Shown here one piece after another: positions 1 to 64,000 of a DNA stretch of 64,000 nucleotides. Position 1 is the first letter of the stretch. The number at the start of each line of letters is the position of its first letter. Origin of the DNA: Fimbriimonas ginsengisoli (lineage in GTDB: Bacteria > Armatimonadota > Fimbriimonadia > Fimbriimonadales > Fimbriimonadaceae). Both the position numbers and the translations under genes were made by a program. Below the pieces are notes generated by a model, which worked only from the letters and a program-made list of their open reading frames with translations, was not told where the DNA came from and did not search any database. Location of the stretch: positions 1-64,000 of the forward strand of contig JACOSL010000062.1 of assembly GCA_016179045.1 (NCBI GenBank), written 5' to 3'.

Positions 1-2
1 CC

Positions 3-893
3 AGGGCCCAGATTGGGCGCTTTCTCAACGGCGACCGCTTCTCGCCCGAAGCCCTCAAGCAGCTCGAGGGACATATCGGCGACTGCCCGGACTGCAAAGT
101 CGAGCTTCAGGCGCGCAAGGCGACCCTCCAAGCGATGCTGACGGGCGCGATGCCGGAAACCGCTCCCACCAAGCCGAAGACGGTGGCCGACGTGCTGCGC
201 CAGCAGGCGGGCTCGGGCCGCCCGGCGGCGGTGATCGCGCAAGTGCGGGAAGCAGATACGATCAAGCCCAAGCATTTTTGGAAGCCGTTCGGCTACTCGC
301 TCGCGCTGGCGGGCGTGCTCATCGGCATGAGCGTGCTGTCTCGCAACATGGACCACGTTCTCGGCACCCACATCACCGGCAGCGAAGCGCAGAACATCGT
401 GACCGAATCCGGCGCGAAGCAGGCGGAAGCGCCGCTGAAGGGCGATGCGAACGCGCACGGGCTAAAGCCCCTGCCACCCGCCGATGCAGATTCGCACGGG
501 CTAAAGCCCATGCCACCCAGCCAGGAATCGACCCAATCGTCACCCAAGGCCCCCGCCCCTGGCTCACCCGCGAAGGAAGTTCCTGCGGCTACGACAGAGC
601 CGGCCAAGCAGGCTAAGTCCCTGCCGATCGCCGAGCCATCTGCCGCGAAGACGCCTGCTGCGCAGACGCCCAAGGCCCAAGCGCCCGCCCCTCAGCTTAA
701 GCCCACTCCAACCCCCGCCCTTACCCTGCCCCGGTCCGTCCGCGAATCCACAAAGCGCCCCGCCCGGCACATCGGGCCAGACGTTCGCGTCAAGGCTCGC
801 CGCAAGGCGCATCACCATGCCCACCCGGCAACGAAGCCCAAGCCCAAGACGACCGTCCGCGTATACACCGAAGACGGCTCGCCCCTGAAGTGA
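3..893 (+). CDS. Anti-sigma factor-like membrane protein with zinc finger (5' partial)
   Basis: The reading frame is open from the left edge, so the true start lies outside the window. The first visible codons form a zf-HC2-like domain: a His-x3-Cys-x2-Cys motif (HIGDCPDC) at visible codons 24-31, the hallmark of zinc-binding anti-sigma (ZAS) proteins. A single membrane segment follows at about codons 95-114, then a long Pro/Ala/Lys-rich, low-complexity outer part ending in a His/Lys/Arg-rich tail. The inferred role is to hold an ECF sigma factor at the membrane; the sigma gene would be expected just upstream, outside the window. Two copies of a dispersed repeat lie in frame in the outer part and are read as HGLKPLPP and HGLKPMPP. 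The next gene starts 8 bases after the stop, so the two are probably co-transcribed. The domain call is good; the sigma partner is inferred. Confidence 0.75.
   Translation, partial: RAQIGRFLNGDRFSPEALKQLEGHIGDCPDCKVELQARKATLQAMLTGAMPETAPTKPKTVADVLRQQAGSGRPAAVIAQVREADTIKPKHFWKPFGYSLALAGVLIGMSVLSRNMDHVLGTHITGSEAQNIVTESGAKQAEAPLKGDANAHGLKPLPPADADSHGLKPMPPSQESTQSSPKAPAPGSPAKEVPAATTEPAKQAKSLPIAEPSAAKTPAAQTPKAQAPAPQLKPTPTPALTLPRSVRESTKRPARHIGPDVRVKARRKAHHHAHPATKPKPKTTVRVYTEDGSPLK
455..518 (+). repeat. Two in-frame copies of a palindromic dispersed repeat
   Basis: A 26-base unit, cgcacgggctaaagcccN plus tgccaccc, occurs at about 454-479 and 493-518 within the anti-sigma-like gene. Its core gggctaaagccc is an inverted repeat. 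A third copy, with ggctgaagcccaagccaccc, lies between genes at 59421-59446. Inside the gene the unit is read as (H)GLKPxPP, so this short REP-like element has become part of a protein. Confidence 0.7.
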
Positions 894-901
894 GAGGAAC
901 C

Positions 902-1552
902 ATGTTTCGAAAGCTAATCATCGCCATTCTCGTCCTCGCCCCTCTCGCCGCGGTTGGTCAGCAAGCGGCGACGCCCGCTCAGGTGGCGACCACGATTTCC
1001 GTCTCCGCCGACGGCACCGACGTCAAGAAGGTTTTGCGCGACCTGTTCACCCAGGCCAAGAAGAGCTATGTGGTCCAGCCGGGCATCTACTTCGCGCTTC
1101 ATCTGGCGCTCGAGGGAGTGGATTTCGACGAGGCGCTTGCCATCGTTTGCAAGGTCGCGGGCGTGAAGGCCGAGCTTCAGAACGGCATCTATTTCGTCTC
1201 GAAGGATTCGGGCGGGAAGGCGAAGGCTAAGCCCGTTTTTGAAACCGCTCCTCGGCTGACGGGCGTCGTGCCCCCGGCGTCGCTCGCCAAGCCGATCACC
1301 ACGCGGCTGGCCAGGGCCGAACTATCCGAGGTGCTCGCCTCGTTCGGTAAGCAGACCGGCGTTCTCATCGAGTTGGACCGCTCGGTGCCCGCGTACAAGA
1401 TCGACGCGTTCCTGATTCGGACGCCGCTACGATCGGCGCTGACCCGGGTCACGAAGGCGGCCGGTCTGGCCTTCGAACTGACCGATCACCAATCCATCAA
1501 GGTTTATAAGCCGGAAGCCGAGAAGGGCCGCGTTTCAGCAGCTACCGGGTAG
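902..1552 (+). CDS. Secreted STN-domain protein
   Basis: The product has 216 residues. The N-terminus (MFRKLIIAILVLAPLAAVGQ) is a clear signal peptide, so the protein is exported. Two similar modules follow, at about residues 30-100 and 135-212. Each has the pattern of the STN (secretin/TonB short N-terminal) fold: a helix of the type VKKVLRDLF or LSEVLASFG, a strand, then a repeated helix-strand ending in an IYFVSK or SIKVYK strand. I chose the ATG at 902, with gagagg just upstream, over the GTG at 890 that overlaps the preceding stop. No secretin or TonB barrel follows, so this is a free-standing STN protein. Its operon with an anti-sigma-like gene suggests a role in cell-surface signalling. 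The exact job is unknown. Confidence 0.65.
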   Translation: MFRKLIIAILVLAPLAAVGQQAATPAQVATTISVSADGTDVKKVLRDLFTQAKKSYVVQPGIYFALHLALEGVDFDEALAIVCKVAGVKAELQNGIYFVSKDSGGKAKAKPVFETAPRLTGVVPPASLAKPITTRLARAELSEVLASFGKQTGVLIELDRSVPAYKIDAFLIRTPLRSALTRVTKAAGLAFELTDHQSIKVYKPEAEKGRVSAATG

Positions 1553-1663
1553 GCGGAGCCCTCAAGACATCGACTAGAGCGCCGCTCGGCGGCATAGCGT
1601 AAGTCTGCGTGGGCACCACGGAGCGTGCCCTCCCTTGTTGCCGCTTCGGGTATAGCGGAGGCG

Positions 1664-2899
1664 ATGGAACTCTCAGCCGAGATCGTGTCGGTGGGCACCG
1701 AGCATCTCCTCGGCCAGATCGTGGACACCCACTCGCCCACCTTTTCGCGGCTGCTGGCCGAGTTCGGGATCTCTTGTCGCCGTCGCACGACGGTGGGCGA
1801 CAATCAAGCGCGGGTTGTGGCGGTCTTGCGTGAGGCGCTAGCGCGTGCGGACTTGGTTTGCACGATCGGCGGGCTCGGGCCGACCCAGGACGACCTGACT
1901 CGCGATGCGATCGCGGAGGCGCTCGGAGACCCGCTGGTGCTCGATCCGGAGGCCGAGCGTCGAATTCGAGAGATTCTCGCACTGCGCAAGCTGTCTTGGA
2001 GCGACTCTCTGCTGCGACAGGCGTATCGACCCGAAAGCGCGCGGCTGATCGAGAATCCGGCGGGCACGGCGCCGGGGCTGATCTGCGAGAAGGGGGGCAA
2101 GCGCGTGATCGCGCTGCCGGGGCCGAAGGCGGAGTTCGAGCCGATGGCGAGCGGGCCGGTGCGGGAGTATTTGGCCTCGCTGGAGACGGGGCGGGTGTTC
2201 GTGTCTCGCACGCTTCGCATCTGCGGGATGGGCGAGAGCGTGGTGGAGGATCGGCTCGGCGCCCTGATGGTTTCCGAGAACCCGACGGTCGCGCCTTACG
2301 CGCACCCGGGCGAGGTGCACCTCAGGCTGACGGTGGGGGCGGCCAGCCTGGAGGAAGGGGAGAAGCTGATCGAACCCCTTGAGTCGCAAATTCGTGCGAT
2401 TCTAGGCGACCGCGTGTTTGGGGTCGACGACACGACGCTGGAGGAGGCGGTTCTTGCCAAGCTCCGAGGGATGGGCAAGACTCTGGCGATCGCGGAGAGC
2501 ATGACCGGAGGCTGGTTGGGCGAGCGGCTCACCAGCGTGCCGGGAGCGAGCGAAGTGTTCTTGGGAGGGGCGATCCCTTACACCGAGGCAGCCAAGCGCA
2601 TGTTCGGAGTGGACGAGACACTGCTGGATCGAGAAGGCCCAGTCTCCGAGGCGTGTGCGCGCGAGTTGGCGCATGCCGCCAAGTGCGCGCTTGGCGCCGA
2701 CTATGCGGTATCGATCACCGGTAACGCGGGGCCGACTGCAGATCGCGGCGATCAGCCGGTGGGGCTGGTTTTTGTGGGATTGGCGGGGCCGAGCGGGGTC
2801 ACGGTGCACGAGACGCGGTATCGGAGCGGCCGGGAGGATGTTCGCCGACGGGCGGTGCAGTGGGCGCTCACTCTGCTTTGGGACGCTTTGCTGGAATAG
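1664..2899 (+). CDS. cinA: CinA family protein (nicotinamide-nucleotide amidohydrolase)
   Basis: The 411-residue product is full length for the two-domain CinA family. The N-terminal COG1058 (MoCF-like) domain begins at once with AEIVSVGTEHLLGQIVDTHS and contains GGLGPTQDDLTR. The C-terminal PncC-like domain carries AIAESMTGGWLGERLTSVPG, with Met where many members have Cys in AES(C)TGG, and later SITGNAGP. PncC-type enzymes deamidate NMN to nicotinate mononucleotide in pyridine-nucleotide salvage; the N-terminal domain often has ADP-ribose pyrophosphatase activity. I took the ATG at 1664 because it is preceded by gcggag and matches the family N-terminus; a GTG at 1625 would add 13 unrelated residues. 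The gene ends four bases from the stop of a convergent gene. Confidence 0.92.
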   Translation: MELSAEIVSVGTEHLLGQIVDTHSPTFSRLLAEFGISCRRRTTVGDNQARVVAVLREALARADLVCTIGGLGPTQDDLTRDAIAEALGDPLVLDPEAERRIREILALRKLSWSDSLLRQAYRPESARLIENPAGTAPGLICEKGGKRVIALPGPKAEFEPMASGPVREYLASLETGRVFVSRTLRICGMGESVVEDRLGALMVSENPTVAPYAHPGEVHLRLTVGAASLEEGEKLIEPLESQIRAILGDRVFGVDDTTLEEAVLAKLRGMGKTLAIAESMTGGWLGERLTSVPGASEVFLGGAIPYTEAAKRMFGVDETLLDREGPVSEACARELAHAAKCALGADYAVSITGNAGPTADRGDQPVGLVFVGLAGPSGVTVHETRYRSGREDVRRRAVQWALTLLWDALLE

Positions 2900-2903
2900 A
2901 GCG

Positions 2904-3347
2904 CTACTCGGCTTCTGCGCGGGCCTTGATCGCCTGGTTGATGCCGTCCAGGTTCTTCACCACGATCGAGTAGATCACCTTCTTCACGAGCGGGCCGAGG
3001 GTGGGCACGTTGTACTCGTAATCGAGGTGGGTGGCGAATCGGGTGCCGCCGTTCTCCTCCGTGAAGGTCCAGGCGCCTTCGAGCTTGTCGTAGTCGCCCT
3101 TCAGTTGGCGAAAGCGGCAAACGCGCGCGGCATCGTCCCACAAGTCCTCCTGACGCCAGCGCAGCTTGAGGCGGAACTGGGGAATGAGCCCGACCCAATC
3201 GGCCACGAATCGGCTCCCATCCTCCTCCACCGGCGTCACCGACTTCACGTCCTTCATGAACTCGGGGAACGAGCGGCTGTCTTTGGCGATCGCGTACACG
3301 CGCTCGAGGGGGGCGGCGATCCAAATGCTGACGTCGACTTCCGGCAT
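2904..3347 (-). CDS. SRPBCC (START-like) family protein
   Basis: The product has 147 residues and matches the Bet v1/START-like polyketide cyclase/dehydrase pattern. It begins MPEVDVSIWIAAPLERVYAIAKD and goes on with SFPEFMKDVKSVTPVEEDGSR. A tract of alternating strands (RLKLRWRQEDLWDD) follows, then a long C-terminal helix (GPLVKKVIYSIVVKNLDGINQAIK). Such proteins form a hydrophobic cavity that binds lipids, polyketides or quinones; COQ10-like members are close relatives. The open frame continues upstream but the homologous part starts at this ATG. It is divergent from the dehydrogenase operon, with a hairpin-rich 195-base gap between them, and convergent with cinA. The family call is firm; the ligand is unknown. 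Confidence 0.75.
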   Translation of the reverse strand: MPEVDVSIWIAAPLERVYAIAKDSRSFPEFMKDVKSVTPVEEDGSRFVADWVGLIPQFRLKLRWRQEDLWDDAARVCRFRQLKGDYDKLEGAWTFTEENGGTRFATHLDYEYNVPTLGPLVKKVIYSIVVKNLDGINQAIKARAEAE

Positions 3348-3395
3348 GGGATTAGCGAGCGGGGAGTGTACCGCGAGTGAAGCGGATCGACCGCC

Positions 3396-3439
3396 CCCGT
3401 CCCCTTCGGGGCCACCCCCGCCTGACTCCCAGGCGGGGG
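3396..3439. repeat. GC-rich double hairpin between divergent genes
   Basis: A perfect 9-bp stem (cccccgcct at 3415-3423, aggcggggg at 3431-3439) with a 7-base loop lies beside a smaller cccc-ttc-gggg hairpin at 3401-3411. It sits between divergent genes, so it is not an obvious terminator for either. Similar C-run/G-run hairpins occur at 30718-30731 and 48800-48820, which suggests a dispersed element. Confidence 0.5.
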
Positions 3440-3542
3440 AAGCAGAGCAGTTGCCGAATTGCACGAGTCTGCCATGCTTTAGGCCAAGGTGGTGAACGCG
3501 GACAACCTTCGCGGCGAGGCGGCTCTTGCTGTTCCCGACCGG

Positions 3543-4535
3543 ATGCGGCGGGCGGTGCTCGTGCGTCCCGGCGAAATTCGGATCGAAGAGACGCCCACGC
3601 CGAAGCCGGGCCCGAGCGAGGTTTTGGTGCGGGTGGTCGCCGCCACCACGTGCGGGAGCGACCTCAAGGCGTACCTGCGTGGCCACCCGAAGATGCCGAT
3701 GCCGGGGCCGTTCGGGCACGAATACAGCGGGATCGTGGCGGCAAGCGGGGTCGGCGCTTCCTTTGAGCCGGGTCAAGCCGTGATGGGGGTGCACACCGCG
3801 CCGTGCCGGGCCTGCCTCTGGTGCGAGCGCGGCCAAGAGAACCTTTGCGAGAGCATCATGGACACGATGGTGCTTGGGGCGTACGCCGAGTACCTGCTGA
3901 TCCCACATCGCATCGCTTCGGCGAACCTATTCGCCAAGCCAGACGATTTGCCGTTCGAGGTTGCATGCTTGCTGGAGCCGCTCTCGTGCGTGGCGCAGGC
4001 GCTCGAGTTAGCGCCGCCCCGCGTGGGAGACCGCTGCCTCGTTATCGGCCCGGGGGCGATCGGGCTGATGTTCGTGGCCGGGCTCAGGCGGCTCGGGGTT
4101 CAGGAAATCGTGCTGGCGGGGCGGAATCCCGAGCGTCTTGCGGTCGGGGAGCGCCTTGGCGCGAGAACGGCGAGCCTGCGCGAAGCGGACTTGCCGAACT
4201 CCTTCGACTTGGTGATCGAATGCACGGGGCAGGTCGAGATTTGGGAGCGGAGCGTGTCTTTCGCGCGGCGCGGCGGCACTGTGATCTTGTTCGGGGGTTG
4301 CCCTCCGGGCACGCAAGCGCGTTTCGACACCGCCCGCCTTCACTACGATCAGATCAGGCTGGTCAGCCCGTTCCACTTCGGGACGGCGGCGGTGCGCCAA
4401 GCTCGCGAGTGGCTGCTCGAACCGGGGTTCGATCTGCGCCCGCTGCTCAGCGGCGACCGACCGCTCGATGAACTCGAAGCAGCCTTCAACGACCTCCAAG
4501 CGGGGCGGGGGCTCAAGTTCGTGATCCGACCATGA
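3543..4535 (+). CDS. Zinc-dependent medium-chain alcohol/polyol dehydrogenase
   Basis: The 330-residue product is a zinc MDR dehydrogenase of the sorbitol/threonine dehydrogenase type. The catalytic zinc site is visible as C37 (TTCGSD), H59-E60 (GHEY) and E145 (LLEPLSCV). The structural zinc site is complete, with C88, C91, C94 and C102. The Rossmann motif GPGAIG is at about 169-174. Family members oxidise secondary alcohols such as sugar alcohols or threonine with NAD(P). I prefer the ATG at 3543, which matches the family N-terminus; a GTG at 3489 is possible, and neither has a strong Shine-Dalgarno. The stop overlaps the next start as ATGA, so it is translationally coupled to a second dehydrogenase and then a cupin. 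The substrate cannot be read from the sequence. Confidence 0.85.
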   Translation: MRRAVLVRPGEIRIEETPTPKPGPSEVLVRVVAATTCGSDLKAYLRGHPKMPMPGPFGHEYSGIVAASGVGASFEPGQAVMGVHTAPCRACLWCERGQENLCESIMDTMVLGAYAEYLLIPHRIASANLFAKPDDLPFEVACLLEPLSCVAQALELAPPRVGDRCLVIGPGAIGLMFVAGLRRLGVQEIVLAGRNPERLAVGERLGARTASLREADLPNSFDLVIECTGQVEIWERSVSFARRGGTVILFGGCPPGTQARFDTARLHYDQIRLVSPFHFGTAAVRQAREWLLEPGFDLRPLLSGDRPLDELEAAFNDLQAGRGLKFVIRP

Positions 4536-5497
4536 GGCTCGCCAGGTATGTCGGAGGGGGCAGGGTTGAAATCGTCGACGAGCCAAAACCCGAATGTCCG
4601 CCGGGCGGCTTGCTCGTTCGCACCCTTGCCTGCGGGCTTTGCTCGGGCGAACTGATGCAGTGGTACATGGACGGCAAGATGCCCCACGTGCTCGGCCATG
4701 AGGTTTGCGGGGAGGTGGTGGAGAGCCAGGATGAAAGCTTCCCGGTCGCAACACGCGTGTTTGCCCACCACCATGCGCCATGCATGCAGTGCGAGCGCTG
4801 CCGAAGCGGGCGGCATGTGCACTGCAAGCGGTGGAAGCGGACTCGGCTCGACCCTGGCGGGATGGCGGAGTTCTTTGCGGCCGGGACCGAAAACCTGACC
4901 GACACCATGCGCGTCAACGACCTCAGGCCGATAGACGCAGCGCTCATCGAGCCGCTGGCGTGCGTGGCCAAGAGTTTGCGGCAGGCGGGTATTGGAGCTG
5001 AGATGAGTGCGAAGGTCGCGGTCATCGGGCTCGGCTCGATGGGTCTGATGCACCTGCTCGTGCTTCCGAGGGCAGCGGTCGGTTACGAGTTGCTCCTCGC
5101 TCGTCGCGAGTGGGCAACGGGGCTGGGCCTTCAGGCGCGCCCGCCGGAAAGCCCGGAGGAGGCGGATGTGGTGATCGTGTGCCCGGGCAGCCGAGCGGCG
5201 CTCGATCTCGCTCTTAAGATGGTGTCCGCGGGAGGGACGGTCGCCCTGTTCGCCCCATTTCCTCCGGGTTGCTCGGTGGAGCTCGACCTGAACCAGGCCT
5301 ATTTCCGCGATCTGCGCTTGGTGACGAGCTATTCGTGCGGACCCGAGGATACGGCGAAGGCGGCGGATTGGGTGAGGCGCGGGGTGGTTCGGGCCGAGCA
5401 GGTAGTGAGCGATTTCATCGCTCTCAAAGAGCTGCCCGCCGCATACCAAGCGATGCGCGCCGGTGAGATACTCAAGGCGATGGTGGTTTTCTCGTGA
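4532..5497 (+). CDS. Second zinc MDR dehydrogenase of the same operon
   Basis: The 321-residue product is another zinc-dependent MDR dehydrogenase, clearly diverged from its neighbour. It keeps a catalytic-type Cys at 37 (CGLCSGE), GHE at 55-57, IEPLACV, and a structural zinc site at C84, C87, C90 and C98. The coenzyme domain has GLGSMG but is shorter than usual, with a compressed segment between the first and later Rossmann strands. Start and stop overlap both neighbours by four bases (ATGA and GTGA). Two different dehydrogenases plus a cupin in one coupled unit suggest consecutive oxidation/reduction steps on one polyol or sugar-like compound, for example an oxidation followed by a re-reduction that epimerises a carbon. 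That is inference. Confidence 0.8.
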   Translation: MRLARYVGGGRVEIVDEPKPECPPGGLLVRTLACGLCSGELMQWYMDGKMPHVLGHEVCGEVVESQDESFPVATRVFAHHHAPCMQCERCRSGRHVHCKRWKRTRLDPGGMAEFFAAGTENLTDTMRVNDLRPIDAALIEPLACVAKSLRQAGIGAEMSAKVAVIGLGSMGLMHLLVLPRAAVGYELLLARREWATGLGLQARPPESPEEADVVIVCPGSRAALDLALKMVSAGGTVALFAPFPPGCSVELDLNQAYFRDLRLVTSYSCGPEDTAKAADWVRRGVVRAEQVVSDFIALKELPAAYQAMRAGEILKAMVVFS

Positions 5498-5898
5498 TCA
5501 GGCGAAGCGCAGGCTTCAAATACCCGGATTTGGATCTGAAGCAATACAAAGACACGCCCGGCTCGCACAAGGGGGTGACGCGGCGGAATCTGTTCCCCGA
5601 TGCGGGAGGCTCGTTCGAGACGCGCTACTTCGAAGTCGCGCCTGGCGGCTACACGTCGTTCGAGCAGCATGGCCACGAGCATTGCGTGGTCGTGGTTCGA
5701 GGCCGAGGCACGGTGAGGCTAGGGGAGGCGAGTCAGCCGGTCGAAGTGGGCGACCTGGTGCACGTCCGGCCCTGGGAGGCGCATCAGTTTCAAAACACGG
5801 GGCAGGAACCGTTTGGCATCCTTTGCGTGGTAGATCGGGATAGGGACCGGCCCCAACTGATCGACGCGGAGGCCGCGTCCCAGGCGTCCGACCGTTAG
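5494..5898 (+). CDS. Small single-domain cupin protein
   Basis: The 134-residue product is a one-domain cupin. Metal-binding motif 1 is visible as H59, H61 and H63 (QHGHEHCVVVVRG), with strand VRLGE after it, and motif 2 as H97 (VRPWEAHQF). Cupins of this size include isomerases, epimerases and small dioxygenases acting on sugars or aromatic acids. The GTG start overlaps the stop of the preceding dehydrogenase by four bases, so translation is coupled. In this setting a sugar or keto-sugar isomerase is a reasonable guess, but the sequence does not show the reaction. Confidence 0.75.
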   Translation: MIRRSAGFKYPDLDLKQYKDTPGSHKGVTRRNLFPDAGGSFETRYFEVAPGGYTSFEQHGHEHCVVVVRGRGTVRLGEASQPVEVGDLVHVRPWEAHQFQNTGQEPFGILCVVDRDRDRPQLIDAEAASQASDR

Positions 5899-5901
5899 AC
5901 C

Positions 5902-7041
5902 ATGCTCCATTCTCTGCTGCTCGCCCTCACTCTTGGCTTGCAGGGCGCGGCGCCCGCGCCCACGCAGGACCCGAAGCATCAGGCCGATCTCGACCACGAC
6001 AAGGAGATGGGCAAGCGCTACTCGGTGCAGGTTGACAAGGAGTACAAGCCGAGCGAGAAGAAGGAGCTTCAAGAGCGGGTAGAGCGGATCGGGGGGGAAA
6101 TTGCCCAGATCGCTCGCCGCGAGAAGGTGACCGTTACCTGGGGCGACGGTCGGCTGAATCCATTCGATTACAAGTTCAAGGTCTTGAAGGGCAAGGACGT
6201 GAACGCTTTTTCGCTGCCAGGCGGCTACATATACATCTACGAAGGGCTAGTTGACTACGTCGAGACCGACGACGAACTGGCGGGCGTTCTCGCCCATGAG
6301 ATATCACATGCGGCGTTTCGCCACGTGGCGACGCTCGAACACGAGCAAAACAAGTTCGACGTTGTCCAGCTGCCCCTGATCTTGATCGCGATTCTGAGCG
6401 GGGGCGGACAAGGGGCGATGGGCGCGCTTCAGGCGGGGCAGTTGCTCAGCCTCGCGACGGGGAGCGGTTGGAGTCTCAAGGCGGAGCTTGCGGCGGATCG
6501 TGGGGGCTTCGAATACATCCGGCGCAGCCGCTACAACCCCACCGCGATGCTGACCGTGATGGAGCGCATGGCGCGCGACGAGCGCAACTCGCCGAAGATC
6601 GATTGGGGCATCTTTCGGACTCACCCGCCATCTCGCGAGCGGGCGGAGGCGCTCGTTTCAGCGATGGGTCTGGCCAAGATTCCCGTTCAGCGCTCGGCGG
6701 TGAGCACAAGCCTGCGGGCGATCGCTAAGGCGGGCGACAAGGGCGGCGCAGAGATATGGTTCGCGGGGCGCAAGGTCGTGGGCCTTTCGGGACCGGATGC
6801 GGCCCGCCGTGCCGAAGACGCGCTAAAGCGGCTCAACCCCATGTTCGACGCTACTCCCGAACTGTACGAGGTTCTTCAGGACGGGCCGAAGCTCGTGTAT
6901 CGCCACGAGACGCTGCTCGAACTGACGCCCGAGGATGCGGCGGCTCAGAAGGCGAAAGTCGGCGACCTTGCGGCGGACGCCTTGAGAGCGGTGCGCGGGG
7001 CGCTCTATGTGCTTTCGTTCCGAATCTGGGACGAACGGTAG
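5902..7041 (+). CDS. Secreted M48 family metalloprotease
   Basis: The product has 379 residues, with an N-terminal signal peptide (LLLALTLGLQGAAPAP). The zinc protease motif HEISH is at 132-136, following DDELAGVLAH, and a third ligand lies in AELAADRGG (about 195-199), the arrangement of M48 peptidases such as BepA/LoiP. The upstream strand NAFSLPGGYIYIYEGL is also typical. BepA-like enzymes work in the periplasm and degrade or help assemble outer-membrane proteins. The C-terminal 120 residues form an extra domain I do not recognise. It starts three bases after the cupin stop, so it is probably in the same transcript, though its function looks unrelated. Confidence 0.85.
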   Translation: MLHSLLLALTLGLQGAAPAPTQDPKHQADLDHDKEMGKRYSVQVDKEYKPSEKKELQERVERIGGEIAQIARREKVTVTWGDGRLNPFDYKFKVLKGKDVNAFSLPGGYIYIYEGLVDYVETDDELAGVLAHEISHAAFRHVATLEHEQNKFDVVQLPLILIAILSGGGQGAMGALQAGQLLSLATGSGWSLKAELAADRGGFEYIRRSRYNPTAMLTVMERMARDERNSPKIDWGIFRTHPPSRERAEALVSAMGLAKIPVQRSAVSTSLRAIAKAGDKGGAEIWFAGRKVVGLSGPDAARRAEDALKRLNPMFDATPELYEVLQDGPKLVYRHETLLELTPEDAAAQKAKVGDLAADALRAVRGALYVLSFRIWDER

Positions 7042-7051
7042 ACTCGCGGGA

Positions 7052-7069
7052 GTGGCTTTGCGTGGCTTA
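7052..7069 (+). repeat. Dispersed 'tggctttgcgtggctt' repeat
   Basis: This is a copy of a short tandem motif, (t)ggct(t/c)tgcgt, between genes. Other copies are at 7174-7200, 30749-30782 (reverse strand) and 55855-55900. Confidence 0.55.
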
Positions 7070-7105
7070 GCACCGATCCTGATCGCTGTGTCTGGGTGGG
7101 ATTGC

Positions 7106-7163
7106 GACAAGTGACAAGTGACAAGCGACTCTCCCGTCACTCGTCGCTCGTCGCCCGTCGCTC
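7106..7163. repeat. Tandem gtgacaa / cgtcgct cluster
   Basis: Three near-perfect heptamers of gtgacaa are followed by tcactcgtcgctcgtcgcc-type units in roughly the opposite sense, so the block can fold back on itself. A related gtgacgagtgacgagtg cluster lies at 48700-48717. The block lies directly upstream of a lipoprotein gene, and its frame stays open into that gene. Confidence 0.5.
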
Positions 7164-7173
7164 TTTCCGGTCG

Positions 7174-7200
7174 GTGGCTTTGCGTGGCTCTGCGTTGCTC
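7174..7200 (+). repeat. Repeat copy providing a gene start
   Basis: The repeat gtggctttgcgtggctctgc coincides with the chosen GTG start and encodes the first residues (VALRGSALL) of the lipoprotein signal peptide. Confidence 0.5.
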
Positions 7201-7665
7201 GTTTTCTGTTCCCTATGCCTGGCTTGCAGTCGGCGGCCTGAAATGCCTCTCTATGGCAACTGGACCGGGCGATTCGAAGCGGGCGGGGGCCCTGCGGAGA
7301 TGAGCGGGTTCCTGCAGCTGTATGCCACCAACGGCAAGTTCAAGATGCATCTGGCCAACCGGGCCCAGAGCCTCGATCCGGTGGGGACTTGGGAGCTCAA
7401 GGGCCGGCGGGTGATTTTGCAGTTTGCGGAACTGCGGATCACGGTGCCGACCGAGGTGGAGAGCAAGCGCCACGTGTACAAGCTGGTCCCAGGGGACGAT
7501 CTGAGGGCCGCCTATGGGAATTCATTAATCCTCGAGCTTTCGAGCGACGGGAGGAAATTGACCGGGCTGCCCATCCAACTGGCGGGCAAGTCGGGCCGGC
7601 ATGTGTTCGAGAAGACGGCGCAAAGCAGTTACGTGAGGCCGTCGGAAGCGCCGTCCCCCAAATGA
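7174..7665 (+). CDS. Small lipoprotein
   Basis: The product has 163 residues from the GTG at 7174. The N-terminus VALRGSALLVFCSLCLAC is a lipoprotein signal peptide ending in a lipobox-like LCLA|C. The mature part starts SRRPEMPLYGNWTGRFE and is rich in beta strands (LQLYATNGKFKMHL, GTWELKGRRVILQF, LILELSSDGRKLTGL). This resembles the small lipocalin-like lipoproteins with a repeated W-x-G/G-x-W pattern; the lipoprotein at 42749-43219 has the same plan. An upstream GTG at 7096 would read through the dispersed gtgacaa repeats and push the signal peptide inward, so I reject it. The start codon itself lies in a copy of the ggctttgcgtggc repeat. The function is unknown. Confidence 0.6.
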   Translation: MALRGSALLVFCSLCLACSRRPEMPLYGNWTGRFEAGGGPAEMSGFLQLYATNGKFKMHLANRAQSLDPVGTWELKGRRVILQFAELRITVPTEVESKRHVYKLVPGDDLRAAYGNSLILELSSDGRKLTGLPIQLAGKSGRHVFEKTAQSSYVRPSEAPSPK

Positions 7666-7730
7666 CCAAGATCGATCCGATGCGCCGACCCTGGTGAAAG
7701 CACGAGGGTATCGAGCAAACTGGGGGCACG

Positions 7731-10163
7731 ATGGCTTTGGGGATGCTTGTGGCGGCGGCCCTCCTCTCGGGGCAGGGAACGGTTCAACTCAGTGGGGGCC
7801 TTGTGATCGGCGGCATGGCAAAGGGAGGAAGGACGCCGGTGACGGTCGACTTCGTCCAAGACTTGCTTTGCCAGGGAACGTGGCTGACGCCAACTCTCGG
7901 CGGGAAGCTGGCAGGGCCGGATGCGGAGCAGCACGCCTGGGAGGCGGCTAAGCCCAACGCAGATGGGTGGGTCGAATCGCCCCTCTTGGAGATCGGGGGG
8001 TACTACTGGGCCACCTACGATTCGCCTGCGCGCGAAGTGATGCTGCTTAGCGCGGAAGGCGACACGATGGCGTACGTGAACGGGACGCCAAGGGCGGGCG
8101 ATCCGTATGGTTGGGGTTCGCTCCACCTGCCCTTCGTGGCAAGACAAGGCGTCAACACGTTTCTGTTCTCGTGCAGCCGCGGCCATGTGAGGGCGAAGAT
8201 CGAGCGGCCTCGAAAGCCGGTGGCCATCGACGCAACCGACGCGACCCTGCCCGACGCGCTGGACGGCGATCGGGAGCTTTGGGGCGCAATTGTGGTTGTA
8301 AACGCTACAGAAAAGCGCGTCGTCGGGGCGCGGCTGGGGGCGACGCTCGATGGCAACTTCCCGCTTGAGGAAAAGCTGCCGGAGCTGCCCGCGCTGTCGG
8401 TTCGAAAGGTTCCGTTTCGATTTCTCGCTTCCACCCTTAAGGGCGACAAGGCCGAACTGCACTTTCAGCTGAGCGCCGCCGATGGCACGGCGATCGACAG
8501 GGTCGCACTGCCAGTCCGGGTTCGGAAGGGGAAGCAAACCCATAAACGCACCTTCGTGAGCGCGGTGGATGGCAGCGTGCAGTATTACGCCCTGAACCCA
8601 GCGGAGCGGCCATCCAAGGAGACCGCGCTCATCATGAGCTTGCATGGCGCGGGGGTCGAGGCGATCGGGCAAGCCGACGCCTACGCTTCGAAGAGTTGGG
8701 CGACGCTCGTGTGCCCGACCAACCGACGCCCTTATGGCTTCGACTGGGAAGACTGGGGACAGATCGATGCCTTTGAGGCGCTGACCGACGCGGGCAAGCG
8801 GTACCCACACGATCCGCGACGAACCTCGCTGACCGGCCATTCGATGGGCGGGCACGGCGCTTGGCACCTGGGCGTGACCTACCCCGACCGCTTTGCCGCC
8901 GTCGGGCCGAGCGCCGGCTGGGTGAGCTTTGCCAGTTATGCGGGCGGGCTCACGATCGATGAACCGAGCGGCCCTGAGAAGGCGATGCTTGCGGCGACCT
9001 CGCCGAGCGACACGCTTGCCCTGGGGCGGAACACATCCTCGATGGGCGTGTACGTGCTTCACGGCGACAAGGACGACAACGTGCCGGTGACAGAGGCTAG
9101 ATCTATGCGTGCGGCGCTTGCCGGTTATAGCTCGGACTTCAACTACCTCGAGCAGCCGGGGGCCGGGCACTGGTGGTCTAACTCGGACGAGCCGGGGGCG
9201 GCGTGCGTCGATTGGCCGGCGATGTTCGACGTGTTCGCCAGGCACCGAATTCCCGCCCCGCAGGAGGTGCGCGACATCGAGTTTCGAACCGCGGCGCCGA
9301 ACGCGTCGGCGCGCTCTCAGTGGGTGACGGTCGAGCAGCAGCAACGCCCGTTCCAAATCAGCTCGGTCAAGGCGCACCTCGATCCGCACCTGAGGCGCTT
9401 CACGCTCACTACCGAAAATGTAGCCGCTTTGACGCTGGCCGCGCGATCAGCCCTAGGGGACGACCGCCCGGTGACGGTGGTCGTCGACGGACAGGCGCTG
9501 AAGGACGTGACGCTGGGCGGCGGGAGGGTGACGCTCTACCGGAAGGCAGGTGGTTGGGTCGAGGGAGGCCCTGTGGCGATTAGCCAGAAGCGGCCTGAGC
9601 GGGGCGGCGGATTCAAGAACGCGTTGCGGAAGCGATTCCTTCTCGTTTACGGCACAACCGGCACGCCGGAAGAGAATCTCTGGATGCGCAACAAGGCCCG
9701 GTTCGACGCGGAGACGTTCCTCTACCGAGGCAACGGGTCGGTGGATGTAGTCTCGGACAAGGAGTTCAACCCGGCCAGCGGCGCTGAGCGCGACTTGATG
9801 CTCTACGGCAATCGCGACCTGAACGCGCTATGGCGGACGTTTGCAAAGGGCAGCGACGTGGATGTTTTGCGGGGCGAAGTGCATGTCGGCGATTCCGTTC
9901 GGCGCGGCGACGATCTCGCCTGCCTGTTCTGCCGCCCATCGTCGGGCAAGAACACGATGGTGGCGTTCGTCGGCGTCACCGGCACGCGCGGAATGCGGAT
10001 GGCCGAGCGGCTGCCGTACTTCACGTCTGGGGTCGCCTATCCGGATTACACGGTGATCTCGGCGGAGGCACTGCGGACGGGCACGAAGGGCATCGTCGAT
10101 GCGGGATGGTTTGGCAACGATTGGGCCCTGCCCAAGCCCTCCGGGACGATTGGGGCAAAATAG
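7731..10163 (+). CDS. Secreted serine hydrolase (S9/esterase-type alpha/beta hydrolase)
   Basis: The product has 810 residues. A signal peptide (MALGMLVAAALLSGQG) is followed by a beta-rich N-terminal region of about 270 residues. An alpha/beta-hydrolase domain comes next, with a complete triad: nucleophile S371 in GHSMGGHGAWH, acid D446 in LHGDKDDNVPV, and H480 in GAGHWW. The oxyanion-side motif MSLHGAG is also present. The last 300 residues are strand-rich and unrecognised. The core resembles prolyl-oligopeptidase-like peptidases and feruloyl/acetyl-xylan-type esterases, so peptide or ester cleavage outside the cytoplasm is likely. It ends just before an M61 peptidase, and the two are probably co-expressed. 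Confidence 0.8.
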   Translation: MALGMLVAAALLSGQGTVQLSGGLVIGGMAKGGRTPVTVDFVQDLLCQGTWLTPTLGGKLAGPDAEQHAWEAAKPNADGWVESPLLEIGGYYWATYDSPAREVMLLSAEGDTMAYVNGTPRAGDPYGWGSLHLPFVARQGVNTFLFSCSRGHVRAKIERPRKPVAIDATDATLPDALDGDRELWGAIVVVNATEKRVVGARLGATLDGNFPLEEKLPELPALSVRKVPFRFLASTLKGDKAELHFQLSAADGTAIDRVALPVRVRKGKQTHKRTFVSAVDGSVQYYALNPAERPSKETALIMSLHGAGVEAIGQADAYASKSWATLVCPTNRRPYGFDWEDWGQIDAFEALTDAGKRYPHDPRRTSLTGHSMGGHGAWHLGVTYPDRFAAVGPSAGWVSFASYAGGLTIDEPSGPEKAMLAATSPSDTLALGRNTSSMGVYVLHGDKDDNVPVTEARSMRAALAGYSSDFNYLEQPGAGHWWSNSDEPGAACVDWPAMFDVFARHRIPAPQEVRDIEFRTAAPNASARSQWVTVEQQQRPFQISSVKAHLDPHLRRFTLTTENVAALTLAARSALGDDRPVTVVVDGQALKDVTLGGGRVTLYRKAGGWVEGGPVAISQKRPERGGGFKNALRKRFLLVYGTTGTPEENLWMRNKARFDAETFLYRGNGSVDVVSDKEFNPASGAERDLMLYGNRDLNALWRTFAKGSDVDVLRGEVHVGDSVRRGDDLACLFCRPSSGKNTMVAFVGVTGTRGMRMAERLPYFTSGVAYPDYTVISAEALRTGTKGIVDAGWFGNDWALPKPSGTIGAK

Positions 10164-10167
10164 CGGC

Positions 10168-11985
10168 ATGCTAGCCCTCGCGCTCTCGCTCTTTCAAGCT
10201 CCGGTCGCGTCTGGCATCCAACTCGAGGTTGATGCGGGTGAGATTTGGCGTGGACTGATTCACGTGCGGGAGACGGTCGCCGTCACGCCGGGCCCCCTAA
10301 CTCTTCGCTATCCGAAATGGATTCAGGGCCACCACACCCCGTCCGGGCCGATCAATAACGTCGTCAATCTGCATTTCTCGTCAGGTGGCAAGGAGCTTGA
10401 TTGGCAGCGTGACGACATCGAGATGTTTGAGTTTCACCTGGTCGTCCCCGCCGGCCAGGGCTCGGTGGAAGTGAAATTCGATGAAGCGCTCGCGCCGGGC
10501 AGCAAGGCTTCGGCGAAGTTAGCGAGGCTGGATTGGAACGAGGTGCTCTTTACCCCTGCATTCGCCGACTCGAACAAGCTAAGGGCGTCGGCGAGTGTCA
10601 GGCCGCCGGTCGAATGGCAGGTCGCGACGCCGCTTGCGAAGTCGGGTGAATCGGGCGGCTTCGTTGAGTTCGCGCCGGTTTCGGTTATGGAGCTCATCGA
10701 TTCGCCCGCGATCTTGGGCCGCCACTACCGGCAGATTCCTCTCGGCGCGGTAGATGGAGCCGAGCACTACTTGGAGTGCGTGGGCGATACCCCCGCTTCG
10801 ATCGCAATCTCGCAAGAAGATATCGACGGCTGCAAGAGGCTGGTGCGCGAGGCAAACGCCCTCTTCGGGGCACACCACTATCGCAGCTACCGATTCCTGA
10901 TGACGATGAGCGACAAGGCGGCTTTCGCGGGGCTCGAGCATCACGAGTGCAGCGAGGACGGAATCGGCGAGCGAGACTTCATCGAAAAGAAGGGGCGTCA
11001 GGAGTGGGGCGGCCTGCTTGGCCATGAGTTCACCCATTCGTGGAACGGCAAGTATCGAAGACCGGAGGGGCTCGCGACGCCTGAGGCAGACACCGCGATG
11101 AAGGGGCGGTTGCTCTGGGTTTACGAGGGGCTGACCCAGCATTTGGGGAACGTGCTGCCGGCGAGGGCGGGGATTTGGACTTCGGAGGAGTATCGCGACA
11201 GCCTTGCCGCGGCGTGCGCGGAGATGGCCTATCGAACCGGTCGGACATGGCGTTCGGTGGAAGATACCGCCGTCGCGGTTCAACTCAGCTACTCGGCAAG
11301 AGGGCCCTGGCGGACTGCTCGTCGCACGGCCGACTATTACACCGAGGCGGACGTCATTTGGCTCGAGGTCGATGCGATCATTCGGGAGCAGAGCGGCGGG
11401 AAGAAGAGCCTGGACGACTTTTGTCACCTGTTTCACGGGGGGACCAGCGGACCGCCCGAGGTTAAGCCGTACTCCTTCGACGACGTGGTGGCAACCCTCA
11501 ACCAGGTCGCGCCCTACGACTGGTCGAAGCTGCTCACCGAGCGATTTCGCAACTTGCAGCCGACGCTCTCGATGGCGGGGTTGGAAGCCGCTGGATGGCG
11601 GCTGGCGTTCAACGACAAGAGCAACGAGTTCGGAGTTCGGCGCGGCGCAAAGCCCTCGCCTTACTATTCCCTGGGCCTCAACTTAGGGGAAGGTGGGGAG
11701 ATCACCGACATCGTGCCGAACCTACCGGCCGACAAGGCCGGCCTGGCTCCGGGCATGAAGCTTGTGGCGGTCGAAGGGCGCGTTTACTCGGAACAGATAC
11801 TTGAGGAAGCGATCAAGGAAGCGCAATCTAGCAAGGAGCCGATCGAAATCCTTGCCAACTTGCAAGGCTTCTTGCTGAACTTCAAGGTCGACTATCACGG
11901 CGGAATCCGGTATCCGCACCTGGAGCGTCTAGCCGACAAACCAGACCTGCTCTCCGAGATGATCAAGCCTGCCGCGAAGCCGTAA
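10168..11985 (+). CDS. M61 glycyl aminopeptidase family protein with PDZ domain
   Basis: The 605-residue product has the M61 layout. A beta-rich N-terminal domain begins near QLEVDAGEIWRGLIHVRETV and includes the family feature YPKWIQGHHTPSGP. The gluzincin catalytic motif is GHEFTHSWNGK (H286, E287, H290), with the downstream glutamate in LLWVYEGLTQHLG. A C-terminal PDZ domain has ITDIVPNLPADKAGLAPGMKLVAVEG. The family removes N-terminal glycine or other small residues from peptides. I chose the ATG at 10168, five bases after the previous stop, because it gives a signal peptide (MLALALSLFQAPVASG); the frame extends upstream to 10099 inside the previous gene. There is no Shine-Dalgarno, but a -10-like caaaat ends six bases before the ATG. 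Confidence 0.87.
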   Translation: MLALALSLFQAPVASGIQLEVDAGEIWRGLIHVRETVAVTPGPLTLRYPKWIQGHHTPSGPINNVVNLHFSSGGKELDWQRDDIEMFEFHLVVPAGQGSVEVKFDEALAPGSKASAKLARLDWNEVLFTPAFADSNKLRASASVRPPVEWQVATPLAKSGESGGFVEFAPVSVMELIDSPAILGRHYRQIPLGAVDGAEHYLECVGDTPASIAISQEDIDGCKRLVREANALFGAHHYRSYRFLMTMSDKAAFAGLEHHECSEDGIGERDFIEKKGRQEWGGLLGHEFTHSWNGKYRRPEGLATPEADTAMKGRLLWVYEGLTQHLGNVLPARAGIWTSEEYRDSLAAACAEMAYRTGRTWRSVEDTAVAVQLSYSARGPWRTARRTADYYTEADVIWLEVDAIIREQSGGKKSLDDFCHLFHGGTSGPPEVKPYSFDDVVATLNQVAPYDWSKLLTERFRNLQPTLSMAGLEAAGWRLAFNDKSNEFGVRRGAKPSPYYSLGLNLGEGGEITDIVPNLPADKAGLAPGMKLVAVEGRVYSEQILEEAIKEAQSSKEPIEILANLQGFLLNFKVDYHGGIRYPHLERLADKPDLLSEMIKPAAKP

Positions 11986-12056
11986 GACCGGGACTCTTCC
12001 CCGCAAATCGCACCGGGGGCGGCAACGGTTTGCCCGCCGATACTTGAGCCATCGGT

Positions 12057-13436
12057 ATGGGCAAGGGGTTCCAAGTATCTCAACGGCTGGAAACTGGCGT
12101 CGGCCTTCGAGTCGATCCGCGCGTCGTCACGACGAGCCGGCTTTTGCAGCTCGGGCGGCACGAGCTCGATCAGGCGATCGAGGCGGAACTCAATGAGAAT
12201 CCTGCGCTGGATCGACTGGTCGAGGAGCCGGAGCCGCTCGACGAGCAGACAATTCTGCGCACGGTGGCTCCGAACGAGCTGCGGCCAGGTAGCGAGGACT
12301 TCGAATTTCGACGGAGCCTGCCGCAAGACGACGGGCACCACGATTGGATCGAACTTGCCGCCGACACGCCGACTTTGCGCGACCACTTGCGCGCGCAACT
12401 GATCGGCACCGTCGCGCCCCAACTGGTCAAGGTTTGCCAATACTTGGTTGAAGGCGTGGACGAGCGGGGCTACCTAACGCTCTCGGTCGAAGAGGCGGCT
12501 CTTGCTTGTGGCTGCACGCTGGAAGATGCGGAGTCCGCGTTGACCCGGTTACAGGCGTGCGAACCGGCGGGGGTGGGCGCGGCATCGTTGCAACAGTGCC
12601 TGCTGCTTCAGCTACGCAATGCTGACACCATCGAGCGTAAATTGGCACGGGCGATTATCCGCTCGCACCTCGACGACTTTGTCGCCCGTCGCACCTTGCG
12701 TCTAGCCCGGCGCTTCCGCGTCTTGCCGGACGTAATCGAGGCTGCGAGCACTGAGATCATGGCTCTGAATCCGTACCCAGGGGAGGGCTTCGGGCTCAAT
12801 GCGGCCAACCGATCGTCGCGAGCCAGCGGGATCACCCCCGATCTCGTCCTGAGCAGGACGGAGCTGGGCTGGGAGATCGATGTTCCAGGTCCCGATGCCT
12901 CCTCCTTGTGCGTGAATCGGTTCTATCGCAGGCGCTTGAGCGAAATGCACCAAACGCATAAGGCAGCGCCCGACGAGCGGAGGCACGTCGTGACTTACGT
13001 GCGCCGCGCGACCGATTTCATCGCGAGCATTCAGCAGCGAAAGCGGACGTTGCGGCGGATAGGGGAGTACTTGTCCGAACATCAGGGTGGATTCGTCTCG
13101 ACCGGGAGCTATCGGTTTCTCCAGCCGCTAACCCGGGCCCAGATGGCCGCTGACCTCGGCCTCCACGAGAGCACGGTGAGCCGGGCGACTATGGACAAGT
13201 TTGTCCAGATAGCCAACGGAGAGACCATCCAGTTCGAAGTGTTCTTCAGGCCCGCTCTGAGGGTGCAGAAGATGATCGAGGAGATCCTTGCGACCGAAAA
13301 TCCGGGCAACCCGCTTTCCGACGAGCGGATAGCCGAGCTTCTTGCCGAACAGGGCGTCGTGGTGGCGCGCCGTACGGTCAACAAGTATCGCGATCGCACA
13401 AAGCTCTTGTCCTCGCGCAAACGCAGATCGGCCTAG
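12057..13436 (+). CDS. rpoN: RNA polymerase sigma-54 factor
   Basis: The 459-residue product is RpoN. Region I is Gln/Leu-rich at the N-terminus (SRLLQLGRHELDQAIEAEL, then NENPALDRLVEE), where activators contact it. The core-binding domain occupies the middle (APQLVKVCQYLVEGVDERGYL). A helix-turn-helix follows in MAADLGLHESTVSRATMDK. The C-terminal RpoN box reads ARRTVNKYRDR, close to the canonical ARRTVAKYRE, and recognises the -24 element. Sigma-54 needs an AAA+ enhancer-binding activator; none is encoded in this window. Only a small membrane protein lies between it and the remA-mreBCD group. Confidence 0.95.
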   Translation: MGKGFQVSQRLETGVGLRVDPRVVTTSRLLQLGRHELDQAIEAELNENPALDRLVEEPEPLDEQTILRTVAPNELRPGSEDFEFRRSLPQDDGHHDWIELAADTPTLRDHLRAQLIGTVAPQLVKVCQYLVEGVDERGYLTLSVEEAALACGCTLEDAESALTRLQACEPAGVGAASLQQCLLLQLRNADTIERKLARAIIRSHLDDFVARRTLRLARRFRVLPDVIEAASTEIMALNPYPGEGFGLNAANRSSRASGITPDLVLSRTELGWEIDVPGPDASSLCVNRFYRRRLSEMHQTHKAAPDERRHVVTYVRRATDFIASIQQRKRTLRRIGEYLSEHQGGFVSTGSYRFLQPLTRAQMAADLGLHESTVSRATMDKFVQIANGETIQFEVFFRPALRVQKMIEEILATENPGNPLSDERIAELLAEQGVVVARRTVNKYRDRTKLLSSRKRRSA

Positions 13437-13499
13437 CGGGAACTTCCGCCCCGGCGCGCCCCGTCAGGGTATCGTAGGCACGTTGTCGGAAGCTTCCCG

Positions 13500-13766
13500 A
13501 TGAAAAACCAACTCGACACCATAATCATGATCGCCGCATTGGTCGTGGCGCTCGTCACGGCAGGCATTTTCTACGGAACCAAGCGGGCGCCTTTGCCCGC
13601 CATGCAGGTGACACCGACGGACGTGAGGCCGGTATCGCTGCCGTCTGGTGGCGTCGTCATGGCGAACGCGCCTTCGTCGGGGCGCGGGGCGGCGAGTAGC
13701 GCCACCGCGGGCAGCGCAAGCACCGGCAGCCGTGGCGGTCGGGGCGGCGGTCGGGGCGGCGGGTAA
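13500..13766 (+). CDS. Small membrane protein with Gly/Arg-rich tail
   Basis: The 88-residue product has one hydrophobic segment near the N-terminus (IIMIAALVVALVTAGIFYG) and then a low-complexity Ser/Ala/Gly part ending SRGGRGGGRGGG. The tail is encoded by repeated ggcggtcgg-type DNA, so it may vary in length between strains. I recognise no family. It sits between rpoN and remA in the same direction. It could be a small accessory protein of the cell-shape group or an independent gene. Confidence 0.5.
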   Translation: MKNQLDTIIMIAALVVALVTAGIFYGTKRAPLPAMQVTPTDVRPVSLPSGGVVMANAPSSGRGAASSATAGSASTGSRGGRGGGRGGG

Positions 13767-13833
13767 GGGCTCTTCCTCCGCTGCCGAGCCCACGGCTTGC
13801 GTGTAAACTGCCCCTTCGCAAAGGTGGTTTCGC

Positions 13834-15154
<1,321 letters not shown>

Positions 15155-15183
15155 ACCGCCGCCCACTGCGCGATCTTGCCCAG

Positions 15184-15963
15184 TTGTTCGTGTTGTGTCT
15201 CGTTGGGATCGCCATGGGCAAATGGCAGACGTCGGCCAGGGTCGGCGGAATATTCGACCCGGCGGGCCGAGTCGCACAAAGTCTGGTCGGAGTTCCGGCC
15301 GGCGAGATCGGCACCGCTCTCGACAGGGTCGGCGACTTGGTCACGGGCGTGTGGCGAGCACCCTCGCTTCTCACCGAGAACAGATCATTGCGGGCGCAGC
15401 TTGCAGTCCAGGCGCAGTACATGGACACGATCCGGGATTTGGAGCGCGAGATCGAGTCGTTGCGCAAGCTCCAGGGGCTGCCGACGCTCGCAGGGCGGAC
15501 CCGCATTCCATCGAAAGTGATCGGCTTTTTCCCTTACGAGAATCGCCTGACGCTCGACGTGGGGAGCCGGCAAGGGGTCAGAGTCGGCCTGCCGGTGCTG
15601 GCTGCGGATGGACTGGTGGGGCGAATACAAGTTGTGGCCGACGAGCAGTCCCAGGTGCTCTTGCTCTGTTCACCCGAGCCCTCCAATCAGGTTGGGGCTC
15701 TCGCCCTGCGCGATCCGCCCTTGGCGGGCCTCCTTCGCGGCGAGAGCCCGACTAAGCTCATCTTGGAGCTTAACGACCCTAATGCGCCGGTCGAAACGGG
15801 AGACCTGGTCGTGACATCCGGATTTTCGGAGCGAATTCCGCGCGGCATCCCGATCGGGCGCGTCATTCAGGTCGACCGGAACGACGAATTTGGAAAGCGC
15901 CGGGCGAGCGTATTCCCGAGCGTGGCGATGGGTAGCGTGCAGCAAGTGGTGGTCTTGCGGTGA
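15184..15963 (+). CDS. mreC: Rod shape-determining protein MreC
   Basis: The product is about 259 residues. One membrane segment at the start (LFVLCLVGIAMG) is followed by a coiled-coil region (LLTENRSLRAQLAVQ to LEREIESLRKLQ). The two-barrel MreC beta domain comes next: KVIGFFPYENRLTLDVGSRQGV, LPVLAADGLVGRIQVV, and GDLVVTSGFSERIPRGIPIGRV. MreC lies in the periplasm and links MreB to PBP2 and the other elongasome parts. The usual start for the family would be a little upstream of the TTG at 15184, but between the mreB stop and this TTG the frame has no ATG, GTG or TTG, so this TTG is the best choice. The stop overlaps mreD by four bases. Confidence 0.88.
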   Translation: MFVLCLVGIAMGKWQTSARVGGIFDPAGRVAQSLVGVPAGEIGTALDRVGDLVTGVWRAPSLLTENRSLRAQLAVQAQYMDTIRDLEREIESLRKLQGLPTLAGRTRIPSKVIGFFPYENRLTLDVGSRQGVRVGLPVLAADGLVGRIQVVADEQSQVLLLCSPEPSNQVGALALRDPPLAGLLRGESPTKLILELNDPNAPVETGDLVVTSGFSERIPRGIPIGRVIQVDRNDEFGKRRASVFPSVAMGSVQQVVVLR

Positions 15964-16445
15964 AGCGGGGCCCGTTTACAATCGGCGTCGCGGCAATCAT
16001 GTGGACCGCCGCGGTGCTGCATCAAGCCCTTTCCTTTCGGCTCGTCATCTTCGGCGCGCGGCCAGACCTGCTCCTCGTAGTGGGCCTTGCTTTGTGTCTC
16101 CTGATGGAGCGTCGCCAAGCAGCCTGGGTTGGCTTTGCGTCTGGGGTGTTGATGGGTGCGATGGCGATGGCAAACCTTGCTTCCTACGTGGTTTCGCGGA
16201 CCCTGACCTCCTATGGCGTGTCGTACAGCGAAGAACTCGAATTGCGCTCAAGTCCATGGGGGGCGGGGGCGGTTTGCGCTGCAGGAACGATTCTGGCGAA
16301 TCTGATCCTGATGTTTTTGGCGCCACCGCCTTTGATCGGCCCGTTCCTGGGGGCTACAATACGCACAGCGGTGTACAACGGCGTCCTCGCGGTGCCCGTT
16401 TTCCTGCTACTAAGAAGAGCATTGGGGCCGCTCCACCGATCCTAA
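15960..16445 (+). CDS. mreD: Rod shape-determining protein MreD
   Basis: The 161-residue product is almost all hydrophobic, with about five membrane segments (for example LLLVVGLALCLLM, GAVCAAGTILANLILMFLA and GVLAVPVFLLLRRAL) and the RPDLLLVVGLA feature common in MreD. It is an inner-membrane part of the elongation machinery and completes the MreBCD set. The GTG start overlaps the mreC stop by four bases (GTGA), so it is coupled. MreD proteins diverge strongly in sequence; the call rests on size, topology and position. Confidence 0.82.
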   Translation: MKRGPFTIGVAAIMWTAAVLHQALSFRLVIFGARPDLLLVVGLALCLLMERRQAAWVGFASGVLMGAMAMANLASYVVSRTLTSYGVSYSEELELRSSPWGAGAVCAAGTILANLILMFLAPPPLIGPFLGATIRTAVYNGVLAVPVFLLLRRALGPLHRS

Positions 16446-16466
16446 GCGCGTCCCGCAATCCATCGA

Positions 16467-17714
16467 ATGACCACAAACGTTCTCCAGATGGCGCGCGACC
16501 AACTCGCCATAGCCGTTAAGTACCTGGACATCGATCCGGGTCTACATCAGGTTCTCAACTTCCCGAAGAGACAGATCACCGTGCATTTTCCGGTTGTACT
16601 CGACGACGGTTCAATCCGGGTGTTCGAGGGCTATCGCGTCCAGCACAACAGCAGCCGCGGGCCCACCAAGGGCGGCATCCGGTACCACCCGGATGTGGAC
16701 CTCGACGACACGACGGCTCTGGCGATGTGGATGACTTGGAAATGCGCGGTGGCCAATATCCCCTACGGAGGAGCTAAGGGTTCGGTCAAGGTCGATCCCA
16801 AGGAACTTTCGATTCGCGAGTTGGAGAAGATGACGCGGCGGTTCGTGACCGAGATCAACATCATCCTCGGCGAGCGGACCGACATCCCCGCCCCCGACAT
16901 TGGCACCAACGGCCAGGTGATGGCCTGGATCATGGACACGTTCTCCATGCAGCAGGGCTACACGGTGCCCGGCGTCGTGACCGGCAAGCCGATCGAGCTC
17001 GGCGGCTCGGAGGGACGGATCGAGGCCACCGGCCGCGGCGTCGTGGTTTCGGCGGAGGAGGCGGCCAAGGTGATCAATCTGAACCTGGCTGGCGCTCGGA
17101 TTGTAGTGCAGGGGTTTGGGAACGTGGGCTCGATCGCCGCTCGGCTTATCGAAGAGGCGGGGGCGACGGTCGTCGCGGTGAGCGACGCTCTGGGCGGCGT
17201 ATACAACCCCAAGGGCCTTCCCGTCTCCGAGCTGTGCCGGCGATATTCGGGCCGGGACGGTGGTGTGCAAGAGCACAAGGACGCGGAGCGCGTCACCAAC
17301 AAGGAGATTTTGGAGCTGCCGTGCGACGTGCTGATCCCGGCCGCGATCTCGGCCCAGATCACGGGCGAGAACGCGGGCAAAGTCAAGGCCAAGCTCGTCG
17401 TCGAAGGGGCGAACGGCCCATGCACGATCGAGGCGGACCATATTCTTTCGGATCGGGGCGTGTTCGTGGTGCCCGATATCGTTGCCAACGCGGGCGGGGT
17501 CGTGGTCAGCTATTTTGAATGGGTGCAGGACTTGCAGAACTTCTTCTGGGACGAGAACGAAGTGAACCGGCGGCTCGAGCGCATCATGAAGAACTCGTTC
17601 GCCACCGTCGAGAGCACGATGCGCGCGCATAAGACGGACATGCGCACGGCGGCCTACATCATCGGCGTGAAGCGGGTCGCGGACGCGACGAAAACTCGCG
17701 GCATCTTCCCGTAG
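16467..17714 (+). CDS. gdhA: Glutamate dehydrogenase (Glu/Leu/Phe/Val dehydrogenase family)
   Basis: The 415-residue product is a hexameric-type glutamate dehydrogenase. The substrate-binding part has QHNSSRGPTKGGIRYHPDV, the catalytic lysine region PYGGAKGSV, and the catalytic aspartate in DIPAPDIGTNGQVMAW. The NAD(P)-binding domain begins with VVQGFGNVGSIAA. It interconverts glutamate and 2-oxoglutarate plus ammonia in the cytoplasm. It starts 21 bases after mreD without a visible Shine-Dalgarno, so it may have its own promoter. Cofactor preference cannot be decided here, although an acidic residue at the end of the second Rossmann strand is not obvious (VVAVSDALGG). Confidence 0.93.
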   Translation: MTTNVLQMARDQLAIAVKYLDIDPGLHQVLNFPKRQITVHFPVVLDDGSIRVFEGYRVQHNSSRGPTKGGIRYHPDVDLDDTTALAMWMTWKCAVANIPYGGAKGSVKVDPKELSIRELEKMTRRFVTEINIILGERTDIPAPDIGTNGQVMAWIMDTFSMQQGYTVPGVVTGKPIELGGSEGRIEATGRGVVVSAEEAAKVINLNLAGARIVVQGFGNVGSIAARLIEEAGATVVAVSDALGGVYNPKGLPVSELCRRYSGRDGGVQEHKDAERVTNKEILELPCDVLIPAAISAQITGENAGKVKAKLVVEGANGPCTIEADHILSDRGVFVVPDIVANAGGVVVSYFEWVQDLQNFFWDENEVNRRLERIMKNSFATVESTMRAHKTDMRTAAYIIGVKRVADATKTRGIFP

Positions 17715-17764
17715 GTTCGGCGAACTGACTGTCGAGGCGCACGCTCGCGGTTAGGACGCGGAGC

Positions 17765-20275
17765 CTAGTGTCCGAAGTCGAACGTAAGTTCGACGTCGAG
17801 CCCGCGCGCCCGATATGCCCCCGCAGTAGAGGCGGGGTCGAGGTTCGCGACGTGCCGCAGCCTATAGCTTGCGATTAGACCCACGCTCCGATACAGGCGG
17901 TAATCGTAGGCAAGGCTCACGCCCGATTCGGTCTGTGGTTGGTACCCGGTGGTGCGCCCGCTTTGAACTAGCAAGGACAATCCTTGATTGGGAGACAGCG
18001 ACCGGCGCAGGGAAGCGTCCCAGGCGAACCGATCTTGTGCGAACACCCCTGCTCCCGAGATGAGGCTGCTCAGGCCCGTGCGGTACGACCAGCGGCCCGG
18101 CGCTCCGGATAGAAAAGCGTCGAAGGTGGTCGCCCGCGACTGGCCGTCCGCGTTCAGGTACGTAGTCCGGGTCTGATCGATCGCCATGCCGAGCGCGTGG
18201 GTGTGGCCAAGGTCGAACTGCATCCCAGTCCCAATGGTCAGGCTCTTCGTATTGGAACTGGACGAGCCGCTCGATGCCGATTGTACGAGGTGGGTGTCGA
18301 CGTGGGCATGGGGGCCCGCCCTGTAGGTAGCCAGGGCTTGAAATAAGGTGAGGTCGGTGCCGCCCGCGACGATTGGCACGCCCGTGCTCGGAGCGCTGAA
18401 TCCGCTCGTTCCGTAGCCCGCCCCGAGGCCGTCCTGAAAGGCGGCGAGCGCGGCCAGTTGCCCCGCGCGGCTGTGCTGGTAGCTCAGGTCGAGGCCAACT
18501 GGGCTCGCCGGATGGTAGTTCGCGTTCAAGGACAGGTCGGTGCCCCGTCGTGAGGCGCCCTGGGATTCGGTGTTGGACAGGGACGTGCGCCCGCCAAGGG
18601 ACCATGATCGGCCCGGATCGTACGACGACTCCAGCCGCAGCCCCTGGGAGGCCACACTCCCGACGCCGGCTCCGAATCCGGTTAGCCGGTTGAGCCCAAG
18701 CCGCGTGTTCAGGCGTCCGGTTCGTCGGGAGAGCGACAGATCGGTCTTGTCGACCTGGCCGTCGCCCGCGCTGCCCCCGCTCTTGCTTCGCGATTGCTCC
18801 AGCTTCCACTTCAAACCGTTCGCCACCTGCCCGTCCACAAAGGCTCGCGCGAAGGTGGAGCGCGCTACGTCGACGATCGGATGGCCGTTGAGGTCCTCGG
18901 AGAGTGAACTGATGCTAGCGTTCGACCAATTGAATCCGTACCGCATCCCCTTGGCCCGGCTGTCCATCCCAAGCTCAACTGACCGGTCGTTGCGGTTGAA
19001 TCCGATCGTCTGGACGCCGACAAAGCCGCTCGGAACGTCGCGAGCCGCCGCCGTCCAGCGCGTCGGCCCTAAGTCCCAGCGCGCGGTCAACCCGCGAGCC
19101 ATGCCGCTCGAAGGAGTAGGCGTGTTCACCAGCCGGCCCGTTGCCTGCGAATACGCAATCTCGGCGCCCCGTCCGAGCGGCAGACGATAGTCGACACCCA
19201 GAACCTTGCGGTCGCCGCCAACGACTTGCGTGGGCCGCGGCGAGTACGTCACTTCGACCGTGCTCGTGGAGGGCACGAAGCGCAGGAAGTAGAAGATGGC
19301 TGGATTGCCCGAATCGAAGATGTAGTCGATTCCCAGCGTTTGCAAGAGTCCGTCCACCTTGATCACGATCGGGCTCGTCGTTAACGGGACGAATTGGAGC
19401 GTGTAGGGGGTTGAGGGCGCTCCGAACCCCTGGAACTGCTCGACCCGGGTCGAGAGCCCCGCGGTACCGCCCGAGAGCTGTTCGACGGCGGTCAGGCCCA
19501 GCGACCCGAACCGGCCGAAATCGTACGCAGCCCCTGCTCCTTGGACCGCGCCCTGACGCGAGGTCAGGCTATACGCCTCAAAGGTAACTAGGATCGTGCT
19601 CGTCTGCGCGATTGGGCGCGACACAAACGTTATGGACCCCGCCTCGTAATTGATCGTGTAGTCGGCGCCCAGCTTCATCGCCAGGCCGTCCACCCTGACC
19701 TGCTCCGAGTCCGAGATCACCTGGCTGGCGCCGAGATAGTAGGGCCCCAATGAGCCGTTGCCGGAAAGGCTGGTCGTGCGTGCCGCGCCCCGAACCGAAG
19801 ATCGTAGGGCCTTGAGCGCAAATCTGCCCTGATGAAATCCCCCCATCACACCGTTCAGGGTCTTGTTGAAAGAGGCGAACGAGTTGGTGTTCAGCAAAGA
19901 GCCGCGAATATCCCCCGCGTCCATCTCCACCGGCCCGCGATGGTAGTTCAGGCTCATCTTCTGGCCTTGCGGGTCGCCAAAGCGGTTGTTCACGAGCTCG
20001 GCCTGGAAGTTCAGAACTCCCAGCACGTCGTGGCCGGAAAGGCTGACATGGCCGAGGTCGGTGAAGCGCTTTCCGCCCATGCCGTAGTAGGTGAGGCTGT
20101 TGAAGGCGTCCCCGTCGCCGGCAACATCTTGAACGTGAAAGCCAAGCACCCTGCGCCCCGATACGCTCACGCGCCGAACGATGCTCCGTTGAACCCATTG
20201 GGTTAGCGGTATCGCGTCGGAGATCGCAGCGCTCAAAGCAAGAGCGCCTAGCAGGGCGGTTCGGCAGTGCGCCAT
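17765..20275 (-). CDS. Large secreted beta-barrel-like outer-membrane protein
   Basis: The 836-residue product has a signal peptide (ALLGALALSAAISDA) and then almost only short alternating strands with Gly/Ser/Asn turns, as in outer-membrane barrels. It ends with a strand run closing on an aromatic residue (ARGLDVELTFDFGH). Two similar modules near residues 200-360 share VDGLxxxLGxDYxxxxxxGxIxF followed by VTFEAYS or VTYSPRP. These could be plug or periplasmic domains before a barrel of about 450 residues. The gene is last in a minus-strand run behind rhomboid, DUF5693 and csaB, 18 bases after csaB, so an envelope role is likely. I cannot assign a named family. Confidence 0.6.
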   Translation of the reverse strand: MAHCRTALLGALALSAAISDAIPLTQWVQRSIVRRVSVSGRRVLGFHVQDVAGDGDAFNSLTYYGMGGKRFTDLGHVSLSGHDVLGVLNFQAELVNNRFGDPQGQKMSLNYHRGPVEMDAGDIRGSLLNTNSFASFNKTLNGVMGGFHQGRFALKALRSSVRGAARTTSLSGNGSLGPYYLGASQVISDSEQVRVDGLAMKLGADYTINYEAGSITFVSRPIAQTSTILVTFEAYSLTSRQGAVQGAGAAYDFGRFGSLGLTAVEQLSGGTAGLSTRVEQFQGFGAPSTPYTLQFVPLTTSPIVIKVDGLLQTLGIDYIFDSGNPAIFYFLRFVPSTSTVEVTYSPRPTQVVGGDRKVLGVDYRLPLGRGAEIAYSQATGRLVNTPTPSSGMARGLTARWDLGPTRWTAAARDVPSGFVGVQTIGFNRNDRSVELGMDSRAKGMRYGFNWSNASISSLSEDLNGHPIVDVARSTFARAFVDGQVANGLKWKLEQSRSKSGGSAGDGQVDKTDLSLSRRTGRLNTRLGLNRLTGFGAGVGSVASQGLRLESSYDPGRSWSLGGRTSLSNTESQGASRRGTDLSLNANYHPASPVGLDLSYQHSRAGQLAALAAFQDGLGAGYGTSGFSAPSTGVPIVAGGTDLTLFQALATYRAGPHAHVDTHLVQSASSGSSSSNTKSLTIGTGMQFDLGHTHALGMAIDQTRTTYLNADGQSRATTFDAFLSGAPGRWSYRTGLSSLISGAGVFAQDRFAWDASLRRSLSPNQGLSLLVQSGRTTGYQPQTESGVSLAYDYRLYRSVGLIASYRLRHVANLDPASTAGAYRARGLDVELTFDFGH

Positions 20276-20293
20276 CGGCGGGCCTAAATCATA

Positions 20294-21379
20294 TTAAGTT
20301 CTAACCATAGGACGCAAGGTCTCGTCCATCAATTCGATATTACGCTGCGCGAGGCGGGTCATTTCCTCGACACGCCGCAGCACGCCCTTCTGCAATTGCT
20401 CCCTGTCCTTATGAAGCGCCATGAATTTGTCGCAAAGCCTTTGCGCGTTTAAGCCCTCGATGCCGAGTGCCGCGGGGAGGTCGAGCAGCTTGGTGAAGGC
20501 GGTCACCTTGGGGTCGTAGCTGATCATGAGCGGTGCGATGCCGACCTTGGCGGCGAGAATTCCCGCATGCAAGCGCATCGCGATCATCCCCTCCATCCGC
20601 CGGAAGCGCTGCTGGAGTTGGGTCGGGGTGCTCAACTTGCGAAGCTCCGGCATCCTGCCTCCGTGCTTCTTGCTGATCTCTTGGAGCAAGGGTCCGTCGG
20701 CTTGCCGATCCATCTCGACGAGCACCGGCATGAGGTTGGCCTCGAACAACTTCTTCGCAACTTCGCCGAATAGGCCCACGACATCGATTCCTCTCCCAAA
20801 CGGCCGAGGTGCGAGTCCTACCGCGCGGCGGTCGCCAACTCCGAAGCCCGAATCTTCGCCAATGTCTGAAGGCGGCGGCAATAGGTAGGAGGTATCCGCA
20901 GTCACTTCGATCCGTTTGCTCACGCCCAGGGACCTAATCAGGCCGGCAGAGCCCGGATCGCGCGCGGTGACCAGGTCCGCGCTCGAAAAGGCTGCCGCGG
21001 CGAACCGCTTCCCCAGCATTCGGTTGAGAGGGCCCACTCCCTGCCCGAGTAACAAGACTCGCTTGCCCCGCTTCTTGGCCTTTCGCACAAGGCTCGCGTA
21101 ATAGGCCACGCTGCCGAGGCTCGTCACGTCCTGAAAGATGCCACCACCAGGAAACACGAGGCAATCGCATGCGTCGATCGCCTTAGTGACCGCGGTCATG
21201 TCGCGTCTTGGAACCGAGAGCACGCCGTAATTGCGGAATGTGTCGTCGGGGTTGCCGCTCAGCAGCATGAGGTCGTAAGCGCGCTCGTCGATGGCGCGCG
21301 TAAATCCGGCCAGGATCGCATCGTCACCGAGATTGCCGCACCCGAAATAGCCGGCGAGGAGGAGCTTAACTGCTGCCAA
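20294..21379 (-). CDS. csaB: Polysaccharide pyruvyl transferase CsaB
   Basis: The 361-residue product matches the PS_pyruv_trans/CsaB family: GYFGCGNLGDDAILAGF at the start, VFPGGGIFQDVTS in the middle, LLLGQGVGPL, then GMIAMRLHAGILAAKVGIAPLMISYDPKV near the end. CsaB adds ketal-linked pyruvate to a cell-wall polymer, the modification recognised by SLH domains, so it anchors S-layer or SLH outer-membrane proteins. The start overlaps the end of the DUF5693 gene by 14 bases, and a beta-barrel gene follows 18 bases on. Together these suggest that this diderm fixes its outer layer through pyruvylated polymer. Confidence 0.88.
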   Translation of the reverse strand: MAAVKLLLAGYFGCGNLGDDAILAGFTRAIDERAYDLMLLSGNPDDTFRNYGVLSVPRRDMTAVTKAIDACDCLVFPGGGIFQDVTSLGSVAYYASLVRKAKKRGKRVLLLGQGVGPLNRMLGKRFAAAAFSSADLVTARDPGSAGLIRSLGVSKRIEVTADTSYLLPPPSDIGEDSGFGVGDRRAVGLAPRPFGRGIDVVGLFGEVAKKLFEANLMPVLVEMDRQADGPLLQEISKKHGGRMPELRKLSTPTQLQQRFRRMEGMIAMRLHAGILAAKVGIAPLMISYDPKVTAFTKLLDLPAALGIEGLNAQRLCDKFMALHKDREQLQKGVLRRVEEMTRLAQRNIELMDETLRPMVRT

Positions 21380-23210
21380 GGTCGTTCGGTGCTTGGCCCC
21401 AACGGGACACTGCCAGCCACAGCACCGAGCCTAGAATACCTCCCGCAACCCACCCGACCGCGATGCGCACCAGGCTCAAAGTGACCGGCGTGTGAAGGTG
21501 GCACATGGTGTTGACCAGGTCGGTCTGGCCAACTGCCCCCGCCATCAGGGCGAGCGCTGTCCAGCCCCCGTAGGTTTCCACCATTCGGCCCGAACGCGAG
21601 CGTATGAGCATGCAGATCCCGATCACGAGCAGCGGATGTCCGATCAAGAACTCCTTTGTGCGTGGGCGCACGAAGAGCAGAGCGTCGAGGATCGAGCGCG
21701 CCCTCAGCTCGAGCCCGCTCACCCCCGCCGGGTTGTCGTTTCCGGTCCGCGAGATCATGAACGCCAAGAGTCCCAGCAGGCCCAGGGCGAGCGCCGCCTG
21801 GCCCCAGGTGACCGGACCCCGCAGAGCGCCTCCCAGATTCGAGAACCTCGCAAAGAAGAAAGCTCCCACCGCCGCGATGGGCAGGAACACCGCCACTTTG
21901 ACTCCCTCGAACTGCTCGGCGCGGATGAGATAAGGCAAGCCGTTGAGCAGCCCAGCGACGCAGAGCCCGCCAACCAGACTTATGAGGCTGACGACGAGGT
22001 ATTCGAGGGGCCACTTCGTGCCCGCTCTGGCCTCGAGCACTATGAAGGCGAGGATTGGCAACGCAACGGCGGCGAGAAAGGCCATGCCCGGTCGGGCGGC
22101 AGGAAAGGCGCAGGATAGCCCAGCGGCCAGGCTGAGTCCCCAGACTGTCCCGCTCCACCGCGCGGGAAGGAACAGAGCGCCCGTCCAGGCTAGCACCGGT
22201 GCGATCGAAAGGCCGATGAGCACGAAGAGAGCTTGGGGGACGCCCGGTTCCTCGAACGGCTTCGCCACGCCGATCTCGCCCCCTTGTCGCCTCGCCGCCT
22301 TCGCGACCCTGTCGACGAAGTCCTCCAGGTCGTCGAGCGGGGTCTCAGAACCAAAGCTGACGGGACGCAGCAGCAAAATGCGCTGGTTGCGCTCACGTGC
22401 GGCCCTCGCGTAGCGGTCTACCGCCTCGGCAATGGGCAGCTTGTCCAGCTCGGCGGCAAGCGCCGAGTGCAGCCTGACGACCGATCCGGGGATATCGGCG
22501 ACGACGTTCGCGTCGCCGCCGATCTTGGTGAATTCCGGCGAGGCATAGAGCACCCCGAACTCCTGCAGTGCCGCCTCGAGCGCGAGTATCGAACCCCGAC
22601 GGCCCAGCACCTGGTCTCCCTGGGGCAAGAACACGTCCGCCCCCTGGCTGACGGCGAGGCGGAGGGTCTCGCGCACGTAGGCGTCGGTCACGCCGAGCGG
22701 ATTGGCGAACCTCGCCACCACGCGCAGCCCGGCCCGGCGCGCGCGCGCCGCCTCGTCTGGATTGAGGCCCACGCTCAGCGTCCTGATCGCATACTCCGAT
22801 GGCATGGAAGGGCCGCTGAGGTCGATCTTGCCCGCCACCGCCGCGACCGCCAGTCGTGGATACCTGCGTCGCATCGCCTGAAGCACCCTGGCGAGAGTTT
22901 CCTCTTCGCCGCTCAGAGCCGGGCCCGAAGAAAACTCGACCCGGTGCACGTTGATGAGATCGGCAACGGTCTCCTCGGAGAGGACGAGGGCGCCCACGCC
23001 CTTGGCCTTGAGCCGCCTCAGGCTCTCGTCCAGATCGAAACCTTGGGCAATGCTCACCGCCTCCGCCGTCTCGATCTCGATCGCCAACGTCGCCGCCTTG
23101 TTGCGACTTTCCACCCGGAATCTGTATCCGATCGAGAGGCTGGCAAGGATCGCACTTAGCACGAGAGCGGGAATCAGCCAGCGGGGTAGAGAGACCGGTC
23201 CGTCAAGCAT
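21366..23210 (-). CDS. DUF5693 family membrane protein
   Basis: The 614-residue product has one N-terminal membrane segment (WLIPALVLSAILASLSIGY), an outer domain of about 300 residues, and then many membrane segments (for example VLAWTGALFLPARW, FLAAVALPILAFIVLEA and LVVSLISLVGGLCVAGLLNG). The outer domain contains sequence such as LRRLKAKGVGALVLSEETVADL and FVDRVAKAARRQGGEIGV, typical of DUF5693. This family is usually seen next to csaB. Its role is unproven; export, assembly or modification of the pyruvylated wall polymer is a reasonable inference. The gene overlaps csaB by 14 bases and starts three bases after the rhomboid stop, so it is part of one operon. Confidence 0.75.
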   Translation of the reverse strand: MLDGPVSLPRWLIPALVLSAILASLSIGYRFRVESRNKAATLAIEIETAEAVSIAQGFDLDESLRRLKAKGVGALVLSEETVADLINVHRVEFSSGPALSGEEETLARVLQAMRRRYPRLAVAAVAGKIDLSGPSMPSEYAIRTLSVGLNPDEAARARRAGLRVVARFANPLGVTDAYVRETLRLAVSQGADVFLPQGDQVLGRRGSILALEAALQEFGVLYASPEFTKIGGDANVVADIPGSVVRLHSALAAELDKLPIAEAVDRYARAARERNQRILLLRPVSFGSETPLDDLEDFVDRVAKAARRQGGEIGVAKPFEEPGVPQALFVLIGLSIAPVLAWTGALFLPARWSGTVWGLSLAAGLSCAFPAARPGMAFLAAVALPILAFIVLEARAGTKWPLEYLVVSLISLVGGLCVAGLLNGLPYLIRAEQFEGVKVAVFLPIAAVGAFFFARFSNLGGALRGPVTWGQAALALGLLGLLAFMISRTGNDNPAGVSGLELRARSILDALLFVRPRTKEFLIGHPLLVIGICMLIRSRSGRMVETYGGWTALALMAGAVGQTDLVNTMCHLHTPVTLSLVRIAVGWVAGGILGSVLWLAVSRWGQAPNDLGSS

Positions 23211-23213
23211 GGG

Positions 23214-23900
23214 TCAGCGAGCCTCGAACTCCGGATCCAATACCCCGGCGCGCCCGCCCAGGACGGCGCCGCGCCCGCCGAGGAGGAGCACGGTGACCAT
23301 TCCCGCGAGGAAGCCGCCCGCGTGCGCCCAGTTCGCCACCCCTTCCTGGCGCGCTCCGATCTGCCATAGGAACCAGAGCCCAAGAAGAAACCAAGCCGAC
23401 ACGACGGTGCGGATGAAGAACAGCAGGGGCACGATGATCTCAACCCGGTTAGAAGGGAAGAGCAGAAAGTAGCAACCTAGAACGCCCCCGATCGCGCCGG
23501 AGGCGCCCAACGCGGGTACGAGGGAGCTGGGAAAGACGAAAATGTGGGTGGCGGTAGCGACCACCCCCCAAAACAAATAGTACAGCGCGAACCGCGGCGA
23601 GCCGAGCGCTTCTTCGACCCCCGGCCCAAACACGAGTAGGAACAGCATGTTGCCCAGCAGATGGAGCCAACCAGCGTGGAGGAACAGAGCGGTGAAGACG
23701 GTGACGAGTGGGAAACGGTCGCCGCCCGTGATCGCGCCGATCACCTCCTGCGGGCGCATGGTCAGGTCGGCAAACACCATCTGGTGGCCGAAGAGCGCCC
23801 ACTGACGATCCCACAAGAAGATCACGAGGTTGAGCAAGATGATCGTCCACGTAACGACCGGCGATCGCAGGCGAATCTGATTGTCCCGAATCGGGATCAC
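23214..23900 (-). CDS. Rhomboid family intramembrane serine protease
   Basis: The 228-residue product has six or more hydrophobic segments. The catalytic dyad is visible as the serine in GASGAIGGVLGCY and the histidine in NWAHAGGFLAGM. The first loop has HAGWLHLLGNMLFLLVFG, which matches the rhomboid H-x2-x-H-x3-N pattern. Rhomboids cleave membrane proteins within the bilayer. I chose the GTG at 23900 (VIPIRDNQIRLRSP), the usual family start; the longer frame to 23990 would run into the fabD region. It is the first gene of the csaB operon and might process one of the envelope proteins; that link is inferred. Confidence 0.87.
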   Translation of the reverse strand: MIPIRDNQIRLRSPVVTWTIILLNLVIFLWDRQWALFGHQMVFADLTMRPQEVIGAITGGDRFPLVTVFTALFLHAGWLHLLGNMLFLLVFGPGVEEALGSPRFALYYLFWGVVATATHIFVFPSSLVPALGASGAIGGVLGCYFLLFPSNRVEIIVPLLFFIRTVVSAWFLLGLWFLWQIGARQEGVANWAHAGGFLAGMVTVLLLGGRGAVLGGRAGVLDPEFEAR

Positions 23901-23954
23901 GAGGCGGAGTGTACCGGGGGGCTTGAGGAAGGGGTGGCGGGTACGCTTGGGCTC

Positions 23955-24893
23955 ATGGTTGCGGCGGTATTCCCCGGCCAGGGCTCGCAACGGCCCGGGA
24001 TGGGGGCGGGGCTTTTCGATCTGCCGGCGGCCGCGCCGTTGCTAGCCGAGATTTCCGCCGCCGCCGGCCTCGACGTCCGCCGCCTCTGCCTCCAAAGCGA
24101 CGAAGATGCGCTTCGCCAAACCCAGAACGCGCAAATGGCGCTTTTCGCCTGCGGCGTCGTCGCTTTCCGGTGCTTGGAGGATAGCGGCGTGCCAAAGCCA
24201 GCGTTCTTTGCTGGCCACTCGGTGGGCGAATATGCGGCGCTGGTGGCCTCCGGGGCGCTCGGGGTCGCCGACGGGGCGCGGCTGGTGGCCCGTCGCGGCG
24301 AATTGATGGCTAGCGCCGGCAAGTCGCGCCCGGGCGGCATGGCGGCGGTGCTCGGGCTCGACGGGGCCAGTCTCGAAACCGCCTGCCGAGAGGCTTCCAC
24401 CGGCGGCGAAGTAGCGGTGGTCGCCAACGACAACTGTCCGGGCCAGCTAGTGATCAGCGGCGATACCGGGGCGGTGCGTCGGGCCTGCGATCTGGCGACC
24501 GCCCGCGGGGCCAAGCGCGCCATGCCTCTCAACGTGAGCGGCGCTTTTCATAGCCCCCTGATGGAGGAAGCCGCCGCCGCAATGTTCGATGCGCTGGTGC
24601 GAGTCACATTCAAGGCCGGCGCCGCCCCCGTCGTATCTAACGTGACCGCCGCGCCAGTCGACGATCCTTCACGCTGGCCCGAATTGCTTCGCGACCAGCT
24701 CCGGAGTCCGGTTCGATGGACCGAAAGTGTCCAGCGCATAGCCGCCGCCGGGGTCGATGCGTTTCTGGAGTGCGGGGCGGGCGAGGTGCTCTGCGGGTTG
24801 ATCCGCCGCACCACTCGCGAGGCGCGCACACTGCCGATCTACGACCAACCGACGCTAGAGGCCGCGGTCGCCGAGTTGGGGGCGAGAGTCTGA
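23955..24893 (+). CDS. fabD: Malonyl-CoA:ACP transacylase
   Basis: The 312-residue product is FabD. It begins AAVFPGQGSQRPGMG, has the active-site serine in FAGHSVGEYAALVA, the substrate arginine region in ARRGELMASAG, and the catalytic histidine in SGAFHSPLM. It moves malonate from CoA to acyl carrier protein at the start of fatty-acid elongation. I chose the ATG at 23955 rather than the longer frame, which would overlap the divergent rhomboid gene. There is no Shine-Dalgarno; a TANNNT hexamer (tacgct, 23942-23947) ends seven bases before the ATG, consistent with a leaderless message. fabG follows immediately. Confidence 0.92.
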   Translation: MVAAVFPGQGSQRPGMGAGLFDLPAAAPLLAEISAAAGLDVRRLCLQSDEDALRQTQNAQMALFACGVVAFRCLEDSGVPKPAFFAGHSVGEYAALVASGALGVADGARLVARRGELMASAGKSRPGGMAAVLGLDGASLETACREASTGGEVAVVANDNCPGQLVISGDTGAVRRACDLATARGAKRAMPLNVSGAFHSPLMEEAAAAMFDALVRVTFKAGAAPVVSNVTAAPVDDPSRWPELLRDQLRSPVRWTESVQRIAAAGVDAFLECGAGEVLCGLIRRTTREARTLPIYDQPTLEAAVAELGARV

Positions 24894-25639
24894 GCGCTCC
24901 TTCGCTAACCGACAAAGTCGCGGTCGTCACCGGCGCCAGCCGGGGCATCGGCCGCGAAATCGCCCTTCAGTTGGGCCGGGCGGGCGCCGCGGTCGCCTGT
25001 GTCGCCACGAGCGAGGCGGGCGCCTCCGGAACCGCCAAGACGATCGTTACCGCGGGCGCCAATGCCAAAGCCTACGGCTGCGACGTGAGCGATTCTGCGG
25101 CAGTCGATGCGCTATTCGTCAAGGTTGGCGAGGAGCTTGGCGCGCCCTTAATTCTCGTTAACAACGCGGGCGTGGCCGTCGATGCGCTGGTCATGCGGAT
25201 GAAGGACGAAGACTGGGACCGGGTGCTGAACGTGAACCTCAAAGGCGCGTTCATGTGCATCCGCGCCGCCAGCCGCGCGATGATGAAGTCGCGGTACGGG
25301 CGCATCGTGAACGTGTCGAGCGTCGTTGGGCTCCACGGCGCGCCCGGGCAGGCCAACTATGCGGCGAGCAAGGCGGGACTAATCGGGCTCACGAAGTCGG
25401 TCGCGAAAGAGCTGGGCAGCAGGGGCATCACCTGCAACGCGATCGCGCCCGGATACATCGCCACCGATATGACCACCGCACTTCCTGCCGAATTCCGCGA
25501 ATACGTTGTCAAGCAGGCGCCCGCCGGAAGATTGGGAACGCCCGAAGACGTCGCCCCCGCGGTCTGCTTTCTGTGCTCTGAGGAAGCCGCGTATATCACG
25601 GGACAAGTGCTCACGATCGACGGCGGCTTGCTGCTGTAG
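24890..25639 (+). CDS. fabG: 3-oxoacyl-ACP reductase
   Basis: The product is about 249 residues and full length for FabG. The NADP-binding motif is VVTGASRGIG, with NNAG in the middle strand. The catalytic serine and Tyr-x3-Lys are in VNVSSVVG and YAASKAGL, and the C-terminal part ends GQVLTIDGGLLL. It reduces 3-oxoacyl-ACP in fatty-acid synthesis. The start is a puzzle: the homologous part begins SLTDKVAVVTG, but there is no ATG, GTG or TTG nearby in frame. The nearest candidate is a CTG at 24890 overlapping the fabD stop, with gggggcgag upstream. The next ATG upstream (24716) would add 58 residues inside fabD. Confidence 0.85.
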   Translation: MSAPSLTDKVAVVTGASRGIGREIALQLGRAGAAVACVATSEAGASGTAKTIVTAGANAKAYGCDVSDSAAVDALFVKVGEELGAPLILVNNAGVAVDALVMRMKDEDWDRVLNVNLKGAFMCIRAASRAMMKSRYGRIVNVSSVVGLHGAPGQANYAASKAGLIGLTKSVAKELGSRGITCNAIAPGYIATDMTTALPAEFREYVVKQAPAGRLGTPEDVAPAVCFLCSEEAAYITGQVLTIDGGLLL

Positions 25640-25731
25640 GAAGCGGTTCAGCGAATTTTTTGCATGCCTCAACATCGGGCGGGCACGAGCCATCCCGCAG
25701 CGATACTGAGGCATGACGCGATCATCGCTCG

Positions 25732-26382
25732 TCACTGCGTTCCCGACATCCCAGCCCGCGCCAAAACCTCGATGCGCGTCTTGAAATGCAGCTTCGCCAC
25801 CCGCGCGAGCCCCTCCACGCCATGCTTTCGCACCACCGCCGCCCCCGCCTCGATCACGGGCGGCGAAGCTCCCTTGGGCAGCCGCACCCCGATCTCATCG
25901 GAAAGCGCGGCCAGCTTCCGCAGAAACTCCGCCCGCGCCAGCACCGAAGCCGCCGCCACCGCGATGTCGGCCTCGGCCCGCACCACCGAGCGAAGCTCCA
26001 CCCGCCGCCCTTTCTCGAATAGCTGCCGCTTTAGGCCGGCCGGATCGGCGAACTGGTCGGAGATCACGAGTTCGCATGGTTGCTGCTCCAAGACGTTCTC
26101 GATCGCGCGGGCGTGGCCCCATGCGAGGATCTTGTTCAGGTTGCGCAGCTTTTCGTAAAGCTCGTTGTACTTGGCGGGGCCTATCGCGATCACGGCAAGG
26201 GGGCAGGTCTGCCGGATCGCCCCCGCCAGGCGCAACGCGACGGGGTCGGTGAGTTTCTTGGAATCGCGCACGCCCTCGAGTTCGGCCAGGTGCTCGGGCC
26301 CAACGTAGCACGCCGCGATGACGAGCGGCCCGAAGAAATCGCCCTTGCCGCTCTCGTCCACCCCGATGTGCCCCTCGTCCAC
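25732..26382 (-). CDS. rnhC: Type 2 ribonuclease H, HIII-like
   Basis: The 216-residue product carries the type 2 RNase H active-site residues: D and E in GVDESGKGDFFGPL, the aspartate in LVISDQFAD, and the last acidic residue in VRAEADIAVAAASVLARAEF; DSKKLTD is also conserved. The segment SGKGDFFGP is closer to RNase HIII than to HII. It removes RNA from RNA-DNA hybrids. Classic RNase HIII has an N-terminal TBP-like domain of about 80 residues; here the catalytic domain comes almost at once. I took the GTG at 26382. An ATG at 26484 would add 34 residues, still too few for that domain. HII versus HIII is my judgement from motif wording. Confidence 0.78.
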   Translation of the reverse strand: MDEGHIGVDESGKGDFFGPLVIAACYVGPEHLAELEGVRDSKKLTDPVALRLAGAIRQTCPLAVIAIGPAKYNELYEKLRNLNKILAWGHARAIENVLEQQPCELVISDQFADPAGLKRQLFEKGRRVELRSVVRAEADIAVAAASVLARAEFLRKLAALSDEIGVRLPKGASPPVIEAGAAVVRKHGVEGLARVAKLHFKTRIEVLARAGMSGTQ

Positions 26383-26576
26383 GATTCCACAGTCTACTGG
26401 CGGGCATTTGGTGGGAGCGGTTAGCCTGGCCCTCCCTGGCAGAATTAGCAGGATTCTCAACTCACATTGGCTCGCATCCCGCAAAGCCGCCTTACAATGG
26501 TGTCAACGAGCCCGCCAAATCTGATCTGCTTTGAGGCACCTCAAATGAAGCTCGCTTCGTTGAGGAGGATCAGGAC

Positions 26577-27149
26577 ATGAAGAACTCAACCCGCATCGCA
26601 CTGCTCGCCATTGGGCTTGCCGCTATCGCATCCGTCGGCGGCTGGAAATCGCTCCGCAGAACCTTCGTGAACGCCATCACCGACGCAGAGGTGAAGAGCA
26701 TGCCTGGCGATACGCCTGGCACGCCAACCAGGTTCGCCTTTTCACGGGAATTCTCCCTGGGCCTGGCGCCTGGCTCTTTCTCGTCCGGCGCGTTCATGCA
26801 TGTTGTGGGCGCGTCCGAGATTCGGATCCAAACGGTGACCGTTGACTGCTCCCTTCCCGTCGGCCAATCGCCGTCGCTCACTATTATTCTTTTCGCAGAT
26901 CAGGAGGGCCAGCATCACATCGCGATGCAGCAGCAAGGCTACTTTACGCAGGGGGGCACCCTGTTCGTCCATTGGGTCGGCACCCACGAGGTGTCTATCT
27001 GGGCGAGAAGCGGGGTTTTCAACCCCGCCGATGTCTTCGCCTCGGTACTGTTCTTGCGAGAAGGCGGCAGTACGGGCGCAACCGGTGGCAACGTGACTAT
27101 CACCGGCTACGCGACGCCTTTGCCGCCGCCAATCGACATAACCCCTTGA
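26577..27149 (+). CDS. Secreted protein of unknown function
   Basis: The 190-residue product has an N-terminal hydrophobic signal (IALLAIGLAAIASVGGW) and then a strand-rich body without recognisable motifs. There is a Gly-rich stretch near the end (REGGSTGATGGNVTITG) and a Pro-rich C-terminus. The start is well supported: gaggaggat lies 7 bases before the ATG. A -10-like tacaat occurs upstream in the 190-base gap after the RNase H gene. I do not recognise a family. The rapidly changing composition suggests a lineage-specific secreted or surface protein. Confidence 0.6.
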   Translation: MKNSTRIALLAIGLAAIASVGGWKSLRRTFVNAITDAEVKSMPGDTPGTPTRFAFSREFSLGLAPGSFSSGAFMHVVGASEIRIQTVTVDCSLPVGQSPSLTIILFADQEGQHHIAMQQQGYFTQGGTLFVHWVGTHEVSIWARSGVFNPADVFASVLFLREGGSTGATGGNVTITGYATPLPPPIDITP

Positions 27150-27251
27150 TCGTGGAATGGGCATCGGAACTGAGGCGCTCGCTGAAAGCAGCGATGCTCG
27201 TGAAGGCCAGTCGTCTGCGAGCACGGGCGACGGTGCCCGTTGCCTCCGCGG

Positions 27252-27581
27252 CTAGTGCACCTTGTTGCGCGCGTAGTCCGCACTGCGCTGAACCCAGATC
27301 GTGAAGGTGTCGTAGTTGTCGAGCACCTCGCGCGGCATCTTCACGTACTGGGGCATCGGGTCCGCGTTCGGGTCCGGCCGAAGCGGCGAAGCACCCGGGA
27401 TCGACATCGCCTGCGCGAGGTCGTCCGGAGACAGCTTGAGCCCGATCTCCTCGTCGTAGAGATAGGCGAACATCTTTTCGCCCGTGTAGATGCCCATGCC
27501 CGCGAACATGCGCCGCGCGCGAACGTCGAAGGCCTCGGCGGCCCGCATCATCTGCTCATATCGAAGCGGTCGATAAACCAT
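27252..27581 (-). CDS. TfoX/Sxy N-terminal domain protein
   Basis: The 109-residue product fits the stand-alone TfoX N-terminal domain: ARRMFAGMGIYTGEKMFAYLYDEEIGLKLS, then a C-terminal helical part with YDTFTIWVQRSADYARNK. In Haemophilus and E. coli the full protein (Sxy/TfoX) promotes CRP-dependent competence gene expression. Short single-domain relatives are common and mostly uncharacterised. I chose the ATG at 27581 since upstream residues do not look conserved; the frame continues to 27743 and overlaps the polA start. It is transcribed divergently from polA. A role in competence is not shown. Confidence 0.68.
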   Translation of the reverse strand: MVYRPLRYEQMMRAAEAFDVRARRMFAGMGIYTGEKMFAYLYDEEIGLKLSPDDLAQAMSIPGASPLRPDPNADPMPQYVKMPREVLDNYDTFTIWVQRSADYARNKVH

Positions 27582-27729
27582 CTGGTCCAAGACCCGCAAT
27601 GCAATTGGAGGTGGCTCACGGCCAACCTCCGCCGCGGCTGCCCATATTTTACCTTGGGCGCGGGCACATCGGCCATTTCGACGCAGACGGCGGGACTTCC
27701 TTCCGTTCGCCGCGGCATCGGGCGCTGGG

Positions 27730-27735
27730 TACTGT
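27730..27735 (+). promoter_or_regulatory. Candidate -10 box for a leaderless polA message
   Basis: tactgt (TANNNT) ends six bases before the polA ATG, and no Shine-Dalgarno is present. No clear -35 is seen. Confidence 0.3.
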
Positions 27736-27741
27736 AACCGC

Positions 27742-30357
27742 ATGCAACCCAGGCGGCTGGTGGTGATCGACGGCTACAGCCTGCTTTACCGGGCGTTCTT
27801 TGCCACTCGCTTCCTCAGCACCGCCGACGGAAGGCCGACCAACGCGCTGCACGGCTTCACCAGCATGTTGTTCCTGCTGCTCGAAAACGTCCGGCCCGAC
27901 GCGATCGTTGTCGCCCTCGACGCTCCCGGCAAGACCTTCCGCCATGCCGAATACGCCGAATACAAGGGCACCCGCAAGGAAACCGCGGACGAACTCAAAG
28001 TGCAACTACCGGTCGCCCGCGAATTGATCGCCGCCCTCGGAATCCCCTCGATCGAGCTAACCGGGTTTGAAGCGGACGACATCGTCGGCACGATCAGCCG
28101 GCTCGGCGAAGAGAACGGCTATCTCACCACCATCGTCACCGGCGATCTCGACGCCCTGCAGTTGGTGGACCCCGCCGTCTCGGTCCTGACCATGAAGCAA
28201 GGCGTCTCCGAGACGATCACCTACGACGGAGCGGGCGTCCAGGCGCGGTACGGCTTCGGGCCGACGCTCATTCCGGACTATAAGGCGATCGTCGGCGATG
28301 CAAGCGACAACATTCCCGGCGTGCCCGGCATTGGGGCCAAGGGCGCTTCCGAGTTGCTCCAGCGCTTCGGCTCGATCGAAGCGATTCTCGACCACTTCGC
28401 CGAGCTCGAACCCAAGTTCCAGAAGCGCATCGAGGGCAACGAGGCGCAGATGCGCCAGTCGAAGTGGCTCGCAACGATCGATCGCGCAGCGCCCGTCAGC
28501 TACGACTTCCAGCCGTTCGTGCTCAGCCCCGACCAGCTCGAGGCCGCCAAAGCGATGTTTACTTGGCTCGAGTTCAGGAGTCATCTGCGCCGGGCCGACC
28601 AAGTTTTCGGGCGGTATCTGGTAGGGCAGGACCGCACGGCGACGTCGGTCGAGGTCGAGAGCGAGGCGCTCCAAGTTCGGAGCCAGGCGGCTGCCGGCGC
28701 CGCGGAACTGAGCTCGTTCGTCGGCGATGCCCCTTTCGCCCTCATCCTCGCAACCGCACCAACCCAAGACCTGTTCGAAGAGACCGGGCGTCGCGGGTAC
28801 GTCGCCCGAGGCCTCGAGGTGCGCGAGGCATCGGAGCAAGACGCCCTGGAGCTGCTCAGCAGGAAGGCGGCCCAGGCGATCCTGCACGACTCCAAGCCCC
28901 TCTATCGCAAACTTCCTCCGGGCACACCGGCGCCAAAGTTCGATACCGCGCTCGCCGGCTTCGTGCTTCAATCCGGCCGCTCCGCCTATGCCCTCCCCGA
29001 CCTGATCCAGGGCTACCTCGACCACGCCCCGCCCCAAAAGCCGGAGGAGATGGCGGCCGCTTTGTTCCTCCTCGAACCCGCCCTCAGCGATCGCCTCGAG
29101 AAGGAGGGGCAAACCCGCATCCTGAGCGAAATCGAGGTCCCGCTCATCCCGATCCTCGCCGAAATGGAGCAGATTGGGGTCTGCGTCTCGCGGGACATGC
29201 TGCGCGAGTTCTCAAAAGAGCTGGAAGTCGCCATCGGGCGGAGTGCACTGCTCATATACGAACTGGCGGGCCAAGAATTCCTCATCGGCTCGCCCAAACA
29301 GCTCGGCGAGGTGCTCTTCGTCAAGCTCGGCATCCCCAACAAGGAAAAGACCAAGATCGGGTTTGCCACCGGGGTCGAGGTGCTGCAGGAGCTTGCCGCC
29401 GAGTACCCGATCTGCGGCGAGGTGCTCAATTGGCGCGAATTGAGCAAGCTGAAGTCCACCTACGCCGACGCCCTCGAGCGGCTGATCGCCGCCGATGGGC
29501 GGATTCATACGACCTACAACCAGGCGGGGGCGGCGACCGGCCGACTCTCGTCCAACGACCCCAATTTGCAGAACATCCCGATCCGCACGGAGCTTGGCCG
29601 CTCGATCCGCCGCGCGTTCGTGGCGGGCGAGGGCTACCGCCTCGCCTCATTCGATTATTCGCAGGTCGAACTGCGCATCCTCGCCCATCTGTGCCGTGAC
29701 GAGGCGCTCGTGCGGGCATTTGAGGAGAAGGAGGACGTGCACACCGTTACCGCCCGCCAGATGTTCGCGATCGGAGAGGGCGAGGCGACTAAAGAGCAGC
29801 GCCGCCTGGCGAAGATGCTCAACTATGCGGTGCTCTACGGCGTGACCGACTATGGCCTCGCTCCCCAACTTGGCCCCGGATTTTCGGTGGCTGACGCGCG
29901 CTCTCTTATCGAGCGCTATTTCGAGCGCTTTCCGAAGGTGAAGGAGTACGTGAACGGCATAGTCGCCGAGGCGCGGAGCAAGGGCTTTACGACCACACTT
30001 CTCGGGCGGCGGCGCTACTTCCCCGACATCCACGCCGCCAAGATCAACGAGCGGCGCTACGCCGAGCGCCAGGCGATCAACGCGCCGATCCAAGGCGCGG
30101 CCGCCGACATGATCAAGCTCGCGATGATCCATGTGCGGCGCTTGCTTGGTGGTTCGCGGTCTCGGATGATTCTTAATGTGCACGACGAACTGGTGTTCGA
30201 ACTTGCCGATGGCGACGATGGCCTGATCGAGCCGATCCGCCACGCGATGGAGGCGGCTATGCCGCTCGACGTGCCCGTCGAGGTCGATGCGAAGGTCGGC
30301 TTCGACTGGAACGAAATGACTCCGGTCGTCGCCAATGGCACGCTCGTTTCGCGTTAG
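27742..30357 (+). CDS. polA: DNA polymerase I
   Basis: The 871-residue product is full-length Pol I. The 5' nuclease domain (about 1-290) has FEADDIVGT, TGDLDALQLV and DNIPGVPGIGAKGA. The polymerase domain has motif A DYSQVELRILAHL, the O-helix RRLAKMLNYAVLYGV, and motif C VHDELVFE. The middle domain of about 290 residues lacks the Asp-x-Glu and other metal-binding acids of a working 3'-5' exonuclease, as in Taq polymerase, so proofreading is probably absent. It fills gaps in repair and removes Okazaki primers. The ATG at 27742 begins QPRRLVVIDGYSLLYRAFF, the usual family start. A hairpin lies 46 bases after the stop. Confidence 0.95.
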   Translation: MQPRRLVVIDGYSLLYRAFFATRFLSTADGRPTNALHGFTSMLFLLLENVRPDAIVVALDAPGKTFRHAEYAEYKGTRKETADELKVQLPVARELIAALGIPSIELTGFEADDIVGTISRLGEENGYLTTIVTGDLDALQLVDPAVSVLTMKQGVSETITYDGAGVQARYGFGPTLIPDYKAIVGDASDNIPGVPGIGAKGASELLQRFGSIEAILDHFAELEPKFQKRIEGNEAQMRQSKWLATIDRAAPVSYDFQPFVLSPDQLEAAKAMFTWLEFRSHLRRADQVFGRYLVGQDRTATSVEVESEALQVRSQAAAGAAELSSFVGDAPFALILATAPTQDLFEETGRRGYVARGLEVREASEQDALELLSRKAAQAILHDSKPLYRKLPPGTPAPKFDTALAGFVLQSGRSAYALPDLIQGYLDHAPPQKPEEMAAALFLLEPALSDRLEKEGQTRILSEIEVPLIPILAEMEQIGVCVSRDMLREFSKELEVAIGRSALLIYELAGQEFLIGSPKQLGEVLFVKLGIPNKEKTKIGFATGVEVLQELAAEYPICGEVLNWRELSKLKSTYADALERLIAADGRIHTTYNQAGAATGRLSSNDPNLQNIPIRTELGRSIRRAFVAGEGYRLASFDYSQVELRILAHLCRDEALVRAFEEKEDVHTVTARQMFAIGEGEATKEQRRLAKMLNYAVLYGVTDYGLAPQLGPGFSVADARSLIERYFERFPKVKEYVNGIVAEARSKGFTTTLLGRRRYFPDIHAAKINERRYAERQAINAPIQGAAADMIKLAMIHVRRLLGGSRSRMILNVHDELVFELADGDDGLIEPIRHAMEAAMPLDVPVEVDAKVGFDWNEMTPVVANGTLVSR

Positions 30358-30402
30358 GCGAAGGGTTACAGTCGGGGCTTTTCATCTTGCTCACTGCTTC
30401 CA

Positions 30403-30425
30403 GGGAACGCCAATGATGGCGTCCC
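30403..30425 (+). terminator. Hairpin after polA, possible terminator or REP element
   Basis: acgcca and tggcgt pair around a 4-base loop and are extended by ggg/ccc across one unpaired base. There is no T-run, so this may be a repeat element rather than an intrinsic terminator. Confidence 0.35.
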
Positions 30426-30507
30426 GCAAAAATACGGCGAGCGAGACCGGGGACGGGGCGAGCGAGCCAAAGAGAAAAGAGCAACCCTGCCTCCCTGCAC
30501 GCCGCTT

Positions 30508-30612
30508 CGCTCCGGCAGGCGTGACGGCGGGGTCGGTGAGGCTCGGCCGACCTGCGCGCCGCTCCTGTCCGCCGCCAGGCTCCGGCAGGAGGGTCGCTCC
30601 GGCAGGCGTGAC
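30508..30612 (+). repeat. Direct repeats of cgctccggcaggcgtgac
   Basis: Two 18-base copies at about 30508-30525 and 30595-30612, with a shorter relative (ggctccggcagg) between them. Confidence 0.6.
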
Positions 30613-30748
30613 CGGGGGTGGCGCTCCGCCGCAGGTGGAGGGTGAAGAGCTGCGGCCACTGCGCCTAGATCACCCCCTCTTGCCTGAGTTCCGACGGATC
30701 GTCACTCAGGCTTTCTCCCCCCTCGAGGGGGAGATGGTCCGGACCCCA

Positions 30749-30782
30749 GCCAAGCAAAGCCACCGCAAAGCCAAGCAAAGCC
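30749..30782 (-). repeat. Reverse copy of the ggctttgc(gt/tt)ggc repeat
   Basis: Reads gccaagcaaagccaccgcaaag on the plus strand, so the family motif ggctttgcggtggctttgc is on the minus strand. It lies about 50 bases before the HtrA-like gene. Confidence 0.5.
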
Positions 30783-30831
30783 CCCCGCCGGCAACCGCCG
30801 ACGCCCAAACATGCGTTTATTCCCTTTAGAC

Positions 30832-31974
30832 ATGAAGCAAGCAAGTTTCCTCATCATCGCTGCCGCCGCGTTCGTCGGCGTCATGGGCGCCCTCCAGATC
30901 GACCGGTGGCTGCACCGGCCCGTCGAGCTCGCCGAACCCAAGGGCGGCATGGGCGCGGTGATGCCGATCGAGTTCGATACGAGTTCGCCCGCGGGCGCCG
31001 ACTTCCGCGCGCCCGCCCACCGCGTCCTGCCCTCGGTGGTCGCGGTGGACCGCTTCGATGCCTTCGAGCGGTTCGGCGACGGCCAGCAGGTGGTTCAGGA
31101 AACCGGCCAAGGCTCGGGCGTCATCGTGAACGAGGACGGCACCATCGTGACCAACAACCATGTGGTCTCGGGCGCGGCGGCCGTTCGCGTGCGGCTTAGC
31201 GACAAGCGAACTTTTCGGGCCAAGGTAGTCGGCACCGATCCGCGCTCCGATCTCGCCGTGCTCAAGATCGACGCCCCTGACCTGAAGCCTATCGATCTCG
31301 GTGACAGTTCCAAGATCGAGGTCGGCCAGTGGGTGATCGCGGTCGGCAACCCGCTCGGCTACGCGGGCACGGTCAGCGTGGGCGTAGTCAGCAGCCTCGG
31401 GCGAAACCTCATGGCCGCCTCCGGGCGGCAGGCTTCGTACCTGGTCGATGCAATCCAGACCGACGCCGCGATCAACGCGGGCAACTCGGGCGGCGCCCTC
31501 GCCGACGCTCAGGGCCGCCTAATCGGCATCAATTCGGCGATCGCGAGCACGTCGGGCGGCAGCATAGGCATCGGCTTCGCCATCCCGGTCAACCGGGTGC
31601 GCCGGGTCGTGAACGACATCCTTAAATTGGGCTACGCCCGCCATGGCGGGCTTGGGGTGCGCTTCGAGCCGCGCTACGACGGAGTGCTAGCGCTGGAGCG
31701 GGCGCGCCAATCGCTAGCCGAAATCGCAGGCGCGACGCCTCCCGATCACGGCATCATCGTCGAGGACGTGGACGGCGGCGGCAGCGCCGAGCAGGCGGGG
31801 GTCGGCCGCTACGACGTGCTGCTAGCACTCGACGGGCAGGCGCTGGACGATTCGCTCGTCCTCAATCAGCTTCTCAGCAGCAGGCTTCCTGGCGAAAAAG
31901 TCTCGCTCAAGTTTTGGCATAAAGGGCAGATCAAGGCGGCTACCCTTTCCTTGCAAGAAATTGGGCGGCAGTGA
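30832..31974 (+). CDS. HtrA/DegP-like S1C serine protease
   Basis: The product is about 380 residues. One N-terminal membrane segment (ASFLIIAAAAFVGVMGALQ) anchors it with the protease outside. The chymotrypsin-like triad is visible: His in VTNNHVVSG, Asp in SDLAVLKID, Ser in INAGNSGGALAD. One C-terminal PDZ domain follows (HGIIVEDVDGGGSAEQAGVGRYDVLLALDGQ). Such proteins degrade or refold misfolded envelope proteins; the single PDZ and membrane anchor resemble DegS or Gram-positive HtrA. I chose the ATG at 30832; an ATG at 30811 adds seven residues. The gap before it is full of repeats and no promoter is clear. Confidence 0.88.
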   Translation: MKQASFLIIAAAAFVGVMGALQIDRWLHRPVELAEPKGGMGAVMPIEFDTSSPAGADFRAPAHRVLPSVVAVDRFDAFERFGDGQQVVQETGQGSGVIVNEDGTIVTNNHVVSGAAAVRVRLSDKRTFRAKVVGTDPRSDLAVLKIDAPDLKPIDLGDSSKIEVGQWVIAVGNPLGYAGTVSVGVVSSLGRNLMAASGRQASYLVDAIQTDAAINAGNSGGALADAQGRLIGINSAIASTSGGSIGIGFAIPVNRVRRVVNDILKLGYARHGGLGVRFEPRYDGVLALERARQSLAEIAGATPPDHGIIVEDVDGGGSAEQAGVGRYDVLLALDGQALDDSLVLNQLLSSRLPGEKVSLKFWHKGQIKAATLSLQEIGRQ

Positions 31975-32040
31975 AGCAAACGGGTTGGACGATCACGTCA
32001 AACTAAGTGGGAGCCCGCTCCCGCCGCTCTTTGTAGACCG

Positions 32041-33618
32041 ATGTCGCCTCTGAACGCCGATGGCCTCGCGCAGTTCCTTGAAGTGCTGCCGGGAGTGGTG
32101 CGTGAGCGCCTCGAGCGCAGCGAGGCCATCGAGGACCTCGTCGAAGTCGTGCTCGACTACGGCCGCGCCGCCGAAGCGCGCTATTACGGAGACCGGGTCG
32201 AGCGCATGGACGACGTGATCGTCTCCGAGCACGACATCGAGTTCGTGGGCAAGTCGATCGGCGAGTTCGGCAGCGACAACCGCGCGGGCATCGAGCGCAC
32301 GCTCCACCGCATCAGCGCAATCCGCAACCGCAGGGGCAAGATAATCGGCCTCACGTGCCGCGTCGGGAGGGCGATGGAAGGCACGATCGACATCATCGAC
32401 GACATCGTGCGCTCCGGCAAGTCGCTTCTTCTGCTCGGCAAGCCTGGCATCGGTAAGACCACGAAGCTGCGCGAAGTGGCAAGAGTGCTGGCGGACGAGG
32501 TCGGCAAGCGCGTGGTGATCGTCGATACGTCCAATGAAATCGCGGGCGACGGCGACGTGCCCCATCCCGGCATCGGCACGGCTCGCCGCATGCAGGTGCG
32601 GGTGGCGGCCGAGCAGCATGGCGTGATGATCGAGGCGGTGGAAAACCACATGCCCGAGGTGATCGTGATCGACGAGATCGGCACCGAGCAGGAAGCGGGC
32701 GCCGCGCGCACCATCGCCGAGCGGGGCGTGCAACTCGTAGGAACCGCCCACGGCCAAACGCTCGAGAATCTGATGCTAAACCCAACCCTTTGCGATTTGG
32801 TCGGGGGCATCCAAGCGGTCACCCTTTCCGATGCGGAAGCCGCTCGGCGCGGCACGCAAAAGACGGTTCTCGAACGTAAGGCGCCCCCCACTTTCGATGC
32901 GGTGATCGAACTCATCGACTACGACCGCCTAGCCGTGCACCACAACGTCCAGAAGACGGTGGACTCGATCCTGCGCGGCATCCCGCCCAGGCCCGAGATT
33001 CGGGTGCGCACGCACGAGGGCAAGGTCGAGGTTGTGCAGGCGGAGCAGGGTTTGGAAGCGGGCGAGCCGACATTCGCGCAGCGGTTCCCCGCTATGGGCC
33101 GGGCGGAGCCGGCCGAAAGCGAAAACGGCTCGAACGGGGAAAGGCATAACCACCCGATTCGCATCTATCCGTACGGAATCGCACGAACCCGCCTCGAGAG
33201 GGCGATCCGCGAAAAGCGCGCGCCCGCCATCGTCACCGGCGATCTCAGCCAAGCCGATGCGGTGATGGCGATCCGCTCGACCGTGCAGAGCCGCCCCCGC
33301 AAGCTGCGCGACCTCGCGGGCAGGCCCCTACCCACCGTGGTCGTCAAATCGAACACGTTCACCCAGATCGCAGACGCCGTCGATCAGATTCTAAGGGGAG
33401 CGCAAGAGGGCGCGGTGGCCGAGGACGAGGCGGTGGAGGAAGTGCTCTCCGCGATCGAGGCGGTCATGCAAACGGGCAAGCCTTTCGACCTCCGCCCCCA
33501 ACCCGCCCCCATCCGCAAGGTCCAGCACCGCATCTCCGAGGCGAGGCGGCTGGCGAGCGAGAGCGTGGGCGTGGACCCCGAACGCAGGCTGCGAATCCTT
33601 CCCACGCGTCTGGGCTAG
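32041..33618 (+). CDS. AAA ATPase of the Ycf45/SpoIIIAA-like, R3H-associated family
   Basis: The 525-residue product has an AAA-type core with Walker A GKPGIGKTTKLREVAR and Walker B VIVIDEIGTEQEA, plus GTAHGQTLENLMLNP. This is the SpoIIIAA-like/Ycf45 ATPase pattern found in cyanobacteria, plastids and Firmicutes. The C-terminal part (PYGIARTRLERAIREK, then TVQSRPRKLRDLA and VVVKSNTFTQIADAVDQIL) fits the nucleic-acid-binding R3H-associated region of that family. The cellular role is not established, although single-stranded nucleic acid handling is suspected. It is convergent with mutS, with stops 10 bases apart. Confidence 0.8.
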   Translation: MSPLNADGLAQFLEVLPGVVRERLERSEAIEDLVEVVLDYGRAAEARYYGDRVERMDDVIVSEHDIEFVGKSIGEFGSDNRAGIERTLHRISAIRNRRGKIIGLTCRVGRAMEGTIDIIDDIVRSGKSLLLLGKPGIGKTTKLREVARVLADEVGKRVVIVDTSNEIAGDGDVPHPGIGTARRMQVRVAAEQHGVMIEAVENHMPEVIVIDEIGTEQEAGAARTIAERGVQLVGTAHGQTLENLMLNPTLCDLVGGIQAVTLSDAEAARRGTQKTVLERKAPPTFDAVIELIDYDRLAVHHNVQKTVDSILRGIPPRPEIRVRTHEGKVEVVQAEQGLEAGEPTFAQRFPAMGRAEPAESENGSNGERHNHPIRIYPYGIARTRLERAIREKRAPAIVTGDLSQADAVMAIRSTVQSRPRKLRDLAGRPLPTVVVKSNTFTQIADAVDQILRGAQEGAVAEDEAVEEVLSAIEAVMQTGKPFDLRPQPAPIRKVQHRISEARRLASESVGVDPERRLRILPTRLG

Positions 33619-33628
33619 TTTCTTGTCG

Positions 33629-36202
33629 CTATCCCTTGCGCACCTGACGCTTCCATTCGTCGAGCAGGCGGAGGGCGTCGAGCGGGGTGAGGCGGTCGAC
33701 GTCGAGCTCCTGCAGGGCGCGGACTACGGGCGGGTCCTCGGCCTCGAACAAGTTGAGTTGCATCTTCTGCACTCCCCGCACCTCCGCCACCGGCGCGGCC
33801 CCCGCGCCTTCCAGTTCGGCGAGAATTTCGGTAGAGCGCCTTAGAACAGAGCCGGGCACGCCCGCCATACGCGCGACGTGGATGCCGTACGAGCGGTCGG
33901 TGCCCCCTGGCAGCACGCGGTGAGTCCAAACAAGGTCGTTGCCGAACTCCTCCACGCTCACGCGAAAGTTGCGCACGCTCGGGATCTGGTCGGCAAGGGC
34001 GTTGAGCTGGTGGTAGTGGGTGCTGAACATGGTCTTCGCGCCGAGCGCGGCCAGGTGTTCGAGCATCGCCCAGGCGATCGCAAGGCCGTCGTAGGTGGAG
34101 GTGCCTCGGCCCACCTCGTCGAGGATCACGAGCGATCTGGCGGTCGCGTGGTTGAGAATGTTGGCGCTCTCGACCATCTCGACCATGAACGTGCTCTGGC
34201 CCATCGCGAGTTCGTCCTTCGCGCCGATGCGGGCGAAGATGCGGTCGCACAGGCCCATGCGGCAGGCGCGGGCGGGCACGAAAGAGCCGATCTGGGCGAG
34301 GAGCACGATGAGGGCGGTCTGGCGCAGATAGGTGGATTTTCCGCTCATGTTGGGGCCGGTGAGCACGATCAGGCGGGGGCTTTCGGCGGCGAGATCGAGA
34401 TCGTTGGGCACAAAACCGCTGGCGGCCGCTTCGACGACCGCATGACGCCCGCCTTCGATCTCGAGCGCGTCGTGAACCGCGATTTCGGGCCGCACGTACG
34501 AGCGGCGCACTGCGGTCTCGGCAAGGGCGGCAAGGCCGTCGAGCTCGGCGATCGCGCGGGCGGTTTGGAGCAGCGCGCGGCAATGCTCGCCCACGCGGGC
34601 GCGCAGCCGGTTGAAAAGGTCGGCTTCCAGAGCGAGCGCCTTTTCCTCCGCGCCGAGCACCTGCGACTCGTGCTCTTTGAGTTCGGCCGTGATATAGCGC
34701 TCTGCGTTGGCGGTGGTCTGCTTGCGGATGTAATCGGCGGGCACCTTCTCGGAGTGCGCCTTGGGCACTTCCAGGTAGTAGCCGAACACCGCGTTGAACC
34801 CCACCTTGAGCGAATTGAGGCCGGTGCGCCCCCTTTCGGTCTGTTCGAGTCCGGCGATATAGGCCTTGCCGTTCCGGCCGAGCACGCGCAGCTTGTCGAG
34901 TTCGGGGTCGAAGCCTTCTCGCATCACGCCGCCGTCGCGTATGGAGTGGGGCGGATCGGGCATGAGCGCTTTGTCGAGCAGGCGGGCGATCTCGCCGTGG
35001 TCGGCTATCTGCTCCCTTAGCTCTTGGATTCGCCCCAGGCCGAGCATGCGTAGAGGCTCGGCGAGGGCGGGCAAGGCGGCGAGCGAGGCGCGCAGGGCGG
35101 CGAGATCGCGCGGGCCGGCGAGGGCGGTCGCAACTCTCGAGGTGAGGCGTTCGAGGTCGGAAAGGCGGCGTAGGCCGTCGCGCAGGTCGCCGCGGGCGAT
35201 CGCGTGGGAGGCGAAGCGCTCGACCGCGTCGTGGCGGGCGCCGATCACCTCGGCATCGAGCAAGGGCTGCTCGAGCCAGCGGCGCAGCAGGCGCGAGCCC
35301 ATCGGGGTGACGGTTTCGTCGATCACCTCAATCAAGGTGAAGCGGCGGGAGCCGTCGGCGAGGTTGGCGCTGATCTCGAGCGAGCGGCGGGTGGCGGGAT
35401 CGAGGCGCATGAAGCCGTCGACCGAGTAGGTGGTGAGTCCGCCAAGGTGGGTGAGGGTGAGGCCGTTGCGCTCGGCGTAGGCGAGGATCATGGAGGCGGC
35501 GATCTGGGCCGAGGGCTTGTCGTCGCAGCCGAAGCCCTGCAGGTTGGCGACCGAAAACTGGCGCAGCAGTCGCTCGAGGGCGCGCTCGGGGCTGGGGGCT
35601 TTGGCCTCGGTGACCGCGCTGCCGAGGCTTGCCTGCGCCAGGCTGCCGATCGCGTCCGCTTCCGGCGTGACGAGCAGTTCGGACGGGGCGAGGCGGGCGA
35701 GCTCGGCGAGCAGGCGGTCGGCGGCGCCCTCGCCTTCGACCTCGGTGACCGCGAACTCGCCCGTGCTGGGATCGAGGGTTGCCAGGCCAAGCCGCCCGCC
35801 GATCGAGCACACGGCGGCGAGGAAATTGTTTTGACCTGGCCGCAGCATGGCGTCTTCGAGCAGAGTGCCGGGGGTGAGCACGCGGGTGACGCCGCGCCGC
35901 ACCAGCCCCTTGGCTTGCCTGGGGTCTTCGAGCTGGTCGCACAGCGCCACCTTCAGGCCCTTGGCGACCAGTCGTGCGAGATACTTCTCGACCGAATGGA
36001 ACGGAACGCCCGCCATCGCCACGCGCCCGTTCTCGCCATCCTCGCGCCCGGTGAGGGTGATTTCGAGGGTGGAGGCGGCGATCTCGGCGTCCTCGCCGTA
36101 GAACTCGTAGAAATCGCCCACCCGCATCGCGAGCAGCACGCCCGGGTGCTCCGCCTTGGCCGCGAAGTACTGGCGCATCATCGGGGTTCCGCCGCCCGCC
36201 AT
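33629..36202 (-). CDS. mutS: DNA mismatch repair protein MutS
   Basis: The 857-residue product is full length. The mismatch-reading Phe-x-Glu is in RVGDFYEFYGEDA near the N-terminus, after TPMMRQYFAAKAEHP. The ATPase domain has Walker A LTGPNMSGKSTYLRQ, the signature DELAMGQSTFMVEM, Walker B SLVILDEVGRGTSTYDG and MFSTHYHQL. It recognises mismatches and small loops, then recruits MutL. No mutL is in the window. The start at 36202 (GTG or ATG in the reverse strand context before AGGGTPMMRQY) sits beside a lower-GC patch. Confidence 0.96.
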   Translation of the reverse strand: MAGGGTPMMRQYFAAKAEHPGVLLAMRVGDFYEFYGEDAEIAASTLEITLTGREDGENGRVAMAGVPFHSVEKYLARLVAKGLKVALCDQLEDPRQAKGLVRRGVTRVLTPGTLLEDAMLRPGQNNFLAAVCSIGGRLGLATLDPSTGEFAVTEVEGEGAADRLLAELARLAPSELLVTPEADAIGSLAQASLGSAVTEAKAPSPERALERLLRQFSVANLQGFGCDDKPSAQIAASMILAYAERNGLTLTHLGGLTTYSVDGFMRLDPATRRSLEISANLADGSRRFTLIEVIDETVTPMGSRLLRRWLEQPLLDAEVIGARHDAVERFASHAIARGDLRDGLRRLSDLERLTSRVATALAGPRDLAALRASLAALPALAEPLRMLGLGRIQELREQIADHGEIARLLDKALMPDPPHSIRDGGVMREGFDPELDKLRVLGRNGKAYIAGLEQTERGRTGLNSLKVGFNAVFGYYLEVPKAHSEKVPADYIRKQTTANAERYITAELKEHESQVLGAEEKALALEADLFNRLRARVGEHCRALLQTARAIAELDGLAALAETAVRRSYVRPEIAVHDALEIEGGRHAVVEAAASGFVPNDLDLAAESPRLIVLTGPNMSGKSTYLRQTALIVLLAQIGSFVPARACRMGLCDRIFARIGAKDELAMGQSTFMVEMVESANILNHATARSLVILDEVGRGTSTYDGLAIAWAMLEHLAALGAKTMFSTHYHQLNALADQIPSVRNFRVSVEEFGNDLVWTHRVLPGGTDRSYGIHVARMAGVPGSVLRRSTEILAELEGAGAAPVAEVRGVQKMQLNLFEAEDPPVVRALQELDVDRLTPLDALRLLDEWKRQVRKG

Positions 36203-36404
36203 TGGGTGGAGTATGGCGCGTGGGTGGCGGTCAGTAGTGCTAGCTCAGATTTCGCGTTTTACATCGGCCACGCCGTAGCGCCGATCTTTGCCCTAGCGTC
36301 GCCATGCAACAAACAATGTCAATCGACCTGACCCTTGGTCACCTGCGCAGGTGCCATACTGATGTCAAGTATGGACCACTTCGAGCGCTACGGGGGGACT
36401 ACGC

Positions 36405-37412
36405 ATGCATAACGTGACCGAACCGTACAAGACCAGAATCGAAAGCCGCATTCATGGTTCGCTCCGAGGCTTTAAGAAGAGCCCGGGTTCCGACTTGCTT
36501 GCCCAACGGCTACAACGTCTCGATGAACGCGGTCTGGGCGGATTGGTACACTCGTTTATCCGTCAGATGGGAAGGCAGGACAGAGCTTGGGGCTTACTTG
36601 TAGAAATCAATCTGGCTGATAGCCTCGTCATGTCCGATAGAGGGACACCTCTCTGGAATCGACAAGATGGATGTGCTACGGCACCGTGCGACATTACGCT
36701 TAAAGAGGGAACTCTCCGCGCTGACTTCCAATGCAAGGCAATCCTGAATGCGTTCAATGAAATGTGGATCAAGGATTTTCTGGCATGGGTTGAAAAGCGA
36801 TATGCCAAACGTGAGCCAGGGTTGTTGCTTGACTTTGCGTCTGTGCTTGGCCTTGGCGAGTCCGAGTTTCGAGCCTTCAAAGCCTGGTTCTGCGATAACG
36901 AGGCAAGATTCGTCATCGGGCAGGCGGAGGAATGGAGGCCTATTGGCGGCGCGCGTGGTATCAGTTTGAGCTTTTCGGCACGCGATAGGCCGGGCATTGC
37001 CAGGATAAGGACGCGTGGAGCGGCCAACGATTATGGGGATGCGGTTTTCGTCAGCCAAGGCGAATTGCCAAAGAAATTGCTAAACTGCTGCAATGAGGCA
37101 AGGCGAACATTTGGCTTCGCGCCACAGTCACGGCAGTTCAACTTTGCTGTCGCCGACCTGTCTGCGATTTCTGGCACCTTTGACCAAGAGGATATCTTTG
37201 AGGCACTCTACGGCACACGTCGCAGGGCCGCCTGTGCTGGTCGCCTCGCCAACGGCATATTCATTAACGAGAGAATTGATTGGGTTTCCGCCGTGATAGT
37301 GCCTATGAACGAGGAGTATGCAATTTATCCCCATCCGAGCCATGAGCAAGCTGTTAGGTCGGCGTGGGGGGCACGGCCGCCGTTTCGGCTCGGGCGTGCG
37401 ACGGTCGCGTAG
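36405..37412 (+). CDS. Unknown protein in lower-GC patch, possible PD-(D/E)XK-like nuclease
   Basis: The 335-residue product has no family I recognise. Between residues 60 and 115 there is a pattern like a PD-(D/E)XK nuclease core: a helix with E67 (GLLVEINLADS), D96 at the end of one strand (CDITLK), and Q109-x-K111 in the next (ADFQCKAI). The GC content is lower than around it: 29 of 60 bases at 36601-36660 against 46 of 60 at 34501-34560 in mutS. Codon choice is also more mixed, with AGA, ATA and AAT common. These are signs of gene transfer. No methylase or toxin partner is adjacent. The start ATG at 36405 follows a ggggggac stretch. The nuclease idea is tentative. Confidence 0.55.
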   Translation: MHNVTEPYKTRIESRIHGSLRGFKKSPGSDLLAQRLQRLDERGLGGLVHSFIRQMGRQDRAWGLLVEINLADSLVMSDRGTPLWNRQDGCATAPCDITLKEGTLRADFQCKAILNAFNEMWIKDFLAWVEKRYAKREPGLLLDFASVLGLGESEFRAFKAWFCDNEARFVIGQAEEWRPIGGARGISLSFSARDRPGIARIRTRGAANDYGDAVFVSQGELPKKLLNCCNEARRTFGFAPQSRQFNFAVADLSAISGTFDQEDIFEALYGTRRRAACAGRLANGIFINERIDWVSAVIVPMNEEYAIYPHPSHEQAVRSAWGARPPFRLGRATVA

Positions 37413-37465
37413 AAGCCGTCACTTGGCCTCGCTAGCTACGCCAGCTGAGGGGGCACAGCGAGTCA

Positions 37466-37894
37466 TCAAAGGAGCTCGTTCATGTGCTCAGGAGAAACTG
37501 CCTGACCGCTTGCCGGATCAAAGAGAACGTCGCATCGTGGACAGTAGTACAGTCGGTTGAAGAGGCTGTGCCACGCAGAGACGTCCCGTTGGTGAACCGC
37601 GCGCAGCTTGTTTGCTGCAGATTGCTTGCGCCAAGCCGTGAGTTCGTTGGCCAAGTACAGAATGAGACCGACTATGTAGGCTATACCGCAGGTGAACAAC
37701 CCTAGACAGCAGCCGGTCAGCAGTTGGCCTTCGGCCCGGATCTTGTCACCCTCACCCGAGTCTGGCGGTTTGGGGGCGGGCAGCCTCCCCCTCAGGGGAT
37801 TGGCGAGGATGGGCCCACTCGCAATTGCAGACAGCTTTTGAATCGCCGTCCCGTCACACTGCGGACATCGCAGATTCTTGTAGTCAAGGCTCAT
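37466..37894 (-). CDS. Membrane protein with two zinc-ribbon-like Cys pairs
   Basis: The product has 142 residues from the ATG at 37894 (MSLDYKNLRCPQCDG). A CPQC pair lies near the N-terminus and a CPRC pair near the C-terminus (LYYCPRCDVLFDP). Between them are a Pro/Gly-rich linker and a membrane hairpin (LLTGCCLGLFTCGIAYIVGLILYLANEL). The two pairs could join into one zinc ribbon across the hairpin. Small proteins with this plan are common and uncharacterised. It is convergent with the unknown gene at 36405 and lies in the same lower-GC patch. The frame extends to 37951, but the upstream residues look unrelated. Confidence 0.5.
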   Translation of the reverse strand: MSLDYKNLRCPQCDGTAIQKLSAIASGPILANPLRGRLPAPKPPDSGEGDKIRAEGQLLTGCCLGLFTCGIAYIVGLILYLANELTAWRKQSAANKLRAVHQRDVSAWHSLFNRLYYCPRCDVLFDPASGQAVSPEHMNELL

Positions 37895-38011
37895 GCAGCT
37901 GAGTCTCTCCAGTAGGCTCTCGACCGCCCCTGGCGTACATGATAGCCTCAAGCAAAGGTCGCGCCTTCGTCGGCGTCCTCGGCGCGACGCGGCTACAATG
38001 ATCGAGGCGCG

Positions 38012-38407
38012 ATGCGAAAGCTTGTTCTCCGCTGGATTCTGCTTGCGTTTTCGGTGGTCGTCGCCTCGTACGTGAGCCAGGCGCTCGGCCTGAAGTTCGC
38101 GGTCGACGTGAGCACGTTCGCCTCGACGGTCAAGCTGTTCATCGGGGTCGCGGTGCTCAGCTTCCTCAACGCGACGGTGGGGCGGCTGCTCAAGTTTCTA
38201 ACCCTCCCCTTGAGTTGCATCACCCTCGGCCTGTTCTCGCTGGTGGTGAACGCGGCGATCCTCTGGTTTGCGGCCAGCTTCGAGCTTGGGTTCAAGATCA
38301 AGGGCACAGGCACGGAGGCTTTTCTCGCCGCGTTCGTGGCGGCGGTTCTGATCTCGTTCATCAACGGCGTGCTCGGGGTGTTCCTGCCCGACGACAAAGA
38401 TGAGTAA
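38012..38407 (+). CDS. Phage holin family-type four-TM membrane protein
   Basis: The 131-residue product has four hydrophobic segments: ILLAFSVVVASYVSQALGL, LFIGVAVLSFLNATVG, ITLGLFSLVVNAAILWFAA and FLAAFVAAVLISFINGVLG. The pattern FLNATVGRLLKFLTLPLSCITLGLFSLVVN is typical of the PF04020 'phage holin family IV' membrane proteins, which are chromosomal and not tied to phages. The function is unknown. The stop overlaps the yvcK-like gene by eight bases, making a coupled pair. A tacaat hexamer (37994-37999) lies 12 bases before the ATG and may be the promoter of the yvcK-gmk-coaBC run. Confidence 0.75.
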   Translation: MRKLVLRWILLAFSVVVASYVSQALGLKFAVDVSTFASTVKLFIGVAVLSFLNATVGRLLKFLTLPLSCITLGLFSLVVNAAILWFAASFELGFKIKGTGTEAFLAAFVAAVLISFINGVLGVFLPDDKDE

Positions 38408-39710
38408 GCGCGCGCGGCTGCGGCGGCTGCTGGGGCCAACCGCCGGCCTGAAGAAGGCGATTATCCTCACGCTGGTCGGGTTGCTGTGCTTCACGCTGGG
38501 CAGTTCGCTCAGCTTCAAACAGGTGATCGCCCCGTTCCTGGATGCGGTGGCGGCACAGGCGGGAAGGTGGATCAAGCCCCTGTTTCCGGGCGAGGATTTG
38601 GAGATCCCCCTACACATGTTGGGCGGCCTTCTTCTGTTTCTGGGGCTCGCGCTCACGTTCTTTGGCTTGCGCGCTTTTGTTCGGCATTTGGTCGAGACCT
38701 TGAATCCGAGCATGAAGAGCGGCATGGCGGACGTGTATCTGCGCCGCCAGCGCCTTTCCCAGGGGCCGAAGATCGTGGCGCTCGGCGGCGGCACGGGGCT
38801 GAGCACGCTCTTGCGAGGACTCAAGCAGTATTCGAGCAACATCACCGCGATCGTAACGGTTTCCGACGACGGGGGCAGCTCGGGCCGGCTCGTGCAAGAC
38901 AAGGGCATGATCCCGCCCGGGGACATCCGCAACTGCCTGGTCGCGCTGGCCGATGCGGAAAAGGCGATGACCGACCTGTTTCAGCACCGCTTCAAGCGCG
39001 ACAGCGGAACGCTCAGCGGCCACTCGATGGGGAACCTGCTCCTTGCCGCTCTGGCAGACCAGGCCCAGGGCGATTTCGAAAAAGCGATCGAAATCGCCTC
39101 CGACGTTCTCGCGATTCGCGGGCGGGTGGTGCCGTCCACACTCGACCGTGTTAGGCTGCGCGCGGTGCTCGAAGACGGCGACGAGATTTGCGGCGAGACC
39201 GCGATCGCCCACGCGGGGCGGCGCATCCGGAGGGTATTCCTGGAGCCGGCGAGCGTCGCGCCCCACCAGCCCGCCATCGACGCGATCCGAGACGCGGACC
39301 TGGTTTGCATCGGGCCGGGCAGCGTGTTCACGAGCGTGGTGCCCAACCTGCTCGTGCCGGGAATCGCGCAGGCGCTGAAGGATTGCCGCTCGCCTAGGGT
39401 CTACATCTGCAACGTGATGACCCAGCCGGGGGAGAGCGACACCTTCACCGCGAGCGAGCATGTCACGTCGGTGCAGGTGAACGTCGAGATGCGCATCTTC
39501 GACTACGTGTTTGTGAACACGGGCGAGCCGAGCCAAGCCGCGATCGAAAAGTATCGAGAGGTGGGGCAGCACATGGTGGACGCGGACGTCGACCGCATTC
39601 GCGCGATGGGCTTTCGCCCGGTTTCGGGAAATTACATCAGCGAGTCGGACTTCGTGCGCCACGACCCGATGCGCCTGGCCAAGCGGCTGATGCAGATGGT
39701 TTCGCGCTAG
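38400..39710 (+). CDS. yvcK: YvcK/CofD-like protein with N-terminal membrane anchor
   Basis: The 436-residue product is longer than the usual 310-330. The first 115 residues hold two hydrophobic segments (AIILTLVGLLCFTLGSSLSF and LLLFLGLALTFFGLRAF), then the YvcK/CofD-like core begins: KIVALGGGTGLSTLLRGLK, VTVSDDGGSSGRLVQD, PPGDIRNCLVALAD and IGPGSVFTSVVPNLL. In Bacillus, YvcK binds UDP-sugars and is needed for correct morphology on gluconeogenic carbon. Its morphology defects are relieved by MreB overproduction, an interesting link to the mre genes here. A membrane-anchored version would place it near the envelope machinery. Confidence 0.87.
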   Translation: MSKRARLRRLLGPTAGLKKAIILTLVGLLCFTLGSSLSFKQVIAPFLDAVAAQAGRWIKPLFPGEDLEIPLHMLGGLLLFLGLALTFFGLRAFVRHLVETLNPSMKSGMADVYLRRQRLSQGPKIVALGGGTGLSTLLRGLKQYSSNITAIVTVSDDGGSSGRLVQDKGMIPPGDIRNCLVALADAEKAMTDLFQHRFKRDSGTLSGHSMGNLLLAALADQAQGDFEKAIEIASDVLAIRGRVVPSTLDRVRLRAVLEDGDEICGETAIAHAGRRIRRVFLEPASVAPHQPAIDAIRDADLVCIGPGSVFTSVVPNLLVPGIAQALKDCRSPRVYICNVMTQPGESDTFTASEHVTSVQVNVEMRIFDYVFVNTGEPSQAAIEKYREVGQHMVDADVDRIRAMGFRPVSGNYISESDFVRHDPMRLAKRLMQMVSR

Positions 39711-39723
39711 GCCAAACTAGGGC

Positions 39724-40284
39724 GTGCCGGGAGGCAGACTCGTGATACTGAGCGGGCCGAGCGGGGTGGGGAAAGACACCGTGCTGGAGGCGTGGACGCG
39801 GCTTAACCCGAGAGTTCGTCGTGTGGTGGCGTATACGACGCGGCCGCCACGGCCGGGCGAGCGGGACGGTGTGGACTACAACTTCGTGCCGATTGGACGC
39901 TTCGAGGAGATGGCGGCGCGGGGAGATTTTCTCGAGCACAAGGAGGTGCATGGAAACTTCTATGCCACGCCGCTACGCGACATGGAGGCGATGCTCGAAG
40001 AAGGGTTGATCGCGGTGCTGAAGATCGACGTGCAGGGGGCGCTCGTGGCGATGGGCGCGCGGCCGGATGCGCTCAGCGTATTCGTGTTGCCTCCGAGCGA
40101 GCGGGAATTGGAGAGGCGGATCCGCGCGCGCGGAAGCGACAGTGAAGCGGATATCGAGCTGAGGCTCAGCCACGCGCGCGCCGAAATGGAGCTGGCCTCG
40201 CGCTACCGACACCGGGTGGTGAACGTTGATTCGGCAAAGACGGCGCGGGAGCTTGATGCTTTGGTGGGGGCCGGCTGTGGATAA
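39724..40284 (+). CDS. gmk: Guanylate kinase
   Basis: The 186-residue product is Gmk. The P-loop is LSGPSGVGKDTVL; the GMP-binding region reads YTTRPPRPGERDGVDYNFV, with FLEHKEVHGNFYATP; and LKIDVQGA follows. It phosphorylates GMP to GDP in the cytoplasm. The start is GTG at 39724. It ends eight bases inside coaBC. In Firmicutes the order is remA-gmk-rpoZ-coaBC; here remA and rpoZ are missing from the cluster, and remA is instead next to mreB. Confidence 0.93.
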   Translation: MPGGRLVILSGPSGVGKDTVLEAWTRLNPRVRRVVAYTTRPPRPGERDGVDYNFVPIGRFEEMAARGDFLEHKEVHGNFYATPLRDMEAMLEEGLIAVLKIDVQGALVAMGARPDALSVFVLPPSERELERRIRARGSDSEADIELRLSHARAEMELASRYRHRVVNVDSAKTARELDALVGAGCG

Positions 40285-41455
40285 CGTCGTCCTTGGAGTG
40301 TGCGGATCGGTGGCGGCCTACCGTGCCGCCGACCTCGCGCGGGAACTGATGCGGCGGGGATGCACGGTGCGCGTTTGCCTAACCGAGTCGGCGGAGAAGT
40401 TCGTCACCCGAGCGCTGTTCGAGGCGCTGACCGGCCAGCCATGCCTGATCGGGGCGTTCGAAGAGCCTGAATCGGGCCGGATGGCGCATATCGACTGGGC
40501 TCGCCAGGCAGGGCTGCTGCTGATCGCGCCCGCCACCGCCAACACTATCGCGCGGCTGGCGGCGGGGGTGGCGGACGACATGCTCACCACCATCGCCTCG
40601 GCCTATACCGGGCGGATGCTCATTGCGCCCGCGATGAATCCATCGATGTACGCCAGCCCCGCCTTGCGAGAGGCTCTGGCGACGCTCGCCTCGCGAGGGG
40701 CAGAGATCGTGGAGCCAGCCGAGGGGGATGTGGCTTGCGGCGAGCAGGGCCAGGGCAAGCTCGCCTCGGTTGAGCGCATCGCGGGGGTTGCGTCGGTGGT
40801 GCTTTCGGCCTCGCACGCGCTGAGCGGCAAGAAGGTGCTGATCACGAGTGGCCCTACGCGGGAGCCGATCGACTCGGTGCGGTTCGTGAGCAACCGATCG
40901 AGCGGCAAGATGGGCTCGGCCCTTGCGCGGGCGGCGCTCATGATGGGGGCGGACGTGACGGTGGTGAGTGGCCCGTCGTCGGCGCCGCTGCCGATTGGGG
41001 CGACGATCGTGCGGGTGGAGACGGCCGAGGAAATGCTGAAAGGCGCCCTGGCGCGGGTGAAGGACGCGGACCTTGTGATCGGGGCGGCGGCGGTCGCGGA
41101 CTACCGGCCCGCGTCGCCGGAGAAGGGCAAGATCCGCCGGGAGGCGGGGCGGATTGAGCTGGAGATGGTGGCGAACCCGGACATAATCGCGGCCCTGGCG
41201 AGTGCTGCTAAGAAGGGCGCAAGGGTGGTGGGCTTTGCGGCGGAGCCGGGGCCGGACGGCGAGGCGGCGCGGGTCAAGCTGGCGCGCAAGGGGCTGTTTG
41301 CGATCGCGGTGAACGATGTCAGCGCCCCGGGGATCGGGTTCGACGCCGACGAGAACGAGCTGACTCTAGTGAGGGCGGACGGAGGCGAGGAGCGGAGCGG
41401 TCGAAGGAGCAAGCTGGCGTGCGCCCTGTGGTTGTTGGAGTGGTTGGGCGGATGA
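40277..41455 (+). CDS. coaBC: Bifunctional phosphopantothenoylcysteine decarboxylase/synthetase
   Basis: The 392-residue product joins both coenzyme A enzymes. The CoaC flavoprotein part has NVVLGVCGSVAAYRAADL, PATANTIARLAAGVADDML, APAMNPSMY and the active-site Cys in DVACGEQGQGKLA. The CoaB part has VLITSGPTREPIDSVRFVSN then RSSGKMG, and later VGFAAEPG. They make 4'-phosphopantetheine from 4'-phosphopantothenate and cysteine. The GTG at 40277 (VDNVVLGV) overlaps the gmk stop by eight bases, with ggtggggg before it; the longer frame from 40226 is not needed. Confidence 0.94.
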   Translation: MDNVVLGVCGSVAAYRAADLARELMRRGCTVRVCLTESAEKFVTRALFEALTGQPCLIGAFEEPESGRMAHIDWARQAGLLLIAPATANTIARLAAGVADDMLTTIASAYTGRMLIAPAMNPSMYASPALREALATLASRGAEIVEPAEGDVACGEQGQGKLASVERIAGVASVVLSASHALSGKKVLITSGPTREPIDSVRFVSNRSSGKMGSALARAALMMGADVTVVSGPSSAPLPIGATIVRVETAEEMLKGALARVKDADLVIGAAAVADYRPASPEKGKIRREAGRIELEMVANPDIIAALASAAKKGARVVGFAAEPGPDGEAARVKLARKGLFAIAVNDVSAPGIGFDADENELTLVRADGGEERSGRRSKLACALWLLEWLGG

Positions 41456-41468
41456 TTCAGGGTCGGAT

Positions 41469-42137
41469 CTACGCCGCCTGCGTTGGGGCTGGTCCGGGCT
41501 GGCCGGTGAGCCGACGCAGCTCATCCTGAGCCCAGCCCATCACCTCTTCCGTGCCCGCCCGTGGGTCGAACTCGCGCGGCTCGCCCCATGCGCAACGGAC
41601 CGCCCGAAACGAGAAGCGGGGCAAAAGCCTGCCGTAAGGCAGCACGCGGTTGCTCCCCTGAATGCCCGCGCAGATCACGGGCACGCCCGCCATGCGCACG
41701 ATCAGCGCGACGCCCGGCTTGAGGGGAAGAAGCTCGCCGCTCTGACTCAGCTCGCCCTCTGGGAACACGCACACCGCGTGTCCGGCGCGGAGCAGATCGA
41801 CCGCGTGGCGGATCGCACCTTTATCCGGCTCTCCTCGCCGAACCGGGAACGCTTTGTAGAGCCGGAGACCCCAACCGAGGAGGCGCATCTCGAAAAGCTC
41901 GCTCTTGGCCATGAAATGGACTGGGCGCGGGCATGAGAGCTGCACCACGATGGGATCGACGTCTGCCAGGTGGTTAGAAAGGATGAGCAGCCCGCCCTTC
42001 CGCGGCACTCGTCGGCGCCCGGCCGGACGGATTGGACCGAGGAGCAGGAACAGGAGGCCGAAGAACAGGCGGGCGAGCGGGAGGATCACCCAGCCAGTGA
42101 AGAAGTTATGCGCGTTGAGTTCCCGCTTCGAGCTCAT
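41469..42137 (-). CDS. plsC: 1-acyl-sn-glycerol-3-phosphate acyltransferase
   Basis: The 222-residue product is a PlsC-type acyltransferase. A hydrophobic N-terminal segment (LARLFFGLLFLLLG) precedes the catalytic H-x4-D motif in SNHLADVDPIV. The glycerol-phosphate-binding block is VFPEGELSQSGEL, and PVICAGIQGSNRVLP is block IV. It acylates lysophosphatidate to phosphatidate at the inner membrane. The start overlaps the purN end by 32 bases, so the two are co-transcribed and perhaps coupled. A slightly shorter start is possible. Confidence 0.87.
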   Translation of the reverse strand: MSSKRELNAHNFFTGWVILPLARLFFGLLFLLLGPIRPAGRRRVPRKGGLLILSNHLADVDPIVVQLSCPRPVHFMAKSELFEMRLLGWGLRLYKAFPVRRGEPDKGAIRHAVDLLRAGHAVCVFPEGELSQSGELLPLKPGVALIVRMAGVPVICAGIQGSNRVLPYGRLLPRFSFRAVRCAWGEPREFDPRAGTEEVMGWAQDELRRLTGQPGPAPTQAA

Positions 42138-42696
42138 GCAGCACTTGGGCGATCGCCTCCGGGTAGGCGCGGTGCTCCTCCTTCAGCACGCGGGCGGCGA
42201 GCGTCTCTGGGGTATCGCCGGGTAGGACGGGCACGCGGCGTTGGAGGAGGATTCGGCCCCCATCGTAGCGTTCGTTGACCAGGTGGACGGTGCAGCCGCT
42301 CTCGGATACCCCGGCGGCGAGAACCGCCTCGTGCACGCGCATTCCGTACATTCCCTTCCCGCCGAACCGGGGCAGAAGCGCGGGGTGGATGTTGAGTATT
42401 CGGTTCTGGAACGCGCGCAGCACCTCGTTCGGGAGGAGCCGCAGGTATCCGGCGAGGCACACCAGGTCGCACCCTTGTAGGGCGCTAACCAGCCGAGGGC
42501 CGGAGTCGTTTCCCGTTGGCACGACTTGGACCGTAATCCCCATTTCGCGGGCGGCTTCGACGGCTGGAGTCCCATCGACGGGCGAAACGATTACGCCGAC
42601 CCGCGCGGGAATCCGGCCCTCGGCGCATGCGCAGGCAATCGCGGCCATGTTCGAGCCCCTGCCCTTTGGGCCGACGAGGATGCCGAGGGTGTGCAC
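42106..42696 (-). CDS. purN: Phosphoribosylglycinamide formyltransferase
   Basis: The 196-residue product is PurN/GART. The start region has LGILVGPKGRGSNMAAI, and the formyl-transfer residues Asn and His are in ILNIHPALLPRF. The catalytic Asp is in VNERYDGGRIL, after GVSESGCTVHLV. It transfers a formyl group from 10-formyltetrahydrofolate to GAR in purine synthesis. The start is GTG. Usual neighbours such as purM and purH are not here; instead plsC overlaps its end. Confidence 0.9.
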   Translation of the reverse strand: MHTLGILVGPKGRGSNMAAIACACAEGRIPARVGVIVSPVDGTPAVEAAREMGITVQVVPTGNDSGPRLVSALQGCDLVCLAGYLRLLPNEVLRAFQNRILNIHPALLPRFGGKGMYGMRVHEAVLAAGVSESGCTVHLVNERYDGGRILLQRRVPVLPGDTPETLAARVLKEEHRAYPEAIAQVLHELEAGTQRA

Positions 42697-42748
42697 GCGG
42701 CCTTGAGGCTACCTGGGGCGCCGCACCGCTCCTCGTAGTGCCTCGCTG

Positions 42749-43219
42749 CTAAGAGCCGCCGGCTTGCTTCTTGAACGACATTGACGAAAGCGGCCCCATT
42801 TGCTTGGCTTGCTCGGGGGCTATCGTCAATTCCGTCGCGTCGTCTGACAGGTTCAGAACAAGCGGCTTGCTGAAGTCTTCCGCCTCCTTCGCCTTGCCCG
42901 CCTTGGCCAGCCCGCTCTTGATTTCGTCAACCGACTTGCCGCCCATTTTCAGCATCGTCAGCTTGATTTGCTTGCCGTCGAGGGCCCATTTGCCTTCCAT
43001 CGGGGCGCCCATGTCCATCTTAAAGGTCTTGTCAGCGGCAAGGTTGAGCGAAAGCAGGCCGATCAGGGCTTGAAATCCCGGGTTGCTCGCCTGCTCCTTC
43101 GTGAGTTTCAGGTCTCCCTTCCATTTCCCAACGAGCTTGGTTTCCAGCGCGGGGCCACAGGCCGCCAGGACCAGAGCGACGGCAAACGACAGCGCAATCG
43201 CGATCCGTGGATAGTTCAT
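42749..43219 (-). CDS. Small lipoprotein
   Basis: The 156-residue product has a classic lipoprotein signal (LSFAVALVLAACG). The mature part begins PALETKLVGKWKGDLKLTKE and continues as strands and two short helices (EGKWALDGKQIKLTMLKM, DDATELTIAPEQ). The G-x-W-x-G and G-x-W pattern matches the lipoprotein at 7174-7665, so the two may be paralogues with a lipocalin-like fold. The function is unknown. It is followed 50 bases downstream by purN on the same strand. Confidence 0.65.
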   Translation of the reverse strand: MNYPRIAIALSFAVALVLAACGPALETKLVGKWKGDLKLTKEQASNPGFQALIGLLSLNLAADKTFKMDMGAPMEGKWALDGKQIKLTMLKMGGKSVDEIKSGLAKAGKAKEAEDFSKPLVLNLSDDATELTIAPEQAKQMGPLSSMSFKKQAGGS

Positions 43220-43286
43220 GTCGACAGTATAGGGGGTTTGCCGTCTTCGCGAACGTTCCGATGATGTCTAGCCGGACTCCTCGTGT

Positions 43287-43315
43287 TTGGCGTCATGGCA
43301 CCGCGCATCTATAAT
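43287..43315 (+). promoter_or_regulatory. Promoter of a leaderless hicA-like gene
   Basis: ttggcg at 43287-43292 and tataat at 43310-43315 are separated by 17 bases. The GTG start at 43323 is seven bases after the -10, where transcription should begin, so the message is probably leaderless. Confidence 0.6.
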
Positions 43316-43322
43316 CCTCGCA

Positions 43323-43517
43323 GTGAAGCGCGGCGACCTGCTCAGGCACCTTCGCGACAAGGGCTGCTTGCTTGGGCGTGAAGGTGGAAGGCACACGATC
43401 TACGTCAACCCCGCGAACGGCCTGAGTGCGGGCGTGCCCAGGCATACCGAAATCGACAATCGCCTCGCGCGAAAGATCTGCCGCGAACTCGGGGTCGAGA
43501 AGCCGGCGGGTAGCTAG
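43323..43517 (+). CDS. hicA: HicA-like toxin
   Basis: The 64-residue product fits HicA mRNA-interferase toxins: KRGDLLRHLRDKGCLLGREGGRHTIYVNP, with the active-site-type histidine in GGRHTIY, then GVPRHTEIDNRLARKICRELGV. HicA folds like a double-stranded RNA-binding domain and cleaves mRNA. The GTG start and its promoter are clear. Unusually, the HicB-like gene is on the other strand, tail to tail, sharing a CTAG where both stops lie. In standard loci both genes are on one strand in one operon. Confidence 0.75.
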   Translation: MKRGDLLRHLRDKGCLLGREGGRHTIYVNPANGLSAGVPRHTEIDNRLARKICRELGVEKPAGS

Positions 43518-43735
43518 CCGGCGAGCTTGATGCGCTCGATCTTGGCCTCCGCGCTGACGTTTTGAAGGGCGGCCTCCCGTCGGAAGGCCATAAGCTCACG
43601 AAGGCAGTCGAGAACCATCTCTCGGGCCTCCTTCTCCGTCCGACCTTGGGACACGGCGCCCGGGACCTCCGGCACGGTTGCGATCCACCAGCCTTGATCG
43701 CCGGGCTCGATCACAATCGTTATCTGCTCGTCCAT
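43514..43735 (-). CDS. hicB: HicB-like antitoxin (N-terminal domain only)
   Basis: The 73-residue product matches the HicB partial RNase H fold: ITIVIEPGDQGWWIATVPEVPGAVSQGRTEKEAREMVLDCLREL. There is no C-terminal helix-turn-helix or ribbon-helix-helix domain, so it is a short HicB type. HicB neutralises HicA by binding. It is convergent with the HicA-like gene and overlaps it by four bases. Both genes therefore have separate promoters, and the two transcripts could pair at their 3' ends. Confidence 0.75.
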   Translation of the reverse strand: MDEQITIVIEPGDQGWWIATVPEVPGAVSQGRTEKEAREMVLDCLRELMAFRREAALQNVSAEAKIERIKLAG

Positions 43736-43899
43736 CTCCTCGATTGTACGCTCAATTCACCTCGCAAAGGGCGGCGTGGGGCCACTGGGCGGCAGCGGGG
43801 CGGTCCGTCGTCCCATTTCGCCCGACGGCATCCGCCGCGCTCGTTTGGCGGCTTGACTCCATTCGCCTATACTCGAACCACCCATCAGGAGAATTCGCC

Positions 43900-44505
43900 T
43901 TGAAAATGTCACTTCAATCAGGACTCGCTTCCAAGCTCGCTCTCGCGAGCCTCGTCGTCGTTGCGGTCGCCGTGACCGTGGTCGCCCAGATCCCGACCAG
44001 GCCCGCCGTTCGGGTGACCAAACCGGCAGTCGATCAGGGGCCGGCCAGTTCCGCCTTCGATTTGAGCGTTCCGGGGATCTCGGACCCCTACCCGAACCAA
44101 AAGCACGAGCCGCTGACCATCCACGGAGGGGAGCAGCCGCGCGTGGGGTCGCCGATTCTCGTCTCGGTGAGCAAGGCCAACGGTGAGGCGTTCACCTTCC
44201 TCTCCAAGCCCGATGCGGTGACGGTGTACGCGCCTTTTTATAAGACCCTCAAGTCCTCGCGCATGCTCGACATGTACCTTTACAGCTTCGGCACCGACCG
44301 GGTGCATTCGGATGTTACCGTCGATCCAAAGGGTTCCGTGATGACGATCGACCTGCGCTGCCACCGCATCGATCCCGATATCGCGCCGGGGACCAGGTAT
44401 GAGCGCCGCCCGTTTCTGCTGATCGTGTGCTACCGCGACCCTGCGAGCGGCATAGTGTATCGAGGCGAAACGATGCTCACACTCAACGGCTGGGTGATGG
44501 ACTAG
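43900..44505 (+). CDS. Secreted protein of unknown function
   Basis: The 201-residue product has a signal peptide (ASKLALASLVVVAVAVTVVAQ). The rest contains strands such as SPILVSVSKANGEAFTFLS and RPFLLIVCYRDP, without a motif I recognise. The start is probably the TTG at 43900, which lies eight bases after cagga-gga (aggag at 43887-43891); an ATG two codons later would be 14 bases away. A second protein-coding frame from 43678 is simply the open extension of this one. It is probably monocistronic, being 85 bases before the dehydratase. Confidence 0.6.
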   Translation: MKMSLQSGLASKLALASLVVVAVAVTVVAQIPTRPAVRVTKPAVDQGPASSAFDLSVPGISDPYPNQKHEPLTIHGGEQPRVGSPILVSVSKANGEAFTFLSKPDAVTVYAPFYKTLKSSRMLDMYLYSFGTDRVHSDVTVDPKGSVMTIDLRCHRIDPDIAPGTRYERRPFLLIVCYRDPASGIVYRGETMLTLNGWVMD

Positions 44506-44590
44506 TCGCTCCGCGAGGTCCGTGGCCCGCGAGTTGCTACGAAGCGGGGCCGGTTCTACCGGCAAACCGGGTGTACTCTGAGGAAAGCAA

Positions 44591-45580
44591 ATGCCCGCTC
44601 AACTCGAAGCCGTCCGCCCGATTGAGCTTGCCGAGATAGTGGAGGCTCGCAAGCGAATCGCTCCGATCATCGCTCGCACTCCACTGTTTCGCCTCGAGCT
44701 GGGAGCGGGCTACCCCGACATTCGGCTCAAGCTGGAAAACCTGCAGCCCATCAACGCATACAAGATAAGGGGCGCGGCCAACGCGGTGGCGATGCTTTCG
44801 GAGTCTGAGCGCAGGCTCGGCGTGTGGACGATCAGCGCAGGGAACGCCGGCCAAGGCGTTGCGTATGCGGCAAGACGAGCCGGTGTGCCGTGCACCGTGG
44901 TTGGAATCGAAACCGCTCCCGCCTCGAAGCTCGAACGGATGAAGGCGCTCGGCGCACGGCTTGTCCTGGTGTCGTATGAGGGAGCCTGGGAGGCCTTGGA
45001 CGATCGAGCATTTCCCGGCGTCGAAGGAACGTTTATCCACCCGTTCGACGATCAAAACTTCATCACCGGGCATGCCACGATGGGCCTCGAGATATTGGAG
45101 GATGCCCCCGACACAGTCGCCGTCATTGCCGCCATCGGCGGCGGGGGACTCATCACCGGCGTCGGAAGCGCGATCAAGGCGCTGAGGCCGGAAATCAAGG
45201 TTTGGGGCGCAGAGCCGGAAACCGCCGCCCCCTTTTCATTGTCTTTTGCGGCGGGATCGCCGCAAGCCTTCCCTAACTGGAAGGCGTCGTTTGTGGATGG
45301 CGCGGGGGGCCAGAGCGTTTTCCCTCGGATGTTCGAGCGGATGAAGCCGATTGTGGACGGCTCGATCGTGGTCACCCTCGATCAAACGATGCAAGCGATG
45401 CGGTTGATGGCAGAGAAGGCGCGCGTCATCGCCGAAGGCGCGGGGGCGCTTGGATTGGCGGGAGCCTTGACCGGCAAGGCCGGTCAGGGCCCCATCGTGG
45501 CGATCGTATCGGGCGGAAACATCGACCTTGATACGTTTTGCGAAATTCTGGCCTCGGCGGCCAGGCTGCCCAAGCCATAA
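44591..45580 (+). CDS. PLP-dependent threonine/serine dehydratase
   Basis: The 329-residue product is a fold-type II PLP enzyme of the threonine dehydratase group. It has TPLFRLE, the PLP lysine in NAYKIRGAANA, SAGNAGQGVAYAARRAG, the phosphate-binding loop IGGGGLITGV, and SGGNID near the end. It lacks a C-terminal ACT regulatory domain, as in the catabolic or biodegradative type. It turns threonine into 2-oxobutyrate or serine into pyruvate through reactive enamine intermediates. aggaaagc precedes the ATG. A RidA protein follows six bases later, which fits well because RidA removes these enamines. Confidence 0.87.
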   Translation: MPAQLEAVRPIELAEIVEARKRIAPIIARTPLFRLELGAGYPDIRLKLENLQPINAYKIRGAANAVAMLSESERRLGVWTISAGNAGQGVAYAARRAGVPCTVVGIETAPASKLERMKALGARLVLVSYEGAWEALDDRAFPGVEGTFIHPFDDQNFITGHATMGLEILEDAPDTVAVIAAIGGGGLITGVGSAIKALRPEIKVWGAEPETAAPFSLSFAAGSPQAFPNWKASFVDGAGGQSVFPRMFERMKPIVDGSIVVTLDQTMQAMRLMAEKARVIAEGAGALGLAGALTGKAGQGPIVAIVSGGNIDLDTFCEILASAARLPKP

Positions 45581-45586
45581 TCCGGC

Positions 45587-46075
45587 ATGTCCACGGTTGA
45601 ATCGCGATTGCGCGATCTCGGCCTCGTGCTGCCTGCACCCATGATCTTGCCCCCCGGTGCGATCATCACTTTCCCGTGGGTGCGCGTTCACGGCAACCGT
45701 GCTTTTATTTCGGGCCACGGCCCCTTAAACGCGGACGGCTCGATTGCAAAGCCGCTGGGCAAGGTCGGGCTGGAAGTCTCGCCCGAACAGGCTCAAGTCG
45801 CGGCGCGGTTAACCGGCCTCGCGATTTTGGCTAGCTTGAAGCGCGAACTCGGTGATTTAGATCGAGTTACCGCCTGGCTGCACGTGCTTGGCATGGTGAA
45901 TTCGGCGCCTGGCTTCAACCGGCAGCCAAACGTGATCAACGGATTCAGCGATCTCATTGTGGATCTATACGGCCCCGAACGGGGCCGGCACGCGCGTTCC
46001 GCGGTGGGAATGGCCCAATTGCCCTTCGACATCCCGGTCGAGATCGAGGGAGAGGTTGAGATCTTGGTGGGTTAG
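45587..46075 (+). CDS. RidA (YjgF/YER057c/UK114) family protein
   Basis: The 162-residue product belongs to the RidA superfamily, of the slightly longer type with an extension: VHGNRAFISGHGPLNADGSI, AARLTGLAILASLKRELGDLDRV and ARSAVGMAQLPFDIPVEIE. The usual arginine of active RidA (in RSAVGVA-like) is present in RSAVGMAQLP. RidA hydrolyses 2-aminoacrylate or enamine/imine products of PLP dehydratases. It lies six bases after a threonine dehydratase gene, so the pair probably work together. cataat overlapping the upstream stop ends five bases before the ATG and might drive separate transcription. Confidence 0.85.
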   Translation: MSTVESRLRDLGLVLPAPMILPPGAIITFPWVRVHGNRAFISGHGPLNADGSIAKPLGKVGLEVSPEQAQVAARLTGLAILASLKRELGDLDRVTAWLHVLGMVNSAPGFNRQPNVINGFSDLIVDLYGPERGRHARSAVGMAQLPFDIPVEIEGEVEILVG

Positions 46076-46264
46076 GGCCCTTTGCAACGGTGCGCCTTGG
46101 GGTGTAGGATATCCCTTCTGGACTTCCGGTGGAAGCTTGCCAGGCGCTTTTAAGTTCAAGAATCGCGTCGTTCCGCAGCCGTCCGCACAACAGACTGCGA
46201 ACATTTTGTCGGGGAACTTTAAGGGAGGCTGGTAGCGGTATCGTAAATCTCTGGAATTACCCCC

Positions 46265-48223
46265 ATGCGAATCAGACCCCCACACCTCGCCGCCCTTACT
46301 CTCGGTCTCATCGGCTTCGCCCAAGCCCAGAAAGCCACCCTGACCGTGCCAGACAACCTCGTCACGGAAGGCATTCCGGCGATCCCGCAGTCTATCGTGG
46401 ACTCCGTGAGCCGATACATAGAATCCCGAAGGGCCTTTTGCGTCGGCTGGCGCCCCACCAAGCGCGAGATGTTGATTCTCACCCAAATAGGCAACACCAG
46501 GCAGGCTTATTCAGTTGCCATGCCCGGCGGCGACCGCCATCAGCTCACCTTCTTCCCCGAAAATGTCGGCGATGCCCTCTACGGCCCGTCAAACCCCAAT
46601 TGGTTCGTGTTCCAGAAGGACGTCGGGGGCAACGAGTTCTACCAGTACTACAGGTATGACCTTTCGACCGGGAACTCGGCCCTGCTGACCGACGGCAAGG
46701 CGCGAAACACGGACGCGATCATTGCGCGCGACGGAAGGACGATGCTCTACATGTCAACGCGCCGAACAGGCGTGGATACGGACCTCTACGCGGTCGACGT
46801 CGAGAATCCGTCAACCGACCACATCGTCGCGCAGTTCAAGGGCGGGGGATGGACGCCAAGCGACGTCTCGGACGATGGTTCGACCGCGATTGTTGTGAAC
46901 TATGTTTCGGTGAACGAGGTCCATCTGTTTCTGCTTGACCTGAAGACTGGCCAATTAAAGGAGCTGTTGCCTTCTGGCAAAGAGCAAATCGCCTATGGCT
47001 ACGCCGCCTTTGCGAAGGGCGGTAGGCACATCTATTTCACGAGTGATCAAGGATCGGAATTCCTCCAGTTGAAGCAAGTCGATCTTGATAGCGGAAAGGT
47101 TTCCATCATAACCTCCGATATTCCGTGGGACGTAGACGGTGTCGCCTTATCCATGGACCGCTCCATGTTGGCTTTCAGCGCCAATGACAACGGGATGTCC
47201 GATGTGTATCTCTTGGACACGAAGAGCAATCGATATCGAAGTGTCCCGGGTTTGCCAGCGACCACCCTTACTGGATTGACCTGGAATAACAACGACCGCG
47301 ACCTTGGCTTCACCTTGGATTCGGCGAAGGCCAACGACGCGTTTTCGTACGACGTGACTGCCAAGAAGCTAACTCAATGGACCTTTAGCGAATCGGGAGG
47401 TCTAAACCCGCAAGACTTTCAGAGCCCGCGGCTCATCAGGTGGAAGTCATTTGACGGGAAAGAGATCAGCGGCTGGCTCACGGTTCCGCCTGCCAAGTTC
47501 TCGGGACCTCGCCCGGTTTGGATCGAGATTCACGGAGGACCGGAAAGTGAATCAAGACCTTTCTACCTGGGCCGATACAACTATTTCATCGATGAATTGG
47601 GTATGGCCATCCTTTGGCCCAACGTTCGCGGTTCAACCGGCTTTGGCAAGAGTTTTGTCAAGCTCGATAATGGCATCCTGCGCGGCGATTCTTACAAGGA
47701 CATCGGGTCCCTCCTAGACTGGATCAAGACTCAACCCAATTTGGACTCAGACAAGATCTTCGTGTCGGGCGCCAGCTACGGGGGCCACATGACCTATGTG
47801 GCTTCTTACCTATACGCGGACAGAATAGCGCTTTCGATGCCGATCGTGGGCATCACCAACCTCGTCACGTTCCTGGAGAACACTTCCGGCTACCGGCGAG
47901 ACCTTCGTCGAGTTGAATACGGAGATGAGCGCGATCCGACGATCCGTGCCTACTTGGAGAGCATCGCCCCAATAAATCATTCGACTGAGATCTCGAAGCC
48001 GATATTCATCGTCGCTGGCCAAAACGACCCCAGAGTCCCCATCACCGAGGCGTCAAGGTTCAAAGACAAGATCAAGAGCACGAATCCCAACACTTGGTAT
48101 CTGGTCGCAAAGGACGAAGGCCACGGCTTCCAAAAGAAGAGCAACTGGGATTTCCAGATGTACGCGACCGTCCTGTTTCTCCAGAAGTTCCTGCTCGGCC
48201 CTGGAAACGGTCCAAGAGACTAG
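46265..48223 (+). CDS. Secreted S9 prolyl oligopeptidase family peptidase
   Basis: The 652-residue product has a signal peptide (LAALTLGLIGFAQAQ). A beta-propeller-like N-terminal domain with repeated strands (YYRYDLSTGNSALLTD, LDLKTGQLKELLPSG, LKQVDLDSGKVSIIT) covers about 400 residues. The alpha/beta-hydrolase domain has the serine in SGASYGGHMTYV, the aspartate in GQNDPRVP, and the histidine in DEGHGF. This is the S9 (DPP IV/acylaminoacyl peptidase-like) layout and cleaves oligopeptides outside the cytoplasm. Its base composition is visibly lower in GC than most neighbours. It ends about 50 bases before a tRNA-Sec on the other strand. Confidence 0.87.
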   Translation: MRIRPPHLAALTLGLIGFAQAQKATLTVPDNLVTEGIPAIPQSIVDSVSRYIESRRAFCVGWRPTKREMLILTQIGNTRQAYSVAMPGGDRHQLTFFPENVGDALYGPSNPNWFVFQKDVGGNEFYQYYRYDLSTGNSALLTDGKARNTDAIIARDGRTMLYMSTRRTGVDTDLYAVDVENPSTDHIVAQFKGGGWTPSDVSDDGSTAIVVNYVSVNEVHLFLLDLKTGQLKELLPSGKEQIAYGYAAFAKGGRHIYFTSDQGSEFLQLKQVDLDSGKVSIITSDIPWDVDGVALSMDRSMLAFSANDNGMSDVYLLDTKSNRYRSVPGLPATTLTGLTWNNNDRDLGFTLDSAKANDAFSYDVTAKKLTQWTFSESGGLNPQDFQSPRLIRWKSFDGKEISGWLTVPPAKFSGPRPVWIEIHGGPESESRPFYLGRYNYFIDELGMAILWPNVRGSTGFGKSFVKLDNGILRGDSYKDIGSLLDWIKTQPNLDSDKIFVSGASYGGHMTYVASYLYADRIALSMPIVGITNLVTFLENTSGYRRDLRRVEYGDERDPTIRAYLESIAPINHSTEISKPIFIVAGQNDPRVPITEASRFKDKIKSTNPNTWYLVAKDEGHGFQKKSNWDFQMYATVLFLQKFLLGPGNGPRD

Positions 48224-48272
48224 ATTGCTGAATCGACTTTCCCCGGTGTGCAGCCCGGAAAGCACGGCTTGA

Positions 48273-48365
48273 TGGCGGGAATGTGTAGGAATCGAACCCA
48301 CCAGACCCTTTGGGGGTCTCACTGGTTTTGAAGACCAGGCGGCACACCAGCACCGATCCACTCCC
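48273..48365 (-). tRNA. selC: tRNA-Sec (anticodon UCA)
   Basis: Reading the minus strand, an acceptor strand gggagtgg begins at 48365 and pairs with acattccc near 48277-48284, followed by G and an encoded CCA at 48275-48273. The anticodon stem ctggt/accag encloses cttcaaa, giving anticodon TCA. A long variable arm has a 6-bp stem, agaccc/gggtct. The T arm has gtggg-ttcgatt-cctac. An 8-base acceptor, long variable arm and UCA anticodon together identify tRNA-Sec rather than a serine or suppressor tRNA. One acceptor pair (position 8) is a G-A mismatch in my folding. tatag a (48376-48371) lies five bases upstream and is probably its -10 box. Confidence 0.9.
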
Positions 48366-48370
48366 GGTTC

Positions 48371-48376
48371 TCTATA
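48371..48376 (-). promoter_or_regulatory. -10 box of tRNA-Sec
   Basis: The minus strand reads tataga, five bases before the tRNA 5' end. No good -35 was found. Confidence 0.4.
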
Positions 48377-48579
48377 CCGCGTCGGGGGGCGGTTTGGCGG
48401 CGGGGGGCCCGGGAGAGAGGGGAAATCGCTTCCGCGTCGCCAGGGCCGTCGCGACCCTCGACCTAAGATGCGGTGTGTCACCCATGTGTCCGAACATCTG
48501 TCGCCCAACTCCCAGGTCAGAACGAGCGCATCGCGCGGCAGGCTACGCTGAGCCTGCGCCCGGTTCAATCCGAAGATGT

Positions 48580-48585
48580 TATAAT
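48580..48585 (+). promoter_or_regulatory. -10 box of tRNA-Ser
   Basis: A perfect tataat lies 10 bases before the tRNA 5' end. A -35 is not obvious. Confidence 0.55.
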
Positions 48586-48595
48586 CGGTCGGCGC

Positions 48596-48686
48596 GGAGA
48601 GATGGCTGAGTGGACGAAAGCGCCCGCCTGCTAAGTGGGTAAGGGCCAAAAGCCCTTCTCGGGTTCGAATCCCGATCTCTCCGCCA
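48596..48686 (+). tRNA. tRNA-Ser (anticodon GCU)
   Basis: The acceptor stem ggagaga pairs with tctctcc, followed by G and an encoded CCA. The anticodon loop ctgctaa gives anticodon GCT, reading AGC/AGU codons. The long class II variable arm (aagggc...gccctt) and the T loop ggttcgaatcc are clear. It is divergent from tRNA-Sec, with a 230-base gap between them that holds no gene I can see. Confidence 0.95.
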
Positions 48687-48699
48687 GCGAAAGCGAAAA

Positions 48700-48717
48700 G
48701 TGACGAGTGACGAGTGG
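48700..48717 (+). repeat. gtgacgagtgacgagtg tandem repeat
   Basis: Two and a half copies of gtgacga follow the tRNA-Ser. The motif reappears inverted near 48832-48842 (ctcgtgacgagcgac), and a related cluster is at 7106-7163. Confidence 0.5.
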
Positions 48718-48799
48718 TAGCAACGGGCTCGCCTCGAAACCTCCACCCCTGTTCGCTCCCACCTGCGCTACGTTTCGGCGGGCAAGCCGCTCACAGACC

Positions 48800-48820
48800 C
48801 TCCCCCTCCGGGAAGGGGAG
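48800..48820 (+). repeat. C-run/G-run hairpin
   Basis: ctcccc (48800-48805) pairs with ggggag (48815-48820), with extra pairing inside. It is similar to the hairpins at 3415-3439 and 30718-30731. Confidence 0.45.
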
Positions 48821-48966
48821 GCGAGGCGACTCGTGACGAGCGACCGCGGGCCTGGCCCGACCCGTCATCTGAAGTGGGTCTCACGCGCAGGTCCGGCTTG
48901 CGGTCAAGGAACCAGCGGCCCGCGCCCGCGCGTAGGACTCTTCTGCCGCGTGGCAGACTTGAAGCC

Positions 48967-50604
48967 ATGTCCAAGCGCACGCTTTATCTGATTCTCGCCG
49001 GCGCCGTCTTGCTCGGCCTGATCGGCTGGCGATTTGTGGACAAGCGCAACTCGGCCCAAGGGTTGGCGAGCATGCAGCGCCAGCGCGGCGCGGGCGGCGC
49101 AAACGTGGTGCTCGCAACCGCGGGCCCTCTCAAGCTCATCTCCTCGATCGACTCGAGTGCCAACTTGGAATCGCCATTCGACGTGAAGCTCTCCCCGAAG
49201 GTAACGGGGCGCATCGCCCAAGTGCTGGTGCGAGAGGGGATGCGCGTGATGCCGGGCGAGCTGCTCGCGACCACCGACCCATCCGACGTGGAGAGCCAGA
49301 TTTTGCAGATGCGGGCGGCGGTGGCCGAAGCAAGGTCCAAGCTGGCTCAAGGCCAGATGGGCCAGGCGGGAAACGACGCGGGCGTGCGCGCCAGCCTGCG
49401 CCAGCAGCAAGCCTCGGTCGATGCGGCGCGCGCGGACCTCGACCAGACTCAGCAGGGCGTAGCCTCCAAGATCGCAAGCGACGCGGCGGCGGTGGCGGAT
49501 GCGGAGGCGAAGCTGAGGTCGGCGCAAGCCGATTACGACACCGCGCGCGCCAACCAAGACAACGCGCAGACCAAATTGGACCGCGTGACGAGCCTGTACA
49601 AGCAAGGCTTTATCGCGGCGCAGGATGTGGACGATGCGAAGACGGCCTTGAAGGCGGCTCAAAACGCAAGCGCCTCGGCCCAGCAGCGGATCGGCTCGGC
49701 GCAAGCCGCGCGCGACTCGGTGCTTCAGGTTGCGGAGGCGAACAAGCGCAAGTATCGGTCGGACGTAACCGCGTCCAACGCGCGGCTCGTGCAGGGCCAG
49801 GCGAGCCTTGCCGTCGCGGGCGCCAACCAAAGCCAGACCGCCGCCTATCGTGAATCGGTGGCTGCGCTCCGTGCGGGCCTCGAGGCAGCCCAAGCTCAAT
49901 TAAGGCAAGCGGAGGCGCACCGGGGCGACGTGTTTCTCCGCTCGCCGATTGAGGGCACGGTCACGGGTCGTTTCCTCGATCCCGGGTCCCTCGGCAATCC
50001 GAACCAGCCGATCGTCGAAGTGCAGTTCCTGAAGTGGCTGTACGTGGTGGCGCCGGTCCCGGTCGACCAAGGAGCGGGGGTGCGGGTTGGGATGCCGGTC
50101 GTCGTGACGTTCGACGGCTTGCCGGGGCGCACCTTCGAGTCGACGGTCACTTTGTTGAACCCGGCGGCCGACCCCGCCACTCGCCAGTTCACGATCCAGG
50201 CGAGGCTCGAAAACCCGGACGGTGTCCTGCGCCCGGGCATGTTTGGGAAGCTGTCGCTGATCACGAGGGAGGTCGACGCGAAGGTGGCGCTGCCCCGCGA
50301 GGCTCTTCGCGGCGATTCGGTCTTTGTGGTCGACGATCAGGGTGTGGCCCATAAGACGCCGGTCACCCTCGGCTTTTCCGACAACGCGAACGTCGAGATC
50401 GCGAGCGGACTGAGAGCGGGCGAGAAGGTGGTGGTGCAGAGCTACCAGCCGTTGCGCGAGGGAATGAAGATCCGGATGGCCGCACCGGGCGCCTCTGGCG
50501 AAGCGGCCTCGGGTGGCGCGTCGGGCGGGCCGCGGGGCTCCGGGAAAGCGGGCGGCGGACGGCGGTCGAAGGGCGGCTCGGGCGACGGAGGCAAGGGGTC
50601 GTGA
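48967..50604 (+). CDS. Efflux periplasmic adaptor (HlyD/MFP family)
   Basis: The 545-residue product has one N-terminal membrane anchor (LYLILAGAVLLGLIGW). The two half-lipoyl parts flank a long coiled coil: SPKVTGRIAQVLVREGMRVMPGELLA before it, and FLRSPIEGTVTGRFLDPG after it. The coiled coil (about residues 115-320) is unusually long and rich in Ala/Gln. The beta-barrel (VVTFDGLPGRTFESTV) and membrane-proximal domains follow, and a Gly/Ser/Arg/Lys-rich tail ends the protein. It bridges the RND pump and TolC across the periplasm. I took the ATG at 48967, since earlier residues come from the repeat-rich upstream DNA. The pump gene starts one base after the stop. Confidence 0.88.
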   Translation: MSKRTLYLILAGAVLLGLIGWRFVDKRNSAQGLASMQRQRGAGGANVVLATAGPLKLISSIDSSANLESPFDVKLSPKVTGRIAQVLVREGMRVMPGELLATTDPSDVESQILQMRAAVAEARSKLAQGQMGQAGNDAGVRASLRQQQASVDAARADLDQTQQGVASKIASDAAAVADAEAKLRSAQADYDTARANQDNAQTKLDRVTSLYKQGFIAAQDVDDAKTALKAAQNASASAQQRIGSAQAARDSVLQVAEANKRKYRSDVTASNARLVQGQASLAVAGANQSQTAAYRESVAALRAGLEAAQAQLRQAEAHRGDVFLRSPIEGTVTGRFLDPGSLGNPNQPIVEVQFLKWLYVVAPVPVDQGAGVRVGMPVVVTFDGLPGRTFESTVTLLNPAADPATRQFTIQARLENPDGVLRPGMFGKLSLITREVDAKVALPREALRGDSVFVVDDQGVAHKTPVTLGFSDNANVEIASGLRAGEKVVVQSYQPLREGMKIRMAAPGASGEAASGGASGGPRGSGKAGGGRRSKGGSGDGGKGS

Positions 50605-50605
50605 T

Positions 50606-53600
50606 ATGAGCATCGCAAGGTTTTCGGTTACGCGCCCGGTGGCGGTCACGATGCGGATTGCCGCGCTCGTGCTGCTCGGCGCCATCTGCCTGCTGCGGTT
50701 GCCCGTCGACCTTCTGCCGAAGGTGAGCATCCCGACGGTGGCGGTGTTTGTGAGCTGGCCCAACGTGGCGCCGGAGGAGATGGAAAGCCAGATCACCCGG
50801 CCACTGGAGCAGGCGGTTTCGAGCGCGCCCAACCTCTACCAGGTGACTTCGAGTTCGACCCTCGGGTCCTCGTTCGTGCGCATCCAGTTCAACTGGGGCA
50901 CCGACGTTGGACAGGCGGCGGTGGACGTGCTGCAGCTCGTTCAACGCGCGAAGGCGGCCTTTCCCAACGACCCGACCTTGCAATCGCCGACGGTTTTCAA
51001 GTTCGACCCGTCCGCCCAGCCGATCCGCATCTACGGCATATCGGGGATGTCGGACATCGTCAAGCTGCGCACCCTCATCGACAACGAGGTTTCGCCCATT
51101 ATCGAATCCGCCAACGGCGTGGCGGCGGCGACCGTGACGGGTGGGCAGGAGCGCGCGATCCTCGTGGACGTCGATCCCAAGCGCCTGGAGGCGTTTCACC
51201 TGACACTTGCGGACGTGACGAAGCGCCTGCAGCAGGAGAACATCAACCTTCCCGGCGGCCTTTCGAGGATGGGCAACACGGAGCTTGCGATCCGGAGCGT
51301 GGGCGATTTTGCCAAGCCGGAAGAGATATTGCAAGTGCCCATCGCGAACGTGAATGGCCAGAACATCCGGCTCTCCGATATCGCGGTTGTCTCCGACTCG
51401 CACCAAGAGCAGCGTATCTTTTCGCGGTTGAACGGAGAGTCGGCGGTGGGTCTTGCCATCACCAAGCAGAGCGATGCGAACACGATCTCGACCGCCCGCA
51501 ATATCGAAGCGAAGGTGCTGGACGCGCAACGGCAGTATCCGGGGCTGACGTTCCGGATCGCCTACGACCAGTCGGGCTTCATCGAACGTTCGATGAACGA
51601 CCTGAAGACCACCGCCGCGATCGGTGGTCTGCTCGCGCTCGGCATCCTCATGATGTTTCTGCGCAACTTCCGCAGCACCATGGTGGTGGGCCTGAGCATT
51701 CCGATTTCCATCATTTCGACGTTCGCGCTGCTGTACTTCGGCGGGTTTACGCTGAACACGATTTCGCTTAGCGGGCTTGCACTTGCCACCGGCCTCATCG
51801 TGGACGACGCGGTAGTGGTGCTGGAGAACATCTTCCGGCATATCGAACGGGATAAGAAGCGGGCGGCGGAGGCGGCGGTTTCGGGCGCGACCGAGATCAT
51901 GGGCGCGGTCGTGGCCTCGACGCTCACGATCATGATCGTCTTTCTACCCTTGCTGATGATCAAGGGCCAGTCGGGACAAACCTTCACCCAGTTCGCCCTC
52001 GTCGTGATCTTCTCGCTTGCGGTGTCGCTTCTAGACGCGACCACGGTTGTGCCGATGCTCGCCTCACGGATAATCAGTGAACGCGAAGTGGAGGAGGAGG
52101 CTCACCCCGAGCTTCGCGCGATGCACGGCACGAGGGTCGGGCCGCTCACGCGTCTGTTCGACTGGTTTGGCGGGAAGTTCAATGCAGTGGACGCCGCCTA
52201 CCGACGAGGTCTGGCCTGGGCGATCCATCACCGAGGCTGGGTACTGACGGGAGCGGGCCTTTCGATCGTCGCCTGCCTACCGCTGATCCCCCTGCTTGGG
52301 AGCGAAATGCTGCCTGCCACCGACAGCGGCGACTTTAGCGTGAGCGTACGGCTGCCGATTGGGACGTCTCTGGACAAGACCAAGGCGACAATGGACCGGG
52401 TCGAGCAGATCTTGCTAAGCCGCCCCGACGTGGAAACGGTGTTCCTGGCCGCCGGCGCCAACATGAGCTTCCGGGGCGCTTCGAACTCGCCGGTTTCTTA
52501 CCAAGGCGGAGCGACCGTGCGGCTCAAACCCAATCGCAAGAAGACGACCCAGCAGGTTGTTCAAGAGGTCCAGCGTTCGCTCGCGCAGATCCCCGGGATC
52601 CGCGGCCTGGTGACGCCCTTCGACATCGTCACCAACATCCTCACCGGCGGAAACACGAACATGGAGGTGGACGTCTTCAGCCCGGACCTCGCCTTGCTTA
52701 AGGCGGGGGCGGACCAGACCTTGCAGACGATGCAACAAGTCCCGGGGCTGGAGAGCGTCGATATCGGCGTGCAAGACGCCGCGCCCGAGGTGCAATGGCA
52801 CATCGACAGGCAGAAGGCAACCCAGTTCGGAGTGACGTTCTCCGACGTCGCGAACGCGATCAACGCGGCAACGAACGGCACGCTTTCGACCTACTACCTC
52901 GAGCGCGGGTTCCAGTATCCGATTTACGTGGAGGTGCCGCCGAACTTAAGGCGGTCGCCCGACCAGATCGCGCAAGTGCCGATCGCGACCAAGGCCAAGA
53001 ACCCGGACGGCTCGGTGGCTCTCGTCCGGCTTGGCCAAGTCGCGCACTCGGTGGTCCAGATGGGGCCGAACGAGATCGAACGCATCGACCGCCAGCGGTT
53101 TCTGCCGGTGCAAGGCAGGTTGTCCGGTCGCTCCGAAAGCGAGGTCCAGGCCGACATCGCGGCGGCGATGGCCAAGAATCCACTTCAGCAAGGGCTGCGA
53201 TGGGAGTTCGGCACGAACCAGAGGCGGCGGGCGGAGGAGTTCTCGGGCCTTGGCATGGCGGTGTTCCTCGCGATCGCGCTCATCTACATGCTGCTCGCGT
53301 CGCAGTTCGAGTCGTTTATCTATCCGCTCGTCGTGCTGACGTCGGTGCCGCTGTGCTCGATCGGCGTCGTTCTGTCGCTGTTCCTCACAAATCGCGCCTT
53401 CGGGCTGACCGCCTTCATTGGGCTTTTGATGCTGATTGGCATCGTGGTCAAGAACGGCATTTTGCTCGTGGACTACACGAACCAACTTCGGGCGCGGGGC
53501 TTTTCGCGCGATGAGGCGGTGCTGACCGCGAGCCCGACTCGGATGAGACCCATCCTGATGACGACGAGCGCGGCCATCCTCGGAATGTTCCCACTCGCTC

Positions 53601-53851
53601 TGGCGCTCGGGCGCGGATCGGAGACGCAGGCGCCGCTCGCGACCGCGGTGATCGGTGGCCTGGCAACGTCCTCGCTCTTGACCTTGTTCGTAGTTCCGGT
53701 CGTGTACACGCTGTTCGACGACCTCGCCAGAAAGCTGCGCAAGGACCCGCGAGATCTCGACCGATCCGAAATGGTCGAGCCGTCGATCGAGGCGACCGAG
53801 CGAACGCCCGCGCCGGCTGAGCCGGCAAAGCCGCGCGCGGGGGCCAAGTAG
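50606..53851 (+). CDS. RND efflux transporter (HAE-1/AcrB-type)
   Basis: The 1,081-residue product has the AcrB plan of twelve membrane helices and two large periplasmic loops. The start ARFSVTRPVAVTMRIAALVLLG is typical. The proton-relay aspartates are in GLIVDDAVVVLENIFRH, and FAIALIYMLLASQFESF and GIVVKNGILLVDYTNQLR in the second half are characteristic. It exports drugs, detergents or lipids using the proton gradient. The ATG at 50606 follows ggaggcaagggg. It lies between the adaptor and TolC genes in a three-gene operon. Substrates cannot be read from sequence. Confidence 0.93.
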   Translation: MSIARFSVTRPVAVTMRIAALVLLGAICLLRLPVDLLPKVSIPTVAVFVSWPNVAPEEMESQITRPLEQAVSSAPNLYQVTSSSTLGSSFVRIQFNWGTDVGQAAVDVLQLVQRAKAAFPNDPTLQSPTVFKFDPSAQPIRIYGISGMSDIVKLRTLIDNEVSPIIESANGVAAATVTGGQERAILVDVDPKRLEAFHLTLADVTKRLQQENINLPGGLSRMGNTELAIRSVGDFAKPEEILQVPIANVNGQNIRLSDIAVVSDSHQEQRIFSRLNGESAVGLAITKQSDANTISTARNIEAKVLDAQRQYPGLTFRIAYDQSGFIERSMNDLKTTAAIGGLLALGILMMFLRNFRSTMVVGLSIPISIISTFALLYFGGFTLNTISLSGLALATGLIVDDAVVVLENIFRHIERDKKRAAEAAVSGATEIMGAVVASTLTIMIVFLPLLMIKGQSGQTFTQFALVVIFSLAVSLLDATTVVPMLASRIISEREVEEEAHPELRAMHGTRVGPLTRLFDWFGGKFNAVDAAYRRGLAWAIHHRGWVLTGAGLSIVACLPLIPLLGSEMLPATDSGDFSVSVRLPIGTSLDKTKATMDRVEQILLSRPDVETVFLAAGANMSFRGASNSPVSYQGGATVRLKPNRKKTTQQVVQEVQRSLAQIPGIRGLVTPFDIVTNILTGGNTNMEVDVFSPDLALLKAGADQTLQTMQQVPGLESVDIGVQDAAPEVQWHIDRQKATQFGVTFSDVANAINAATNGTLSTYYLERGFQYPIYVEVPPNLRRSPDQIAQVPIATKAKNPDGSVALVRLGQVAHSVVQMGPNEIERIDRQRFLPVQGRLSGRSESEVQADIAAAMAKNPLQQGLRWEFGTNQRRRAEEFSGLGMAVFLAIALIYMLLASQFESFIYPLVVLTSVPLCSIGVVLSLFLTNRAFGLTAFIGLLMLIGIVVKNGILLVDYTNQLRARGFSRDEAVLTASPTRMRPILMTTSAAILGMFPLALALGRGSETQAPLATAVIGGLATSSLLTLFVVPVVYTLFDDLARKLRKDPRDLDRSEMVEPSIEATERTPAPAEPAKPRAGAK

Positions 53852-53853
53852 CG

Positions 53854-55233
53854 TTGATCGCGGGCCTGCTTCCAGGAGGGCGTCCAGGGCGCATTTGGGG
53901 GCTGGCATCGGCATTAGGACTTTGGGCGTCGGTTGGGGCGCAGACCCCGCCGGTCGCGCCGCAGACCACCGATGTGCCAGTTCCGGCGCCTCTCGAATTG
54001 CCCTCTTTCGCGGCCGATGCGCTGAAAGGGCCGTTGGCTGCCCAAGATGCGGTTGCCTTCGCGCTCGATCACAGTCCTGTAGTCCGGGCGGCGCGAGCCA
54101 ACCTCATCACCGCGATCGGGAAATATCGGCAGACCGGCTCGGCGCTCAATCCGTCGCTGAGCCTTTCACACACCTACACGCGGCAGGAGACGATCGAGAA
54201 CCGCTCTTCGTCCTCGGTGAGCGTGCCCACGGCGTATTCGTCGGCGGTGACTCTCAAGCAGCTCTTGTTCGACTTCGATAAATCTCCGAACCTGACCAAG
54301 GCTGCGCGGCTGCAGGTCGAGGCGTCGCGTCAGGCTTTGCGCCAAGCCGAATCCGATCTGGCCCTTTCCGTGAAGAGCGGGTTTTATACCGCTTTTGAGG
54401 CTGCCAGGCTTGTAGCTGTGGCGGAGGCCAATGTGAAGAGTCGCGGTCTGCAGCTTGAGTTGGCGAAGGCCCGGATGGGAGCAGGGTTGGGGGCGCCCGC
54501 CGACGTGGTGCGCGCGACCACTTCGTTCGACGACGGCCTTAATACTCTCGTTCAGGCGAGGGCGACGGCCTTAACCGCGCGTGTGCAATTTGCGGCGCTG
54601 CTCGGGCTTGATCCTCGGAGCGAATTGAAGCTCTCGGCGGGGCATGAAGCGGCAGTCGCGAGCCCTAAGTTGCCGGACCTCGTGGCGAGCGCCCTGTCGC
54701 AGCGGCCTGAGGCCCTCGCTGCCGTCGCCAACTTGGAATCGGCTCGTGCCACCCGCAAGGCGTCCCTGGCTAACGATTCGCCTAGCGTCGCGCTCAGCTT
54801 GATCTATGGCGCGAAGGGCGACCGCGACCCGACCCTGACTCAGACGGGAGCGGCGGCGCTCAGCGTGACCTGGCCGATTTGGGATGGCGGGTTCTCGCAC
54901 GGCGTGCGCATCCAAGCCGACGGCCAGCTTGCCTCTGCGGAGGCCGTCTCTCGGCAGACGTCTCTTGCGGTCGTGTCCGATGTGTCACAGGCCTTCGTGC
55001 TGTTGCAGGCGGCGGAGCAGCGGCTTACGATCGCCACCGCCGAGGAAGCCAACGCGCTGGAGGGTGCGCGGCTGGCGGAGGGGCGTTACCGGGCCGGGGT
55101 GGGATCGTTTTTGGAGGTCACCGACGCTCAGGCCGCGCTCGTGAGCGCGCAAACGGCGAGAGTGAACGCGGAATCGGGGCTGGATCGAGCGCGGGCGACC
55201 CTCGCCCACGCGGTGGGTCCCTCCTTGAACTGA
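53854..55233 (+). CDS. TolC family outer-membrane efflux protein
   Basis: The 459-residue product has a signal peptide (IWGLASALGLWASVGAQ). The OEP repeats are long helices: QDAVAFALDHSPVVRAARANL at the start of the first and TVEQRLTIATAEEANALEGARLAEGRYRAGVGSFLEVTDAQ-like sequence in the second, each followed by barrel strands (NPSLSLSHTYTRQE and PSVALSLIYGAKGD). It forms the outer-membrane channel of the tripartite pump. The TTG start at 53854 is two bases after the pump stop. It is the last pump gene of the operon. Confidence 0.88.
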   Translation: MIAGLLPGGRPGRIWGLASALGLWASVGAQTPPVAPQTTDVPVPAPLELPSFAADALKGPLAAQDAVAFALDHSPVVRAARANLITAIGKYRQTGSALNPSLSLSHTYTRQETIENRSSSSVSVPTAYSSAVTLKQLLFDFDKSPNLTKAARLQVEASRQALRQAESDLALSVKSGFYTAFEAARLVAVAEANVKSRGLQLELAKARMGAGLGAPADVVRATTSFDDGLNTLVQARATALTARVQFAALLGLDPRSELKLSAGHEAAVASPKLPDLVASALSQRPEALAAVANLESARATRKASLANDSPSVALSLIYGAKGDRDPTLTQTGAAALSVTWPIWDGGFSHGVRIQADGQLASAEAVSRQTSLAVVSDVSQAFVLLQAAEQRLTIATAEEANALEGARLAEGRYRAGVGSFLEVTDAQAALVSAQTARVNAESGLDRARATLAHAVGPSLN

Positions 55234-55315
55234 TCTCGCGTCGAGGTCACAGGGACCAGTTCGCCAAACCGGTAGACTGGTGTCGTGCCACATGGTGTGG
55301 CGGAGGAGGAAGGGA

Positions 55316-55846
55316 ATGAGAAAGCTGTTTGTACTAACCGCGTTGGCGATCGCCACCGGCTGCTTTGCCCAGGAAAACGCCGGGTTTACGCCCCCGGCCA
55401 AGGAACTCAAGGCTCTGAACTTCATGGAGGGACGCTGGCACGGAAGCGAGACCTATTGGTTCGGCCCCAAGCCGATGAAGGCGAAGGTCGTGATCGTTAG
55501 TTCGTGGACCCTGAACAAGATGTATATGAAGGGGGATGCCACGATGCTGGTGCAGGGCATGAAGACGCCGATGCGCGGCATGTCGATGTTCACGTATGAC
55601 GGCAGGGCAAAGGCGTTTGTGGGCTATTGGTTCGATTCGATGGCCCCGGTCGCGACCAAGATGACGGGAACGGCGAAAGGCGACACCCTGGAGATCACCG
55701 GGGAATCGGAGATGCAACCCGGCCAGCCGACCACGATGCGCGCCTCTTGGACGAAGAAGGGCGCAGGTCACATTGATTTCACAATGGAGGCCAAGATGGG
55801 CGACAAGTGGACCAAGGTGATCGAGGGGCATTACGATAAGAGCTAG
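55316..55846 (+). CDS. Secreted DUF1579 family protein
   Basis: The 176-residue product has a signal peptide (LFVLTALAIATGCFAQ). It matches DUF1579: ELKALNFMEGRWHGSETYWFGP, SSWTLNKMYMKGDATM, MSMFTYDGRAKAFVGYWFD and MTGTAKGDTLEITGE. The family forms a small lipocalin-like barrel; its function is unknown. The start has an excellent Shine-Dalgarno (ggaggaaggg), and tagact upstream (55272-55277) could be a -10. It is probably expressed independently of the pump. Confidence 0.75.
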   Translation: MRKLFVLTALAIATGCFAQENAGFTPPAKELKALNFMEGRWHGSETYWFGPKPMKAKVVIVSSWTLNKMYMKGDATMLVQGMKTPMRGMSMFTYDGRAKAFVGYWFDSMAPVATKMTGTAKGDTLEITGESEMQPGQPTTMRASWTKKGAGHIDFTMEAKMGDKWTKVIEGHYDKS

Positions 55847-55854
55847 GGTGACCG

Positions 55855-55900
55855 GCTTTGCGTAGCTCTGCGTGGCTCTGCATGGCCTTGCGTGGCTGTG
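55855..55900 (+). repeat. Repeat copy at the start of the transglycosylase gene
   Basis: Units of ctctgcgtggctctgcatgg and ccttgcgtggctgtgg overlap the start codon and first codons of the next gene. Confidence 0.5.
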
Positions 55901-56852
55901 GCGGCGGTGTGATAGGCCTCATCGTGCTGCTCTCGCTGGTTCCCGACCTTGCCGTCGGCCAGACGCTCAGCCAGTACGTAAAGTTGCGCAGGCATTACGG
56001 AATCTGGCAGGCGGCGGGGGTCGAGGCGCTCGAGACGATGGTCGGGCAGAAGGTGGTGGAGATTCAGGGGGTCGTGGTCGGCGGCTTCTCCAACAGGAGT
56101 GGGGCAACGCTGTTGGTTCGGCGATCCGATGGAGGCGACCTCACGATCGATGCGCCTCAGCGCCCGGAGTGGCTTTCGGGCGGGGAAATCCCCGCCCGCC
56201 TGCTCGTGGAGGCGAGCCGGGGCGACGAGTATGGCGAGCTGCGGTGCACGCTGATCGGCGTCGCGCCCGAGCACGACATCGCGCGGATCGAGCGCCGGAG
56301 CCCGCCGAAAGCCAAGCCGGGGGCTAAGCAAGGATCGAAGCCAAGCCGCGAATGGATTTTGCCGCGCGCGCAGGTCGAGCCGCTGTACGCGGCGTACGTT
56401 CGGCGGCAGAATCCCCGCCTGAGCGCCGAGCAAGCCAGCCTTATCGCACGCGGAGTTATAGGATTCAGCATCAAGTACGGCGTGGACGCGCGGCTGATCA
56501 TGGCGATGCTCGTGGTCGAAAGCGGCTTCGACCCAGGCGCGACGAGCCGAACCGGCGCGCAGGGGCTGGGCCAACTCATGCCCGGTACGGCCCAATGGAT
56601 GGGGGTTTCGGACGCGTACGACACGGTCGACAACCTCTACGGCACGGTGAAGCTGGTGCGAACGCACCTCGATCGGTATGGCCGCGGGGGGAGAAACAAC
56701 TTCGAACAGCTTGCACTGACTCTTGCCGCTTACAACGCGGGCGAGGGGGCGGTGGCGCGCCATGGCGGTGTTCCTCCTTACCGAGAAACGCAGGCGTACG
56801 TGCGCAAGGTGATCTCACTGTACGCGGCACTCGCCCCGGGAAAGGTGAGGGG

Positions 56853-56856
<4 letters not shown>
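55882..56856 (+). CDS. Lytic transglycosylase (SLT domain)
   Basis: The 324-residue product has a hydrophobic signal (GVIGLIVLLSLVPDLAVGQ). A strand-rich N-terminal domain of about 130 residues follows, then an SLT domain: the catalytic glutamate in VVESGFDPGATS, GAQGLGQLMPGTAQWMG, and TLAAYNAGEGAVARHGG. It cleaves peptidoglycan glycan strands to 1,6-anhydro products. The start is ATG 55882 or GTG 55909; the former lies within a dispersed repeat that provides its first residues. The stop shares a CTAG with the convergent typA gene. Confidence 0.87.
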
Positions 56857-58676
<1,820 letters not shown>

Positions 58677-58809
58677 GGGAACCCATAGTGTACCTAATTT
58701 GAACCTGAGAGGGCGGCGACGGCGTCCCACAAACGCGGGCGTAGCGCTCGGCACAACCCGTGCCTTTGCCAGCTAGGCGGGCGGGCGACGTGCCAAAGAT
58801 TGACTTGGG

Positions 58810-59403
58810 ATGTTGCGAAGAGCCGGATTATCGATCCTGATCTTGTGCCTTGGCGGTCTTGGCCTTGCCTGGCACGGGCAGCTCTTGTGGAAGGTCGAGC
58901 AAGGGGCCTTTTCGATCACCTTGCCGGGCAAGCCGGACTACTCGACCGAGATGAATCCCGCTTGGCCGAGCGAGTGCAGAACGCATTCATACACTTGCAG
59001 CACCGCATTTCGCGCGTACGTTGCGAGCTACGCGCTTATGCCGCGCGATCTGCGCAACGCGGTCACCAAGGCCCTCGAGGAAGATCCGAAGGGCGAGGAT
59101 GTTCGCTACGTGCTGAACGAGGTGGTGCACGGCCTGACCCAGGCGGCGCCGGGCGCGAAGATTACGGAAGACCAGTTTCTGATGACGCAAGGCTTTCCAA
59201 CGCGGAAGGTAAAGATCGAGATGCCGAACGGGATGACGCTCTACGCGATGGCGCTCGTCACCCAAGACAGGCTTTACACCCTGGCGATGGCCAACCCTAA
59301 GAGCGTGGACAATCCGGAGGCGGCGAAGGGCTACTTCGACTCGCTCAAGCTGGATACCGGCGGAATCACGACCGCCCACCCGGTTGATCCGATCGGCAAC
59401 TAG
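58810..59403 (+). CDS. Secreted or membrane-anchored protein of unknown function
   Basis: The 197-residue product has an N-terminal hydrophobic segment (LSILILCLGGLGLAW). The mature part begins with FSITLPGKPDYSTE and ends with AKGYFDSLKLD. This 'F-S-(I/V)-x-(L/F)-P-G-K-P ... F-F/D-S-(F/L)-K' frame resembles a widespread group of secreted proteins found in Planctomycetes, Acidobacteria and relatives, with no known function. Two Cys (ECRTHSYTCS) are close enough for a disulphide. It is divergent from typA and upstream of pdxS, separated by a repeat-containing gap. Confidence 0.6.
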   Translation: MLRRAGLSILILCLGGLGLAWHGQLLWKVEQGAFSITLPGKPDYSTEMNPAWPSECRTHSYTCSTAFRAYVASYALMPRDLRNAVTKALEEDPKGEDVRYVLNEVVHGLTQAAPGAKITEDQFLMTQGFPTRKVKIEMPNGMTLYAMALVTQDRLYTLAMANPKSVDNPEAAKGYFDSLKLDTGGITTAHPVDPIGN

Positions 59404-59420
59404 TCGGATCCCTCGCCAGC

Positions 59421-59467
59421 CGCACGGGCTGAAGCCCAAGCCACCCGTCTGCCTAACGAAGTTAGGC
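59421..59467 (+). repeat. Composite repeat with two hairpins
   Basis: The first half (59421-59446) is the third copy of the cgcacgggct(a/g)aagccc element found in the anti-sigma-like gene. The second half holds a perfect 7-bp hairpin, gcctaac-gaa-gttaggc (59451-59467). It lies 65 bases before pdxS and could also act as a terminator for the gene upstream. Confidence 0.6.
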
Positions 59468-59505
59468 TGTGCCGTACTCCACTCAGGTTCACCGCGCAGC
59501 GGCGG

Positions 59506-59511
59506 TATACT
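59506..59511 (+). promoter_or_regulatory. -10 box of pdxS
   Basis: tatact lies 20 bases before the pdxS ATG, with gagg between them as a short ribosome-binding site. Confidence 0.4.
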
Positions 59512-59531
59512 AAATTGAACCTGAGGACCCA

Positions 59532-60434
59532 ATGAGCACCCGCACTCCTATCGACCACCTGAAGACCTGGCGCGAAAAGGTCGGCCTTGCCGAAATGCTC
59601 AAAGGCGGCGTGATCATGGACGTGGTCAGCGTCGAGCATGCAAAGATCGCGGAGGACGCGGGCGCGGTCGCGGTGATGGCGCTCGAGCGCGTTCCCGCCG
59701 ACATTAGGCGCGACGGCGGCGTTGCTCGCATGAGCGATCCGGAAATGATCCTCGCGATCAAGGACGCGGTGTCGATTCCGGTCATGGCCAAGTGCCGGAT
59801 CGGGCACTTCGTCGAGGCGCAGATATTGGAAGCCCTCGAGGTGGACTTCATCGACGAGAGCGAAGTGTTGACGCCGGCCGACGAGGAGCATCACGTGGAC
59901 AAGCACCGGTTCACGGTGCCGTTCGTGTGCGGGGCGCGGAATCTGGGCGAGGCTCTTCGGCGATGCGGCGAGGGCGCCGCGATGATCCGCACGAAAGGCG
60001 AAGCGGGGACGGGCGACGTGGTCGAGGCGGTGCGGCACATGCGCACGATCATGTCGGAGATGCGGCGTGTGCACGCCTCGCGGGAGGACGAATTGGCCAC
60101 GCTCGCCAAGGAACTGCAAGCGCCGCTCGAGATGGTGCGGGTCGTGCACGAGACTGGGCGGATGCCGGTGCCAAACTTTTCGGCGGGCGGCATCGCGACG
60201 CCGGCCGACGCGGCGATGATGATGAAGCTTGGCGCGGAATCGGTGTTCGTCGGCTCGGGCATTTTCAAGTCGGGCAATCCGCAGCGGCGCGCGCGGGCGA
60301 TCGTGGAGGCGGTGCTGTTTCGAGACGAGCCGAAGAAGCTCGCCGAGATCAGCCGCAACCTGGGAGAGCCGATGGTTGGCATCGCGGTTGGGTCTTTGAG
60401 CGAGCAGGAACTGCTGGCTGGTCGCGGCTGGTAA
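59532..60434 (+). CDS. pdxS: Pyridoxal 5'-phosphate synthase lyase subunit PdxS
   Basis: The 300-residue product is PdxS (SNZ family): [56 protein letters not shown] with a catalytic lysine, and [14 protein letters not shown] with the second. [29 protein letters not shown] completes the phosphate-binding part. It makes PLP directly from ribose 5-phosphate, glyceraldehyde 3-phosphate and ammonia. The glutaminase partner PdxT, usually the next gene, is not in the 280 bases downstream nor elsewhere in the window. The PLP supports enzymes such as the dehydratase at 44591. Confidence 0.96.
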
Positions 60435-60715
60435 GTCTGGCGTCGCAGGGGGAGGGGAAAGATTTTCTTTGGTTCTCGAGGACGTCATCCCTGGCGTCCG
60501 CTCGGGTGAGTCACGCTCAGCTGCAGATCTTGGCAGCCCTTCGGTCGCGTTGCGGCTTACCATTAGCACCGCCATCCGGTCTCGGCAAGCCGTCGACCGA
60601 CTTCCCCCCGGCACGGCAAGGGGAAGAGTTCTGGGAAGGCGCCGTAGACTCCGATCTGCGACTGCGAAAAGAGGCACACGGCCTCCTTCATAGCGGCAAT
60701 ACATTTCCGGTGTCG

Positions 60716-61762
60716 CTACCCCGATTTCAGCCCAAGGGCGGCCTTCTCTTCCCGCAGGGCCCGGCAGACCTCCGCCGTCTGGCTCCAATTGCCGAACAGG
60801 GCGCGGGCGGCTGCGCGGGAGGGCGCTTCGATCCCCGACACCTCGCGGCGAATCCGCTCGATGGCTTGGGAGGGATTATGTTCCAGCCCGCGCCATAGTG
60901 CGCGGTGGGTTTCGATCACCCGCGCCTCGAAGGCTTGGCGCGCGACCGGGTTCTGGGCGAGGGCGGCGGTTTCTGCGGAGGCGGCGACATCGGCATTCCC
61001 GCTCGCGAGGTCGGCGACCCTGGCTCGGGCAAGCGCGAGCTCGCCGGGCACGCACGAGCGCAAGCTCGGCTCGGGCAGCCGTCCGATCAATGCGGCGAAT
61101 GCGGGCGAATCGGCGCCGAGCGAGGGAGCGCCCGCCCTCATGACCAGCCGCTCGCAAGCGGTCTCGGCCTGGGCGGCGGCGAGCAGGGGCACCTGTCCGA
61201 GGTGGCGAGCGATGCGGACGAGGATGGCGAGATCGGCCGATGCTCCTCGCAGGTCATGATGGGCGGCGCGGAGAGCGGCGCGGGCGGCAAAGAGACGAGC
61301 GAGGGTCTTGAGGCCGGTTAGTTCGGGCGGCGACTCTGAATGCGTCCGGGTGAGGTCGAACCAGCACGATGGGCGGCGCGATGCTTCGTCGGCAGCTCGC
61401 ATGGCGGCGCCCCACTTGCGGATCGCGAGTGCGGCTTCCGCGAGGTCCTCAGTCGTGGCCTTCCCGCCTGCGGTTTTGGAAAGGGCATCGAGAAGGCGGT
61501 TAGATTCGCCGTAAGGCCGCATGTCCATGAGGATGAGGGCGTGGCGGTATCCGGGGGCGGCGTTGAATTCGGGCTGGATGTCGGCGGCGGAATCGGACAG
61601 CAGCCCTTCGCGCAAAGCTGCGCTCAGCTGGTCGGGAAGGGAGGCGGCGGCTTCCCGAAGGTCGACGACGACGCACACGACAACGGCAGCCACGCCAAGC
61701 GCGAGGCAGAGAGCGACGCGGCGGGCGATTCTAGGCTTCCTTGTCCGGTAGCCGGCATCCAC
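60716..61762 (-). CDS. Membrane-anchored helical protein of unknown function
   Basis: The product is about 348 residues. A short basic N-terminus (GYRTRKPRIARR) precedes one membrane segment (VALCLALGVAAVVVCVVV). The outer part is Ala/Leu/Arg-rich and helical, with repeats of about 35 residues that look TPR- or Sel1-like in spacing (LAEAALAIRKWGAAMRAADE, LFAARAALRAAHHDLRGASADLAILVRIA). I recognise no enzyme motif. I chose the GTG at 61762 because tagagt ends seven bases before it on this strand; GTG 61771 or the longer frame to 61879 are alternatives. The 281 bases between pdxS and its stop hold no gene I can see. Confidence 0.5.
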   Translation of the reverse strand: MDAGYRTRKPRIARRVALCLALGVAAVVVCVVVDLREAAASLPDQLSAALREGLLSDSAADIQPEFNAAPGYRHALILMDMRPYGESNRLLDALSKTAGGKATTEDLAEAALAIRKWGAAMRAADEASRRPSCWFDLTRTHSESPPELTGLKTLARLFAARAALRAAHHDLRGASADLAILVRIARHLGQVPLLAAAQAETACERLVMRAGAPSLGADSPAFAALIGRLPEPSLRSCVPGELALARARVADLASGNADVAASAETAALAQNPVARQAFEARVIETHRALWRGLEHNPSQAIERIRREVSGIEAPSRAAARALFGNWSQTAEVCRALREEKAALGLKSG

Positions 61763-61769
61763 AGTAGCC

Positions 61770-61775
61770 ACTCTA
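61770..61775 (-). promoter_or_regulatory. Candidate -10 box for a leaderless gene on the minus strand
   Basis: tagagt (minus strand) ends seven bases before the GTG at 61762. No clear -35 was found. Confidence 0.3.
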
Positions 61776-61892
61776 CAAACGGATTCGGGCCATTCGTCAT
61801 GAGAATTGGGCGGGGTTTGCGCAAACCTAGCGAATGCACTTGGGGCCGACCAGACCCAGCCCAGCGGGCACGCTGCCAAGTCCCAAACCGTC

Positions 61893-61898
61893 TATAAT
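61893..61898 (+). promoter_or_regulatory. -10 box before the small secreted protein gene
   Basis: A perfect tataat is 13 bases before the ATG at 61912, leaving a leader of about six bases. Confidence 0.45.
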
Positions 61899-61911
61899 CT
61901 TTAGGTTCCCA

Positions 61912-62259
61912 ATGCTGCCGCTTCTGCCTGCCCTGTTGATGCTGATCCTGCACGGTCCCACCGGTGCGGAAAACTTGGCGGCCAACGATCGGGTTCCGGA
62001 GGCTCTGCGCGTCCTTGGGATGAGGTTATCAGGCTCGCGCGCGACGAGCGTGCGGCAAGTTGACCGGGCCAACGCCTTGGAGCTTGCTCGCGGGCAAGGC
62101 TTATCCCATGCGGTGATGTGCCTCATCGCGGGCGCGGAAGCCCCGACTGAAACGTCCGAGCGGCCAGAGCTTGTTGGGCTAGGGCTCGAGCCGAGCTTCC
62201 ATCTCGATTCGGGGCACTTCGAATGCCGCCGCAGCCGCGACGGACCCGCGATCCGCTAG
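61912..62259 (+). CDS. Small secreted protein of unknown function
   Basis: The 115-residue product begins with a signal peptide (LLPALLMLILHGPTGA). The mature part has no motif I recognise; it ends with a Cys-x2-Arg-Arg stretch (HFECRRSRDG). The start is supported by the tataat 13 bases upstream and by the signal peptide; the frame extends upstream to 61834 only by chance. It precedes secA by 80 bases. It could be lineage-specific. Confidence 0.5.
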   Translation: MLPLLPALLMLILHGPTGAENLAANDRVPEALRVLGMRLSGSRATSVRQVDRANALELARGQGLSHAVMCLIAGAEAPTETSERPELVGLGLEPSFHLDSGHFECRRSRDGPAIR

Positions 62260-62340
62260 TCGAAGATCGCCCCTTGGGCACGGCGAGCGCTTTTCAGCCT
62301 GCCTGCCCCGCGACCCGACCGCCAAGCGGAACGCCACCAC

Positions 62341-64000
62341 ATGAATTTCCTTAGAAAGCTGTTCGATACCAGCAAGCGAGACGTCGAATCCATCGCGCCG
62401 ATCGTCGTCGCGATCAACGAAATGGAGCCCGAGCTCCAGCGACTCCCCGACGAAAAGTTGAAGGAGCGTTCCGCCACCTTGCGGGCCAGGGCGATGGAGG
62501 GCGAGAGCCTAGATGTGCTCTTGCCCGAGATCTTCGCAATCGTTCGAGAGGTTAGCAAGCGCACGCTCGGGATGCGCCACTTCGACGTGCAGCATGTTGG
62601 CGCCGCGGTGCTCCACCAGGGGCGCATCGCGGAAATGAAGACCGGTGAAGGCAAGACCCTCGTCGCGGTGGCGCCTCTGATCCTGAACGCGCTCACAGGG
62701 CGCGGCTCGCACCTCGTCACCGTGAACGACTACCTAGCTCGCCGCGACGCGGTGTGGAACGGTCCCATCTTCCACTTCATGGGCCTGAGCGTCGGGGTCA
62801 TCCAGGGCCAGGGCGAAGACAACGAGGAGCTCGGCGGGTCTTACATCTATCAGCCGGGCGCGGAGCATGAAGACCCCCGTTACATGAATCTCGTCGAGTG
62901 CTCGCGACGCGAAGCCTACGGTTGCGACATCACCTACGGCACGAACCACGAATTCGGATTCGACTATCTGCGCGACAACATGGCGTTCTCGGAAGAGGAC
63001 CTCGTGATGCGCGAATTGCACTACGCGATCGTGGACGAGGTGGACTCGATCCTCATCGACGAGGCTCGCACGCCCCACATCATCAGCGGGCCGTCGATGG
63101 AGGACGTGTCGGTTTACAAGATCGTCAACCAGGTGGTCAAGAAGCTCGAAAAGGAAGTCCACTACACGGCCAACAAGAAGGACAACCAGGCCTCGCTGAC
63201 CGAGGACGGCATGGACCGGGTCGAAGAGTTGCTCGGCATCGGCAACCTCGCGAACGACCCGAAGATGTTCCACCACGTTAGCGCGAGCGTCAAGGCATAC
63301 GCCTTGTTCGACCGCGACATCGACTACGTGGTGCGCGGAAGCGAGGTGGTGATCGTCGACGAGAACACCGGGCGCATGATGTTCGGCCGGCGCTATTCCG
63401 AAGGCCTTCACCAGGCCCTCGAGGCGAAGGAAGGCGTGCCGGTGCAGAAGGAGAGCCAGACGGTCGCCACGATCACGTTCCAAAACCTCTTCCGGCTGTA
63501 CGAGAAGCTCGCGGGAATGACGGGCACGGCCAAAACCGAGGAGGACGAGTTCCGCAAGATTTACGGCCTCGACGTAGTCTCGATCCCAACCCACCGGGAC
63601 ATGATCCGGACCGACAACCAGGACATCATCTACAAGACCCTGGAGGCCAAGTTCCGCGGCATCGCGTGGGAGATTCTTCGTCTGTTCGCGAAGCAGCAAC
63701 CCGTGCTCGTTGGCACGCGTTCGATCGAGATGTCGGAGCAGGTGTCGGCGCGGCTCACCGCCGACATGCTTCAGCGCATGATCATAACCAAGCGCTTCCA
63801 AGATCGGCTGGAGGGCAAGAAGGACGTGCCCAAGGAGATTCGGGATGAAGTTCAGTCCGCCTACGAGAAGCCGGTTGGAGAACTCGATCGGCAGGCCGCT
63901 TCTGGGTTGCTGACAAAGCTTGGGGTTTCGTCCGACGTGCTCAAAGGCGATTGGGCGGACTGGTGCTTGGAGGCATTCGGCCTTGGGAGCGCCAACAAGG
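62341..64000 (+). CDS. secA: Preprotein translocase ATPase SecA (3' partial)
   Basis: The first 553 codons are present and the gene runs off the right edge. It starts MNFLRKLFDTSKRDVESI. The first nucleotide-binding domain has the Walker A AEMKTGEGKTLVA and VTVNDYLARRD, CDITYGTNHEFGFDYLRDNM, and Walker B IVDEVDSILIDEARTPHIIS. The preprotein-binding domain and IVDENTGRMMFGRRYSEGLHQALEAKE follow, then GTRSIEMSEQVS of the second domain. Two insertions are seen: about 20-25 residues before the ...REAYGCDITYG segment, and a longer one after GTRSIE. SecA drives Sec-dependent export of the many secreted proteins in this window. Confidence 0.95.
   Translation, partial: MNFLRKLFDTSKRDVESIAPIVVAINEMEPELQRLPDEKLKERSATLRARAMEGESLDVLLPEIFAIVREVSKRTLGMRHFDVQHVGAAVLHQGRIAEMKTGEGKTLVAVAPLILNALTGRGSHLVTVNDYLARRDAVWNGPIFHFMGLSVGVIQGQGEDNEELGGSYIYQPGAEHEDPRYMNLVECSRREAYGCDITYGTNHEFGFDYLRDNMAFSEEDLVMRELHYAIVDEVDSILIDEARTPHIISGPSMEDVSVYKIVNQVVKKLEKEVHYTANKKDNQASLTEDGMDRVEELLGIGNLANDPKMFHHVSASVKAYALFDRDIDYVVRGSEVVIVDENTGRMMFGRRYSEGLHQALEAKEGVPVQKESQTVATITFQNLFRLYEKLAGMTGTAKTEEDEFRKIYGLDVVSIPTHRDMIRTDNQDIIYKTLEAKFRGIAWEILRLFAKQQPVLVGTRSIEMSEQVSARLTADMLQRMIITKRFQDRLEGKKDVPKEIRDEVQSAYEKPVGELDRQAASGLLTKLGVSSDVLKGDWADWCLEAFGLGSANK

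Follow-up and report, generated by a model that had tools for sequence, protein, structure and literature searches.

Bacterial selenocysteine decoding by SelA, SelB and SelD, with bSECIS hairpins in the mRNA (PMC13188914), is the described system closest to the locus considered here. For the tRNA itself, the nearest counterparts are E. coli selC and the type represented by the Rfam family RF01852, with a UCA anticodon, a discriminator G73, an encoded CCA, a long variable arm, a 6-bp D stem closed by a 4-nt loop and an acceptor plus T branch of 13 layers. In its textbook 8/5 form, all eight acceptor layers are Watson-Crick pairs. The pair equivalent to layer 8:66 is C-G in E. coli and has been reported, together with two T-stem pairs, to serve as an identity element for SelB and an antideterminant for EF-Tu (PMC9976931). 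The tRNA-Secs of the Cloacimonetes and Epsilonproteobacteria types have an unusual 12-bp acceptor/T branch instead, with either seven residues from the T stem to G73 or a bulged nucleotide (PMC5330540).

We examined a candidate tRNA-Sec gene in Fimbriimonas ginsengisoli, in a stretch of 64,000 nucleotides (the window) that represents contig C64 of a 66-contig draft genome (2.27 Mb, 92.7% complete), and searched the rest of that genome and its relatives for the remainder of a decoding system.

The tRNA-Sec gene and its surroundings

Three features of the window are relevant to the analysis:

48273-48365, minus strand: tRNA-Sec (selC), anticodon UCA, recognized by ARAGORN, Rfam RF01852, its fold and 138 homologues in the phylum
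48371-48376, minus strand: likely -10 element TATAGA, within GGTATAGA, from the sequence and the conserved position of GGTA in the family
48596-48686, plus strand: tRNA-Ser(GCU), a divergent neighbour, recognized by ARAGORN and Rfam RF00005

Two independent methods identified the first of these as tRNA-Sec. ARAGORN called a tRNA with anticodon TCA at exactly these coordinates and on this strand, and RF01852 was matched over its full length (model positions 1-91) with 75.7 bits and an E-value of 9.5e-14, the gathering score of the family being 47. The minimum-free-energy fold of the stretch alone is the tRNA-Sec cloverleaf, with a 7-bp acceptor stem, a 6-bp D stem and 4-nt loop, a 5-bp anticodon stem, a 6-bp variable stem and a 5-bp T stem, ending in G73 and an encoded CCA. 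The minus strand of 48273-48365 is thus confirmed as a genuine bacterial tRNA-Sec. A preliminary description of the window, made from the sequence alone, had proposed a minus-strand tRNA-Sec with anticodon UCA, a long variable arm with a 6-bp stem and an encoded CCA, and all of these were recovered; it had also named a covariance model as a possible source of refutation, and RF01852 instead scored the locus well over its cut-off. The 8-base acceptor strand proposed there is correct in length but not in pairing. Each strand has eight residues, of which only seven pair, G8 standing opposite A66.

The gene therefore shares with E. coli selC and the RF01852 type every feature listed above, including the 8/5 layout of eight-residue acceptor strands over a 5-bp T stem (13 layers), but departs from the textbook form in layer 8:66, where a G/A mismatch takes the place of the C-G of E. 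coli. Like the Cloacimonetes and Epsilonproteobacteria types, it has just 12 standard pairs in the acceptor and T stems. Unlike them, it retains eight residues per strand, with the eighth layer mismatched. Another genome of the phylum (G254) contains two different tRNA-Sec genes (L092 and L124), one of which has a 7-residue acceptor layout.

The TATAGA element ends 5 nt ahead of the mature 5' end of the tRNA, and a -35 element is not clear. A strict sigma-70 consensus scan produced no match. The likely -10 box of the preliminary description does gain support from relatives, as a GGTA with an A-rich hexamer after it lies some 11-28 nt ahead of tRNA-Sec in 19 of 23 family members, compared with 3% of control windows drawn from the same tRNA-Sec flanks. 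In the window this combination reads GGTATAGA. At the same place (48371-48378, minus strand), most members of the Fimbriimonadaceae have the GGTA-containing, -10-like box GGGTANAA, again with no evident -35. The box may possibly be a promoter form specific to this clade.

The preliminary description had also drawn attention to the adjacent tRNA-Ser, since seryl-tRNA synthetase must charge both tRNAs. The tRNA-Ser gene is real, but its position appears to carry no meaning: none of 29 related tRNA-Sec loci has a tRNA-Ser beside it (about 1.5 kb on each side, where the contig allows). We therefore reject a functional link, and tRNA-Ser(GCU) is a chance neighbour that shares only seryl-tRNA synthetase with the selenocysteine system. 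Near tRNA-Sec lie genes for an S9 peptidase and for an RND efflux system, the latter an operon at 48874-55233 on the plus strand for a periplasmic adaptor, an AcrB-type permease and a TolC-type outer membrane protein.

The 8:66 layer of the acceptor arm

The G8/A66 mismatch deserves attention because the equivalent E. coli pair is one of the three implicated in SelB recognition and EF-Tu rejection. A standard pair at 8:66 is absent from 116 of the 138 tRNA-Secs of the phylum (Armatimonadota), which have G/A (60), A/A (24), C/A (17) or another mismatch (15), leaving 22 with a standard pair. All 138 keep the other seven acceptor pairs. A pattern scan of GTDB genomes for A66 facing A, C or G matched at least 118 stretches in many phyla, and the mismatched state was found in Clostridia, Acidobacteria, Gemmatimonadota, Planctomycetota and others; the scan sought this state only and so says nothing on its frequency. 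Among 80 loci examined from the scan, 50 had seven perfect acceptor pairs plus the mismatch, and the 30 with bulged or shifted acceptor strands were excluded from this 7+1+5 type. With many phyla among the scan matches listed, the mismatch is not a peculiarity of Armatimonadota, and the oddness that the preliminary description saw in a real mismatch does not hold up.

These data bear directly on whether the gene is a decayed, non-functional relic, with the acceptor mismatch as the sign of damage. The unpaired G8/A66 could be read in that way, as could the splitting of selB by contig ends in the assembly (see below). However, the non-standard 8:66 state is common to 116 of the 138 phylum tRNA-Secs, which rules out damage as its explanation; it recurs in the other phyla named above, and the other seven pairs are kept throughout. 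SelA and SelD are present, and UGA is kept at active-site positions. We consider a relic very improbable. Since a mismatch is found in most phylum members and in other phyla, a fully paired layer 8 is no defining feature of the tRNA-Sec family. The non-standard layer is a common state and not a product of decay, and, judged from these sequences, the E. coli rule appears not to hold in Armatimonadota. That rule becomes testable, as the SelB/EF-Tu identity pair of E. coli is missing from most tRNA-Secs of the phylum.

A bolder reading, to which we give rather less than even weight, is that the non-Watson-Crick layer is selected and not merely tolerated, and that G/A, A/A or C/A at the junction of the acceptor and T arms may replace the C-G of E. 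coli in keeping EF-Tu off and SelB on. If this were true, the identity rules derived from E. coli would be one of several solutions.

Decoding genes, UGA codons and putative SECIS hairpins

The preliminary description held that SelA, SelB and SelD should be encoded elsewhere in the genome, the lack of them being a possible refutation, and all three were found. SelA is on contig C60 (PF03841, E 7.5e-132; TIGR00474, 497.7 bits), and SelD, on contig C7, contains a single internal TGA (TIGR00476, 347.5 bits). SelB is divided between two contigs: an N-terminal piece at the right end of C30 matches TIGR00475 positions 2-208 with 252.5 bits, over the family cut-off, and a C-terminal piece starting at the end of C23 matches positions 205-579, which includes the C-terminal mRNA-binding part. 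No sequence overlap was found between the two contig ends, and the last ~120 bases of C30 do not carry the SelB protein onward. The split is likely an assembly break because relatives carry a single, full-length SelB, and the window's genome likely contains one intact selB. A weak SelB-like match within the window (58275-58655) proved to be TypA/BipA. As in the described bacterial system (PMC13188914), all components are present and SelD is itself a selenoprotein candidate, but the genes are scattered (C7, C23/C30, C60 and C64) and there is no selABC operon.

The decoding markers co-occur in the family: of 81 genomes, 43 have tRNA-Sec, SelB and SelD and 31 lack all of them, which makes 74 concordant genomes. 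Of the seven discordant genomes, six are less than 90% complete. One entry, JADZEW010000001.1 (L182), is titled Methanoregulaceae archaeon SJ84 and has a tRNA-Sec stretch identical to that of genome G011. The genome search placed G011 in the Fimbriimonadaceae, and the title looks wrong.

According to the preliminary description, one or more genes with an in-frame UGA should exist in the genome, but outside the window. When the window was scanned by codon usage, the only hits were gene borders and antisense frames, and no redox motif occurred among them. Family-directed searches of the genome uncovered three genes of the expected kind, so that the number of candidate selenoproteins is at least three. 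The first is selD, which, when TGA is read as selenocysteine, continues through GAG-U-AAKLG at the known SelD active site. The second, from an AhpC/TSA search, encodes a SelL-related peroxiredoxin-like protein of 166 residues with TGA at FG-U-VFC; it aligns over nearly the full length of NF040769 (106.5 bits, E 1.2e-30) but falls below the curated cut-off of 120 bits, and was treated as a relative rather than a member. The third, from a thioredoxin search, encodes a protein of 334 residues with TGA at DW-U-SWC:

Contig C31 of the window's genome (G000), 12864-13865, plus strand: DUF2092-like/thioredoxin fusion gene with a UxxC thioredoxin domain

In this protein the Pfam thioredoxin domain scores above its cut-off and the N-terminal region weakly matches DUF2092. 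As in SelL-related (NF040769) and thioredoxin-type UxxC selenoproteins, U comes first in the UxxC motif of both redox proteins; the N-terminal region with its weak DUF2092 match, preceding the thioredoxin domain, sets the fusion apart from the thioredoxin type. Matches to the fusion protein occur in 74 of the 81 family genomes, with the TGA form in 10. No other AhpC/TSA or thioredoxin gene of the genome has an internal TGA. Formate dehydrogenase was rejected as a further selenoprotein, the PF00384 matches of the genome having no internal stop.

In relatives, the columns concerned hold TGA or cysteine and nothing else. The SelD column has TGA in 30 of 31 orthologues examined and Cys in one, the SelL-related column has 7 TGA and 23 Cys (30 loci), and the thioredoxin-fusion column has 8 TGA and 22 Cys (30 loci). 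All nine TGA-containing SelL-related genes and all ten TGA-containing thioredoxin-fusion genes are in genomes positive for tRNA-Sec (Fisher p 0.006 and 0.004, respectively, with kinship ignored). Three genomes with tRNA-Sec (G173, G001 and G005) have a full-length SelD match without an internal stop (Cys confirmed for G173), and so must keep the system for the sake of other selenoproteins.

An alignment of 29 selD genes shows two hairpins 3' of the UGA. The second has a stem of columns 27-32 with 38-43, a loop that begins after 32 nt and GU in the loop, and so lies within the published bSECIS limits (PMC13188914). It covaries: one G-C pair is replaced by U-A or A-U, and another by C-G. Taken together, the two hairpins have 94% of cells paired and a covariation score of 0.207 against a shuffled mean of 0.105, above 500 of 500 shuffles and every slid version. 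The second hairpin is likely the SECIS element. The first (alignment A1, columns 8-26) is conserved and has a loop without the early G expected of bSECIS. A simplified bSECIS rule was satisfied by 29 of 30 SelD UGA genes and, for the SelL-related family, by 7 of 7 UGA genes versus 8 of 23 cysteine genes. The hairpin of the thioredoxin fusion is weak, and the same rule does not clearly separate UGA genes (3 of 8) from cysteine homologues (6 of 22), although in the gene of the window's genome a hairpin of 6 bp, closed by a GGUC loop, does lie at 22 nt.

A tRNA of this kind might instead decode UGA as serine or cysteine, as in the selC* and allo-tRNA systems, where UCA-anticodon cysteine tRNAs and allo-tRNAs are documented (PMC7609411). 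Such a use would be compatible with the charging step, as tRNA-Sec receives serine first in every bacterial system known to us. It is at odds with the tRNA-Sec D stem and the end-to-end RF01852 match, with the presence of SelA, SelB and a Sec-type SelD in the genome, and with UGA codons that fall at redox sites and, in selD, precede a SECIS-type hairpin. There is, in our estimation, very little chance that it applies here. Sequencing errors or nonsense mutations, which a 66-contig draft or any single genome may hold, are a still poorer explanation of the three TGA codons, given TGA in the same column in 30 of 31 SelD, 7 SelL-related and 8 thioredoxin-fusion loci, and in both redox families only in genomes with tRNA-Sec.

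A selenocysteine system in the Fimbriimonadaceae

We are therefore left, with very high confidence, with 48273-48365 as the selC gene of a bacterial selenocysteine-decoding system that is both complete and ordinary. UGA is best understood as read as selenocysteine because the tRNA-Sec, the enzymes and UGA at the active-site cysteines of relatives in at least three genes occur together. Charging, conversion and delivery, like the chemistry of the three selenoproteins, would follow what is typical of their families. Seryl-tRNA synthetase would put serine on tRNA-Sec, SelA would turn Ser-tRNA-Sec into Sec-tRNA-Sec with selenophosphate from SelD, and SelB would bring Sec-tRNA-Sec to in-frame UGA codons followed by an mRNA hairpin (SECIS). 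Selenium insertion is predicted at these codons, and the system would serve at least three redox proteins, namely SelD, the SelL-related peroxiredoxin-like protein and the DUF2092-like/thioredoxin fusion.

A search of open-access papers found none joining Armatimonadota or Fimbriimonas with selenocysteine, and the three containing both Armatimonadetes and selenocysteine have titles on other subjects. Neither a 2016 survey that covered over 5,200 genomes nor a 2026 review of selenocysteine decoding names Armatimonadota in its main text. Among the open-access literature searched, this is a known decoding system in a new host family, the Fimbriimonadaceae.

By its gene content, the system appears to be a conventional bacterial one in working order. 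Its presence places selenocysteine decoding in a family for which we found no open-access report, and within that family the trait is patchy, with 43 genomes having the three markers and 31 having none. Genes cut wrongly at UGA, as the preliminary description foresaw, are what a standard-table reading of the three UGA genes yields, and in such genomes standard gene callers will cut short, at the least, selD, the peroxiredoxin-like gene and the thioredoxin fusion.
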